Shown: positions 1 to 42,136 of the stretch, in pieces
How positions within the stretch are numbered: position 1 is the first letter of the stretch
Layout: each line of letters starts with the position of its first letter
IMG/VR virus record: IMGVR_UViG_3300028548_000895
Location: 1 to 42,136 of that record
Source of the DNA: a virus
Direction: 5' to 3' (one strand)
Length of the DNA: 42,136 nt
Made by a program: the position numbers and the translations under genes
Notes under the pieces: model-generated
Seen by the model: only the letters and a program-made list of their open reading frames with translations
The model's database searches: none
Told to the model about the DNA's origin: nothing

Positions 1-153
1 ATGGCAGAAGATATTGCCGCCGACCGTCAAGCCTGTGTTGATCGTAACACTCAGCACCTTGAGCTTATGAAAGCTAAGAGCGATTGGGGTAGTGAGAGCA
101 TGACAGCAACAACGTCAGCTATCTCAGCCGGTAACGGATACACAGCAACTTAA
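1..153 (+). CDS. hypothetical protein or C-terminal part of a gene cut by the left edge
   Basis: An open frame begins with ATG at the first base and gives 50 residues ending in a Ser/Thr/Gly-rich tail (SAISAGNGYTAT). Whether this is a whole small gene or the 3' end of a longer one cannot be decided because nothing upstream is visible. It is followed after 12 bases by a basic small protein with a good ribosome site. I do not recognise a family. The frame also happens to be in phase with the terminase fragment at the right edge if the two ends were joined. Confidence 0.45.
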   Translation: MAEDIAADRQACVDRNTQHLELMKAKSDWGSESMTATTSAISAGNGYTAT

Positions 154-165
154 AGGAGAAGTATC

Positions 166-363
166 ATGAGACCTAGAACCAGAGTACCAGTGGCTAAAAA
201 GCCTACCGCAACAAAAAAAGTAGGGCGAGGTGGAAACGCTCCTAAACGACGCGGCGGCCCTAAACTAATACGCCCAGGATCGCTAAGTACACGGCCAAAG
301 GGACCGCCAAAACCTCCAGGACTGAAGGGTGGCGGGGTAATCAAAAAACGAAAGCGTACATAA
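166..363 (+). CDS. small Pro/Lys/Arg-rich basic protein
   Basis: This 65-residue protein is almost entirely Lys, Arg, Pro and Gly (for example PKRRGGPKLIRP and a KKRKRT end) with no predicted fold. AAGGAG lies about 8 bases before the ATG. Such very basic short proteins are common in the late region of marine phages. A role in binding DNA or RNA in the virion or the host is possible but not shown. The longer frame on the opposite strand here is a shadow caused by Gly/Pro-rich codons. Confidence 0.6.
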   Translation: MRPRTRVPVAKKPTATKKVGRGGNAPKRRGGPKLIRPGSLSTRPKGPPKPPGLKGGGVIKKRKRT

Positions 364-382
364 TAAACTAAGGAGCAGTAAA

Positions 383-547
383 ATGGCATACTTACTAGAT
401 ATTTATGTTCTAGCAACGTCTTTAATCACGGTTGCCTCCGTAGTTTGCAACTACACTGAAACCCCTAAAGATGACGTATGGGTTGCAAAAGCTTATAAAG
501 TGATGGAACAGTTCGCTTTCTTGGGCAACAAAGCCAAGGATAAATAA
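383..547 (+). CDS. small one-TM protein, holin-like
   Basis: The gene encodes 54 residues. A hydrophobic N-terminal segment (about residues 3-22, LLDIYVLATSLITVASVV) is followed by a NYTETPKDD stretch and an amphipathic tail. Single-span proteins with a TPTPKDD-like motif after the membrane helix are frequent near phage structural genes and are often annotated as holins (from memory). AGGAG precedes the ATG. The stop overlaps the next start by one base (TAATG), so translation is probably coupled with the second putative lysis protein. Confidence 0.6.
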   Translation: MAYLLDIYVLATSLITVASVVCNYTETPKDDVWVAKAYKVMEQFAFLGNKAKDK

Positions 548-729
548 TGCCTACTGTGAAAGATGCGTTAGCGGGGCTTAACGCTCATGAACGTGAGTGT
601 ACTGTTCGTTATGAGTATATTGAAAAACGCCTAGACGAAGGCTCTGCTAAATTCAAAAAATTAGAAATGTTGTTATGGGGAGTGTATCCTTTTATACTTG
701 GATCAGCCGTCCTAACTAGATTTTTATAG
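547..729 (+). CDS. coiled-coil plus C-terminal TM protein, XhlA/holin-like
   Basis: The 60 residues form a charged amphipathic helix (about residues 8-38, including HERECTVRYEYIEKRLDE) followed by a single hydrophobic segment (about 40-59) at the extreme C-terminus. This coiled-coil plus terminal TM layout is that of XhlA-type holin accessory proteins. It starts inside the stop of the preceding TM protein. The pair could form the holin system needed by the signal-less lysozyme at 2978. The assignment rests on topology only. Confidence 0.55.
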   Translation: MPTVKDALAGLNAHERECTVRYEYIEKRLDEGSAKFKKLEMLLWGVYPFILGSAVLTRFL

Positions 730-739
730 GGGGAGGGTA

Positions 740-2611
740 ATGCCGCTACAAAAATTTATTTTCCAGCCTGGAATCAATAAAGAAGGAACCGCATATTCTA
801 ATAGAGGCGGATGGTTTGATTCTAATTTAATACGTTTCCGTAAAGGTTTGCCTGAGAAAATAGGCGGCTGGGCTAAATCCTCATCTAACTCTTTTCAAGC
901 AACAGGCAGAGCACTTCATGCTTGGGTAGACTTATCAGGAACCAAATACCTTGGGCTAGGAACTACTTGGAAGTATTATGCAGTAGATGGCCAAGTTTTT
1001 TATGATATAACCCCAATAAGAGCAACTACAACCAATGGGATAGTCTTTGCGGCTACCAATGGTAGTGCGGTTATTACTGCGACTGATTCAGATCACGGAG
1101 CCGTAGTTAATGATTTTGTAACTATCGCGGGAGCCGTTTCTTTAGGCGGCCTTATTACTGCCGCAGTCTTAAATCAAGAATATCAAGTTACCGCAGTCCC
1201 TAGTGCGAATACATTTACGTTTACTGCTACGGCTACTGCTAACAGCAGTGATTCGGGGAACGGTGGATCTGCGGCAGACGCTGTCTATCAAATCAATGTA
1301 GGATTAGACGTTTATGTTCCGTCTACAGGTTGGGGATCTGATTACTGGGGAGCAGGCACTTGGGGCAGTGTTTCTGCTTTAGGATCTACAAACCAGTTAC
1401 GTCTTTGGTCTCATGACAATTTTGGTGAAGATTTACTTTTATGTCCTCGTGGGTCGGGGGTTTTCTATTGGGATGAAAGTGCCGGATCAGACGCTAGAGC
1501 CGTTAGTTTAACAGCGTTAGGTGCGAACCTACCTCCGACGTTAGCATTACAAGTCATGGTCTCCGATATCGATAGACACGTAATTTGTTTTGGAGCTGAC
1601 CCATTAAACGCGGGAGGAACTGCAAGAACAGGAGCACTAGACCCTATGTTTATTGCTTGGAGCGATCAAGAAAATGCCGAACAATGGGAACCATTAGCTA
1701 CAAATACTGCAGGATCTTTTAGACTTTCAGCAGGCTCTGCTATTGTAGGCGCGATTAGAGCGCGACAAGAAACGTTGATTTGGACAGATACGTCACTATA
1801 TTCAATGACTTTTGTAGGTCAACCCTTTACATTTTCTATTAACTTAGTTAATGAAGGGGTTGGTTTAGTTGGGCCCAACGCTATGGTGAATACCCCTAAG
1901 GGCGTGTTTTGGATGGATAAGAAAGGATTTTATGCTTATTCAGGACAAGTCCAAGAACTTCCCTGTAGTGTTGATGCTTATGTTTTCGGAGATATAAACC
2001 AAACACAAAGTTATCAAATATTCGGTTTCGTTAATAAAGGTTTTAATGAGGTTGGTTGGTTCTATTGTTCGGGAACTAATACGGTACTAAACAAATATGT
2101 TACGTATAACTATGAAGAACAGATTTGGATGATAGGAGAACTTTCTAGAACCTGTTGGTTAGACGAAGGAATTTTTAGTGATCCTAAAGCAACGTCTTCA
2201 ACGTCTGATGTGGGGTATGTTTATAACCATGAGTTTGGCGTCGATGACGATGGAACTGCGATGACTAACGTCTTTATAGAGTCTAGTGACTTTGATCTCG
2301 ATCCTGCAGGAGAAGAGTTTCAGTCCGTTAGTAGGGTTATTCCAGACATACAGTTTACGGGTAACGTAGACACAGGCGCGTCAGGACAGAACGTAGATAT
2401 TGTTTTAAAGCGGAGAAATTATCCAGGAGAAGAATTAACAACCGCCTTAACCTCTTCTTGTACCTCTGTCACTACTAGAATAGATACTAGAGTACGGGGA
2501 AGACAAGCGGTGTTACGTATTCAGTCTAACGATACCGATGTTAATGCAGTAGGAACTTCCTTTAGAGTTGGCTCTATGCGATTAGACGTTAAACCAGATG
2601 GCCGCCGATAA
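740..2611 (+). CDS. virion structural protein, P22 gp10 / T7 gp12-like head-closure or tail protein
   Basis: This 623-residue protein opens with a pattern I know from podovirus tail/stabilisation proteins: FQPGINKEGTAYSN, then RFRKGLPEKIGGW, and a YLGLGTTWKYYAVDGQ-like repeat unit. The fold expected for this group is a beta-propeller-like tail-tube or head-completion protein closing the portal channel. An Ala/Thr-rich insertion (about residues 95-165) resembles a small beta domain seen in other phage tail proteins. GGGGGAGG precedes the start. The stop overlaps the next ATG. The fold-level call is fairly secure, but the exact position in the tail is not. Confidence 0.75.
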   Translation: MPLQKFIFQPGINKEGTAYSNRGGWFDSNLIRFRKGLPEKIGGWAKSSSNSFQATGRALHAWVDLSGTKYLGLGTTWKYYAVDGQVFYDITPIRATTTNGIVFAATNGSAVITATDSDHGAVVNDFVTIAGAVSLGGLITAAVLNQEYQVTAVPSANTFTFTATATANSSDSGNGGSAADAVYQINVGLDVYVPSTGWGSDYWGAGTWGSVSALGSTNQLRLWSHDNFGEDLLLCPRGSGVFYWDESAGSDARAVSLTALGANLPPTLALQVMVSDIDRHVICFGADPLNAGGTARTGALDPMFIAWSDQENAEQWEPLATNTAGSFRLSAGSAIVGAIRARQETLIWTDTSLYSMTFVGQPFTFSINLVNEGVGLVGPNAMVNTPKGVFWMDKKGFYAYSGQVQELPCSVDAYVFGDINQTQSYQIFGFVNKGFNEVGWFYCSGTNTVLNKYVTYNYEEQIWMIGELSRTCWLDEGIFSDPKATSSTSDVGYVYNHEFGVDDDGTAMTNVFIESSDFDLDPAGEEFQSVSRVIPDIQFTGNVDTGASGQNVDIVLKRRNYPGEELTTALTSSCTSVTTRIDTRVRGRQAVLRIQSNDTDVNAVGTSFRVGSMRLDVKPDGRR

Positions 2612-2976
2612 TGGCTAGGCTATTAGAAACTAAGCTACCCTTCGCTGCAGGAGAATTATCTCCTGAACTATTCAACAGGCTGGTTAGAGTGTTAGAATTA
2701 AGTTTGGGTAAAGCAGAGATAGGCGCAACCGTAAATGTCAATGAAACCCAACGCAACGTAAACCAATTTAATTCTGGCGACATTATTTGGAATTTAGCAA
2801 CAAAACAATTACAACTATGGACTGGAACTGATTGGGTTAGTTTGTATAAAGGAACCGAAAACGGAGTAGGCGCTGTTTCTAAATTAGGTTTGGTAACTGT
2901 CTCTACAGGGGGCGACACTTTAATCGCTTTAGGAACTATCGCAACAGGGTACGGAACTGAGAACTGGTATACATAA
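2611..2976 (+). CDS. small virion/tail-associated protein
   Basis: The 121-residue protein begins MARLLETKLPFAAGELSPEL, a pattern seen in small proteins beside head-closure/tail genes of marine podoviruses. The middle contains IWNLATKQLQLWTGTDW, a short motif typical of phage fibre and collar proteins in which a Trp-rich hairpin repeats. The start overlaps the stop of the upstream structural gene by one base, suggesting stoichiometric co-expression. The exact role is unknown. Confidence 0.55.
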   Translation: MARLLETKLPFAAGELSPELFNRLVRVLELSLGKAEIGATVNVNETQRNVNQFNSGDIIWNLATKQLQLWTGTDWVSLYKGTENGVGAVSKLGLVTVSTGGDTLIALGTIATGYGTENWYT

Positions 2977-2977
2977 T

Positions 2978-3421
2978 ATGAATATGGAAAAACTACAACA
3001 AGACTTAACATTCGATGAAGGCTGTGTTAATGAGGTGTATCTTGATCATTTGGGATATGCGACTTTTGGTATAGGACATTTAGTTCTTGAAAGTGACCCA
3101 GAACATGGACAAGACGTAGGAACCTGTGTTTCTGACGATCGTATTAAAGAATGTTTTGAGAAAGATATTGCGAATGTATTCGAAGATTTAGACCGAAACT
3201 TGTCTTGGTGGCGAGAGTTACCTGACGATTTAACATTAGTTATGGCTAATATGTGTTTTAACTTAGGCGTCACGAGACTATTGAAGTTTAAAAATTTTTT
3301 ATCTGCAATGAAAGTTAAAGACTGGGACACAGCGGCAGTTGAAATGATAGATAGTCGTTGGGCTATACAAGTAGGACCACGAGCAGTTAGACTAAGGGAT
3401 CGCGTTTTAGAGGCTAAGTAA
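2978..3421 (+). CDS. endolysin, T4-type lysozyme (GH24 muramidase)
   Basis: This 147-residue protein hydrolyses the MurNAc-GlcNAc bond of peptidoglycan at the end of infection. The N-terminal catalytic region aligns with T4 lysozyme: FDEGC (E14 for E11), YLDHLG (D23 for D20) and YATFGIGH (T29 for T26), so the whole triad is present. The C-terminal lobe (LPDDLTLVMANMCFNLG and SRWAIQVGPRAVRL) is also typical. There is no signal peptide or SAR helix, so a holin must release it; the TM proteins at 383, 547 and 4435 are candidates. A second ATG at 2984 is an alternative start. Codons 8-15 share a 25-bp DNA repeat with the gene at 37113. Confidence 0.92.
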   Translation: MNMEKLQQDLTFDEGCVNEVYLDHLGYATFGIGHLVLESDPEHGQDVGTCVSDDRIKECFEKDIANVFEDLDRNLSWWRELPDDLTLVMANMCFNLGVTRLLKFKNFLSAMKVKDWDTAAVEMIDSRWAIQVGPRAVRLRDRVLEAK

Positions 3422-3595
3422 ATGAAAGGTGTAAAACATTTTAAAAAGAACGGCACTGAACATAAGGGTTCTAGTCATAAAATGGCGAATGGTACGCTAC
3501 ACACAAATAAGTCACACACAAAAACAAGTGTAAGGCTTTTCCATTTAAAAGATCTCTCTGTTGCGGCTAAAAAGAAAGCAAGGAAAAACGCATAA
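3422..3595 (+). CDS. small basic protein of marine phages
   Basis: The gene gives 57 residues, very rich in Lys and His (HFKKNGTEHKGSSHKM at the N-terminus, AAKKKARKNA at the end). It starts one base after the lysozyme stop and its own stop overlaps the next start (TAATG). I recall similar short proteins in marine podovirus genomes, without known function. It is the first of three consecutive overlapping Lys-rich genes. A DNA-condensing or virion role is only a guess. Confidence 0.6.
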   Translation: MKGVKHFKKNGTEHKGSSHKMANGTLHTNKSHTKTSVRLFHLKDLSVAAKKKARKNA

Positions 3596-3732
3596 TGGCT
3601 AAAGGACTGTATGCCAATATAAACGCTAGGAAAAAGAAAGGAATTAGCCGACCTAAGAATAAGTCGACTATTTCTAAAAAAGCCTACAGTAACATGAAGG
3701 CAGGATTCCCTAAGACTAAGAAGAAAAAGTAA
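3595..3732 (+). CDS. small Lys-rich protein beginning MAKGLYANI
   Basis: The frame encodes 45 residues, about 40 percent basic, ending in KTKKKK. The opening MAKGLYANINARKKKGISRP matches a family of tiny phage proteins I know as MAKGLYANIHAKRKRI-like, function unknown. Both ends overlap neighbours by one base, so it is translated as part of a coupled chain. It is a real gene despite its length because of that coupling and the family resemblance. Confidence 0.6.
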   Translation: MAKGLYANINARKKKGISRPKNKSTISKKAYSNMKAGFPKTKKKK

Positions 3733-4013
3733 TGGCTGCTTCAATAAAACGCACCACAGGCAAAGGAGGTAATTACCGTAACACTAAGTCTGGGGCAGGG
3801 ATGACTAAAAAAGGCGTAGCCGCGTATAAAAGAAAAAACCCAGGATCAAAGTTAAAAACAGCAGTTACGGGAACAGTAAAAAAAGGAAGTGCAGCAGCAA
3901 AAAGGAGAAAGTCATACTGTGCGAGATCTGCAGGACAGATGAAGAAGTTTCCTAAGGCAGCCAAAGATCCTAACTCACGCTTACGGCAAGCAAGAAAAAG
4001 GTGGAAGTGCTAA
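3732..4013 (+). CDS. basic phage protein of the KTKSGAGLTKKGV family (DUF6321-like)
   Basis: The 93 residues include NTKSGAGMTKKGVAAYKRKN, NPGSKLKTAVTG and KRRKSYCARSAGQM, and end in a Cys (RKRWKC). This combination is characteristic of a conserved, positively charged phage/viral family, possibly DUF6321, whose role is unknown. Two conserved Cys and many Arg/Lys suggest nucleic acid binding, which is inference. Start and stop both overlap neighbours by one base. Confidence 0.65.
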   Translation: MAASIKRTTGKGGNYRNTKSGAGMTKKGVAAYKRKNPGSKLKTAVTGTVKKGSAAAKRRKSYCARSAGQMKKFPKAAKDPNSRLRQARKRWKC

Positions 4014-4435
4014 TGTATGAATACAGTTGTACAGTTGATAGGGTTGTTGATGGCGACACTTGTGATGTTGTGTTGGATCTTGGTTTTGATATTCTTTATC
4101 GTTGTCGGGTCCGTCTTTATGGGATTGACACACCTGAAAGTAGAACTAGGGATAAAGATGAAAAAGTTAGGGGGAAATTAGCCTCTGCTTTTTTACAAGA
4201 AGCGATCGATAGTGGCGATAAGGTTGTTATTGAAACTAAGCTAAAAGACTCTAAAGGAAAGTTCGGTAGGGTTCTAGGTAATGTTGTAGTTGACGGGGTA
4301 AATATTAATCAGATAATGATCGACAACCACCTAGCGGTAGCTTATTTCGGGCAAAGCAAATCAGACATAGAAGATGAACATTTAACCAACAGAGCTAAAC
4401 TTATAGAGTTAGGTAAGTTTGTTGCGGTAGAGTAA
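4013..4435 (+). CDS. staphylococcal-nuclease-like (TNase) protein
   Basis: The protein of 140 residues is an SNase-fold Ca-dependent nuclease that would cut DNA or RNA. Conserved points are VVDGDT (D13-T16), VRLYGIDTPES (R34, D39, T40, E42, matching R35, D40, T41, E43 of the staphylococcal enzyme) and GKFGR with R87. The catalytic Arg-Glu-Arg set is thus present. The start at 4013 is chosen over an in-frame GTG at 4001 because it overlaps the previous stop as TAATG, the rule in this operon. No signal peptide is seen, so it probably acts in the cytoplasm, perhaps on host nucleic acid. Confidence 0.88.
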   Translation: MYEYSCTVDRVVDGDTCDVVLDLGFDILYRCRVRLYGIDTPESRTRDKDEKVRGKLASAFLQEAIDSGDKVVIETKLKDSKGKFGRVLGNVVVDGVNINQIMIDNHLAVAYFGQSKSDIEDEHLTNRAKLIELGKFVAVE

Positions 4436-4782
4436 TGGATGTTGTTCAGCTAATCAATGAAGTCGGGTTCCCAATCGCGGCGGCGTTAGGGTTGGGGATG
4501 TTTATCTGGAAACTGATTAACCGTATTATTGATGGCTTAGAGACTAAAGTAGACACTCTAGATGACAAGCTGGTGGAACAGATAAGCCACTTAGAAGAAA
4601 GACTTGGAAGTAAGCTAGATGGGCAACACGGTATACTAGTTGCACTAATAGACCGCGTAAGGTCTGTCGACAATGAAATCATTCGGCAAGACACCCTGTT
4701 AAAAACTATTCTAGGCGTACCGCAATTACTTCAGACGGATAGACTTGCAAAGGCCGATAGAGATGATCAAAGGAAAGATTGA
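4435..4782 (+). CDS. N-terminal TM plus coiled-coil protein, possible holin or membrane scaffold
   Basis: The 115 residues have one N-terminal hydrophobic helix (about residues 9-29, VGFPIAAALGLGMFIWKLI) and then a long heptad-like helix (about 30-85, DGLETKVDTLDDKLVEQI). The N-terminus resembles YvrJ-type short membrane proteins. Topology fits a holin-like protein or an anchored coiled coil. It starts in the SNase stop and its last 20 bases overlap csgF, linking the lysis/late genes with the curli-like cassette. The function is unproven. Confidence 0.6.
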   Translation: MDVVQLINEVGFPIAAALGLGMFIWKLINRIIDGLETKVDTLDDKLVEQISHLEERLGSKLDGQHGILVALIDRVRSVDNEIIRQDTLLKTILGVPQLLQTDRLAKADRDDQRKD

Positions 4783-5215
4783 GACAATCGCGTTAACGGT
4801 TTTGTTGATTGCGTTGCCCATTACTGCCGACCAAATGACGCACAAGTTTAAGTCTCCCAGTTTTAACGGCATAAATACATCGAGCCACTACCTGACTATT
4901 GAAAACCAAGAATTCAATCGTAAGGCCGATATAGCCGCTGAGATTAAGGCGTACCAAGAAGAGTTAGAGCGGGATGCAGAGAACACTACGCTTGCACGGT
5001 TTATTCGCAATCTTGAGTCTCGTATTTATGCCGAATTAAGTCGCCAACTGGTTAATAACTTGTTTGGCGAGACAATGAGTACTGAAGGGTTCCTTGAGCT
5101 TGAAGGTAATACCATCCAGTATTTTGTTGACGGAGATTTTATAACCTTAATCATAACGGATTCTGATGGAAACTCAACGACTATTACTCTGCCTGTCGGT
5201 TCTTTTTCTTTCTAG
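4763..5215 (+). CDS. csgF: CsgF-like curli assembly protein
   Basis: This 150-residue protein has a signal peptide (about residues 1-22, hydrophobic LTVLLIALPITA). The mature start THKFKSPSFNG matches TFQFRNPNFGG at the N-terminus of E. coli CsgF, the part that plugs into the CsgG pore. A helix (about 65-90, FIRNLESRIYAELSRQLV) and a beta-rich end (FVDGDFITLIITDSDGNSTT) also agree with CsgF, including the D-x-x-G-x-x-T-T-I ending. In curli systems CsgF sits at the cell surface on CsgG and helps attach the nucleator. ATG 4763 is chosen because it starts the signal peptide directly; the earlier in-frame start at 4745 only lengthens it. The last 50 bases overlap csgG. Confidence 0.88.
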   Translation: MIKGKIETIALTVLLIALPITADQMTHKFKSPSFNGINTSSHYLTIENQEFNRKADIAAEIKAYQEELERDAENTTLARFIRNLESRIYAELSRQLVNNLFGETMSTEGFLELEGNTIQYFVDGDFITLIITDSDGNSTTITLPVGSFSF

Positions 5216-6029
5216 CTGTTCAGTGTTTGACCAGTTTGAAGATACCCATAACCAACGATTTAGCGCCAACGATGTAGTCCGTATAAACGAGCTTCAATCA
5301 ACGGAGTTACGTAACGTAAAATCCCCGACAATAAAACCTATTGTTGCGGTGTATCCTAATTCTTTTACAGACCAAACAGGTCAGCGTAAAAGCAATAGTT
5401 CGTTTGCTTTATTTTCTACAGCGGTTACACAACAACCAAGCGCACTGTTAATTAGAGCTTTGAAACATGCCAGCAACGGCATGTTCTTTAGAGTTGTAGA
5501 GCGCGTAGGCTTAGATAATTTAACAAAAGAACGTCAGCTAATAAGATCAGCGCGTGAGCAAATGTCTGAGGACAGTAAGAGCAAAAGCGTACCACCACTG
5601 CTGTTTGCGGGTGTATTGCTAGAAGGCGCAGTTATAGCGTATGATACCAACTTGACTACTGGTGGTATTGGTGCTAGATATTTAGGCATAGGAAAAAGCG
5701 CACAGTACCGAGAAGATAATATCACAGTCTCACTACGGATGGTTTCAGTAGCAACTGGCGAAATATTGATAGAAGTAATGAGCCAGAAAACCGTATTCAG
5801 TTACGGACAATCCGAAGATGTTTTTAAATTTATAGAAATGGGTACTGAGCTTATTGAGATAGAGTTAGGAAACTCTCGTAATGAGTCTACAACCATAGCC
5901 CTTATGAAGGCGATAGAAGGGGCAGTCTTAGAATTAATCAACATTGGCTACGATAGGAGTTTTTGGAAACATGAAAAAATTAATAATCCTGATTGCAACG
6001 ATGACTGCATCTCCGCTCTTCGCGGCTGA
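5166..6029 (+). CDS. csgG: CsgG-like outer-membrane curli secretion channel lipoprotein
   Basis: The 287-residue protein is a lipoprotein with lipobox LSSC (C18) and no Asp at +2, which fits the outer membrane. Motifs agree with E. coli CsgG along the whole length: IVAVYPNSFTDQTGQ for VSVYNIQDETGQ, FSTAVTQQPSALLIRALK for FSTAVPQSATAMLVTALK, VVERVGLDNLTKERQLIRSA for LERQGLQNLLNERKIIRAA, TGGIGARYLGIG for SGGVGARYFGIG, and STGEIL-like VATGEILIEV. The family forms a nonameric 36-strand barrel exporting curlin subunits. The length (about 270 mature residues) is normal. Overlaps with csgF (50 bases) and the curlin-like gene (59 bases) show tight coupling. No csgE is seen. Confidence 0.92.
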   Translation: METQRLLLCLSVLFLSSCSVFDQFEDTHNQRFSANDVVRINELQSTELRNVKSPTIKPIVAVYPNSFTDQTGQRKSNSSFALFSTAVTQQPSALLIRALKHASNGMFFRVVERVGLDNLTKERQLIRSAREQMSEDSKSKSVPPLLFAGVLLEGAVIAYDTNLTTGGIGARYLGIGKSAQYREDNITVSLRMVSVATGEILIEVMSQKTVFSYGQSEDVFKFIEMGTELIEIELGNSRNESTTIALMKAIEGAVLELINIGYDRSFWKHEKINNPDCNDDCISALRG

Positions 6030-6690
6030 CAATGAAATATACATAGATCAGTCTGGCGTAACCGCAAATATAGATATAGAACAACTAGGTATATCTAACC
6101 TGATCGGTGGACTAGGTTCAACGGCGGGTAGTTTAACGCCTTTAGATTTAGACGGCACTAGCATGACCTTAGATATTAATATGATTGGGGCTACCAATAA
6201 GTTCTTAGGTGACATATGGGCTGATAGCTTTACGGGTAACTACAATTTTACTGGGTCAACCAACACTTTTACTATTCAGGTAGACCCGTCAAATACTTAC
6301 GGTGCTGACTCAAGCAACCAATTAGTCAACGTTACTGGTACAGGTAATACTTTCACCCTTAATCAAGGCACATCTGCACTAGCGGCAACCCTTGATCTTG
6401 ATTGGATTATACAGGGTTCAAACAACACCATAACGTCAAATATTAATATTGATGGTAGCACGAATTATGTAGATATTGATGGTTCTGATAACACGCTTAC
6501 ATATACAGGAACTGGTGTGACTGCAAGTGCTGGGGGTTATTTCTACCTTGACCAAACAGGCGGCAGTCGAACATTTAATATACAACAACTGAGTACTCAG
6601 GATAATGACTGGCTTAAAATTATATCTGTTGGTTCTAACGGTACTCTTTGCGTCATTCAAAACGATCAAGGCTCAAGCCTCGGCTGTTGA
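5971..6690 (+). CDS. secreted curlin-like repeat protein, candidate CsgG substrate
   Basis: The 239-residue protein has a clear Sec signal (MKKLIILIATMTASPLFA, cleavage before ADNEI). The mature N-terminus, EIYIDQSGVTANIDIEQLG, follows the curlin rhythm (I-x-Q-x-G-x-x-N-x-x-x-I-x-Q). The centre carries imperfect beta-type units: GSTNTFTIQ, GTGNTFTLNQ, GSNNTITSN, GSDNTLTYTG. The C-terminus has two Cys (TLCVIQNDQGSSLGC) that could pair. It is Asn/Thr/Gly-rich and acidic, as for functional amyloids. AGGAG 11 bases upstream supports the start at 5971 rather than a TTG at 5944. It lies directly after csgG, where the substrate is expected. It is not a close copy of CsgA or CsgB, so the substrate role is inference. 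Confidence 0.72.
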   Translation: MKKLIILIATMTASPLFAADNEIYIDQSGVTANIDIEQLGISNLIGGLGSTAGSLTPLDLDGTSMTLDINMIGATNKFLGDIWADSFTGNYNFTGSTNTFTIQVDPSNTYGADSSNQLVNVTGTGNTFTLNQGTSALAATLDLDWIIQGSNNTITSNINIDGSTNYVDIDGSDNTLTYTGTGVTASAGGYFYLDQTGGSRTFNIQQLSTQDNDWLKIISVGSNGTLCVIQNDQGSSLGC

Positions 6691-7714
6691 GATAGGCGGG
6701 GTATCGGAGGTATCAGGGTACGCGCAGATAAAAAGAGAGCAGTCGCCATTTACCGCAGACTTGAAGTTTTCTGTTCAGTCTAACGATGAGGCTGTTACTG
6801 CGAATGGCCGTATGGCGATCACGTTCCTAGATGATTCTACGGTCAAGCTAACAGAACACTCCCAACTGACAATAGATGAATACATCTATGATGCAAACCC
6901 TAGTAAGTCTAAAATGGCGCTTACCTTTGGATTAGGCACCGCTAGGTTTATAAGCGGTAAGCTAGGACAGATAGATAAGCGGAATATATCCCTCAAGACC
7001 CCCACGGCTGATATCGCCATTCGCGGCACGGATTTTACAGCCACCGTAGACGAGTTAGGCCGTAGTCTTATTATCCTATTACCCGACCAATACGGAGTAT
7101 CTAGCGGAGAGATCGAGGTTATTACGGCCATGGGTAGCGTATTACTTAATAAGCCTTACGAAGCTACTACGGTCTCGGTGTATGAGTCTGCTCCGTCCAA
7201 ACCTGTTGTCCTGGATCTCACTCTAGATTTTATTGACAACATGCTGATTGTAACCCCCCCAAAAGAAGAAAAAGTTATTTCAGATGAAAGAACCGTTAAA
7301 ACTGCTAATATTTTAGACTTTAATGATTTAGATATCGATTACCTAGAAGAAGATTTTCTTGCAGATGATGAGTTAGAGTTTACCGAACTGGACATCAATT
7401 ACTTAGATATCAATTATTTAGAGGACTTACTTAATGTATTAGATGCACTAGGGATAGCAAAGGAAGAGGACAAATTAGCGCAAGTCTCTGGAGTTACTGT
7501 CACCGGAACAACGTTAGGAACAGATGCAGACACACAAATAACTACGCTTATCACAGGGCAGACGCTAAGTCTTATAAGGGGTGTTAGCGAGTATACACGA
7601 TTAGATTTAGACATAACAGGAGGGTACACCGTAATTTTGATTCAAGATGGCGTTTCTAATGTTATAAAAATTAACGGAGGAGATTCTACCATTAGAATAC
7701 TGCAGGAGGGTTAA
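6605..7714 (+). CDS. exported FecR-domain protein with C-terminal curlin-like repeats
   Basis: The 369-residue protein has a signal peptide (about 1-25, YLLVLTVLFASFKTIKAQA), which decides the start although it overlaps the previous gene by 86 bases. Residues about 30-160 are a FecR domain: GRMAITFLDDSTVKLTEHS, FGLGTARFISGKL and TPTADIAIRGTDF are its hallmarks. A very acidic segment (about 225-285) contains short repeats such as DINYLDINYLEDLL. The last 70 residues are beta-rich, with VILIQDGVSNVIKI and TIRILQEG in the curlin I-x-Q-x-G-x-x-N pattern. FecR domains are usually periplasmic signal transducers. Here the protein could nucleate, anchor or sense the curlin-like product. The stop overlaps the cyclase start. 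Confidence 0.8.
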   Translation: MTGLKLYLLVLTVLFASFKTIKAQASAVEIGGVSEVSGYAQIKREQSPFTADLKFSVQSNDEAVTANGRMAITFLDDSTVKLTEHSQLTIDEYIYDANPSKSKMALTFGLGTARFISGKLGQIDKRNISLKTPTADIAIRGTDFTATVDELGRSLIILLPDQYGVSSGEIEVITAMGSVLLNKPYEATTVSVYESAPSKPVVLDLTLDFIDNMLIVTPPKEEKVISDERTVKTANILDFNDLDIDYLEEDFLADDELEFTELDINYLDINYLEDLLNVLDALGIAKEEDKLAQVSGVTVTGTTLGTDADTQITTLITGQTLSLIRGVSEYTRLDLDITGGYTVILIQDGVSNVIKINGGDSTIRILQEG

Positions 7715-9489
7715 TGAAAAAGACGATCATATTCCTAGTGTCCTCTCTGTTGTTTTCTGCATTAATTTATCAGCCTACTTTGGTTGAGGTTGTAAAGCTA
7801 AGAACCTTTGATTACTTTGTTAAAACGGAAGAGCCAACGGGGGCGATAGTTCTGTTGAATCTAACTGAGTCGGATATACAGAACGAAGGGGGTTGGCCTT
7901 TCCCCCGAAAACGATTAGCAAAAATACACATAGACTTGTTAAATGCAGGGGCGGCATCTGTATCCTGGGTTGCGGTCTTTAGTGAACCTGATCGGTTCGG
8001 AGGTGATGCAAATTTTGCAGAGGCGTTATCTTATTACCCCAGTGTTATAGCCATGTTTGAGACTGACGGCTACAAAGAAATTCCTAAAACAGAAGGCACG
8101 GTAATCTTAGGCGACGACATTGGAGGAATAATCGCTAAAGGTGTTACACAGAACATTCCGAGCCTAAGAGACGTTGCTCTTCAAGGCATAGTCTCCGCAC
8201 CTGTAGACGTTGATAGTTTAGTACGGAGAATGCCATTGTTAATGCGTAGTCCTGACGGTTGGATGGCAAGTTTTGGTACTCAGCTTTTAAAGTCTGTTAC
8301 AGGCACAAGTACCTACGTTATTAAAACCAACGCCAACGGTATTCAAGAAGTGAGAGTTAAACAGTTAAACCCCATCCCGACTGATTTTGATGGTAGAGTT
8401 TGGGTTAATTGGGTTGCTCCCGCTGAAACGTCTTTATCTGAAATGGATGTAGAGGGCAAAGTGGTTATAGTTGGGACTACTGCTAAAGGCATACTCCCTC
8501 AAGTAGCCACGCCCAAAGGTCTTTTATACCCCCATCAAATACAAGCGTCACTGGCTGAAACTATTATTCATGCATCTAATAAACGTATGCCAATGATCCC
8601 AAGTGACGCAAGGCTGTATGAAATTCTCATATTCATCTTGGGGGTGTTGTTAGTATTTTTGTTTATAAACTATTTGGGAGTATATCTAGGGCTTACTTTC
8701 TCTGGACTGTCTATTGCAGGCATGGGGTTTTTAGGTTTTGTATTAATACAGCGCGGTTTCTTAGTTGACGTAACGTGGACGATGGTTTCTCAGTTTGTTG
8801 TTGCGTCTGCTACATTTTATCTTAATTATAAAGAGCAATACAAACTTAGACAGCTCATTAAAAAGCAATTTGAGCATTATCTAGACCCAAGACAGGTAAA
8901 GAGACTTCAAGAGGATCCTAGTCTCTTAACGTTAGGGGGAGAGAAACGGTACTGTACGTTCCTGTTTACTGATGTTCGTGGGTTTACGGCTTTATCTGAG
9001 CGAGTAACTCCTGAGGAAGTAACGTATATAATGAATAAAGCCCTTACAGCCCAGCAGTCGGCAGTAGCTCAGTGTTACGGGATGGTCGATAAATACATTG
9101 GCGATGCCATGATGGCTATATTCGGTGCGCCTTTAGACCTAGAGAACCACGAGGACTGGGCTATAAAATGCGCCAAACAGATACAAGTTAACATGGAGGC
9201 TCTTAACTTAGAATTTGAATCTAAAGAATTGCCTGCAATTCAAATAGGTATTGGCATTAACAGCGGATACGCCATCATTGGGAACATGGGATCACAGCAA
9301 CGTTTCGATTATACCGCTATAGGTGACGCAGTTAATACTGCCGCTAGACTTGAGTCAGCCACAAAAGAAGCGGGAACGGACTTATTGATAGGACAGACTA
9401 CTAAAGATTTATGTAGTTATACGTTAACACCGCTAAAACCAATGAAGGTAAAAGGTAAAGAAAAACCTTTAAAAATATATACTTTTTGA
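7714..9489 (+). CDS. CHASE2-domain membrane adenylate cyclase (class III)
   Basis: The 591-residue protein would make cAMP in response to a periplasmic signal. Residues about 1-20 are a TM helix; about 25-290 match a CHASE2 sensor (VLLNLTESDIQNEGGWPFPR, GKVVIVGTTAKG); three more TM segments lie at about 300-375; the catalytic domain covers about 410-591. Metal-binding D420 (FTDVRGFT) and D464 (KYIGDAMMAIFG) are present, as are the adenine-selecting pair K460 and T534 (FDYTAIGD) and the transition-state N541 and R545 (VNTAARLE). All residues for an active adenylate cyclase are there. GGAGG lies just before the ATG, which overlaps the FecR stop. FecR plus CHASE2-cyclase pairs are known as neighbours in bacteria; a phage copy is unusual. 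Confidence 0.9.
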   Translation: MKKTIIFLVSSLLFSALIYQPTLVEVVKLRTFDYFVKTEEPTGAIVLLNLTESDIQNEGGWPFPRKRLAKIHIDLLNAGAASVSWVAVFSEPDRFGGDANFAEALSYYPSVIAMFETDGYKEIPKTEGTVILGDDIGGIIAKGVTQNIPSLRDVALQGIVSAPVDVDSLVRRMPLLMRSPDGWMASFGTQLLKSVTGTSTYVIKTNANGIQEVRVKQLNPIPTDFDGRVWVNWVAPAETSLSEMDVEGKVVIVGTTAKGILPQVATPKGLLYPHQIQASLAETIIHASNKRMPMIPSDARLYEILIFILGVLLVFLFINYLGVYLGLTFSGLSIAGMGFLGFVLIQRGFLVDVTWTMVSQFVVASATFYLNYKEQYKLRQLIKKQFEHYLDPRQVKRLQEDPSLLTLGGEKRYCTFLFTDVRGFTALSERVTPEEVTYIMNKALTAQQSAVAQCYGMVDKYIGDAMMAIFGAPLDLENHEDWAIKCAKQIQVNMEALNLEFESKELPAIQIGIGINSGYAIIGNMGSQQRFDYTAIGDAVNTAARLESATKEAGTDLLIGQTTKDLCSYTLTPLKPMKVKGKEKPLKIYTF

Positions 9490-9575
9490 TATATAATCGG
9501 GGTATCAGCCGCTGTGCTGCAGTTTTACGAGATGGGCTTTAACTCGCAAATACGTGTAAACACGCAGGAGAAACA
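9490..9575 (+). promoter_or_regulatory. short intergenic region with possible promoter
   Basis: This is the only gap of note in the late region, between the cyclase and the next small gene. It contains TATAAT at 9492-9497 without a convincing -35 box, and small inverted repeats (CGAG/CTCG, and CGTGT/ACACG at about 9553-9564) just before the ribosome site. It may carry a promoter restarting transcription for the virion genes. The evidence is weak. Confidence 0.25.
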
Positions 9576-9683
9576 ATGGTTGGGGTAAATAAGAAAGCAT
9601 ACGCGAAGAAAAAAGGGAGCCGTTCGGACTTCTATATCTACACGCCCAAAGGAAAGAAACAAAAGACTAGGAGTCGATTCTAG
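9576..9683 (+). CDS. very small basic protein
   Basis: This 35-residue frame (start MVGVNKKAYAKKKGS, many Lys/Arg) has a CAGGAG ribosome site 6 bases before its ATG. Its TAG stop overlaps the GTG start of the cupin-like gene. The good ribosome site and the coupling argue that it is translated, but the length makes this uncertain. The function is unknown. Confidence 0.45.
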   Translation: MVGVNKKAYAKKKGSRSDFYIYTPKGKKQKTRSRF

Positions 9684-10231
9684 TGTCTTTAGCATTGACA
9701 ACAAGTCCTAAGTTTTCTTATCGAGAAGCTTGTGAGTTTTTTGCATATAAAGAAAAGAAAATTAAATTTCAAAATAAAATCCAAGAGTTTGAAACAGTAA
9801 TTACAAAACACTGTGAAGAAAACAATAATCAAGAGTTAAACAATCAAATGACAGGGCAAGCAGAAGGCGCTGTTACTCATAACTTTGCAGACGGACAGTA
9901 TATAAGACAAATAGTTATGCCAAAAAATTTACTAGTGTCGACTAAAATACACACTAAGAACCACCCTTTCTTTATTATGAAAGGTGAAGCCTCTATTTAT
10001 AGTGATACAGGTGTAGAGCGTATAAAAGCCCCGTATCATGGAATTACCGAAGCGGGAACAAAAAGAGTATTATATGTACACGAAGAATGTACTTTTATAA
10101 CCGTCCATAGGACTGACTGTTTAACAGTAGAAGACGTTCTTAATGAAGTTACAGTAGACGATTTTTGTGAAGTAACATTAAACGGTTTTGATACAGAACA
10201 AATAGATAATCTTATGGAACTACTAACATGA
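9683..10231 (+). CDS. cupin-fold phage protein
   Basis: The 182-residue protein starts at GTG 9683, overlapping the previous TAG. The central part (about residues 68-145) follows the small-cupin pattern found in many phage genomes next to virion genes: MPKNLLVSTKIHTKNHPFFI, a GEASIYSDTGVERIKAPY strand pair, then KRVLYVHEECTFITVHRT. Two His pairs (H91/H95 and the later VHEE/VHRT) could hold a metal or line a pocket. The ligand and role are unknown. The N-terminus is a charged helix. The stop overlaps the next gene by 4 bases (ATGA). Confidence 0.7.
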   Translation: MSLALTTSPKFSYREACEFFAYKEKKIKFQNKIQEFETVITKHCEENNNQELNNQMTGQAEGAVTHNFADGQYIRQIVMPKNLLVSTKIHTKNHPFFIMKGEASIYSDTGVERIKAPYHGITEAGTKRVLYVHEECTFITVHRTDCLTVEDVLNEVTVDDFCEVTLNGFDTEQIDNLMELLT

Positions 10232-11181
10232 CAATGGCAACTATCGCGACAGCAGTCGCAATAAACGTGGTAAGTACGCAAATCAATAAAGCTATTGCGG
10301 GAGACCCTGACCAACCCGCACAAATAGGTAGCGGTACTTCTCCTTCATTATCTCCTGGATCGTCTGAAATGGGCATAAGTCCTGTTCAGGGTAGTTCTGT
10401 TTCTAATTTTGATGCTCCTGATGAAAACCAAGAAATGATTTTACAGCAGTTAAAAGCCGCAGGAATTGATCCAGCCGATTTAGATCAATACGGCGTTGCT
10501 GGAATGGCTGTTGGTGGTTATTTAAAAAGAGGACTTGGCGGTGGTTTAGGACTTCTTGATTTTCTTGAAGTACCCCCCACCTCTTCAGGAATTGCAGGTA
10601 TTGATGTAGACTTTTCTGAACTAGCAATGCCCGACCCTGTAGATCTTTTTGAGGAACAAATGTTAGGCGAGGTGGAAGCGCCTGAATTCTCCGCGCCTGA
10701 AATCTCCGCGCCTGAGATTCTTCCCGAAGCTACTACAATGGAAAGACTTTCTGATCTTTTTGCAAGTCAAGATCCTACAGTTCAAGCAGCCTTAATGAAA
10801 GCATTAAAAAGCGGAGGGGGTACACTAGCCGAACGATTAGTAGGCGGGAAATCTAAGCGCAAAGGAAGTTTGGTTAGTACCGAAACACTTCCAGGAAACT
10901 CAAACAGAAGACGTTCCTCGTTAGAAATAAGCCCCGTATCAGGTTCTTCTGTTACTTTTGCTAACCAAGGTTCCGCTCTTCAACGACCAATGTTTATGCC
11001 TAACGGCGGTGCTATGCACGGTCCAGGAGGTCCACGAGATGATTTAATTCCTGTGATGGCAAGCAACGGAGAGTATATGCTCTCAAAAGCCGCAGTAGAC
11101 CAAGCCGGTGGTGGTAGTCATGCTATGGGTATTGCTAATTTAGAAAAATTTAATAAAGCAGGTAACAAGCGTTATGGCTAG
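10228..11181 (+). CDS. virion-associated protein with GPGGPRDDLIPVMASNGEYM tail motif
   Basis: The 317 residues are rich in Ser, Pro and Gly, with short hydrophobic patches at the N-terminus (MATIATAVAINVVS) and a Gly stretch near residue 100. The C-terminal section GGPRDDLIPVMASNGEYM then LSKAAVDQAGG is a recurring motif in phage virion-internal and tape-measure-like proteins. A small tandem unit (APEFSAPEISAPEIL) lies near residue 150. The position at the head of a run of large virion genes supports a structural role. The specific function is unknown. Confidence 0.6.
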   Translation: MTMATIATAVAINVVSTQINKAIAGDPDQPAQIGSGTSPSLSPGSSEMGISPVQGSSVSNFDAPDENQEMILQQLKAAGIDPADLDQYGVAGMAVGGYLKRGLGGGLGLLDFLEVPPTSSGIAGIDVDFSELAMPDPVDLFEEQMLGEVEAPEFSAPEISAPEILPEATTMERLSDLFASQDPTVQAALMKALKSGGGTLAERLVGGKSKRKGSLVSTETLPGNSNRRRSSLEISPVSGSSVTFANQGSALQRPMFMPNGGAMHGPGGPRDDLIPVMASNGEYMLSKAAVDQAGGGSHAMGIANLEKFNKAGNKRYG

Positions 11182-13069
11182 TAGAGAAGACCAAGAATAT
11201 TCGAGTCAGGCTCCCGCACCCTATGTAGGACAATTCCTACAACAGGGTATTTTCCCTTATGCTGATACGTTTCTAAGACAACAGTTTAATCAGATGGGAC
11301 AGGCAAATTCTAGTCCGTTCACTTATACGGGCGACAGAGTTGCTGGGTTTGACCCTAGAGAACAATACGGTATGCAAATGGCAGACCAAGCGATTGGTAG
11401 CTATAGACCTTATTTAGGAAAACAAGCTGGTTTGTTAGATGAAGCGTCAGGAATGACGAGAGGAGCGTTAAATAGAGGACAGCGTGAAATAAATCGAGGT
11501 CTTAGCGAAGGTAGAGGATTAACAAATATAGGAGCAGGACTTACAGAAGACGCTCAGTTTGGAGAGTCCGGTCGCAGTTATTTAGAAGGAGGAGTTCCTG
11601 CCTTTGGTGAGTCTCAAGATCTCACACGTACCGGAGCACCAAACTTAGAGTTAGCTCGAAGAGAAACAGCGGCGGCAACCCCTCAGTTTGGTCGAGCACG
11701 TGACGGAATGTCTAGTGCAGAACGAAGCGGTTACGGTTCTACACAAATGTATGACCCTAATTCTGCTCAAAGGTATTTTGATCCCTACGAAGATCAAGTT
11801 GTTCAACAAACAATGAAAGATGTTCGGGAAGGGCTGTCTAAAGGCGATATGGGTCTGAGAGACGAAGCTGTTAGCGGAGGAGCTTTTGGTGGTTCTCGAT
11901 CAAGAATGCGACGGGATGAGTTAGCTGAGAATACAGCACGAGGAGCCGCAGAACAAATTGCTGCGATAAGAAGTCAGGGTTACGGTTCAGCACAAAATCA
12001 AGCACAACAGGCTTTTGAATCTCAACAAGGTCGACAAGCCGGATTAGCAGGATTACAATCAGGACTAGCAGGACAAGAAGCGGGACTAGCAGGACAAGAA
12101 GGGTCTGCCGCATTAGCTAGAGGACAACAATTTGGAGCACTTTCTACTACCGAAGCTCAAAACCAATTAGCCCGAGCACAGCAGTTAGGGAGTTTAGAAG
12201 CACAACAAGCACAGGCTAAACTAAACACAGGTCAGGCATTAAACGCTTCAGAACAAGCCGCTATTGATAATCAAATGCAAAGAGGGGCGCAGTTAGGCCA
12301 AATGGGGCAACAACTATACGGTATGGGAATGCAAGGCGGTCAAGGATTGGCCGGACTTGGTATGCAAGGAGCAGGAGCGTTAAGCGGGTATGGCGGCCAG
12401 TACGGTGGTATGGCTAGTTTATTACCGCAACTCCAGCAAGGCGATATTCAGTCAATGATGGGTATGGGCGGTATGGGTCGAGGACGACAACAGTCGCTAA
12501 TGGATTTAAATTACCAAAACTTTACAGGTCAGTACAACTTGCCTATGCAAACGTTGCAAAATGTTGGAGCACTTACTGCTTCTCTCGGACCAATGGCGGG
12601 AGGCTATGGTTACGCCGGAGGCTCTCCAAGTTATGCCAGTGATTATGGTCCAAGCGGTGGTATGGGCGGTGGTACTTATGGTGCTGGTGGTCAAGGTGCT
12701 GGTGGTTATGGTAATGGTTATGGCAGTGGTAGCGGTTATGGTGGTTATGGCGGTCGTTATGGTACTCCTCCTCAATACGACCCTAGCTATGTAGCGCCTA
12801 CTAACCCAAGCGCAGGAAAGATGCCTTCACCAGCTACACTGAACAACCTTGAGGAGTTAAGAAAAAACCCTCAATACGTAACTAATGGGATGGACATAAA
12901 CTCTGGCCGTGGGATTGGGGATAATGCAGGCATGCAACCGCCACAGAATAATCAAACGCAAGGGCCAGAAAGCCTTAGAATGGGACCACAAGCCCGCGCT
13001 GTTGCTGGTGGTGATGAACCCTATAATAACCACAAGAACCTGAAACGGGCAGGACGAGGAGGACGATAA
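11174..13069 (+). CDS. Gln/Gly-rich internal virion protein
   Basis: The 631-residue protein opens with PFTYTGDRVAGFDPREQYGM, a motif I know from structural proteins of marine podoviruses, then has long helices rich in Ala, Gln and Gly (for example AGLAGLQSGLAGQEAGLAGQ near residue 300). About residues 490-540 form a Gly/Tyr-rich low-complexity tail (GGYGNGYGSGSGYGGYGG). Composition and size suit an ejected internal protein or a flexible tail component. It overlaps the upstream gene by 8 bases and the downstream gene by 1. Confidence 0.6.
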   Translation: MASREDQEYSSQAPAPYVGQFLQQGIFPYADTFLRQQFNQMGQANSSPFTYTGDRVAGFDPREQYGMQMADQAIGSYRPYLGKQAGLLDEASGMTRGALNRGQREINRGLSEGRGLTNIGAGLTEDAQFGESGRSYLEGGVPAFGESQDLTRTGAPNLELARRETAAATPQFGRARDGMSSAERSGYGSTQMYDPNSAQRYFDPYEDQVVQQTMKDVREGLSKGDMGLRDEAVSGGAFGGSRSRMRRDELAENTARGAAEQIAAIRSQGYGSAQNQAQQAFESQQGRQAGLAGLQSGLAGQEAGLAGQEGSAALARGQQFGALSTTEAQNQLARAQQLGSLEAQQAQAKLNTGQALNASEQAAIDNQMQRGAQLGQMGQQLYGMGMQGGQGLAGLGMQGAGALSGYGGQYGGMASLLPQLQQGDIQSMMGMGGMGRGRQQSLMDLNYQNFTGQYNLPMQTLQNVGALTASLGPMAGGYGYAGGSPSYASDYGPSGGMGGGTYGAGGQGAGGYGNGYGSGSGYGGYGGRYGTPPQYDPSYVAPTNPSAGKMPSPATLNNLEELRKNPQYVTNGMDINSGRGIGDNAGMQPPQNNQTQGPESLRMGPQARAVAGGDEPYNNHKNLKRAGRGGR

Positions 13070-14805
13070 TGGCTGGACCAAATCAAGGCATAGCAGGCTT
13101 TCTCCCTTTTCCAACCTTCGGCGGCGGAGAAGGTGGTGGCGTTACTCCGGTAAAGATGCCCGCAAGCCAGATGAAGTTCCCTACAGCACGAAGGATGGCG
13201 TCTAGACGCGCTCCGAAACCCGAACTAGTAGAAACCCTCGCACCGTTTATGCCTTTAGCCTTAGAAGGCATTATGGAGATGTTCTCAGACACCCCCGAAA
13301 CCCTATCGGATGCGGAGTTTTTAGACAGTAAGAATTTAAATATCTTAGAGAACCCCACAACGTTGGAGGAGGTAAAAAGCAACGAAACAGCACAAGCGCA
13401 ATTAAATGCTTATAATCTTTTTGGTGATCGTGAAGACAAAGAAGGGTTTGGTTTGAGCGATGTAGCTCAGATGCTCGTCGGTGCTTCAACTGGGCGAGGC
13501 GCGAAAGATTATGCAAGCACGTATTTAGGTCTTAGAAAAGCTAAAGAAACTGCTCGGTTAAATAAAAACAAAAATAGAAGTGCTTATATGACCTCCGCAC
13601 TTAAAGACGTAGATAACTTGCAATTTAAAAATTTCGAGGACACCGAATCTGCACGAGCAGGCGTTAATGATCCCCGTGCTGGTTTTATTGACCCTCGTGG
13701 TGAAATTTATGTGATGAATGATGAAAGAACAGGCTATGTAAATGTAAAAAGTTTGGAGGGAAATTGGATAGAACAAAAATATAAGCCAACAACCGATTTA
13801 GCTACTCAAATGAAAGACCCCCGTTTAACTGAGTTAAAAAAACATCAGTCAGATCTTTCTGCGAAAGATAACGCATTAATAGCAACAATCACTCTTACTA
13901 ATGGAATGGTTAAAATGCTTGATAAAGGTATTAAAGATCCATCACAAAACCCTTTAACACTAGTGACAAATATTGGTAGTTTCCTCAAAACTGCAGAATC
14001 TAACGCAAAAGGGGCTTTGGCTTATGTGGGGGGTGGCACTTTAGAGAATGCTTTTGCCTCCCGTGGGGCTATTGGGGGTTCAGACGGTAGAGAAGGTAAT
14101 GGTGAACTGGCTGGAATGCTGTACAACGCGGTACAATCTGGTGATGACCAACAAATGAAAATAGCTATGGAGGCTTTTGAAAACGGTAATGATGGCGTTA
14201 ACTTTAAGGCTTCGCTAGGAGATATGGCCTATAACGATGTAAGAACTAGAGCTACTATGTTACAATTAGCATATGCTGCCGCAGCGGCTAACGGACAAAC
14301 AGGTAGAACCCTGTCTGATAAAGATTTAGCATTTCACCTACAAATGGTTGGTTTTGGAGCGACTCAAGACGCACAAACGGCTAAAGATAATATTTTAACT
14401 TTTATTGATACCTTAGTTAGACAAACAGATAACGTAGTGATGGGAACTATTTCTAAGAACAGCTTGAATGCTGGTCAATACCCCTTAGACGATAATTTAT
14501 TCACTTCTATTATTGGGGGGTATTGGGACACTGCAGAGAGGAGGATGATAAAGAATCCTGAAAATCCAAGGGGGTTAGACGGAACTGTTCCTAAGTTTAT
14601 AGAGGTGCGTGATTATACAAAACCACAAGGGTATGAGTTTAAAAACTTTTACACTCGTTATGGTGAAATCCCCGATATTGAACTTTATCAAAAGCATAAA
14701 CGACGGGCAGGAACTGAGTTTGATTCTAGTGGAGCGACAACAGCAGTAAGCCCAAGTGCTAGATTAAATGAAGATCTTCAAGCTATAGAGGATTTGTACA
14801 AGTAA
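13069..14805 (+). CDS. large virion/ejection-type protein
   Basis: The 578-residue, mostly helical and charged protein has a Gly/Pro-rich N-terminus (FLPFPTFGGGEGGG). No catalytic motif is recognised. It sits in the middle of an overlapping block of big genes without enzymatic signatures, as expected for DNA-ejection or internal virion proteins of podoviruses. Start and stop both overlap neighbours as TAATG. The call is by position and composition only. Confidence 0.5.
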   Translation: MAGPNQGIAGFLPFPTFGGGEGGGVTPVKMPASQMKFPTARRMASRRAPKPELVETLAPFMPLALEGIMEMFSDTPETLSDAEFLDSKNLNILENPTTLEEVKSNETAQAQLNAYNLFGDREDKEGFGLSDVAQMLVGASTGRGAKDYASTYLGLRKAKETARLNKNKNRSAYMTSALKDVDNLQFKNFEDTESARAGVNDPRAGFIDPRGEIYVMNDERTGYVNVKSLEGNWIEQKYKPTTDLATQMKDPRLTELKKHQSDLSAKDNALIATITLTNGMVKMLDKGIKDPSQNPLTLVTNIGSFLKTAESNAKGALAYVGGGTLENAFASRGAIGGSDGREGNGELAGMLYNAVQSGDDQQMKIAMEAFENGNDGVNFKASLGDMAYNDVRTRATMLQLAYAAAAANGQTGRTLSDKDLAFHLQMVGFGATQDAQTAKDNILTFIDTLVRQTDNVVMGTISKNSLNAGQYPLDDNLFTSIIGGYWDTAERRMIKNPENPRGLDGTVPKFIEVRDYTKPQGYEFKNFYTRYGEIPDIELYQKHKRRAGTEFDSSGATTAVSPSARLNEDLQAIEDLYK

Positions 14806-17800
14806 TGGACGTTACTGATCAACAACGGGTAGATGAATTTTACCAGCTGAGAAATGAAGCCGCTTCGTTATTAGCTAAACAGACGTTAAAAGATAACCCG
14901 AACGTTACTTATGGTCAGTTATTGTCTCCAAAAGAATTAGAACTAGCTACGCATATATACAGTCCTGAAATTAAAACTAGGGCTTCTCAACTATATACTC
15001 CTGAAGAAATTAAACTAATAGAAACATCTGTTAATTGGGAAAAAAGAGTTAAGCCGTATAACCGAGCGCCTATCGAATACGATATGTCTGAACGTCATCC
15101 AGAGTATCAGGCGCGTTTAGATACTTACAACGCCCCACAGAACGCTGAACTTCGCGCGATGGAGAATGCTGTTCCAGGAAGTAGATACAATATTCTTGAC
15201 TTACGTGAAGTTGATAAAAGAACCGCCCCTATCTCTCCTATTGGGTTAGATAAATCACGAAAAATAGCCTCTCTTGGTTTTGATCCAGCAAACGAATTAA
15301 CGTTTGACGATCCTGAAATTGGTAGAGGCTTCAGAACTAAAGTCGCTCTAGGTCCACGTAAAATGACCATAGACGATTATAAATTTGTAGGCAAACAACA
15401 CGGGCTAGACGGTGAGTATCAGTATGTAAGCCCCAGCGATCCTTCATTAGGCGTTGCTTATAGAGCCAAAGGGGAAGAGAATTTCCAATTAATAAACACT
15501 CCGGCAGTAACAGGAGAAGATTTTTATAAATTTTTAGTCCAAGAAGCTCCTGCGATAGCGGGAGATATCGCATTAACCGTTTATGGTAGCAAGAAGTTTT
15601 CAACACCGCTGGGCTTGACAGGAGGGTTGTTAGCAAAAACAGGGAAAGTTATAAAGATGTCTGGAATGTCTGCTGTTGGTGCGGCAGGAGGCGATCTTTT
15701 GCGGTTAATCGCGGGTAGCGCAATGGGTGCTCACGATAGAGATCTAGATGAGATGTTAAAAGAATCCGGAGTAATAGGCGCTTGGGCGTTTGCTGGAACT
15801 GCTGGAATATCTTTAAGTGCCGCCGCCATCAAAAAAGCGTGGGCGTCAATAACAAGAACAGATATTCCCCCCGAGTTTTATGAACGAATAGATGACGCGT
15901 TACAAAACGCAAGAAATTCTGAAAGAGGTATAGATACTCCTGGTGTTTTATATGGAGATGAAATATCGGTAAAACAAATACGAGAACAAATGCAAGAACT
16001 TTCTGATAAATTTGGTGCAGAGTTTAAAGGAAACTACAACCCTTCAATACCGTCACAGGCCGGAACAACGGATGCGGCTGATTTAGAAGTCATGTTTTTA
16101 AAATATGCTGACGATCCTAAATTAAGAGAACTTTACAGCGAAATAAAAAACGGCAACCAAGAAGTTATCGATGAGTTTGTAAGAACTTTAAACGATAAGA
16201 TAGGACCAGATATCGGAACAGGTACTGCAACAGGGGCGACAGTTTCTGAAAGTCTTAGAGTAATGGCGCAACGTGATGTCGATCTTTTTGAAGATCAAGC
16301 CTACGATATGATTGATATTGTAAGACGACAAGTTGGTGGTGCGGATGATGCGGCTGTTGCGGGACAAAGCGTGCTTAGACAAGTGGACAACCCACAAGCG
16401 TCTAGTGGTCCAATATTTGAAAGAACACAAAAACGAATACAACAAATTAGAAAAGGCTATTTAGAGCCTTATAACAAGGCTTGGGATGATGCGTTAAACA
16501 ATCCAGAATACGCAAATTTAAAAACGGGTGCAGGCTATACAAGAACAGCTACTGATAAATGGTTAAACCAACGGAAAGGTGACGCAAGTGGACTTTTCCG
16601 TGCAGCAAATGCTGACGAATCGGTTAGAGCGTTATACGATATGATCCCATCGGGTCCTCAAAACACCTTAAACAGGTTGCGCGGAAGAGGTAAAAAAGGT
16701 TTCGAATCTCCTGACTTTACTATTGGGGAACTAAACAACGCTAGAGTTGCTATAAATGATTTTGCTGCTAATCTTCCAGAGGGCAAAAAAAGTCTTGAAA
16801 AACTAGCGTATGAGTTAGAACATGGTTTAGCTGATCAAATGAATAGGTTAGTGAGAGAAGGTGCTTCTAAGAAGTTTGGCATCCCTATGTCTCAGAAAGT
16901 AAAACTAAACAAAAAGATCCAAGAAACGGGCTATGGTGATGATTTAAGACAGGCATGGAGTTCACAAAAAGAAGCCTTAGAATTATCTAACAGTCAATCA
17001 ATTCGTTCTATTTTACAACAACGTCCTGAAAAAGTAGCTCAGTCTCTATTTGAGACGACAGCTAAAGGAAGCAGTAAAAACACACCTGTTGATGACTTAA
17101 TGAAAGTATTACGAAAAGAGGGTTCAGATGAAGTATTACAAATACAGGAAGGTCTTGCCGCGTATATACAAAGAGAAGTTCTGGATAGTCCTGGATCAAC
17201 ACCATTACAAATAGCCAAAAACTACCGGAATTTCATAAAAGAACACGAAGGAACACTAAAAGCCGTCTTTGGTGATAAAAAATTCCGTTCACGTTTTATG
17301 CGGGGAACTAAGCAATTTGATAGAAATGTCATTGGTGGCTTGAAAAAAATAGAAAATGATATACTTACAATAGAAGCACGGTTTGGTATGTCTAAGGCAG
17401 GAGACCCTGATAAACGAGTAACTAATATTGTTGAGAGTATTTTATCTACGGGTAAAACTCAAAAACAATCGGGTATTGTTTTAGAGGATGTTGAATACCT
17501 ACGTTCTATTTTAAAAGACAATCCTGAGTTAGAAGAACAAGTTGCTCAAGTAACTAAACGATTTCTTTTACAAGATATTATCAAACCCAGACAAGGCACA
17601 GGTGGTGCTTACGTTTTAGATGACCAAGCATTAACTAGATTATTGACTGAAGGTTTCGGTCCTGCTGATATTGCAGGACCAAGATTAACTTTCGATAACT
17701 TCATGATTCCTTTGTTAGGTAAAGAAGGTAAAGACTTTGTAAAAAATCTCAAAGTATTGAATGACATGGTTCAACGAGAACTGGGGGCATTACCCTCGCA

Positions 17801-18212
17801 GGGAGTGACTCGCGCAATTAAAGGTGGTGACTACGGGGCAGGCGCTAACCTTGAAGGCGCTAGAATGTTACAACGGTTGTTGATAGCCCCGTTAACACAA
17901 ACAGGACGAAGAACAAGCGCTATTTCTGGTAGAATGGCCGAAAATTCTCGTAAGATGATTGGTGAAATGCTGTTGGATGAGAAATTGTTTAAAGAAACAA
18001 TGCGAATGGCACAGGGAAGAGAAACTACTCAAAGATTTATAAGATTTTTATCGGCGTTACACACGCCGTATTTTGGTGTTGTTACACAAGATTTAGCTTC
18101 GGAAATGGAATTTTACGATACAACAGAAAAAGCACAAAAAACTCCCGAGAAAAAAGAAATAATAAGGGATATGACACCTCCTAGAGTTTTGGAGATGTAC
18201 GATGAAATTTAA
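14805..18212 (+). CDS. giant internal virion / DNA-ejection protein
   Basis: At 1135 residues this is the longest product in the window. It is largely helical and charged with one hydrophobic Gly/Ala-rich zone (about residues 260-350, including GGLLAKTGKVIKMSGMSAVG and GAWAFAGTAGISLSAAAI) that could enter a membrane. Large helical proteins with a central hydrophobic zone in this position are typical of ejectosome components that pass through the tail and line the envelope channel. No transglycosylase motif is seen. It starts within the stop of the previous gene, and a 21-base gap follows before the next gene. Confidence 0.55.
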   Translation: MDVTDQQRVDEFYQLRNEAASLLAKQTLKDNPNVTYGQLLSPKELELATHIYSPEIKTRASQLYTPEEIKLIETSVNWEKRVKPYNRAPIEYDMSERHPEYQARLDTYNAPQNAELRAMENAVPGSRYNILDLREVDKRTAPISPIGLDKSRKIASLGFDPANELTFDDPEIGRGFRTKVALGPRKMTIDDYKFVGKQHGLDGEYQYVSPSDPSLGVAYRAKGEENFQLINTPAVTGEDFYKFLVQEAPAIAGDIALTVYGSKKFSTPLGLTGGLLAKTGKVIKMSGMSAVGAAGGDLLRLIAGSAMGAHDRDLDEMLKESGVIGAWAFAGTAGISLSAAAIKKAWASITRTDIPPEFYERIDDALQNARNSERGIDTPGVLYGDEISVKQIREQMQELSDKFGAEFKGNYNPSIPSQAGTTDAADLEVMFLKYADDPKLRELYSEIKNGNQEVIDEFVRTLNDKIGPDIGTGTATGATVSESLRVMAQRDVDLFEDQAYDMIDIVRRQVGGADDAAVAGQSVLRQVDNPQASSGPIFERTQKRIQQIRKGYLEPYNKAWDDALNNPEYANLKTGAGYTRTATDKWLNQRKGDASGLFRAANADESVRALYDMIPSGPQNTLNRLRGRGKKGFESPDFTIGELNNARVAINDFAANLPEGKKSLEKLAYELEHGLADQMNRLVREGASKKFGIPMSQKVKLNKKIQETGYGDDLRQAWSSQKEALELSNSQSIRSILQQRPEKVAQSLFETTAKGSSKNTPVDDLMKVLRKEGSDEVLQIQEGLAAYIQREVLDSPGSTPLQIAKNYRNFIKEHEGTLKAVFGDKKFRSRFMRGTKQFDRNVIGGLKKIENDILTIEARFGMSKAGDPDKRVTNIVESILSTGKTQKQSGIVLEDVEYLRSILKDNPELEEQVAQVTKRFLLQDIIKPRQGTGGAYVLDDQALTRLLTEGFGPADIAGPRLTFDNFMIPLLGKEGKDFVKNLKVLNDMVQRELGALPSQGVTRAIKGGDYGAGANLEGARMLQRLLIAPLTQTGRRTSAISGRMAENSRKMIGEMLLDEKLFKETMRMAQGRETTQRFIRFLSALHTPYFGVVTQDLASEMEFYDTTEKAQKTPEKKEIIRDMTPPRVLEMYDEI

Positions 18213-18233
18213 TAATAACAAGGAAAACCCATA

Positions 18234-19868
18234 ATGGCCGGACGAAGAGGCAATTTTAATCCTTTCAACACGGGAGGAAGGGGTAACGCAATTCCAAATA
18301 TGGTGAGACCTTCCGTTCCTAGTTTCTCTGTCGATAAGCCCGTTTCTTCTCCGCAAGTAGTGAATCCTGATTCATTATTTTCTGATCCAGGAATGGGGGG
18401 TGGCCAAATGCGTGAAATTATGAACATACTTCCTACGTTGCCTCCTGCACAAATAGCACAGCTAATTCCTCAGCTACCTCCTGAAGTAATTAAAGAAGTA
18501 ATTCCTCGGTTACCTCCTCAAGTAATCAGAGAAGTTGCTCCTCAGCTACCTCCTGAAGTAATTAGAGAAGTAATTCCTCAGTTACCTCCTGAGATAGCAC
18601 AAGAAATAGCACCCCCTGAGGTATTAGAAGCGGTTAAAAGTAGACGAGATGCGAATGAGGCCACACGCACCGCTACCGATCAATACGAAGCAGACGTTGC
18701 TGATTTTAAATCAACACAAGCAACAGAAGCAGAGCAAGGAATAGCGGGTCTCCCTCAGCTTTCAGAACCCGCTGGTCCTGCTTTTGATCCACGCGGGATT
18801 GGTTCTTTCACTCCTCGTGGTGTTACCCCGCAGCCACCAATGGCTCCAAGACCTTTCGATCCTTTTATGGCGGGTGGAAAAGGTCAAATACCACCTGCTT
18901 TCGATCCGGATTCTTTATTTTCTGATCCGTTTATGGGCGGTGAGCCACCAATAGCACCGCCTCGTTTTGAACCACCTATGGCACCGCCACCTATGGCACC
19001 GCCACCTATGGCACCGCCTCGTTTCCAAAACCCATTTATGGGCGGTCAAGAACCTAACGTACCACCTATGGCACCACCACCACCCATGCCTCCTGGATCT
19101 CCGATATCTCCGGCTGAACCACCAATGAATGCCAGTCCAGGCGGTGGAAGTTTTTATGACGACCTCTTTGGCGGTAATCCGTTTATAGGTGTTGAACCAC
19201 CAATAAGAGGACCGTTTATGCCTCCCCCTCCGGTAGATTTGGGTACTGGTGAGAGTAGCGATAATACGGGTACTGTACCGCCTAGAGGAGGAGGTCGTCC
19301 CCCTAGAGTTCCAAATTTAGATCTCATAAATGGTGGGGGTGAAGAAAGTGGCAACAGCTATCCAGGAAATCCAATGGGTCCTGGATTTCAACTACCTCCT
19401 GACTTCGGTGGTGGTTTACCTTATTTGCCTGATGACGGTGAAACGTTTGATCCTGGATATGATGATCCTCCTCCTGGAGGGGGTCTCCCTCCAGGAGGTG
19501 AGCCGCTTCCGCAACCCCCACCGTATGATGGGCCGATAAATATTTATACAGGCGAACCTATTGAAGATCCGTATCAGCCCTACGCAACAGACAGTGGTGC
19601 AACACCGTTGGTACGAAAAATGACGCCAGAACAGTTTGGGCAAGCTCCTGGAATGGGTCCTCCACTACGTACAATGCCGTATCCACAAGGACCATTTCCT
19701 ATGCCTCCCCCTATGCCTCCAATGGATTCTATCGGCTATCCAGAACAGCGTTTAGGCATGTTTAACGGGGGTTATTTAAACACGGGTATTTCTCAGTTGC
19801 CCACAAATCAACAAGGTGATACACTAACACGACAGGTATTCCAAAGCGGATTCCGACCAAGGAGTTAA
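18234..19868 (+). CDS. Pro/Gly-rich repeat virion protein
   Basis: The 544 residues are dominated by Pro, Gly and Met. Near residues 65-125 there is a run of 11-residue units of the form QLPPEVIREVIP (about five copies), each a short amphipathic helix capped by PP. Further on, short repeats PPMAPPPMAPP and FDPFMAGG/FMGG units alternate. No enzyme motif is visible. The composition suggests an extended, flexible structural protein. It lies at the end of the virion block, after a short gap with an AGGA ribosome site. Confidence 0.55.
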   Translation: MAGRRGNFNPFNTGGRGNAIPNMVRPSVPSFSVDKPVSSPQVVNPDSLFSDPGMGGGQMREIMNILPTLPPAQIAQLIPQLPPEVIKEVIPRLPPQVIREVAPQLPPEVIREVIPQLPPEIAQEIAPPEVLEAVKSRRDANEATRTATDQYEADVADFKSTQATEAEQGIAGLPQLSEPAGPAFDPRGIGSFTPRGVTPQPPMAPRPFDPFMAGGKGQIPPAFDPDSLFSDPFMGGEPPIAPPRFEPPMAPPPMAPPPMAPPRFQNPFMGGQEPNVPPMAPPPPMPPGSPISPAEPPMNASPGGGSFYDDLFGGNPFIGVEPPIRGPFMPPPPVDLGTGESSDNTGTVPPRGGGRPPRVPNLDLINGGGEESGNSYPGNPMGPGFQLPPDFGGGLPYLPDDGETFDPGYDDPPPGGGLPPGGEPLPQPPPYDGPINIYTGEPIEDPYQPYATDSGATPLVRKMTPEQFGQAPGMGPPLRTMPYPQGPFPMPPPMPPMDSIGYPEQRLGMFNGGYLNTGISQLPTNQQGDTLTRQVFQSGFRPRS

Positions 19869-19870
19869 GT

Positions 19871-20755
19871 ATGGCAGGTTTAGAAGATTTAATGAATATA
19901 AGAACAACAGGAGGGACTGCTAACGCACCTCCCATGCCTCCTCAAGATATGATGGGACAAGATCCTATGATGGGACAAGATCCTATGATGGGAGGAATGC
20001 CTCCTCCAGGAATGGGAGAAATGGCTGCTGCGGGTGGACCACCGATGGGGGAACCCGCACCCGTAGATATAGAAGGAGATTCAGCGATGTTAGCTGAGGC
20101 TGTTGTTGGACGAGCACAAGGAGACATCGGAGCCGCTATTGCTGTTCTAGATACTGCTAAAGCTATGTTGATGCAAAGCGCTGAGGGTGGCGGCGGACCT
20201 CAAATGGCCGCGTTCGGTGGACCAATGGGTGGACGTCAGAATCTAGCTAATGAAGAGACCAACCGTCCTAATTTTGGTAGAGATACTACAAACTTTCAAT
20301 ATAGAAATGCTACGCCTCCTGGATTTGCATTTGGTGGGCCAATGGGTGGACGACAAAACCTAGCTAATGAAGAGACTAACCGACCAAACTTTGGTAGAGA
20401 TACTACAAACTTTCAATATAGAAATGCTACGCCTCCTGGATTTGCTAATGGTGGACCTATGTATGCTAACATGGGTGGACAAGCAACAATGGGTGGCCGA
20501 CAAAACCTAGCTAATGAGGAGACTAACCGACCAAACTTTGGTAGAGATACTACAAACTTTCAGTACCGGAACGCTACGCCTCCTGGATTTGCTAATGGTG
20601 GTTCAATGGGCCAAGACGATGTACTGCGCGAAATGATTATGGAAAACCTACAAAAACCTCAAATACAACAACAAGCGTTGTCGCAAGTAGCGGGACAACA
20701 AGGCTTATCACAAGATGCGGCTTTAGATCGGTTGATGAAGTTTAATTCTGCCTAA
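19871..20755 (+). CDS. Met/Gly-rich protein with three near-identical 35-residue repeats
   Basis: The 294-residue protein has MMGQDP repeats at residues about 30-45 and three copies of a 35-residue unit starting MGGRQNLANEETNRPNFGRD and ending RNATPPGFA (about residues 119-153, 158-192 and 207-241). Between copies lie GGPM-type linkers. A helical C-terminus follows (DVLREMIMENLQK). The function is unknown; a structural role is likely from position. The stop lies inside the 4-base overlap with the convergent minus-strand helicase. Confidence 0.55.
   Translation: MAGLEDLMNIRTTGGTANAPPMPPQDMMGQDPMMGQDPMMGGMPPPGMGEMAAAGGPPMGEPAPVDIEGDSAMLAEAVVGRAQGDIGAAIAVLDTAKAMLMQSAEGGGGPQMAAFGGPMGGRQNLANEETNRPNFGRDTTNFQYRNATPPGFAFGGPMGGRQNLANEETNRPNFGRDTTNFQYRNATPPGFANGGPMYANMGGQATMGGRQNLANEETNRPNFGRDTTNFQYRNATPPGFANGGSMGQDDVLREMIMENLQKPQIQQQALSQVAGQQGLSQDAALDRLMKFNSA
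20225..20593 (+). repeat. three in-frame 105-bp coding repeats
   Basis: Copies lie at about 20225-20329, 20342-20446 and 20489-20593. The encoded 35 residues are identical or nearly so, while the DNA differs at several third positions (for example CGT CAG AAT against CGA CAA AAC). The 3' half (around TTTGGTAGAGATACTACAAA) is almost unchanged, so copying has been partly recent. Confidence 0.85.
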
Positions 20756-22194
20756 CCGATCCAGTCTTTCCATTTCTCGTCGCCCAAGACTTCTTGGGCG
20801 AGGTTTAATTTGTTGCGTAACGCTTTTACAATTTTCTCATCAACGGTTCCTTTAGCAACTAAATCGATGTAAGTTACTTTATTGGTTTGACCTATTCTAT
20901 GAGCACGATCCTCAGACTGTAATCGTTTTTCTAAATCGTAATTATTAGAATAATAGATGACATTGCTGGCTTCCGTAAGAGTGATACCGTAACCTCCTGT
21001 CTGTGTGTTACTAATAAGATATTTTAATTCAGAGTTAGGGTCTTGGAATCTTCTTATTATTTCTTGACGATCTTCATCCGGAGTTTCTCCATAGTAAGTA
21101 GCTACACTATCAACCCCTGCTATATTGTGTAATGTTTTTAGTATCCTTTTTATATCGTATTGATAATTTGCCCATATAATAGTTTTGCCTTGTACTTCTT
21201 CCAGTATATTGATTAGCTCATCTAAGCGATTACTTTTAACTTCGACTTCAATTCCTTCATCGTTCTTAACAAAACCACAGACCACTTGGTGTAGTCGTAA
21301 TATCTGAGTAAGCACCGAAGTAACACTAACGATATCGCGAGAGTCTAACTCAGCCGTAGCATAGTCTTGAAGTTCTTTATACACCTTCTTTTGTTCTGAG
21401 GTTAGTTCTACCTCTCGTCTTTGATATACTTTATCCGGAAGATCTAAGCATTCTTTTTTTAGCACTCTATAAGAGAACTCATTTACATTCCGAGTTAGTT
21501 CTTCTAGATTTTGATAGCCAACCACCTGTCTAAACGTCCTTGCTCCCATTTTTCTATTTACCAGTTGTGCATATCTGTTTTGAAAAGAATAGAAAGAAGT
21601 GTATCCTAATAGGTCAGGCGATAAGAAAGTACTTTGACTATATAAATCCATGGGGGACTGAGTAACTGGAAAGCCTGTTAAGATTCTACGATACTTACTG
21701 TTAACTGCTAATTTTAATAAATTCTTTGTTCTTTGTGCTCTCGGATTTTTAATCGTAGTAGACTCATCAACAGCTATTAATACGTTGTGCGAGAGTATGA
21801 ACTTTTCAACGAACGCTACACCTTTTTTAGTGCTGAAGGCTTCTACATTAATAATCAATAGTTTAAGATCATGTCTCACTTCAAATAATTTTGTGAGTTC
21901 TCGTTTTTGTTTTAAGTTAGGTGACGGAGTCCAGACTGCAATATGTTTCTCTATGTGGTCGGGCATATGCGCGGGTATTTCTTTTTCTGACCAATTCCTA
22001 TACACTCCTTTAGGAGCTATTATAATTGCCGCATTGATACCCCCTTTATCGTATAGCAAAGAAATATTGTCGATAAGTACCTTAGACTTACCCGTCCCCA
22101 TTTCCATAAAATATGCGTATTCTTTTTTATTCCATGATTTAGTTAATGCTAATAACTGGTGATCGTATGGTTCTGTTTTAAATTTATATTTCAT
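20752..22194 (-). CDS. SNF2-type DEAD/DEAH-box helicase
   Basis: The 480-residue superfamily 2 ATPase is the only gene on this strand. Motif I MGTGKS (K36) follows a Q-like YDHQLLAL; motif II is VDEST followed by IKNPRAQRTK, typical of SNF2 proteins in phages; motif III region LTGFPVTQSP; the C-terminal RecA domain has IIWANY, a QTGGYGITL motif V and motif VI QSEDRAHRIGQ. It would translocate on double-stranded DNA and act in replication, recombination or remodelling. It runs toward the virion block, and its TAG stop overlaps the TAA of the plus-strand gene. Its start faces the 331-base control region it shares divergently with the replication genes. Confidence 0.9.
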   Translation of the reverse strand: MKYKFKTEPYDHQLLALTKSWNKKEYAYFMEMGTGKSKVLIDNISLLYDKGGINAAIIIAPKGVYRNWSEKEIPAHMPDHIEKHIAVWTPSPNLKQKRELTKLFEVRHDLKLLIINVEAFSTKKGVAFVEKFILSHNVLIAVDESTTIKNPRAQRTKNLLKLAVNSKYRRILTGFPVTQSPMDLYSQSTFLSPDLLGYTSFYSFQNRYAQLVNRKMGARTFRQVVGYQNLEELTRNVNEFSYRVLKKECLDLPDKVYQRREVELTSEQKKVYKELQDYATAELDSRDIVSVTSVLTQILRLHQVVCGFVKNDEGIEVEVKSNRLDELINILEEVQGKTIIWANYQYDIKRILKTLHNIAGVDSVATYYGETPDEDRQEIIRRFQDPNSELKYLISNTQTGGYGITLTEASNVIYYSNNYDLEKRLQSEDRAHRIGQTNKVTYIDLVAKGTVDEKIVKALRNKLNLAQEVLGDEKWKDWIG

Positions 22195-22268
22195 AATTTA
22201 TGCTTATCCTTTCTGATTTCTAGACCCCATTATATATTACAAAACTATATAAATTAAAGACCAAGCTA

Positions 22269-22289
22269 ATACTTTTCTTATGCCCTCTA
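22269..22289 (-). promoter_or_regulatory. 21-bp box shared with the terS control region
   Basis: Read on the minus strand the box contains GAGGGCATAAGAAAAG. The identical 21 bases occur at 41576-41596 on the plus strand. Each copy lies upstream of a gene in the same reading direction (the SNF2 helicase here, terS there). Each runs into a -10-like TATTAG or TATAAT. This suits an activator or repressor site, or a phage-specific promoter element. Confidence 0.65.
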
Positions 22290-22379
22290 ATAGAATTACT
22301 CATAAGTAATATTTCAAAACTCAAATCTAATAATCGTAAAGTCTCTAAAACACTGTGTTTAATTAAAATCAGTATTAGA

Positions 22380-22456
22380 TTATTAACGATATTAGATGTT
22401 CTCCGAAAGTTTTTTATAAAAAAGATTTAATTTTCAAAACTACATATCGTTAATAA
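22380..22456. promoter_or_regulatory. inverted pair of 13-bp operator-like sites
   Basis: ATATCGTTAATAA reads on the minus strand at 22380-22392 and on the plus strand at 22444-22456, a perfect inverted repeat with 64 bases between equivalent points. A variant ATATCGCTAATAG is found at 41462-41474 before terS. The right copy sits 10 bases before the -35 of the rightward promoter, a good place for a regulator. Confidence 0.55.
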
Positions 22457-22465
22457 CTTTATAAC

Positions 22466-22494
22466 TTTACTTTGCCGTTATTGCTATATATTAT
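22466..22494 (+). promoter_or_regulatory. sigma70-like promoter for the replication genes
   Basis: TTTACT (22466-22471), 17 bases, TATTAT (22489-22494); TATATT two bases earlier is an alternative -10. It is the first of a recurrent promoter family in the right half of the window. It is followed by a strong GAAAGGAG ribosome site and the GTG at 22526. Confidence 0.65.
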
Positions 22495-22525
22495 TTAAAA
22501 CCTACTACTAGAAAGGAGAAAAAAA

Positions 22526-22852
22526 GTGACAGTTTATGTCGTACAAGAAGTTCAAGGACGGAATATAACATCTGCCAGACAGTATGGTGATTTTAAAGTT
22601 TTATTACCGTCCAACACTCAAATCATGTTAAGCGCATCACCGTCTGTCCGTAGGATGAAAAGCATTCTACATGACTACACAGAAGGAGATTACTTACTAT
22701 TAATTGGTGATCCTGCCGCCATTGGCGTAGCGTGTTCTATCGCTGCATTTTTTAATAACGGTAAATATAGTATCCTAAAGTGGGATAGGCAGGAAGGCTT
22801 ATACTATCCCGTTGATATTAACATCCACCAGAAAGGAGAAATAGATGAGTGA
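22526..22852 (+). CDS. conserved phage protein, first gene of the replication operon
   Basis: The 108-residue protein starts at GTG with AAGGAG 7 bases before. It opens MTVYVVQEVQGRNITSARQY and contains a compact alpha/beta pattern, with GDYLLLIGDPAAIGVACSIA reminiscent of a helix following a beta strand. I recall similar proteins at the start of replication operons of marine phages, without function. It overlaps the next gene by 8 bases. A role as an early regulator or replication accessory protein is a guess. Confidence 0.6.
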   Translation: MTVYVVQEVQGRNITSARQYGDFKVLLPSNTQIMLSASPSVRRMKSILHDYTEGDYLLLIGDPAAIGVACSIAAFFNNGKYSILKWDRQEGLYYPVDINIHQKGEIDE

Positions 22853-23423
22853 TAATAAACCAACCTTTGAGGACTTAGTCGGTACAACAGATGTTCAGGA
22901 ATGGGCAAACGATGCTACCGATGGAGAACTCTCTATAGTTTCCAAACTTGCTAATAAACAGTTAAAACTTGCTGCAGAGGTAGCCGAGCTTGACGCTGGA
23001 TTAAAAGCTAAGAAGGAAGAACTTCGTTTGACTTCAGAGAACGAGTTACCCGATGCGATGCAATCAGCAGGGCTTACTCAAATAACACTTACTACTGGAG
23101 AGAAAATCTCTATTAATGAGTTTTATAACGCTCACATATCTAGAGCAAACCAAGAAAAAGCGTATGAATGGCTAGTATCTAACGGTCATGAAGGGCTAAT
23201 AAAGAACGAGGTTCTTTTAAAGTTCGGGCGTGAAGAGATTGAAGTAGTCGATCAAACTGTTTCGGCTCTACAGGCGAGAGGACTATCTCCTGAAGTACGT
23301 CAAAGCGTTCACCCAAGCACACTGAAAGCTTTTGTTAGAGAGCAATTCAACTCCGGTAACGACATACCAACCGAGCCTTTCGGCATTTACATTGGTACTA
23401 AAGCAACTATTAAAAAGGATTAA
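22845..23423 (+). CDS. conserved phage replication-region protein with coiled coil
   Basis: The 192 residues include a helix (about 28-70, LSIVSKLANKQLKLAAEVAE then DAGLKAKKEEL) and a C-terminal part ending PTEPFGIYIGTKATIK. No enzymatic motif is recognised. A GAAAGGAG ribosome site stands before the ATG. The order (this gene, then a candidate single-strand-binding protein, then primase) suggests a replication accessory role, which is inference from position. Confidence 0.55.
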   Translation: MSDNKPTFEDLVGTTDVQEWANDATDGELSIVSKLANKQLKLAAEVAELDAGLKAKKEELRLTSENELPDAMQSAGLTQITLTTGEKISINEFYNAHISRANQEKAYEWLVSNGHEGLIKNEVLLKFGREEIEVVDQTVSALQARGLSPEVRQSVHPSTLKAFVREQFNSGNDIPTEPFGIYIGTKATIKKD

Positions 23424-23427
23424 GATT

Positions 23428-24201
23428 ATGTCAGAGAATAAAAATGAAGTAGCAGAAGTTAACGCTACAGCGATGAGCACGTTTGACGATACTTTATTAT
23501 CAGGCGGTACTGGGCTAGAAGAAACAACGACAGAGGATTTCGCAATCCCCTTTATTCGAGTCCTACAGCCCATGTCCCCGCAACTACAAAAGCAACACGG
23601 AAGTTATGTGGCAGGGGCTAGTGCTGGTGATCTTTACAACACGGTTACTGGAGAAGCGTTCGATGGTGAACAAGGTATCTCTATAGTTCCTTGTGCGTAT
23701 AACAAAAAGTACATCGAGTGGGTTCCTAGAGAGAAAGGAGGTGGTCTGATTAATGCAGGACACGATATATCTGTTTTATCTAAGTGTACTAGAGATGCGG
23801 AGTCCCGAAGGCATTACACTCCCGAAGGTAATGAGATTGTAGAGACGGCTCAGTTTTTCGTTTTAGTTGTTAAAGACGGAGTAGCCCAACAAGCAGTCCT
23901 CGCCTTTACTTCGACACAGCTAGGTGTGTCTAGGAAGTGGCTTACGATGCTGAGAATGGCTAGAGTGTTAAACTCTAAAGGAGATTCCGTAGAGGCTCCT
24001 ATGTTTGCGTACACTTATAAACTAACATCCACTACACAGTCTAATGACAAAGGTAGTTGGAACGCTTATAGCATTAACCAAGAAAGTGCTACAGATATGC
24101 CGATAGCTATGATGGCTAAAGAGTTTATGTCTGCCGCCCGAACAGGTGATGTTGATGTTAAGCAAGAGCAGCAAAATGATGTTGTTAACGACACTATCTA
24201 A
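23428..24201 (+). CDS. conserved phage protein, candidate ssDNA-binding protein
   Basis: The protein has 257 residues when started at ATG 23428; an in-frame earlier start at 23332 would run deep into the previous gene and lacks a ribosome site. Motifs include FAIPFIRVLQPMSPQLQKQ, GISIVPCAYNKKYIEWVPRE and a GGG loop. These resemble phage proteins annotated as ssDNA-binding or recombination mediators (from memory). An acidic tail (DVDVKQEQQNDVVNDTI) fits SSB-like proteins, where the acidic C-terminus recruits partners. The position directly before the primase supports this. Confidence 0.5.
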   Translation: MSENKNEVAEVNATAMSTFDDTLLSGGTGLEETTTEDFAIPFIRVLQPMSPQLQKQHGSYVAGASAGDLYNTVTGEAFDGEQGISIVPCAYNKKYIEWVPREKGGGLINAGHDISVLSKCTRDAESRRHYTPEGNEIVETAQFFVLVVKDGVAQQAVLAFTSTQLGVSRKWLTMLRMARVLNSKGDSVEAPMFAYTYKLTSTTQSNDKGSWNAYSINQESATDMPIAMMAKEFMSAARTGDVDVKQEQQNDVVNDTI

Positions 24202-24215
24202 TAAGGAGATACTGT

Positions 24216-25739
24216 ATGTCGTTAGCAGAGGAGTTTGCTGTACGCTATGCTGGACTGCGTCAAGCGTATGGGACTTTCACAGCTAACAATGAAACTAGGG
24301 AAGATGGCAAGGCAAGTGGCAAAAACATTACTATATCTAAGGAGTTGTCTGATACAGATCTCCTAAAGTTATGGGACGGTCACTTGTCGGGTCATCAGAG
24401 CGTAGGCATTGTTCCCATAGATGAACACAATAACTGTGTGTGGGGAGCCATTGACGTTGACGAGTATCAAATAGATTTAAAAGATTTAGCGATAAAAATA
24501 GCGAAGCAAAAACTACCATTGGTTCTTTGCCGCAGTAAAAGCGGCGGAGCACACATCTACCTGTTCTTGACGGAACCTGTGGCCGCATCAGTATTACAAA
24601 GAAAATTAAGACAAGTTGCGGCGGCAATCGGTTACGGACAGGTGGAGATATTTCCGAAACAAACCAAGCTTTTATTAGATAGAGGAGACAGGGGAAGCAC
24701 TTTAAACATGCCGTATTTTGGTGGAGAAAATTCTACCCGATACGCATACAGTACAAAAGGTAAGGCATTAACACCTGAAGAATTTTTAAAGTACGCAAAA
24801 GAAATAGAGTTAACGCCCAGTGAATTAGGGAAGTTAGAAGCCAGTCCGTTAAACGAAGGCTTAGAGTGGTTAGACCAAGCACCTCCTTGCATACAACACT
24901 TAGTTGTACAGGGGTTTCCTAAAGGATCAAGAAACTCAGGCTTGTTTAGTGTGGGTGTATTTCTACGAAAGAAATTTGCAGACGATTGGGAAAAGCGGTT
25001 AGAAGATGTAAACATGAAGTTTATGCAACCACCGTTGGGAGCGCAAGAAGTTTTGACTGTTGCTAAACAGTTGCAGAGGAAGGACTACTTCTATAAGTGT
25101 AATGATCAGCCCATCTCTAGTCACTGTAACAGTCCGTTGTGTAGGACTCGTAAGTTTGGCATAGGGGCTAATGGAGGAACGCCATTATTCAGTAACCTCA
25201 CTAAGCAAGACAGTGACCCCCCTATATGGTTCCTGGATGTAGAGGGCGGTCGATTAGAGTTAGAGACTGATGATCTGTTAAATCAGAATAGGTTTCAGCG
25301 AAAGTGTATGGATGCTTTAAATAAGATTCCCCCAAAAGTGAAGGAGAACGTTTGGAATCAAATCATACAACAACTATTAGATGCGATAACGATAGTAGAG
25401 GTTCCTAAAGAAAGTTCTACGGAAGGACACTTCATGGAGTTGTTAGAAGCCTTCTGTACCGAGAGACCTGCGAGAGAGCGAGACGAGTTACTTCTACATA
25501 AACCGTGGACAGATCGAGGGAGGACTTATTTCAGGCTGTTAGATTTAATGGATTACCTACACCGGAATAACTTTAAAGAATACCAACGGAACAGGTTAAC
25601 CTCCAAGCTAAAACAACTAGACGGAGAGCCTTATTTCTTTAACATTAAAGGTAAAGGTGTCAACGTTTGGTTTATAGAAGAGTTTAAAGCACAAATCGAG
25701 TCCCATAACTTACCCGAATTTAATGATAATTTATTATGA
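24216..25739 (+). CDS. archaeo-eukaryotic-type primase (PrimPol, TOTE-like)
   Basis: The 507-residue protein would make primers for replication. The N-terminal catalytic part shows WGAIDVDEY (metal-binding D-x-D), LVLCRSKSGGAHIYLFL (the sGG-x-H nucleotide-binding motif) and YGQVEIFPKQ with a later DRGDRGSTLNMPYFGG, all in the order of AEP primases of the TOTE type. A Cys cluster (YKCNDQPISSHCNSPLC) at about residues 294-310 suggests a zinc site. The C-terminal 150 residues are a charged helical domain, perhaps a winged helix (FRLLDLMDYLHRNNF). There is no helicase domain, so the helicase is separate. It overlaps the AlkB-like gene by 4 bases. Confidence 0.82.
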   Translation: MSLAEEFAVRYAGLRQAYGTFTANNETREDGKASGKNITISKELSDTDLLKLWDGHLSGHQSVGIVPIDEHNNCVWGAIDVDEYQIDLKDLAIKIAKQKLPLVLCRSKSGGAHIYLFLTEPVAASVLQRKLRQVAAAIGYGQVEIFPKQTKLLLDRGDRGSTLNMPYFGGENSTRYAYSTKGKALTPEEFLKYAKEIELTPSELGKLEASPLNEGLEWLDQAPPCIQHLVVQGFPKGSRNSGLFSVGVFLRKKFADDWEKRLEDVNMKFMQPPLGAQEVLTVAKQLQRKDYFYKCNDQPISSHCNSPLCRTRKFGIGANGGTPLFSNLTKQDSDPPIWFLDVEGGRLELETDDLLNQNRFQRKCMDALNKIPPKVKENVWNQIIQQLLDAITIVEVPKESSTEGHFMELLEAFCTERPARERDELLLHKPWTDRGRTYFRLLDLMDYLHRNNFKEYQRNRLTSKLKQLDGEPYFFNIKGKGVNVWFIEEFKAQIESHNLPEFNDNLL

Positions 25740-26323
25740 AAACTTTCGCTAAAAATGTATTTAAAGGAGAGGACCCTCACATTATTGGGTGGGATCGACC
25801 TACTGTACGCGAGTTTTGTAAAAAACGAGTACAAGGTAGGCCGACAAAAGGATACGGTATTGCGGAGTTTAATTACGCAGGAAAGTTATACAATCCTGAG
25901 CCGTGGACACCCTCAGTAGAGTACATTAAAAATAAGGCAGAGGAGTGGGCTTCAAAACTACTGGATCGCCCTATCGAGTTTACTTTTTGCTTGTGTGGCT
26001 TATATGGAACAGGGGACGTGGCTATCCCTCACCACTCAGACACAGTACCCACCTTAGACGATATTGTTTTAGGCATTTCGTTTGGGGGAACTAGGTTATT
26101 AGAGTGGAATGAGTATGGCAGGGAGATTAAAGAAGAAAGTAACACCAGTGAGACACTAGATTTCATAACCAAGTGGACCCCTGTTACTCGGAAGTATCTA
26201 TTAGAAGATGGTGACGTCTATATGTTCGATGGTCGTTCTCAGATGACAAGCACTCACTCGATTCCTTCGATAGAGTTTGGAGCAAAAAGACGCGTCAGCC
26301 TAACTTTCCGGACTGGGCTATGA
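25736..26323 (+). CDS. AlkB-like 2-oxoglutarate/Fe(II) dioxygenase
   Basis: The 195-residue enzyme of the AlkB family reverses N-alkyl damage in DNA or RNA by oxidative demethylation. Iron ligands are H100 and D102 (PHHSDTVP) and H174 (STHSIPS); the 2-oxoglutarate-binding arginine is in RRVSLTFR (R186, R192), close to the RxNLTFR motif of E. coli AlkB. It is embedded between primase and UvrD-like helicase with 4-base overlaps on both sides, so it is made with the replication machinery. The substrate could be damaged phage DNA or a deliberately modified base. Confidence 0.85.
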   Translation: MKTFAKNVFKGEDPHIIGWDRPTVREFCKKRVQGRPTKGYGIAEFNYAGKLYNPEPWTPSVEYIKNKAEEWASKLLDRPIEFTFCLCGLYGTGDVAIPHHSDTVPTLDDIVLGISFGGTRLLEWNEYGREIKEESNTSETLDFITKWTPVTRKYLLEDGDVYMFDGRSQMTSTHSIPSIEFGAKRRVSLTFRTGL

Positions 26324-27816
26324 CTCTTCCAGCGCACACCCAAGTTATTCTTGGACCCCCTGGAACAGGAAAAACCACTACGCTACTGAGCCTTATCGAA
26401 GACGAATTAGAGAAAGGAACACAGCCAGAAAACATCGGGTTTTTTACTTTCACGAAGAAAGCGGTAACAGAAGGCAAACAAAGAGCTGTAGCTAAATTCA
26501 ATATAAGCGATAGAGATTTACCTTTCTTTAGGACTCTTCATTCATTAGCCTTCCGACAGCTTGGTTTAACGAGAGAAAGTGTGGTTAGCCATACGGACAT
26601 AAAAGATCTTAATGAAAAAATGAATTTAAGATTAACAGGTAGAACTACCTCGGATGAGGGGCATATCTTCGGTATGACGCATGATGATCGGTTAGCCTTT
26701 ATCGAGAACTTAGCTAGGGTTCGCAACATCCCATTAAAAGATCAGTGGCATGAGGTAGAGGACGCTGTTGGTTGGTTTGAGTTAGAGCGATTTGCTAGAG
26801 GGTTAGAGCTGTTTAAGAAAGACAGACTGTTAGTAGACTACACTGATATGTTACATAAGTTTTTAGTGGAGGGCACTGTTCCTGAGTTAGACGTTATGTT
26901 TGTTGACGAGGCACAAGACCTTTCGCCTTTGCAGTGGGCGGTGGTTCGTAAGGTTGCTGAAAAAGCAAAGAAGATTTATGTGGCGGGTGACGATGATCAG
27001 GCTATCTATAAATGGGCAGGAGCTGATGTAGATTATCTTATAAACAATTCTAAGAATTCTATGATCTTAAAACAGTCCTACCGTGTGCCTTCTGCCGTCC
27101 ATGTCTTAGCCAAACAGTGTATAGGACAGGTTCAATCTAGAATCCACAAAGAGTGGACGCCTCGAAAAGAAGAGGGGTTGGTTCGGTGGGAACCTAATAT
27201 AGAATTAATTGACATGGAGAAAGGAGACTGGTTGGTGCTGGCTCGAACTAACTATCTACTAGAGGACGTAGACGAATACTGTAGAAACGAAGGATGGTTT
27301 TTCGAAGTAAAAGGTCGACCGAGTATCTCAGAAGCCAAGGTGAGGGCTGTTATTTTTTGGGAGAGGCTAGGCAAGGGCGATTCAATCAGCCTAACCGAGT
27401 GTGCGAATATACTCAAGTTTATCAAAGTTGAGAAACCTAAGAAACTAGACATGTTAGATTCAAACGCTACGTTACAGTATCAAGACATGAAAAGCCATTT
27501 CCCTGAGTTACCCGACGGACGATGGTATGACGTTTTCACCTTGTTAAACCCCAGTGATATTAGCTACATAAGAGCCATGTTACGTAGAGGGGAGAAGATA
27601 ACTAAGCAACCTCGAATACGGTTGTCGACTATTCATGCCGCTAAAGGCGGTGAAGCTACAAACGTAGTGTTACTGACCGATATAACTACACGAGTTTATA
27701 AAAATTATCAGCAAAATCCTGATGACGAGAACAGAGTATTTTATGTAGCGATAACCCGAACTAAGGAGAATCTATTTTTAATTGAGCCTAAAACGCCTCG
27801 CCACTACCAGATATAA
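26320..27816 (+). CDS. UvrD/PcrA-type superfamily 1 DNA helicase
   Basis: The 498-residue helicase has motif I LGPPGTGKTTT (K18), motif Ia FFTFTKKAV, motif II VDEAQD (D196, E197), motif III DDDQAIYKWAGA, motif IV SYRVP, motif V STIHAAKGGEATNVVLL and motif VI VAITRTKENLFL. All motifs expected for an active 3'-5' UvrD/Rep-type enzyme are present. It is shorter than UvrD (about 720 residues), as usual for phage versions with reduced insert domains. It would serve as replicative or repair helicase. The operon ends here; the next promoter begins 7 bases downstream. Confidence 0.9.
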   Translation: MTLPAHTQVILGPPGTGKTTTLLSLIEDELEKGTQPENIGFFTFTKKAVTEGKQRAVAKFNISDRDLPFFRTLHSLAFRQLGLTRESVVSHTDIKDLNEKMNLRLTGRTTSDEGHIFGMTHDDRLAFIENLARVRNIPLKDQWHEVEDAVGWFELERFARGLELFKKDRLLVDYTDMLHKFLVEGTVPELDVMFVDEAQDLSPLQWAVVRKVAEKAKKIYVAGDDDQAIYKWAGADVDYLINNSKNSMILKQSYRVPSAVHVLAKQCIGQVQSRIHKEWTPRKEEGLVRWEPNIELIDMEKGDWLVLARTNYLLEDVDEYCRNEGWFFEVKGRPSISEAKVRAVIFWERLGKGDSISLTECANILKFIKVEKPKKLDMLDSNATLQYQDMKSHFPELPDGRWYDVFTLLNPSDISYIRAMLRRGEKITKQPRIRLSTIHAAKGGEATNVVLLTDITTRVYKNYQQNPDDENRVFYVAITRTKENLFLIEPKTPRHYQI

Positions 27817-27821
27817 AAGTT

Positions 27822-27852
27822 CTTTACTTTGTACTAAAAAGTAAAGTATATT
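27822..27852 (+). promoter_or_regulatory. promoter overlapped by a 9-bp inverted repeat
   Basis: TTTACT (27823-27828), 18 bases, TATATT (27847-27852). The arms CTTTACTTT (27822-27830) and AAAGTAAAG (27838-27846) form a perfect dyad with a 7-base centre, covering the -35 and spacer. It precedes the operon starting at 27890, which has a strong AGAAAGGAG ribosome site. Confidence 0.6.
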
Positions 27853-27889
27853 AAAACCTTAATTAACGCTTAACCAGAAAGGAGAATGT

Positions 27890-28390
27890 ATGAATATATT
27901 TTATTTCAGCGAAGACCCTGTAGAAGCCGCTAAAGCGCAACCCGATAAGATGTTGGTCAAAATGCCTTTAGAAACGGCACAGATGTTGTGTACCGCTCAC
28001 CGCTTACTTGATGGAGATGAATATGCAGACGTTGCTGGTTTATATAAGAAAGCCTATATGAATCATCCATGTACTCTCTGGGCTAGAGAATGCAGTGGCA
28101 ACTACGCTTGGCTTTATCGACATTTCTTAGCATTAGGTGATGAATACACTTACCGCTATAAACGAATTCATGCCAGTATTGGGAAATTAACTGAAGCCTT
28201 ATACGACATGCCTAAGAACATTCCAATAGGCTATAGAACAGAAGTGGCACAAGCAATGCCGGAAGAGTACAGAAACGAGGACTCTATTCTCGCTTATCGT
28301 AATTATGTTATTAATGAAAAAGGTTACGCTAAATGGGAAAAAGGTCGAACTAAACCAACTTGGTGGGAGATAGGCAGATGTCATCTATAA
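27890..28390 (+). CDS. pyrimidine-dimer-glycosylase-like protein (Pyr_excise family)
   Basis: The 166-residue protein matches the pattern of the phage/bacterial Pyr_excise family: KMPLETAQMLCTAHRLL near the N-terminus, then NHPCTLWARECSGNYAWL and LGDEYTYRYKRIHAS. Members are annotated as pyrimidine dimer DNA glycosylases by distant similarity to T4 endonuclease V. Activity in phage versions is, to my knowledge, not well tested. It leads an operon of base-modification and nucleotide genes, so it might also act on modified bases. It overlaps the methyltransferase by 13 bases. Confidence 0.65.
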   Translation: MNIFYFSEDPVEAAKAQPDKMLVKMPLETAQMLCTAHRLLDGDEYADVAGLYKKAYMNHPCTLWARECSGNYAWLYRHFLALGDEYTYRYKRIHASIGKLTEALYDMPKNIPIGYRTEVAQAMPEEYRNEDSILAYRNYVINEKGYAKWEKGRTKPTWWEIGRCHL

Positions 28391-29298
28391 GAAAAAAGTT
28401 AACAGTTAACGAAAACGACAGCAAAAATACTCGAATGGATCTTGCTTCGGCAGGAGTTTTAGCAAACTGGAGACCTGACGAACTCGCCCATATGAGCCGA
28501 TTCGATAAAATCTCCTCTTTATGCATCAGTGAGGCTAAAAACTTAGACCGACCCTTAGACACTTTTGAAATGGGTTGCGGAGAGTGTTGGGCACTTAGAA
28601 ATTTATACAAGGCTTATGTGGTCAAGAAGACTGATATTATTCGCTCGTATTATGGAACAGATATAGATCCTGCGTGTGAAGCAGAGAACCCTTACTGGTC
28701 TAACGGTGGCGAGCCTTTAGTGAACTCTACTTGGTTTAAAAACTTTAATGGCACACTCAAAATAGTCGATGTAACTGTTCCTCAGTTTGATGAACACGGG
28801 AAAAAGCTTAATATCTTTCATGAGCTAGAGGATGAGAGTATAGACTTCTTTTGGTCCACCGAAGTTATTGAACACATGAATAGAGAGTTTGTTGGTCCGT
28901 GGTTAGACGATGCGGCTAGAGCAATGAGACCTAATGCATTAGCGTATATCTCTACTCCTAATCATGACGGTTCTAACGACAAACTACCTGAAGACCATAT
29001 TTACGAGTGGGGCTTCCAAGAACTTAAAGAAGAGTTAGAAAGAAACTTCATTATAGAAGATGTTACAGGAACTTTTATACAGCTACCTAATCTTCGTAAG
29101 GCTATGAAAGAACAAGTAGAGCCTTCTGTTGATGGAATACCTCTACACAGTAGTGTGAGAAAATACCCCCGAGCATGGTCGCCCGAACAGTTAGAGATGC
29201 TTGAAAGTAGGTTTGGTCGACAGTTCTTACGTGTAGCCGCCGCCGCCCCGTATCCAGAATACGCCAACAACTGTGCATGGGTATTAAGGAAAAAATAA
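28378..29298 (+). CDS. SAM-dependent methyltransferase
   Basis: The 306-residue protein starts at ATG 28378 (an upstream TTG at 28360 is less likely). Rossmann-type motifs are FEMGCGECWALRNLY (motif I, glycine loop), YYGTDIDPA (acidic end of strand 2) and DFFWSTEVIEHM (motif IV region, as in class I enzymes related to UbiE/Methyltransf_11). It lacks the DPPY or PC motifs of known DNA amino- and C5-methyltransferases, so the substrate is open: a small molecule, nucleotide, protein or hypermodified base. It is coupled to the HMUDK_hel-like gene by TAATG. Confidence 0.75.
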   Translation: MSSIRKKLTVNENDSKNTRMDLASAGVLANWRPDELAHMSRFDKISSLCISEAKNLDRPLDTFEMGCGECWALRNLYKAYVVKKTDIIRSYYGTDIDPACEAENPYWSNGGEPLVNSTWFKNFNGTLKIVDVTVPQFDEHGKKLNIFHELEDESIDFFWSTEVIEHMNREFVGPWLDDAARAMRPNALAYISTPNHDGSNDKLPEDHIYEWGFQELKEELERNFIIEDVTGTFIQLPNLRKAMKEQVEPSVDGIPLHSSVRKYPRAWSPEQLEMLESRFGRQFLRVAAAAPYPEYANNCAWVLRKK

Positions 29299-30221
29299 TG
29301 ACTACGTTTATCCGAGCAGAACTCGATCGATATTGCTACTGGCAGGAAGAGCGAGAAAAGATTCGATTTAAAAAAGAAATCTTAGGAGAGAAAGCCCCGT
29401 GGACGGAGGATCCTATACTACAGAACTTTAAGTTTTGCCAAGTTTATCGGGAAGATGATAGAACGACTCGGTGGTTTGCTAAACATATCAGAACACCCTT
29501 AAAAAACGATCCAGCAGTGCTTATGGCAACGGTTATTTTCCGATGGTTTAATCTAATAGAGACCGGAAGAACGTTGGTGGAACACGACCTCTTATTAAAT
29601 TGGGATAGATTAAAAGCGATTGAAGAGATCACTAAACAACCTAAATGGGTGACTGGGGCTTATATTGTCAAGACACCCAACGGTATGAATAAAGTCACAG
29701 GTGTTGCCGAATGTATTTCTCATATGTGGAAAGATCGAAATCACCTCACCGACACACTAGAAGAAGCTAGAAATAATAAAGAATCCTCATTGGAGAAAAC
29801 ATGGTGTATTCTTAGAGATTACCCCTACATGGGTCCATTCATGGCCTACGAGGTAGTGACTGATTTACGATGGACGTATTTTTTAGAAAACGCAGATGAT
29901 CGATTAACGTGGGGCAATGCTGGACCAGGAGCCATGCGAGGACTCAACCGTTTGACAGGAAGAGACTTATCCTTTTCAAAACGAAGTCACAACTGGAATG
30001 ATGAGATGAATGAACTGTATAGTGCGGTCTCAGGGAGATTGTGGTTTAAGCGTAAAGACCTACCTTATGAAATGCGGGAGATAGAAGGAGGGCTTTGCGA
30101 GTTCGATAAGTACTCTCGAATGGTAAAAGAAGAAGGCAGAACACGGTCTATTTATAAACATAACGATCTTCCTATGATTGAAGATCTAGTAGAAGGAGAA
30201 AGTAAGTATGGGAAAACTTAA
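29298..30221 (+). CDS. HMUDK_hel / alpha-glutamyl-putrescinyl thymine pyrophosphorylase-like protein
   Basis: The 307-residue helical protein begins at ATG 29298, in the stop of the methyltransferase; an earlier in-frame start at 29277 is less likely. The pattern RWFAKHIRTPLKNDPAVL, FRWFNLIETGRTL, PYMGPFMAYEVVTDLRW and LTWGNAGPGAMRGLNRLTG is that of the helical domain found in phage 5-hydroxymethyl-dU DNA kinases and thymine pyrophosphorylases. Those enzymes decorate hydroxymethyluracil in phage DNA. No P-loop is present, so this copy is the transferase-like or helical part without kinase. The thymidylate-synthase-family gene nearby supports a base-modification role. Confidence 0.7.
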   Translation: MTTFIRAELDRYCYWQEEREKIRFKKEILGEKAPWTEDPILQNFKFCQVYREDDRTTRWFAKHIRTPLKNDPAVLMATVIFRWFNLIETGRTLVEHDLLLNWDRLKAIEEITKQPKWVTGAYIVKTPNGMNKVTGVAECISHMWKDRNHLTDTLEEARNNKESSLEKTWCILRDYPYMGPFMAYEVVTDLRWTYFLENADDRLTWGNAGPGAMRGLNRLTGRDLSFSKRSHNWNDEMNELYSAVSGRLWFKRKDLPYEMREIEGGLCEFDKYSRMVKEEGRTRSIYKHNDLPMIEDLVEGESKYGKT

Positions 30222-30429
30222 TGAATATTCAATAGAACTTTTAGAGGAGTGGGGAGACTCTGTAGACATACACTACACACAGTTTCTTGAGGTGGCTTTC
30301 TTTCTAAAAGTCCCTGCAACACACAAAATGGCGGTAGCTTTTGTAAGACGTAAACTTCCAGGACTTGGCGAGAATGAAATAAGCTATCTTATCGGTGCAA
30401 TCATAGACGGATACCACGAAACCTTATGA
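30208..30429 (+). CDS. small hypothetical protein
   Basis: The 73-residue, mostly helical protein (LNEYSIELLEEWGDSV, then HKMAVAFVRRKLPGLGENEI) has a GAAGGAG ribosome site inside the end of the previous gene. It overlaps the hydroxymethylase start by 4 bases. No family is recognised. Tight coupling on both sides suggests a helper of the base-modification or nucleotide genes. Confidence 0.55.
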   Translation: MGKLNEYSIELLEEWGDSVDIHYTQFLEVAFFLKVPATHKMAVAFVRRKLPGLGENEISYLIGAIIDGYHETL

Positions 30430-31499
30430 AAGTAATTAACGCAAGAAATGTAAACGATGCTCTACTTTTAGGAATAGATTTATTTAACGGTGCTGTTAAC
30501 TATAGAGTACAACAGACGCGTAACGGTACGACTTACGAGGCATTAGATCCCGTAACAACTGTTTATAATAATCCGTGTGAGCGCGTATGTTTAATTCCAC
30601 AAAGAGACGCTAACCCTTTCTTTCATCTCATAGAAAGTCTTTGGATGTTAGACGGTCGTAAGGATTTAAAACCTTTAACGTATTTTGTTAAAACCATGGG
30701 AGATTTTTCTGACGATGGTGAAACTTTGTGGGGGGCTTACGGTTGGCGGTGGAAAAGCTATTTCGGCAGGGACCAACTACCTCTCATTATAAATATGCTG
30801 AAAAAAGATCCTAACGATCGTAGAGCTGTTCTACAGATGTGGGATGCTAAATATGATTTAAATAGGTATGGCAAAGACGTTCCCTGTAACACTAATATCT
30901 ATTTTAAGGTGCGCGAGGGCAAACTGAATATGACCGTATGTAATCGGTCTAATGATATGCTGTGGGGAGCCTATGGTGCTAACGTGGTTCATATGTCAGT
31001 ATTGCAAGAATATATGGCATCGGCTATCGGTGTTCGTGTTGGCGTATACCGACAGGTTAGTGATAGTTTTCATGTCTACACGGAGTTTCCTGTTTGGGAT
31101 AAGGTTAAGGATCTAAGCATAGACCCACACACTTTCAGCGAACTAAAGAATCCTTACGACACTTTAGAGGACTACACGCCCACCCCTTTGTTTACACAAC
31201 CTCATATGTTACCGCAAGAGTTACAACAATTCTTTGAGATATTAAAGCAACCTAAGGATTTCAAATGGTTTACAAATGGTGGTGATTGCGGAAGCGGCTG
31301 GACTAACCCTGTGTTTAAAGATATTGCCGTACCGATGATGATAGTTTACGCCTGTTATAAAGCAAATAATTTTCACGATGCATATGAAATGCTTCATTTT
31401 ATTACAGCATTAGATTGGAGAGCGGCTTGTCTCGCTTGGCTTCAGAAGAGAGAACAGTCACATATCACTAAAACTAAAGAAGGAAAAGCGCATGAGTAA
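30426..31499 (+). CDS. thymidylate synthase family protein, probable dUMP hydroxymethylase
   Basis: The 357-residue enzyme would transfer a one-carbon unit from methylene-tetrahydrofolate to a pyrimidine nucleotide. Catalytic C154 lies in DVPCNTN and the NRSNDMLWGAYGANVVHMS stretch is the dUMP/dCMP recognition region. The Asn at 186 corresponds to N177 of E. coli TS (uracil selective); dCMP hydroxymethylases have Asp there. The NRSNDMLWGAYGAN form is closer to phage hydroxymethylases than to classic ThyA, so 5-hydroxymethyl-dUMP is the likely product. The closing part is longer than in ThyA. It follows the HMUDK_hel-like gene, consistent with a modified thymine pathway. Confidence 0.78.
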   Translation: MKVINARNVNDALLLGIDLFNGAVNYRVQQTRNGTTYEALDPVTTVYNNPCERVCLIPQRDANPFFHLIESLWMLDGRKDLKPLTYFVKTMGDFSDDGETLWGAYGWRWKSYFGRDQLPLIINMLKKDPNDRRAVLQMWDAKYDLNRYGKDVPCNTNIYFKVREGKLNMTVCNRSNDMLWGAYGANVVHMSVLQEYMASAIGVRVGVYRQVSDSFHVYTEFPVWDKVKDLSIDPHTFSELKNPYDTLEDYTPTPLFTQPHMLPQELQQFFEILKQPKDFKWFTNGGDCGSGWTNPVFKDIAVPMMIVYACYKANNFHDAYEMLHFITALDWRAACLAWLQKREQSHITKTKEGKAHE

Positions 31500-31821
31500 A
31501 TGGGAAAACATGAAAAAAGCCGCACAAGGTGACTTAGAGGCTCTTAAAAAAGCTGAAACGTCATACGGTGACTCTTGGAAACGTCGCGGAGGTGTGGGTG
31601 CTTTTATGATGTTAGCACGTAAGTTCGACCGAGTTGAGCATCAAGCCCAGAAGTGTGGGTGGGATGTTTTTGAAGCAGGAAAAACTTATGTAGGAGAGGA
31701 AGGTCTACTCGATGATATTAGAGATTTGCGTAGATATTTATTATTAACCGAAGAACATATCACAGCGAACAACTACGTTGTAGAAGAAGCTGATGATACA
31801 CACACTGATGAGGAGAGTTAG
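31492..31821 (+). CDS. conserved phage protein, possibly nucleotide-modification-associated (DUF1599/Nmad1-like)
   Basis: The 109 residues show SYGDSWKRRGGVGAFMMLAR, KFDRVEHQ and LLDDIRDLRRYLLL. The Y-G-x-S-W start, conserved K-F-x-R and D-D-x-x-D-L helix recall all-alpha NTP-pyrophosphohydrolase-like or Nmad1 proteins of phages. It might clear an unwanted nucleotide or assist base modification; this is a weak inference from pattern and position after the hydroxymethylase. It overlaps the upstream gene by 8 bases. Confidence 0.5.
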   Translation: MSKWENMKKAAQGDLEALKKAETSYGDSWKRRGGVGAFMMLARKFDRVEHQAQKCGWDVFEAGKTYVGEEGLLDDIRDLRRYLLLTEEHITANNYVVEEADDTHTDEES

Positions 31822-31822
31822 C

Positions 31823-32080
31823 ATGAAGTGGTTTTCAGATATGATTAAATTTTTTACAACACCTGAAGTAGACGAGGTCGCAAAAGCTAAAGCGATTGCA
31901 AAAGCAATAAAAGAAGGGACAGTTATTTTACAACCGTTACCCAAACGTGTTCGAGCACGAACTGTAAAAGGCACATATATAGGCGATGACAAATCTACAC
32001 CCGATGTCAATGAAGCATGGAAAGGAGGCAAAGCGCCGAAACCTAAGTCTAAAGTTGTAAAGATTAAGAAAAAGAAATGA
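31823..32080 (+). CDS. small basic hypothetical protein
   Basis: The 85-residue protein starts at ATG 31823 with AGGAGAG 6 bases before; an earlier in-frame start lies inside the previous gene. The N-terminus is amphipathic (MKWFSDMIKFFTTPEV), the middle helical (AKAKAIAKAIKEG) and the C-terminus Lys-rich (PKSKVVKIKKKK). It overlaps the DNA polymerase start by 4 bases, so it may be a polymerase-linked accessory protein. No family is recognised. Confidence 0.5.
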   Translation: MKWFSDMIKFFTTPEVDEVAKAKAIAKAIKEGTVILQPLPKRVRARTVKGTYIGDDKSTPDVNEAWKGGKAPKPKSKVVKIKKKK

Positions 32081-33945
32081 TCTTACAAAATTCTTTGTTT
32101 CCGCCTCCGAGCGATTGGACTGTACCTGATTTCTTTCCTCAATTTTCTGAGACAGAAACAGTTGCTATCGATTTAGAAACCTACGATCCCTTACTTTTAA
32201 CCTGTGGTCCAGGATGGGCTACAGGTCGCGGTCATGTAGTAGGTATCGGGGTGGCGACAAAAGATTGGGAAGGTTATTTTCCTATTCGTCACGAAGGTGG
32301 CGGTAATCTAGATGAAGAGATTGTTTTACGATGGCTAACTAATCTACTCAAATCCACAAAGCGAGAAGTAGTGTTTCATAATGCACTCTACGATGTTGGT
32401 TGGTTAAGAAGAGAAGGCGTTATTGTAAAAGGTAAAATACTCGACACTATTATTGCGGCTCCTTTGCTCAATGAGAACAGGTTTTCTTATTCACTGGATA
32501 ATTTAGGTATTGAGTATTGCGATGAGAGGAAGGATGAGTCTCTCTTGAAAAATGCGGCTCTGGCTTTCGGTATTAATCCGAAGTCAGAGATGTATAAACT
32601 ACACGCTAAATATGTTGGACCTTATGGTCAACAGGATGCTTCCCTAACATTAAAGCTGTGGAGTAAACTGAAAATTGAGATTGCTCAGCAAGGTTTAGAA
32701 AAAATATTTGAGATGGAGTCTAAGTTGATTCCGTTATTGCTCGAGATGCGGTGGAGAGGGGTTAGAGTTGATGAGGAAAAAGCTGAAAGAGTTAGCAAAA
32801 AACTCTCTACCGAAGAACAGAAAATACAAATAGAGATCAAGCGGAAGTACGGCAAAGATGTAAACCTGTGGGCTAATGCCTCCTTGGAAAGTATTTTTGA
32901 AAAGAATAGCATATGGTTCCCACGCACAGCCAAAGGTATGGCTAGTTTCCAAAAGGATTGGTTAGAGGGTCACTCACACGAACTCCCCCAGTTAATAGTC
33001 AGGGCACGGAAACTCAATAAAGCTAGAACTACGTTTATTGATAAGATGATCGGGGACCATGCCTTCAACGGAAGGATACACGCAGAAGCGCACCCTATGC
33101 GTAATGACCGTGGCGGCACCGTTACTGGTCGATTTAGTTACAGCAACCCTAATCTACAACAGGTTCCTGCACGAGACCCCGAGATAGGGAGTTTAATTCG
33201 TTCTCTCTTTATTCCTGAAGAAGGTTGCCAGTGGGGAGTATTTGACTACTCGCAACAAGAACCCAGACTAACCGTTCATTATGCTAACCAGATGAATTTA
33301 ACTGGAGCAAAAGATGCGGTGAAACTGTATACGGAGGAGAATGCAGACTTCCACCAGATCGTTGCGGACATGGCAAATATACCACGTAAACAGGCCAAGA
33401 CTATCAATCTCGGTTTAAGCTATGGAATGGGTAAAGAGAAACTTGTTAAAGAATTAGGAATAGATGATACAGAAGCTGAAAAGCTTTTCCAACAGTACCA
33501 TGCTAAAGTTCCGTTTATTCGCGCTCTACAAGATCAATGCGCAAGAGTGGCAATGGAGCGAGGATATATCAAAACATTTGCAGGAAGGCGATGCCGTTTT
33601 GATCTGTGGGAAAGTAGATATGAAAGAAGTCTACCGTTACCTCTGGAAGAGGCGAAAGATAAATATGGGGATGATCTTAAACGGTCATACACTTACAAAG
33701 CTTTAAATCGTTTAATACAAGGATCTGCGGCTGACATGACAAAGTTAGCAATGATAGGTTTGTGGGAGGAAGGAATAGTTCCTCACCTACAAGTCCACGA
33801 TGAAGTTGATATTTCAATAGAGAGCAAAGAACAAGCAGACACAGTAACAAGAGTAATGGTCAACTGTGTGAAACTTGCTGTTCCTTTATTAGTGGATCAA
33901 GAGTTAGGAACGTCATGGGGCGAAACAAAGGAAATAAAATCATGA
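32077..33945 (+). CDS. family A DNA polymerase with 3'-5' exonuclease domain
   Basis: The 622-residue replicative polymerase carries exonuclease residues D32 and E34 (AIDLETY), D106 (HNALYDVG) and D187 (YGQQDAS), all present. Polymerase motif A is FDYSQQEPRL (D390), motif B RKQAKTINLGLSYG (R437, K441) and motif C QVHDEVD (H574, D575, E576). There is no 5'-3' exonuclease domain and no DnaJ-like insertion as in some marine podoviruses. The position matching E. coli F762 is Leu (L445). It is coupled to the upstream gene by ATGA and to the next gene by ATGA. Confidence 0.94.
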   Translation: MILQNSLFPPPSDWTVPDFFPQFSETETVAIDLETYDPLLLTCGPGWATGRGHVVGIGVATKDWEGYFPIRHEGGGNLDEEIVLRWLTNLLKSTKREVVFHNALYDVGWLRREGVIVKGKILDTIIAAPLLNENRFSYSLDNLGIEYCDERKDESLLKNAALAFGINPKSEMYKLHAKYVGPYGQQDASLTLKLWSKLKIEIAQQGLEKIFEMESKLIPLLLEMRWRGVRVDEEKAERVSKKLSTEEQKIQIEIKRKYGKDVNLWANASLESIFEKNSIWFPRTAKGMASFQKDWLEGHSHELPQLIVRARKLNKARTTFIDKMIGDHAFNGRIHAEAHPMRNDRGGTVTGRFSYSNPNLQQVPARDPEIGSLIRSLFIPEEGCQWGVFDYSQQEPRLTVHYANQMNLTGAKDAVKLYTEENADFHQIVADMANIPRKQAKTINLGLSYGMGKEKLVKELGIDDTEAEKLFQQYHAKVPFIRALQDQCARVAMERGYIKTFAGRRCRFDLWESRYERSLPLPLEEAKDKYGDDLKRSYTYKALNRLIQGSAADMTKLAMIGLWEEGIVPHLQVHDEVDISIESKEQADTVTRVMVNCVKLAVPLLVDQELGTSWGETKEIKS

Positions 33946-34280
33946 AAGGTATCTCACAAGCAAAGGCAGAACAAAATTCGATTAGGTACAGAAAAATGTA
34001 TGATCAATGGAGTAGCTCAAAAACAACACTAGAAGAACTAGGAAAAGAACATGACGTCACGAAACAACGAATGTGGCAAATAATCACACGCTGTAAACTA
34101 GGGAGTGGTGATTATTATTATGGAGTGGCTGTCGCACGTCATAAATGGTCAGAGTTTACCGAACTTTACTCGGACGTGGAACAAACACAAAGAGCGTTTA
34201 ATGAGTGGTTAGGTGAGCGTGAGATTAAATTGACCTCAAATAACCAAAAAGTTGCTCCACACACGGGTTGGGACAGATAA
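33942..34280 (+). CDS. helix-turn-helix DNA-binding protein
   Basis: The protein has 112 residues from ATG 33942 (an upstream start at 33915 would lie inside the polymerase gene). The segment TTLEELGKEHDVTKQRMWQI (about residues 27-46) is a sigma-factor region-4-like or trp-repressor-like helix-turn-helix. It is a candidate transcription regulator for the many phage promoters or operators in this window. It is translated from the polymerase mRNA by ATGA coupling. It is followed by the structured non-coding gap. Confidence 0.6.
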   Translation: MKGISQAKAEQNSIRYRKMYDQWSSSKTTLEELGKEHDVTKQRMWQIITRCKLGSGDYYYGVAVARHKWSEFTELYSDVEQTQRAFNEWLGEREIKLTSNNQKVAPHTGWDR

Positions 34281-34449
34281 GCTATAAAAACTGCGTTTTT
34301 CAAAAAAATCGGCCTCAGGAGAGCTCACAGGCTAAACGATCTAGGGCTAAGTAAGGCCATAGGGTAGGCTAGATAGAAGAGCTCTTAAAACGTCTGAGAT
34401 TAGCGTATACGCTAATCTCTCTACTTTAGAGGGGTTTCGGAGGGTAAAC
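34281..34449 (+). ncRNA. structured non-coding region with perfect palindrome, possible RNA or terminator
   Basis: These 169 bases have no convincing frame but several inverted repeats. ATCTAG/CTAGAT flanks a G-rich segment with repeated GGCTA/GGCC words (about 34339-34374). GAGCTC occurs twice (about 34321 and 34379). A perfect 24-bp palindrome lies at 34396-34419 (half site GAGATTAGCGTA). Directly after it comes a hairpin CTCTA-CTT-TAGAG followed by GGGGTTTC and then the ribosome site of the next gene. It may be a terminator/attenuator pair, an RNase-processed leader, or a small RNA. I do not recognise a known RNA class. Confidence 0.4.
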
Positions 34450-34839
34450 ATGGCAAAAGAGAAGAATTTGTGGTTATTGCTGAGAACGAACCTGCCTCAA
34501 ATGCATTTACAGCGAATTGAGACAGGAATGACCGGAGCAGGAGTTCCCGATGTCAACGGTTGTGCAAAAGGAAAAGAATTTTGGATAGAACTAAAAGAAA
34601 TACATTCCGGCAATGCACTCACTCTACGTCCTATGCAAATTTCTTGGCTGGCTAAACGAGCGTCTCATGGCGGTCAAGTTTTTGTGATGGCTAGAAAAAA
34701 TAATGAGATCAAACTCTACCATGTAGACAGCCTCACGGGAATAAAAGATTTAGTTAAAGAGGGCTACAACTCTACTGCTCTTTTAACTCTGACAATCCCC
34801 TACGATTGGGACGCCTGCGCTACTGCTTTACTTTCGTAG
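34450..34839 (+). CDS. PD-(D/E)xK nuclease (VRR-NUC / Holliday-junction-resolvase-like)
   Basis: The 129-residue protein has the minimal nuclease core: ETGMTGAGVPDVNG (catalytic Asp in PDV), KEFWIELKE (E-x-K) and LTLRPMQISWLAKRASHGG with QVFVMAR. This order is that of VRR-NUC and phage recombination endonucleases that cut branched DNA before packaging. The ribosome site is GGAGGG. The last codons contain the promoter for the next operon (34827-34855). Confidence 0.75.
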   Translation: MAKEKNLWLLLRTNLPQMHLQRIETGMTGAGVPDVNGCAKGKEFWIELKEIHSGNALTLRPMQISWLAKRASHGGQVFVMARKNNEIKLYHVDSLTGIKDLVKEGYNSTALLTLTIPYDWDACATALLS

Positions 34840-34855
34840 CCCTGCTATATATAAT
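34827..34855 (+). promoter_or_regulatory. sigma70-like promoter, CTACTG-TTTACTTT type
   Basis: TTTACT (34827-34832), 17 bases, TATAAT (34850-34855, perfect). It is preceded by CTACTGC, close to the CTACTGG found before other copies. It starts inside the 3' end of the nuclease gene and drives the DUF932 operon at 34906. Confidence 0.7.
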
Positions 34856-34905
34856 GGTAAAAGTAGCAATTAGGCTACTGTCACTAAGTAAGAAAGGAGA
34901 ATGTT

Positions 34906-35940
34906 ATGTCACATCAAGTAGAAACAATGGCATGGGCTGGCGCAAAACCTTGGCACGGATTAGGTGTTGAAGTTGACGACAACCTTACCCCATTACAAAT
35001 GCAGCAAGCAGCACAGCTAGACTGGACAGTAAGCAAACGTCCAAGCTACACTTTAGACGCTCCCGAGTGGAACGATGATGTAGGTCTCATCCAAGCCGAG
35101 AATACTTTCCACATCGTTCGTGATTCTGATAATAGAATACTTAGCCATTGCGGTAGAGACTACGTCCCTATTCAAAATGAGGATGTATTCAAGTTCTTTA
35201 AACGTTTTACGGAAGCTGGTCATATGACCATGGAAACTGCAGGTAGTTTAAAAGATGGTGGAGAAATATGGGGTTTAGCTAAAATCGCAGAAGATTTTGC
35301 GCTGGCCGGTGATGACCTTATAAAAGGTTATCTACTTATTAATCAGCCACACATTGTTGGTCGGTCGATGACCATTAAGCTAACACCTATACGAGTTGTG
35401 TGTAACAACACACTTACCATGGCGTTAGGCATGAATAATACAGCGTCATTTCGTATGCCTCATGTTAAAGAGTTCGGTGACGACGTTATACAAGCGGCAG
35501 AAAATGCTCTAGGATTATCCGCAACGGCTATGACTGAGTTTAGAAAGAACGCTACTCTACTTTCCCAAACAAAAGCCAAGCACTCGGATGTCCTTGATTA
35601 TGTCGGTCAGATATATCAACCGTTAATGATTGCAGAATACCGCAAAGAACAGCTATTACGATCAACGGCTTCGGGTACGCACCTTGGAATTCAAGAGCCG
35701 CTAAAAGACAAACTCAACAAGTTCCCTTCATTAGTAATGGATGCGCTAGATCAAAGTCCTGGAGCACATCTCAAATCGGCAAAAGGTACGTGGTGGGGAG
35801 CCGTGAACGCAGTTACCTATGTTGAGGATCATTTACGTGAGTCGCAAACACCAGGAAATGCATTACACAGTGCGTGGTTCGGTGCTGCAGCAAACCGTAA
35901 AAGCCAAGCTCTTTCACTTGCCATACAGCGAGCCGCTTAA
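34906..35940 (+). CDS. DUF932 / phage-plasmid-like protein (TIGR03299 type)
   Basis: The 344-residue protein starts MSHQVETMAWAGAKPWHGLG, the hallmark of this widespread phage and plasmid family. Further family features are YVPIQNEDVFKFFKRF, KGYLLINQPHIVGRSM, TPIRVVCNNTLTMAL and a C-terminal TWWGAVNAVTYVEDH. Its biochemical role is not established. It is highly placed in its own operon with a perfect -10 promoter and AGAAAGGAG ribosome site, suggesting abundant early expression. Confidence 0.88.
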   Translation: MSHQVETMAWAGAKPWHGLGVEVDDNLTPLQMQQAAQLDWTVSKRPSYTLDAPEWNDDVGLIQAENTFHIVRDSDNRILSHCGRDYVPIQNEDVFKFFKRFTEAGHMTMETAGSLKDGGEIWGLAKIAEDFALAGDDLIKGYLLINQPHIVGRSMTIKLTPIRVVCNNTLTMALGMNNTASFRMPHVKEFGDDVIQAAENALGLSATAMTEFRKNATLLSQTKAKHSDVLDYVGQIYQPLMIAEYRKEQLLRSTASGTHLGIQEPLKDKLNKFPSLVMDALDQSPGAHLKSAKGTWWGAVNAVTYVEDHLRESQTPGNALHSAWFGAAANRKSQALSLAIQRAA

Positions 35941-36179
35941 TGAAAAAAGAAAATCCCAAGACGTATTTCTTAGCGGCAGAAGTCATAGAAATGATGTGGG
36001 TTGGTTTACACGAGTCAGGTCAGGAAGATCTGGCTCGTGCATTATCAGACTCTATGATTACACAAGGTTGTCAAGAACTAACCACGGTAACAGATCCCGA
36101 GCTTATCTTGATGTTTTGGAAAAACTACCTAGAGGAGAATGAGTTTGTTGTTTTCTCCAAGGACGATACGGTGCACTAA
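35940..36179 (+). CDS. small hypothetical protein
   Basis: The 79-residue helical, acidic protein (YFLAAEVIEMMWVGLHESGQ, ELILMFWKNYLEE) starts inside the stop of the DUF932 gene (TAATG). No motif is recognised. It is likely an accessory protein of the same operon. Confidence 0.55.
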   Translation: MKKENPKTYFLAAEVIEMMWVGLHESGQEDLARALSDSMITQGCQELTTVTDPELILMFWKNYLEENEFVVFSKDDTVH

Positions 36180-36383
36180 ATGAGTACTATGCTAGATAGG
36201 GGTGATCATGATGAATTACTACCTGATTGCCCGTGGACTAAAGAGGACGCACAATACTGTGATGCCCATGATACAGAACTTTCCTATGGGGAAGATGAAG
36301 AAGGGCGTGAATTTCGATACTGTAAGCTATGTGACGACTCGGAGGAGGAGTTATGGAAATCACCGACAAAGATAAACTCATAA
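36180..36383 (+). CDS. small zinc-ribbon-like protein
   Basis: The 67 residues are very acidic with a C-x2-H ... C-x2-C arrangement (QYCDAHDT and FRYCKLCDD) spaced about 20 residues apart, as in zinc ribbons. It starts directly after the previous stop. It may bind nucleic acid or a protein; nothing more can be said. The last 31 bases overlap the next gene. Confidence 0.5.
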   Translation: MSTMLDRGDHDELLPDCPWTKEDAQYCDAHDTELSYGEDEEGREFRYCKLCDDSEEELWKSPTKINS

Positions 36384-36562
36384 AAAATCTAAAAATATGG
36401 AACGCTCTACTTTTTGAACATTCTCAAGTACTCGGAGAACTTGTAGAGCAAATCGAAGAAGACATACCCAGTGATGAAGGAACTAAACATCTGTGGCAAA
36501 TAGTAGATGAAGCAAATAATTTACTTTGTGGACCTACTCGAGCGTATGTTAACCAAGATTAG
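36353..36562 (+). CDS. small acidic hypothetical protein
   Basis: The 69-residue helical protein (DKLIKNLKIWNALLFEHSQV, ELVEQIEEDI) has a GGAGGAGG ribosome site inside the upstream gene, which explains the 31-base overlap. No family is known. It is the last gene of the operon started at 34827. Confidence 0.5.
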   Translation: MEITDKDKLIKNLKIWNALLFEHSQVLGELVEQIEEDIPSDEGTKHLWQIVDEANNLLCGPTRAYVNQD

Positions 36563-36593
36563 TATCTTTTTTTATCCCGCTATGGGGTACTGG

Positions 36594-36622
36594 TTTACTT
36601 TCCCGTTATTGGGAGGCATACT
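36594..36622 (+). promoter_or_regulatory. sigma70-like promoter, ACTGGTTTACTTT type
   Basis: TTTACT (36594-36599), 17 bases, CATACT (36617-36622), preceded by GGTACTGG as in the other copies. It reads toward the gene at 36678, which has AAAGGAGAA before its ATG. Confidence 0.6.
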
Positions 36623-36677
36623 AATAATTCGTTCTGCCGCAAGGTAGATTATTTTGATCCAAAGAAAGGAGAATGTC

Positions 36678-37061
36678 ATGCAAATAGCAACAGCAACAGA
36701 AGGAGGCAACCGTTTCACAGTACAGAAACCAAGCCGTTCAACCAAGAAAATAGCCAAGCCATTGAGCAAGGCTAAAGTAACCGCAGTGCCTAAACCTACG
36801 AAAACAGGTAAGGCATCCGCAAGAACTTTATACAAGTTCACAGGTAAAAAACCAGAAGGTAAAACACCGCAGATGAATGCGTTGATTTTGACTGTGATGG
36901 AGGCTAAGAAGACTGATTTAGTATCTTCTAGCTTTACAGCACAGGATCTGGTTTCGCTTGCAGTAAAGCAAGGCGCACTAACAACAGGCCAAGATCCGCT
37001 AAGAATCTTCCGGTTCTATGCAAAACGACTTGTTGAAGAAGGCTACTTTGCGAAAGCGTAA
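36678..37061 (+). CDS. basic protein with possible winged-helix C-terminus
   Basis: The 127-residue protein starts at ATG 36678 (AAAGGAG 9 bases before; the in-frame start at 36654 precedes the ribosome site). The first 60 residues are Lys/Pro/Thr-rich and flexible (SRSTKKIAKPLSKAKVTAVP). The rest (about 68-127, NALILTVMEAKKTDLVSS to FYAKRLVEEGYFAKA) has the length and helix pattern of a small winged helix. It is a candidate DNA-binding protein, transcribed alone between a promoter and a terminator. Confidence 0.6.
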   Translation: MQIATATEGGNRFTVQKPSRSTKKIAKPLSKAKVTAVPKPTKTGKASARTLYKFTGKKPEGKTPQMNALILTVMEAKKTDLVSSSFTAQDLVSLAVKQGALTTGQDPLRIFRFYAKRLVEEGYFAKA

Positions 37062-37068
37062 TGAATCG

Positions 37069-37101
37069 GGTGCACAGGGCAACTTGTGCACCTACTTTTT
37101 T
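37069..37101 (+). terminator. intrinsic terminator
   Basis: GGTGCACA (37069-37076) pairs with TGTGCACC (37085-37092), an 8-bp stem with an 8-base loop, followed by TACTTTTTT. It directly follows the stop of the basic protein gene and ends the 36594 transcript, at least in part. Confidence 0.85.
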
Positions 37102-37112
37102 AGGAGAATTTC

Positions 37113-37301
37113 GTGGAAATAGAAGTACAGAAAAAAGACGGAACAGCTTACAACACTAATCTAAGTAGTCTCTCGAGAGAAATTTACTTAGCCTTGAAAG
37201 AAAACCACCTACTTCAAGACTTAACATTCGATGAAGGCTTTATCGTTACCAACACTATTTATGAAGCAGTAGAAAAGCTTGTGGGATTCAAAGACAACTA
37301 A
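37113..37301 (+). CDS. small hypothetical protein sharing a DNA segment with the lysozyme gene
   Basis: The 62-residue protein starts at GTG 37113 with AGGAG 7 bases before. Codons 35-42 (QDLTFDEG) derive from a 25-bp stretch identical to the start of the lysozyme gene, in the same frame. The rest (REIYLALKENHLL, then FIVTNTIYEAVEKLVG) is helical and unlike lysozyme. No function is recognised. Confidence 0.5.
   Translation: MEIEVQKKDGTAYNTNLSSLSREIYLALKENHLLQDLTFDEGFIVTNTIYEAVEKLVGFKDN
37215..37239 (+). repeat. 25-bp exact repeat of 2999-3023
   Basis: The sequence around GACTTAACATTCGATGAAGG is identical at 2999-3023 (lysozyme codons 8-15) and here. With the preceding CTAC and two mismatches the match extends to about 31 bases. 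Both copies are in the same orientation and frame. Confidence 0.85.
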
Positions 37302-37316
37302 GAAAGGAGAAATATT

Positions 37317-37766
37317 GTGCCAAATCATTGTTTTAACAAAATTATCATCGAAGTGGGCGACTCAGACACCGTGAGTTTTGAATCAGTAGTCGATTCTCTT
37401 CATGACGACGACGAACAAAATACTGTTTTCGATTTTAACGCCATAATCCCGATGCCTTCCGAACTAAAAAACACCACAAAAGGCTACGGAGCAGAACCGC
37501 CTGACGAGACTAAAAACGCTCGATTGCGTAAAAAGTACGGAGCAGATAACTGGTACGACTGGTCTATCACTAATTGGGGAACTAAGTGGAATAGTTATGA
37601 CTGCGAAATCGTTGACCACGAGATCGGAGAACGTATTGAATATACATTTGATACTGCGTGGGGACCACCGATGGCGGTGATCGAAGCGTTACGAGAGCAA
37701 TGCCCTGATTTTAATATTAGTGCATTTTACGATGAACCAATGATGGAGGCCGCAGGGTACTACTAA
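37317..37766 (+). CDS. DUF1281 / YubB ferredoxin-like domain protein
   Basis: The 149 residues start at GTG with AAAGGAG upstream. The pattern PNHCFNKIII, FDFNAIIPMPSEL, NWGTKWNSYDCE and YTFDTAWGPPMAVIEALREQ is that of the Api92/YubB ferredoxin-like family common on phages and plasmids. The role is unknown. It overlaps the next gene by one base. Confidence 0.8.
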   Translation: MPNHCFNKIIIEVGDSDTVSFESVVDSLHDDDEQNTVFDFNAIIPMPSELKNTTKGYGAEPPDETKNARLRKKYGADNWYDWSITNWGTKWNSYDCEIVDHEIGERIEYTFDTAWGPPMAVIEALREQCPDFNISAFYDEPMMEAAGYY

Positions 37767-38062
37767 TGGAAATAAATGATGCGATATTTACAAGAGACAC
37801 CGACACAGGGATTCAAATTGATATCGGAATCCCTCTACCTACTGATACCCGATCTGACTCAAGATATCCCTTTGATAAAATGTCAGTAGGCGACTCTATC
37901 TTCCTGGTCCTCAACGAAGGGGACAATGGAACTCGAATGAAAAATCGATTAGCCCAATCTACTCGATCGTATGGGAAAAAGCAAGACCCTCAGCAACACT
38001 TTATATTACGTTATCGATTAGAAAACGAAATATCAGGTGTCCGAATCTGGAGGAAAAACTAA
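37766..38062 (+). CDS. conserved phage protein ending GVRIWRKN
   Basis: The 98-residue protein has YPFDKMSVGDSIFL, SYGKKQDPQQHFILRYRL and GVRIWR, a pattern found in many short phage and plasmid proteins of unknown function (DUF7303-like). The beta-rich fold and conserved Arg suggest nucleic acid binding, which is unproven. The start lies in the stop of the DUF1281 gene. Confidence 0.65.
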   Translation: MEINDAIFTRDTDTGIQIDIGIPLPTDTRSDSRYPFDKMSVGDSIFLVLNEGDNGTRMKNRLAQSTRSYGKKQDPQQHFILRYRLENEISGVRIWRKN

Positions 38063-38077
38063 CCTATGGGCTACTGG

Positions 38078-38105
38078 TTTACTTTCGCTTACTGGTTGGT
38101 ATACT
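38078..38105 (+). promoter_or_regulatory. sigma70-like promoter, CTACTGGTTTACTTT type
   Basis: TTTACT (38078-38083), 16 bases, TATACT (38100-38105), preceded by GGCTACTGG. It drives the small-gene operon at 38148 with GAAAGGAG before the first ATG. Confidence 0.7.
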
Positions 38106-38147
38106 TTAAATAGTTAGGTTATTTCATAAACGAGAAAGGAGAAATGT

Positions 38148-38366
38148 ATGACAGTTACAGAAACAGAAACAGTACTCAGTGCTCTTCAGGATGTTGTTGG
38201 TACACTAGACCATTTAGTTGAATCTATGAAAATACAACGACAGATTAACCAGAAATTAGGAGAGCGTATCAAAGAATTAGAGTTGAAAGCTCTAATGTCT
38301 GAAAACGAAAAGATGGCACTAACCGCAGTTGCTGGTCTTTTCCCGCAAGAAGAGGAAATATCATGA
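38148..38366 (+). CDS. small coiled-coil protein
   Basis: The 72-residue protein is almost wholly helical (LSALQDVVGTLDHLVESMKI then QINQKLGERIKELELKALMS), probably a coiled coil. It overlaps the next gene by 4 bases. The function is unknown. Confidence 0.5.
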   Translation: MTVTETETVLSALQDVVGTLDHLVESMKIQRQINQKLGERIKELELKALMSENEKMALTAVAGLFPQEEEIS

Positions 38367-38572
38367 AAATCGAACCATTTAAACCGTTGAGTCCTCGCAT
38401 CGCTCCTGTTCCTGGCGGAGTATTTGCAACCCCTAAGGATATGAAAGCACTTGAGGATTATCTGGCATTGTTTCATGGTAGTGAGGCCATCGTCGCGAAT
38501 ACGTGCGCATGGATGGCGTGGAACCTCGCGTGTAAAATCGTAAATGAATCTGAAGAAGAGGAAGAATCCTGA
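38363..38572 (+). CDS. small hypothetical protein
   Basis: The 69 residues have a Pro-rich N-terminus (FKPLSPRIAPVPGGVFATP), a helical middle (HGSEAIVANTCAWMAWNLAC) and an acidic tail (SEEEEES). It is coupled on both sides (ATGA, TGATG). No family is recognised. Confidence 0.5.
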   Translation: MKIEPFKPLSPRIAPVPGGVFATPKDMKALEDYLALFHGSEAIVANTCAWMAWNLACKIVNESEEEEES

Positions 38573-38745
38573 TGGCCTATGTAATCGGAGTGTGGGACTT
38601 ACAATTTTTCAAAGTAGACGAGGACGGTAATGAGTTGCTCAATAAAGACGGTAGCGTCAAACTGTTCAGAGACAATGGCGAACTAGATGTTGGATATCTA
38701 ACAGACGGTTTGGAAGATGACGACCTAGAGGAGATCGAGTCATGA
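38572..38745 (+). CDS. very small acidic protein
   Basis: The gene gives 57 residues beginning MAYVIGVWDLQFFKVDEDGN, followed by DGSVKLFRDNGELDVGYL and an acidic end. Start (TGATG) and stop (ATGA) overlap neighbours, supporting real translation. The function is unknown. Confidence 0.5.
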   Translation: MAYVIGVWDLQFFKVDEDGNELLNKDGSVKLFRDNGELDVGYLTDGLEDDDLEEIES

Positions 38746-39113
38746 GTAAAGATATTGATAAGACCGAGCCAGACTACCTAGCCTACGCCAATACTGGACT
38801 AGGGACAGTCGTCTGGGGACGAGGTGCGACGGTGATCGAAGCAGTTGAACTAGCCGCAAGAGCACTGGTACGCGATTTTGTCGGATACAACAACACGTTT
38901 GGAGTCTCTGTTACCTTTGAAGTAGCAGACGTAACGGGGTTTGACGAGATCCAATTCGGGGGTGGGAACGGCATTCGATCAGGAAAGCATAAGTTCACCG
39001 ACTCTACCTTCATCACCGTAACAATCCCCAAGATTAAAAAGAAAGGCAGTCATCATGGGGCGACCTATAAGTATCGACTATTGAAAAGCGTGGCCTTGTC
39101 CGTAGCCAGCTAA
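38742..39113 (+). CDS. hypothetical protein
   Basis: The 123-residue protein has a helix VIEAVELAARALVRDFVGY, then beta strands (SVTFEVADVTGFDEI) and a basic C-terminus (IPKIKKKGSHHGATYKYRLL). No family is recognised. It is the last gene of the 38078 operon. Confidence 0.5.
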   Translation: MSKDIDKTEPDYLAYANTGLGTVVWGRGATVIEAVELAARALVRDFVGYNNTFGVSVTFEVADVTGFDEIQFGGGNGIRSGKHKFTDSTFITVTIPKIKKKGSHHGATYKYRLLKSVALSVAS

Positions 39114-39117
39114 CTGG

Positions 39118-39146
39118 TTTACTTTGACGCTTTTCTTTACTATACT
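39118..39146 (+). promoter_or_regulatory. sigma70-like promoter, ACTGGTTTACTTT type
   Basis: TTTACT (39118-39123), 17 bases, TATACT (39141-39146), preceded by TAACTGG. It precedes the gene at 39180, which has AGAAAGGAG. Confidence 0.7.
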
Positions 39147-39179
39147 TATAAAGTAAGCTAACCCAGAAAGGAGAATGAT

Positions 39180-39506
39180 ATGTTTGTATTACGAGATCTC
39201 AAGACCAAAGAAGTATGTAATGAAGGTGCTGTTCATTACGAAGAGTTTCAGGACGCGCTAAAGGCTCGAGCGAAAATGGCGAGAAGCAAGTCCCATTATG
39301 TCTCACCCTTCAGTAAAGAAGACAATGCCGTTGTCTGTAGTGGAGGCGATCTAGTCTATGATAAAAATCGACTTAGAGGAATCAATGAACTCTTTGATGA
39401 AGTATTCGACTCTACTCTCCTGAACACGAAATCAGTCGATCTAGAGCTCAAAGAGATATTCCAAGTATTAGGCATGAACGATGCCAAACTAAAGGACTTA
39501 ATCTGA
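39180..39506 (+). CDS. hypothetical protein
   Basis: The 108 residues mix strands and helices (MFVLRDLKTKEVCNEGAVHY, YEEFQDALKARAKMARSK, then LELKEIFQVLGMNDAKLKDL). No motif is recognised. The stop overlaps the next start (TGATG). Confidence 0.5.
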   Translation: MFVLRDLKTKEVCNEGAVHYEEFQDALKARAKMARSKSHYVSPFSKEDNAVVCSGGDLVYDKNRLRGINELFDEVFDSTLLNTKSVDLELKEIFQVLGMNDAKLKDLI

Positions 39507-39808
39507 TGAGCGATCTAAGAGAAGACTGGATACGGTTACAGAAAGAGTATCCTGCTATTGAACCCTCAAAGAAAAAGAGAAGAACAGGCAAAAATACACT
39601 GTTTGCCCGAGTGATGAACTCCAAATGCGGCGACAACCGTACCTGTAGTATCTGCGAAGAACCTATCAAACCACTTACCAATGACGAAGGCGTGGTCTAC
39701 TGGGCTAACGGACACAATGCCCTACCTATCAACGATGGACGGTGCTGTGATCAATGTAATAATACCGACGTGATCCCTGCTCGAATAGAAATGCGGAGAC
39801 AACCATGA
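39506..39808 (+). CDS. small zinc-finger-like protein
   Basis: The 100-residue protein carries a C-x2-C pair (RTCSICEEPI) and a second set RCCDQCNN about 30 residues later, as in HNH-like or treble-clef zinc sites. A His (ANGHNALP) lies between them, but a full HNH nuclease motif is not visible. It might bind DNA. It overlaps the next gene by 4 bases. Confidence 0.55.
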   Translation: MSDLREDWIRLQKEYPAIEPSKKKRRTGKNTLFARVMNSKCGDNRTCSICEEPIKPLTNDEGVVYWANGHNALPINDGRCCDQCNNTDVIPARIEMRRQP

Positions 39809-40107
39809 CATTGACCTTCGGAAGTTTGAGACACACCACCTCGGGACGTAAAAGAAATCCCCTACCGCGAAAGACCGGACGATATGTCCCTGTCTTCAAA
39901 GAACCACCACTAGAAGAAAACTATCGCAGAGAGACCAAACAATATAAGTCGGCCTCTCTACTCTACTCTACTGATACAAACAAGGACTGTAGTATTGTAG
40001 ATAGATCTGAACTGATTAAAACATCTACCCATACCATCGCACCAGCGTACAATAAAGGAGCGTATCAAGTGATAAGCACCGACAACATAAAGGACATCGG
40101 TAGGTAA
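39805..40107 (+). CDS. basic hypothetical protein
   Basis: The 100-residue protein is rich in Arg/Lys/Tyr at the N-terminus (HTTSGRKRNPLPRKTGRYVP, YRRETKQYKSAS). It belongs to a type of short basic protein seen in marine phages. The function is unknown. It is coupled by ATGA to the zinc-finger-like gene. Confidence 0.5.
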   Translation: MTLTFGSLRHTTSGRKRNPLPRKTGRYVPVFKEPPLEENYRRETKQYKSASLLYSTDTNKDCSIVDRSELIKTSTHTIAPAYNKGAYQVISTDNIKDIGR

Positions 40108-40125
40108 TCCAACAGGCGACCAATA

Positions 40126-40248
40126 ATGGAACAATTAATAGGGGTTGTGATTATAGGACTGTTCGTGTTCGCAGCATGGGGCGCGGTTCTGGTAATAGGG
40201 GATAAAGAACGTGAGTTCAAAAAGCGAAGAGAAGATTCAAAGAAATAA
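40126..40248 (+). CDS. tiny membrane protein
   Basis: The frame gives 40 residues: one N-terminal TM helix (about 4-25, LIGVVIIGLFVFAAWGAVLV) and a charged cytoplasmic tail (DKEREFKKRREDSKK). No strong ribosome site is seen, so translation is uncertain. Topology would suit a small membrane regulator or superinfection-exclusion protein. Confidence 0.4.
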   Translation: MEQLIGVVIIGLFVFAAWGAVLVIGDKEREFKKRREDSKK

Positions 40249-40266
40249 ACAGGCGTGGGCTACTGG

Positions 40267-40295
40267 TACTTTGCCTTACTTTTCTTAGCTATAAT
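40267..40295 (+). promoter_or_regulatory. sigma70-like promoter, CTACTGG type
   Basis: TACTTT (40267-40272), 17 bases, TATAAT (40290-40295), preceded by GGCTACTGG. Relative to the other copies two bases are missing before TACTTT. Direct repeats of GGTTAGC follow at about 40302 and 40314. It drives the gene at 40349. Confidence 0.65.
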
Positions 40296-40348
40296 AAAGG
40301 TAGGTTAGCTAAACGGTTAGCCAAAACCCTTAGAAAGAGAGAAAGATT

Positions 40349-41002
40349 ATGGAAAACTTAAACGAAGTAATCGTGAAAGATATAGAAGCGAAGATGGAAA
40401 TACTGAACAGTTGTTTTAAGTTCGGACAGACCACGATGAAGAGCTATCAACATCAACAACTAAGACCCGCATATATAAGAAACCTTTGGCAAATATGCAA
40501 AGTAAACGAAAACTGGCAATCACCAAGAGCTAGTTGGATTGCAGATCAGGGTGTACTGACCGAACCTACCTACGGTTTCGAGTTTGACAGAGATTGCCTG
40601 TACGATACATCAGAATCTATGAGTCCGAAGACCGAGGAATTAGGCCAAGGAATTCTTTATGTGGATTTCCAAACCACCGAAACTAATGGGAAACATATGA
40701 TAGTATGTACCAAAGCACATTTAGAGAATCACTGGGGCGTCAAAATACTACGCGCTATAAATCAAGAAATTAGCGATAGCAAAACGATGAGTCACTTATC
40801 CGGAAGGCTAGAAAGTATGGACGACTCGAGTGTAGCGTTTATTATATTCGACGGCTATGACCAAGAAGACTCAGCAAGCTTTGAGAATTGTGTAGTCTAC
40901 ACAAAGAGTGAAAAGACTTGGGAAACCACCGAATCAGCGGTTGACGATGCGTTTACCGCATTGCTAGAAACAGTAACTCTATCCGATTTATTCTTTAACT
41001 AA
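40349..41002 (+). CDS. hypothetical protein
   Basis: The 217-residue acidic protein has an N-terminal helix (VIVKDIEAKMEILNSCF) and a mixed core (GILYVDFQTTETNGKHMIV, VAFIIFDGYDQED). No family is recognised. It has its own promoter and a GAAAGAGAG-type ribosome site, so it is probably expressed early. Confidence 0.55.
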   Translation: MENLNEVIVKDIEAKMEILNSCFKFGQTTMKSYQHQQLRPAYIRNLWQICKVNENWQSPRASWIADQGVLTEPTYGFEFDRDCLYDTSESMSPKTEELGQGILYVDFQTTETNGKHMIVCTKAHLENHWGVKILRAINQEISDSKTMSHLSGRLESMDDSSVAFIIFDGYDQEDSASFENCVVYTKSEKTWETTESAVDDAFTALLETVTLSDLFFN

Positions 41003-41013
41003 GGAGAACGGTA

Positions 41014-41253
41014 ATGGACGGAATGGTTAAAATCCTCATAGAAACAGGCGACTACGACACGATCCCAGTCTGTATTTGTCCGCACGACGACAATACAATT
41101 CGTGAAATTATCGAGGGCTACGAAGATATTTGGCAAAACACCCTTGTGAAAGGAGGAGAATCTCTCGACCCTGTGATAAACAACTGGGGAGGGAGCTCTG
41201 CCCTAATAGAAGTGTTAGAAACCCAAGAACGGGTTTACTGGAATCACGGATAA
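41014..41253 (+). CDS. small hypothetical protein
   Basis: The 79-residue acidic protein (MVKILIETGDYDTIPVCICP, EVLETQERVYWNHG) has AAGGAG 7 bases before its ATG. It contains C-x-C but no clear metal site. The function is unknown. Confidence 0.5.
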   Translation: MDGMVKILIETGDYDTIPVCICPHDDNTIREIIEGYEDIWQNTLVKGGESLDPVINNWGGSSALIEVLETQERVYWNHG

Positions 41254-41264
41254 GGAGAAAGATT

Positions 41265-41363
41265 ATGAACTTTGATACACTCACTCTGCTAATACTAGGA
41301 GCAGTACATATCTGTTTTGTGCTGTTCATAATAGAAGAAGAAAGAAAAAAGAAAAACCCCTGA
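41265..41363 (+). CDS. tiny membrane protein
   Basis: The 32 residues comprise one TM helix (about 4-23, DTLTLLILGAVHICFVLFII) and a charged end (EEERKKKNP). AAGGAG lies 6 bases before the ATG. It is the last gene before the intrinsic terminator at 41373. Confidence 0.45.
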   Translation: MNFDTLTLLILGAVHICFVLFIIEEERKKKNP

Positions 41364-41372
41364 AAGACCCTT

Positions 41373-41397
41373 GCCTCACGATCGTGGGGCTTTTTTT
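41373..41397 (+). terminator. strong intrinsic terminator
   Basis: GCCTCAC (41373-41379) pairs with GTGGGGC (41384-41390), one pair being G-T, around a GATC loop, and is followed by seven T. It closes rightward transcription of the accessory genes before the terS control region. Confidence 0.92.
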
Positions 41398-41653
41398 CGC
41401 CTATCGTATTGTTATCTCAGAATTAAAAAAGTTTTATGAAAAAACATTCGTCGATTGGCTAATATCGCTAATAGACTAATAGAATCGAGCTGTGTGTGTC
41501 TCGGTCAGTGGTTTGTTGGTATGAGCAAAAGTAATAGATAATCTATTAGTTATTACAAGTGAGTAGTAAGATACCTAGAGGGCATAAGAAAAGTATATAA
41601 TTATATTGTTTTACACTAATATATCAATATCATTATGCGACCCAGGAGATACG
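41398..41653 (+). promoter_or_regulatory. terS upstream control region
   Basis: This non-coding AT-rich stretch contains a 23-bp block at 41459-41481 (20 of 23 matches to the minus strand of 22373-22395), the operator-like ATATCGCTAATAG, and a perfect 17-bp palindrome at 41532-41548 (TAATAGAT-A-ATCTATTA). The 21-bp box at 41576-41596 runs into TATAAT at 41596-41601. It mirrors the divergent control region at 22195-22525 and probably holds the promoter for terS and the late genes. An AGGAG lies just before the terS ATG. Confidence 0.65.
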
Positions 41654-42136
41654 ATGAAAGCACTGAAATACACCCCATTAATACCCACAGAAGATGGTAC
41701 TGCGTTTGTTGATGACAAGGGTAAGACGTGGCAACCGCTCAACTCAAAGCAAAAGAAGTTCTGCAAGGAGTATATCAAAGGACAAACAGCTACCGACGCG
41801 GCTGTTAAAGCAGGGTATACGAAAGATCGGAAGGGTGCTAAGACACAAGGAAGTGTTCTACTAAATCATAACCCGATGGTTCGAAACTACCTCATTGACT
41901 TGGAAATCACAGCCTCAGAGAAGGATTCAATTTCTCTGGAGAACCATTTGTCCACGCTCCATGAGCTGAGGGAGGACGCAAAGGACCAAGGTCAGATATC
42001 CGCAGCCATCACCGCCGAGGTCCATCGTGGCAAGGCGGGCGGACTCTACATAGATAGGCGCGAGATACTGACCGCGAAGATCGATCTGATGTCAAAGGAC
42101 GACATACTTGTGCGACTTGAAGAGATGATCAAGAGA
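41654..42136 (+). CDS. terminase small subunit, cut by the right edge
   Basis: 161 codons are visible with no stop. The N-terminal part LNSKQKKFCKEYIKGQTATD, AAVKAGYTKDRKGAKTQGSV and LLNHNPMVRNYL is the Terminase_2 helix-turn-helix domain that recognises phage DNA for packaging. A charged helical oligomerisation part follows. AGGAG stands 5 bases before the ATG. The partner large subunit is not in the window and is expected just downstream. Confidence 0.85.
   Translation, partial: MKALKYTPLIPTEDGTAFVDDKGKTWQPLNSKQKKFCKEYIKGQTATDAAVKAGYTKDRKGAKTQGSVLLNHNPMVRNYLIDLEITASEKDSISLENHLSTLHELREDAKDQGQISAAITAEVHRGKAGGLYIDRREILTAKIDLMSKDDILVRLEEMIKR

Follow-up and report, generated by a model that had tools for sequence, protein, structure and literature searches.

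The MT-HMUDK_hel-TS operon described here probably directs the synthesis of a hypermodified thymine without phosphorylation (a probability of roughly 0.58 by our own estimate). As read from its genes, a thymidylate synthase (TS)-family protein would generate 5-hydroxymethyluracil (5hmU), the HMUDK_hel protein would present this base, and a SAM-dependent methyltransferase (MT) would O-methylate it. More tentatively, at slightly below even odds, phages of this lineage have 5-(methoxymethyl)-2'-deoxyuridine in their virion DNA, where a dedicated DNA O-methyltransferase installs it, and HMUDK_hel acts as a general 5hmU-reading adaptor paired with kinases, glycosyltransferases or methyltransferases. 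The window, i.e., the whole stretch of DNA analysed, is a linear IMG/VR virus record of 42,136 bases that lacks end repeats and is probably a genome fragment. Gene order at the locus is primase, AlkB-like 2OG-Fe(II) oxygenase, UvrD helicase, Pyr_excise-like protein, MT, HMUDK_hel, 73-aa ORF, TS-family protein, 109-aa protein, 95-aa ORF and PolA, and the main features are the following:

27890..28390, plus strand: Pyr_excise-like protein (PF03013, 9.5e-8; phrog_624, 4.4e-54), an optional gene between the UvrD helicase and MT
28378..29298, plus strand: class I SAM-dependent methyltransferase (MT), 306 aa (Methyltransf_23, 1.4e-6)
29298..30221 (longest ORF from 29277), plus strand: HMUDK_hel protein (PF18723, 3.5e-42; phrog_2396, 7e-61)
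30208..30429, plus strand: 73-aa ORF without a label or family match
30426..31499, plus strand: TS-family protein, probable dUMP 5-hydroxymethylase (PF00303, 5.5e-22; phrog_5131, 1.3e-114)
31492..31821, plus strand: 109-aa conserved protein, linked to TS (Nmad1 label unconfirmed)
32077..33945, plus strand: PolA, family A DNA polymerase, a constant neighbour of the module

As originally predicted, the MT, HMUDK_hel and TS-family genes lie contiguously on the plus strand (28378-31821), beside PolA. The same MT-HMUDK_hel-TS order was found again in about 50 nonredundant contigs, well above chance. The closest kin of the window PolA, judged from sequence identity (53% to phage 023Pt_psg01 and 48% to Pelagibacter phage HTVC023P), are relatives of the HTVC023P-type pelagiphages, and the lineage consists of widespread, mostly marine, uncultivated phages. 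The sole lead to a host, Maricaulis sp., was a MAG contig with 57% MT identity, which is too weak for an assignment. Accessory genes differ in their distribution: the Pyr_excise-like gene was found in the MT and glycosyltransferase classes of loci defined below, the 73-aa ORF in only part of the lineage, with roughly every second MT-class gene order containing it, and the 109-aa gene in loci of the MT and glycosyltransferase classes as well as in some of the kinase class. In five other contigs, the TS protein carries at its C-terminus a domain weakly similar to the 109-aa protein (best E 1.5e-5); because of this arrangement we link the protein to TS, with which sequence evidence suggests it belongs. 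The 109-aa protein had also been called Nmad1-like, a label that did not survive the scans. None of 22 homologues matched Nmad1 in Pfam-A, the protein itself matched neither Nmad1 nor any NCBIfam family, and no PHROG convincingly, and this identity was rejected as unsupported by any family library scanned.

The TS-family protein showed the predicted hydroxymethylase features together with the uracil-selecting Asn. Its best PDB match was the CMP 5-hydroxymethylase MilA (79 bits), the best thymidylate synthase scoring 57 bits. Its counterpart of E. coli Asn177 is likewise Asn, which at this site specifies uracil, as Asp does cytosine (PMC8670742). The catalytic Cys146 is kept, His147 is replaced by Asn, Trp83 by Phe/Tyr, and Trp80 is not kept. 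These active-site states were identical across the examined MT-, glycosyltransferase- and kinase-class loci and in M6 gp58. Because of the MilA match and the gp58-type active site, we read the window protein as very probably a dUMP hydroxymethylase. In relatives, the gene is annotated as thymidylate synthase. That annotation favours a different reading, in which the protein is a divergent thymidylate synthase, the DNA lacks 5hmU and the operon serves nucleotide supply only; this is highly improbable given that a hydroxymethylase is the best PDB match, equivalents of Trp80/Trp83 are lacking, and the active-site states are those of M6 gp58, the virion DNA of M6 holding a 5hmdU-derived base (PMC6449724).

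The second member of the operon was firmly recognised as HMUDK_hel (PF18723, 145 bits against a cut-off of 25). It had been described as HMUDK_hel/pyrophosphorylase-like; the first half of this description stands, but the pyrophosphorylase step does not, since 'aGPT-Pplase1' is an older label of the same helical partner module, which gives no evidence of such a step. The predicted model (pLDDT 89.7) is entirely helical. HMUDK_hel had no sequence match in the PDB, and Foldseek placed its model weakly closest to the 5-PmdU (5-phosphomethyl-dU) glycinyltransferase 8z2n (E 0.9, probability 0.69, TM 0.42-0.45) and next, again weakly, to OGG1-type glycosylases. What these weak fold matches have in common is activity on particular DNA bases, and the glycosylases among them are base-flipping enzymes of the HhH type.

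To compare its partners, HMUDK_hel loci were gathered with three queries and MT loci with two, and the partner gene was classed within 5 kb. The 168 nonredundant HMUDK_hel loci comprised 41 with a kinase, 49 with MT, 40 with a TAGT glycosyltransferase and 38 others, part of which contain a group 1 glycosyltransferase. No locus (0/168) had two of the kinase, MT and TAGT partners. In whole-record searches, TAGT (PF20691) was absent from all 42 MT contigs searched and recovered in 5/5 controls, and MT was absent from all 35 kinase, glycosyltransferase or other-class records. The three classes share a common skeleton, which reads UvrD-(Pyr_excise)-[MT]-HEL-TS-109aa-PolA in the MT class, UvrD-(Pyr_excise)-HEL-[TAGT]-TS-109aa-PolA in the TAGT class and [kinase]-HEL-TS-109aa-PolA in the kinase class, where one contig (L372) has UvrD too; MT thus occupies the kinase position. 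On a quick HMUDK_hel tree with some long branches, the partner must have switched between its three states at least 11 times, whereas two switches suffice between MT and the rest. Since the MT class is close to a single clade, its exclusion of other partners does not represent many independent events. A fusion of HMUDK_hel with MT or with the kinase, which would have been direct proof of partnership, was found in none of about 400 loci.

The absence of a P-loop kinase from the 42,136-base window, already pointed out in the original prediction, was confirmed. In M6-type phages, a small P-loop kinase (PF18748), deposited as 'terminase small subunit', lies directly upstream of HMUDK_hel. We searched whole contigs with a profile built from five M6-type kinases and with PF18748 as a second profile. 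The lineage set consisted of 43 contigs, of which 18 have a length of 58 kb or more and three are closed or nearly closed. Relatives of the 5-hmdU DNA kinase (PF18748/M6 gp54) were detected in 0/43 contigs of the window lineage and in 4/4 M6-type controls, with PF18748 agreeing with the five-kinase profile on their absence from the lineage. Because this profile misses at least one unlike kinase, Ploopntkinase3 of Lucky3, a motif search was added for the three closed or nearly closed relatives, in which UvrD alone had a canonical P-loop: contig G015 (61,952 bp), whose two ends share an identical 127-bp repeat and so close it, and contigs G004 and G008, whose ends overlap. The amino-acid:DNA transferase (PF18724) was likewise absent from 38 of 38 MT contigs and from all four glycosyltransferase contigs, and present in 4/4 M6-type records. 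Since the two defining enzymes were sought and absent, gene content assigns the window pathway to a 5hmU tailoring type and not to the M6 type.

These searches bear on the two options left by the original prediction, a kinase outside the window or a different, perhaps methylated, chemistry. The rest-of-genome check, run on relatives, disfavours the former; that the kinase merely lies beyond the window was rejected by the whole-contig searches (0/43) and by the closed relatives of ~62 kb. The latter is favoured by the position of MT, which takes the place of the kinase or glycosyltransferase. A pathway based on 5-hydroxymethyl-dU and lacking a kinase is therefore supported at the level of sequence, with the amendment that the kinase is replaced by another partner enzyme rather than simply missing. 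The usual pathway could still operate if an unrecognised phage or host kinase phosphorylated 5hmU with the assistance of HMUDK_hel, leaving MT to a later or separate modification. HMUDK_hel is indeed named after the kinase and adjoins it in M6-type phages, and distant kinases such as Ploopntkinase3 in Lucky3 escape the M6 profile. However, apart from UvrD the complete relatives have no canonical P-loop protein, the transferase acting on the phosphorylated base is absent as well, and the TAGT-class HMUDK_hel also does without a kinase, which together make this pathway unlikely.

The predicted methyltransferase was substantiated by its family match, motifs and fold. Methyltransf_23 scores ranged from 1.4e-6 for the window protein up to 7e-13 for homologues, and an alignment of 18 MTs displayed an invariant motif I (E64-x-G66-C-G68) and acidic D95/D97. 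The predicted model (pLDDT 77.6) adopts a class I SAM methyltransferase (Rossmann) fold whose nearest solved structures are AtmM, SpnF, TleD and RebM; of these, we take AtmM and RebM to be sugar O-methyltransferases. The modelled fold is thus nearest to small-molecule (sugar/natural-product) methyltransferases, and such a fold would be compatible with O-, N- or C-methylation and with groups other than a plain methyl. The DPPY-type motif IV and the PC motif, which mark DNA base methyltransferases, were both missing from the 18 aligned MTs, and in Pfam/family scans of MT and its homologues no DNA-MTase family scored above cut-off. On these grounds we rejected the reading of MT as an ordinary DNA methyltransferase of adenine or cytosine (N6A/N4C or C5-C). 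Searches of phage isolates for MT returned at best distant phage methyltransferases, and otherwise nothing. Purifying selection on the gene is strong (pN/pS 0.05-0.13), and all 49 nonredundant MT loci carry HMUDK_hel. In most of them, the MT stop and HMUDK_hel start codons overlap (ATGA or TAATG type), so that the two proteins appear to be produced together. The window overlap is TAATG at 29296-29300, which places the likely true start of HMUDK_hel at 29298.

This tight coupling also bears on whether the DNA contains plain 5-hydroxymethyl-dU, with MT acting on another base, RNA or protein and merely sharing the operon. The MT fold is of a generic small-molecule type and plain 5hmdU is known in phages such as SP8 (PMC7653180). 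Yet MT adjoins HMUDK_hel with mostly overlapping codons and is swapped one for one with the kinase and the glycosyltransferase, both of which should have the hydroxymethyl oxygen as their target, so we consider plain 5hmdU rather unlikely. A further reading accepts this oxygen as the target of MT and changes the group moved onto it, to another SAM-derived moiety such as carboxymethyl from Cx-SAM or aminocarboxypropyl. Phage CmoX, a methyltransferase fold that uses Cx-SAM on phage DNA (PMC12783734), provides a precedent. CmoX phages, however, have CmoA, and none was found among the Pfam-scanned window genes, which took in part of the small ORFs, while a host CmoA could serve; overall, such a transfer is very unlikely.

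We thus favour O-methylation of 5hmU, for which the following route is proposed. The TS-family protein, as suggested by its residues, would convert dUMP into 5-hydroxymethyl-dUMP, which cellular kinases would then raise to the triphosphate for insertion by PolA as a partial or complete substitute for T. HMUDK_hel may recognise or flip out 5hmU in DNA and present the base to its partner enzyme, a role to which gene exchange and fold point. MT would finally methylate the hydroxymethyl oxygen with SAM, yielding 5-(methoxymethyl)-2'-deoxyuridine; both the methylated atom and the plain methyl group are inferred. In M6-like phages, the kinase phosphorylates the hydroxymethyl oxygen and so turns it into a leaving group, which the amino-acid:DNA transferase displaces with an amine. 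In sister phages, the TAGT glycosyltransferase would be the partner of HMUDK_hel. With either MT or a glycosyltransferase, the 5hmU oxygen would act as a nucleophile on an activated donor (SAM or a sugar nucleotide), and because the donor is already activated neither a kinase nor a displacement enzyme should be needed. A kinase would be required only if the hydroxymethyl oxygen must leave. All four enzymes follow this split between leaving group and nucleophile in where they occur and where they are lacking, and this fit is the basis on which we propose the pathway. In its final form, the modified base would hide T from restriction.

Several known systems share parts of this arrangement. The closest in outline is the thymine hypermodification of M6 and Mesyanzhinovviridae, with 5-NedU as its base, reportedly described by Lee et al. 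in 2018 and 2022. The window lineage resembles it in the TS-type dUMP hydroxymethylase with the same active site, HMUDK_hel, the adjoining PolA and the overall gene order, and differs in having MT in place of the kinase (PF18748) and in lacking the amino-acid:DNA transferase (PF18724). Loci combining HMUDK_hel and TAGT (Brevibacterium phage LuckyBarnes and marine TAGT contigs) similarly pair TS with HMUDK_hel, lack the kinase and would rely on a pre-activated donor, the marine contigs also having the 109-aa protein, UvrD and PolA in the common skeleton; their tailoring enzyme, in contrast, is a glycosyltransferase located downstream of or beside HMUDK_hel. HTVC023P-type pelagiphages of clades V, VIII and IX, a related phage lineage, contain the same two genes near PolA, reported in 2022 as TS and aG/PT-PPlase1 pairs with an assumed M6-type function; that paper noted a glycosyltransferase and mentioned neither the absent kinase nor the methyltransferase (PMC9599517). 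Finally, the 5-hydroxymethylcytosine O-carbamoyltransferase and the T4 glucosyltransferases also cap directly, without a kinase, the hydroxyl of a hydroxymethyl pyrimidine made by a TS-family enzyme, whereas their base is cytosine (Asp177) instead of uracil, the group is carbamoyl or glucosyl instead of methyl, and HMUDK_hel plays no part as described (PMC8670742).

To our knowledge, 5-(methoxymethyl)-2'-deoxyuridine has not been described in natural DNA, and no report of it was found in the literature searched, the coverage of which was incomplete; if the proposal is true, this would be a DNA base not described before. The pathway would explain how a thymine hypermodification operon can do without its kinase, and it predicts a specific base that can be searched for by mass. 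It would also show the domain that takes its name from the 5-hmdU kinase to be a common partner that can be combined with one tailoring enzyme or another. Since many virus contigs contain this gene set, marine phages could often carry the base, with a bearing on restriction, sequencing bias and phage DNA chemistry.

Between the primase and UvrD genes, the window encodes an AlkB-like 2OG-Fe(II) oxygenase. Most of the methyltransferase (MT) lineage retains this protein, as do some members of the TAGT class, and its gene lies elsewhere in some loci (L136 and L146). The 109-aa protein encoded between the TS-family protein (TS) and PolA belongs to a strongly conserved family (YGDSWKRRGGVGAFMMLARKFDR) without a Pfam model; a weakly similar domain forms the C-terminus of TS in loci L282, L271, L274, L340, and L273.

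Window 25736-26323: AlkB-like 2OG-Fe(II) oxygenase (PF13532, 1.3e-14)
Window 31492-31821: 109-aa protein

A Maricaulis MAG bin includes a fragment of an MT-class operon (L423, NZMJ01000039.1; MT identity, 57%), which hints weakly at an alphaproteobacterial host.

Several GenBank records label the 5-hmdU kinase gene of M6-type phages (L002, L003, and L164) as "terminase small subunit", a misleading name that PHROG phrog_800 also bears. In Acinetobacter phage nACB2 (L165), HMUDK_hel is flanked by a Macro-domain protein upstream and TS downstream; the next gene encodes a phosphomevalonate-kinase-like protein (match below the cut-off), possibly a different kinase with the same role. An HD-domain 5'-deoxynucleotidase (YfbR-like) adjoins TS in kinase-class and other loci and was found in none of the MT-class loci.

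L316:7863-8420, also cluster 6 loci: HD-domain 5'-deoxynucleotidase

At some HMUDK_hel/TS loci, a Glycos_transf_1 protein replaces TAGT, kinase, or MT and is an additional partner type. TAGT glycosyltransferase accompanies HMUDK_hel and TS, without the kinase, at ~40 loci (TAGT class).

L376:4764-6008: Glycos_transf_1 protein
L297:7756-9090: Glycos_transf_1 protein
L396:7727-8509: TAGT-class example
L374, L389, L399, and LuckyBarnes (L166): further TAGT-class examples

Glycosylated 5-hydroxymethyluracil is therefore probable in TAGT-class marine phages and in the Brevibacterium isolate LuckyBarnes.
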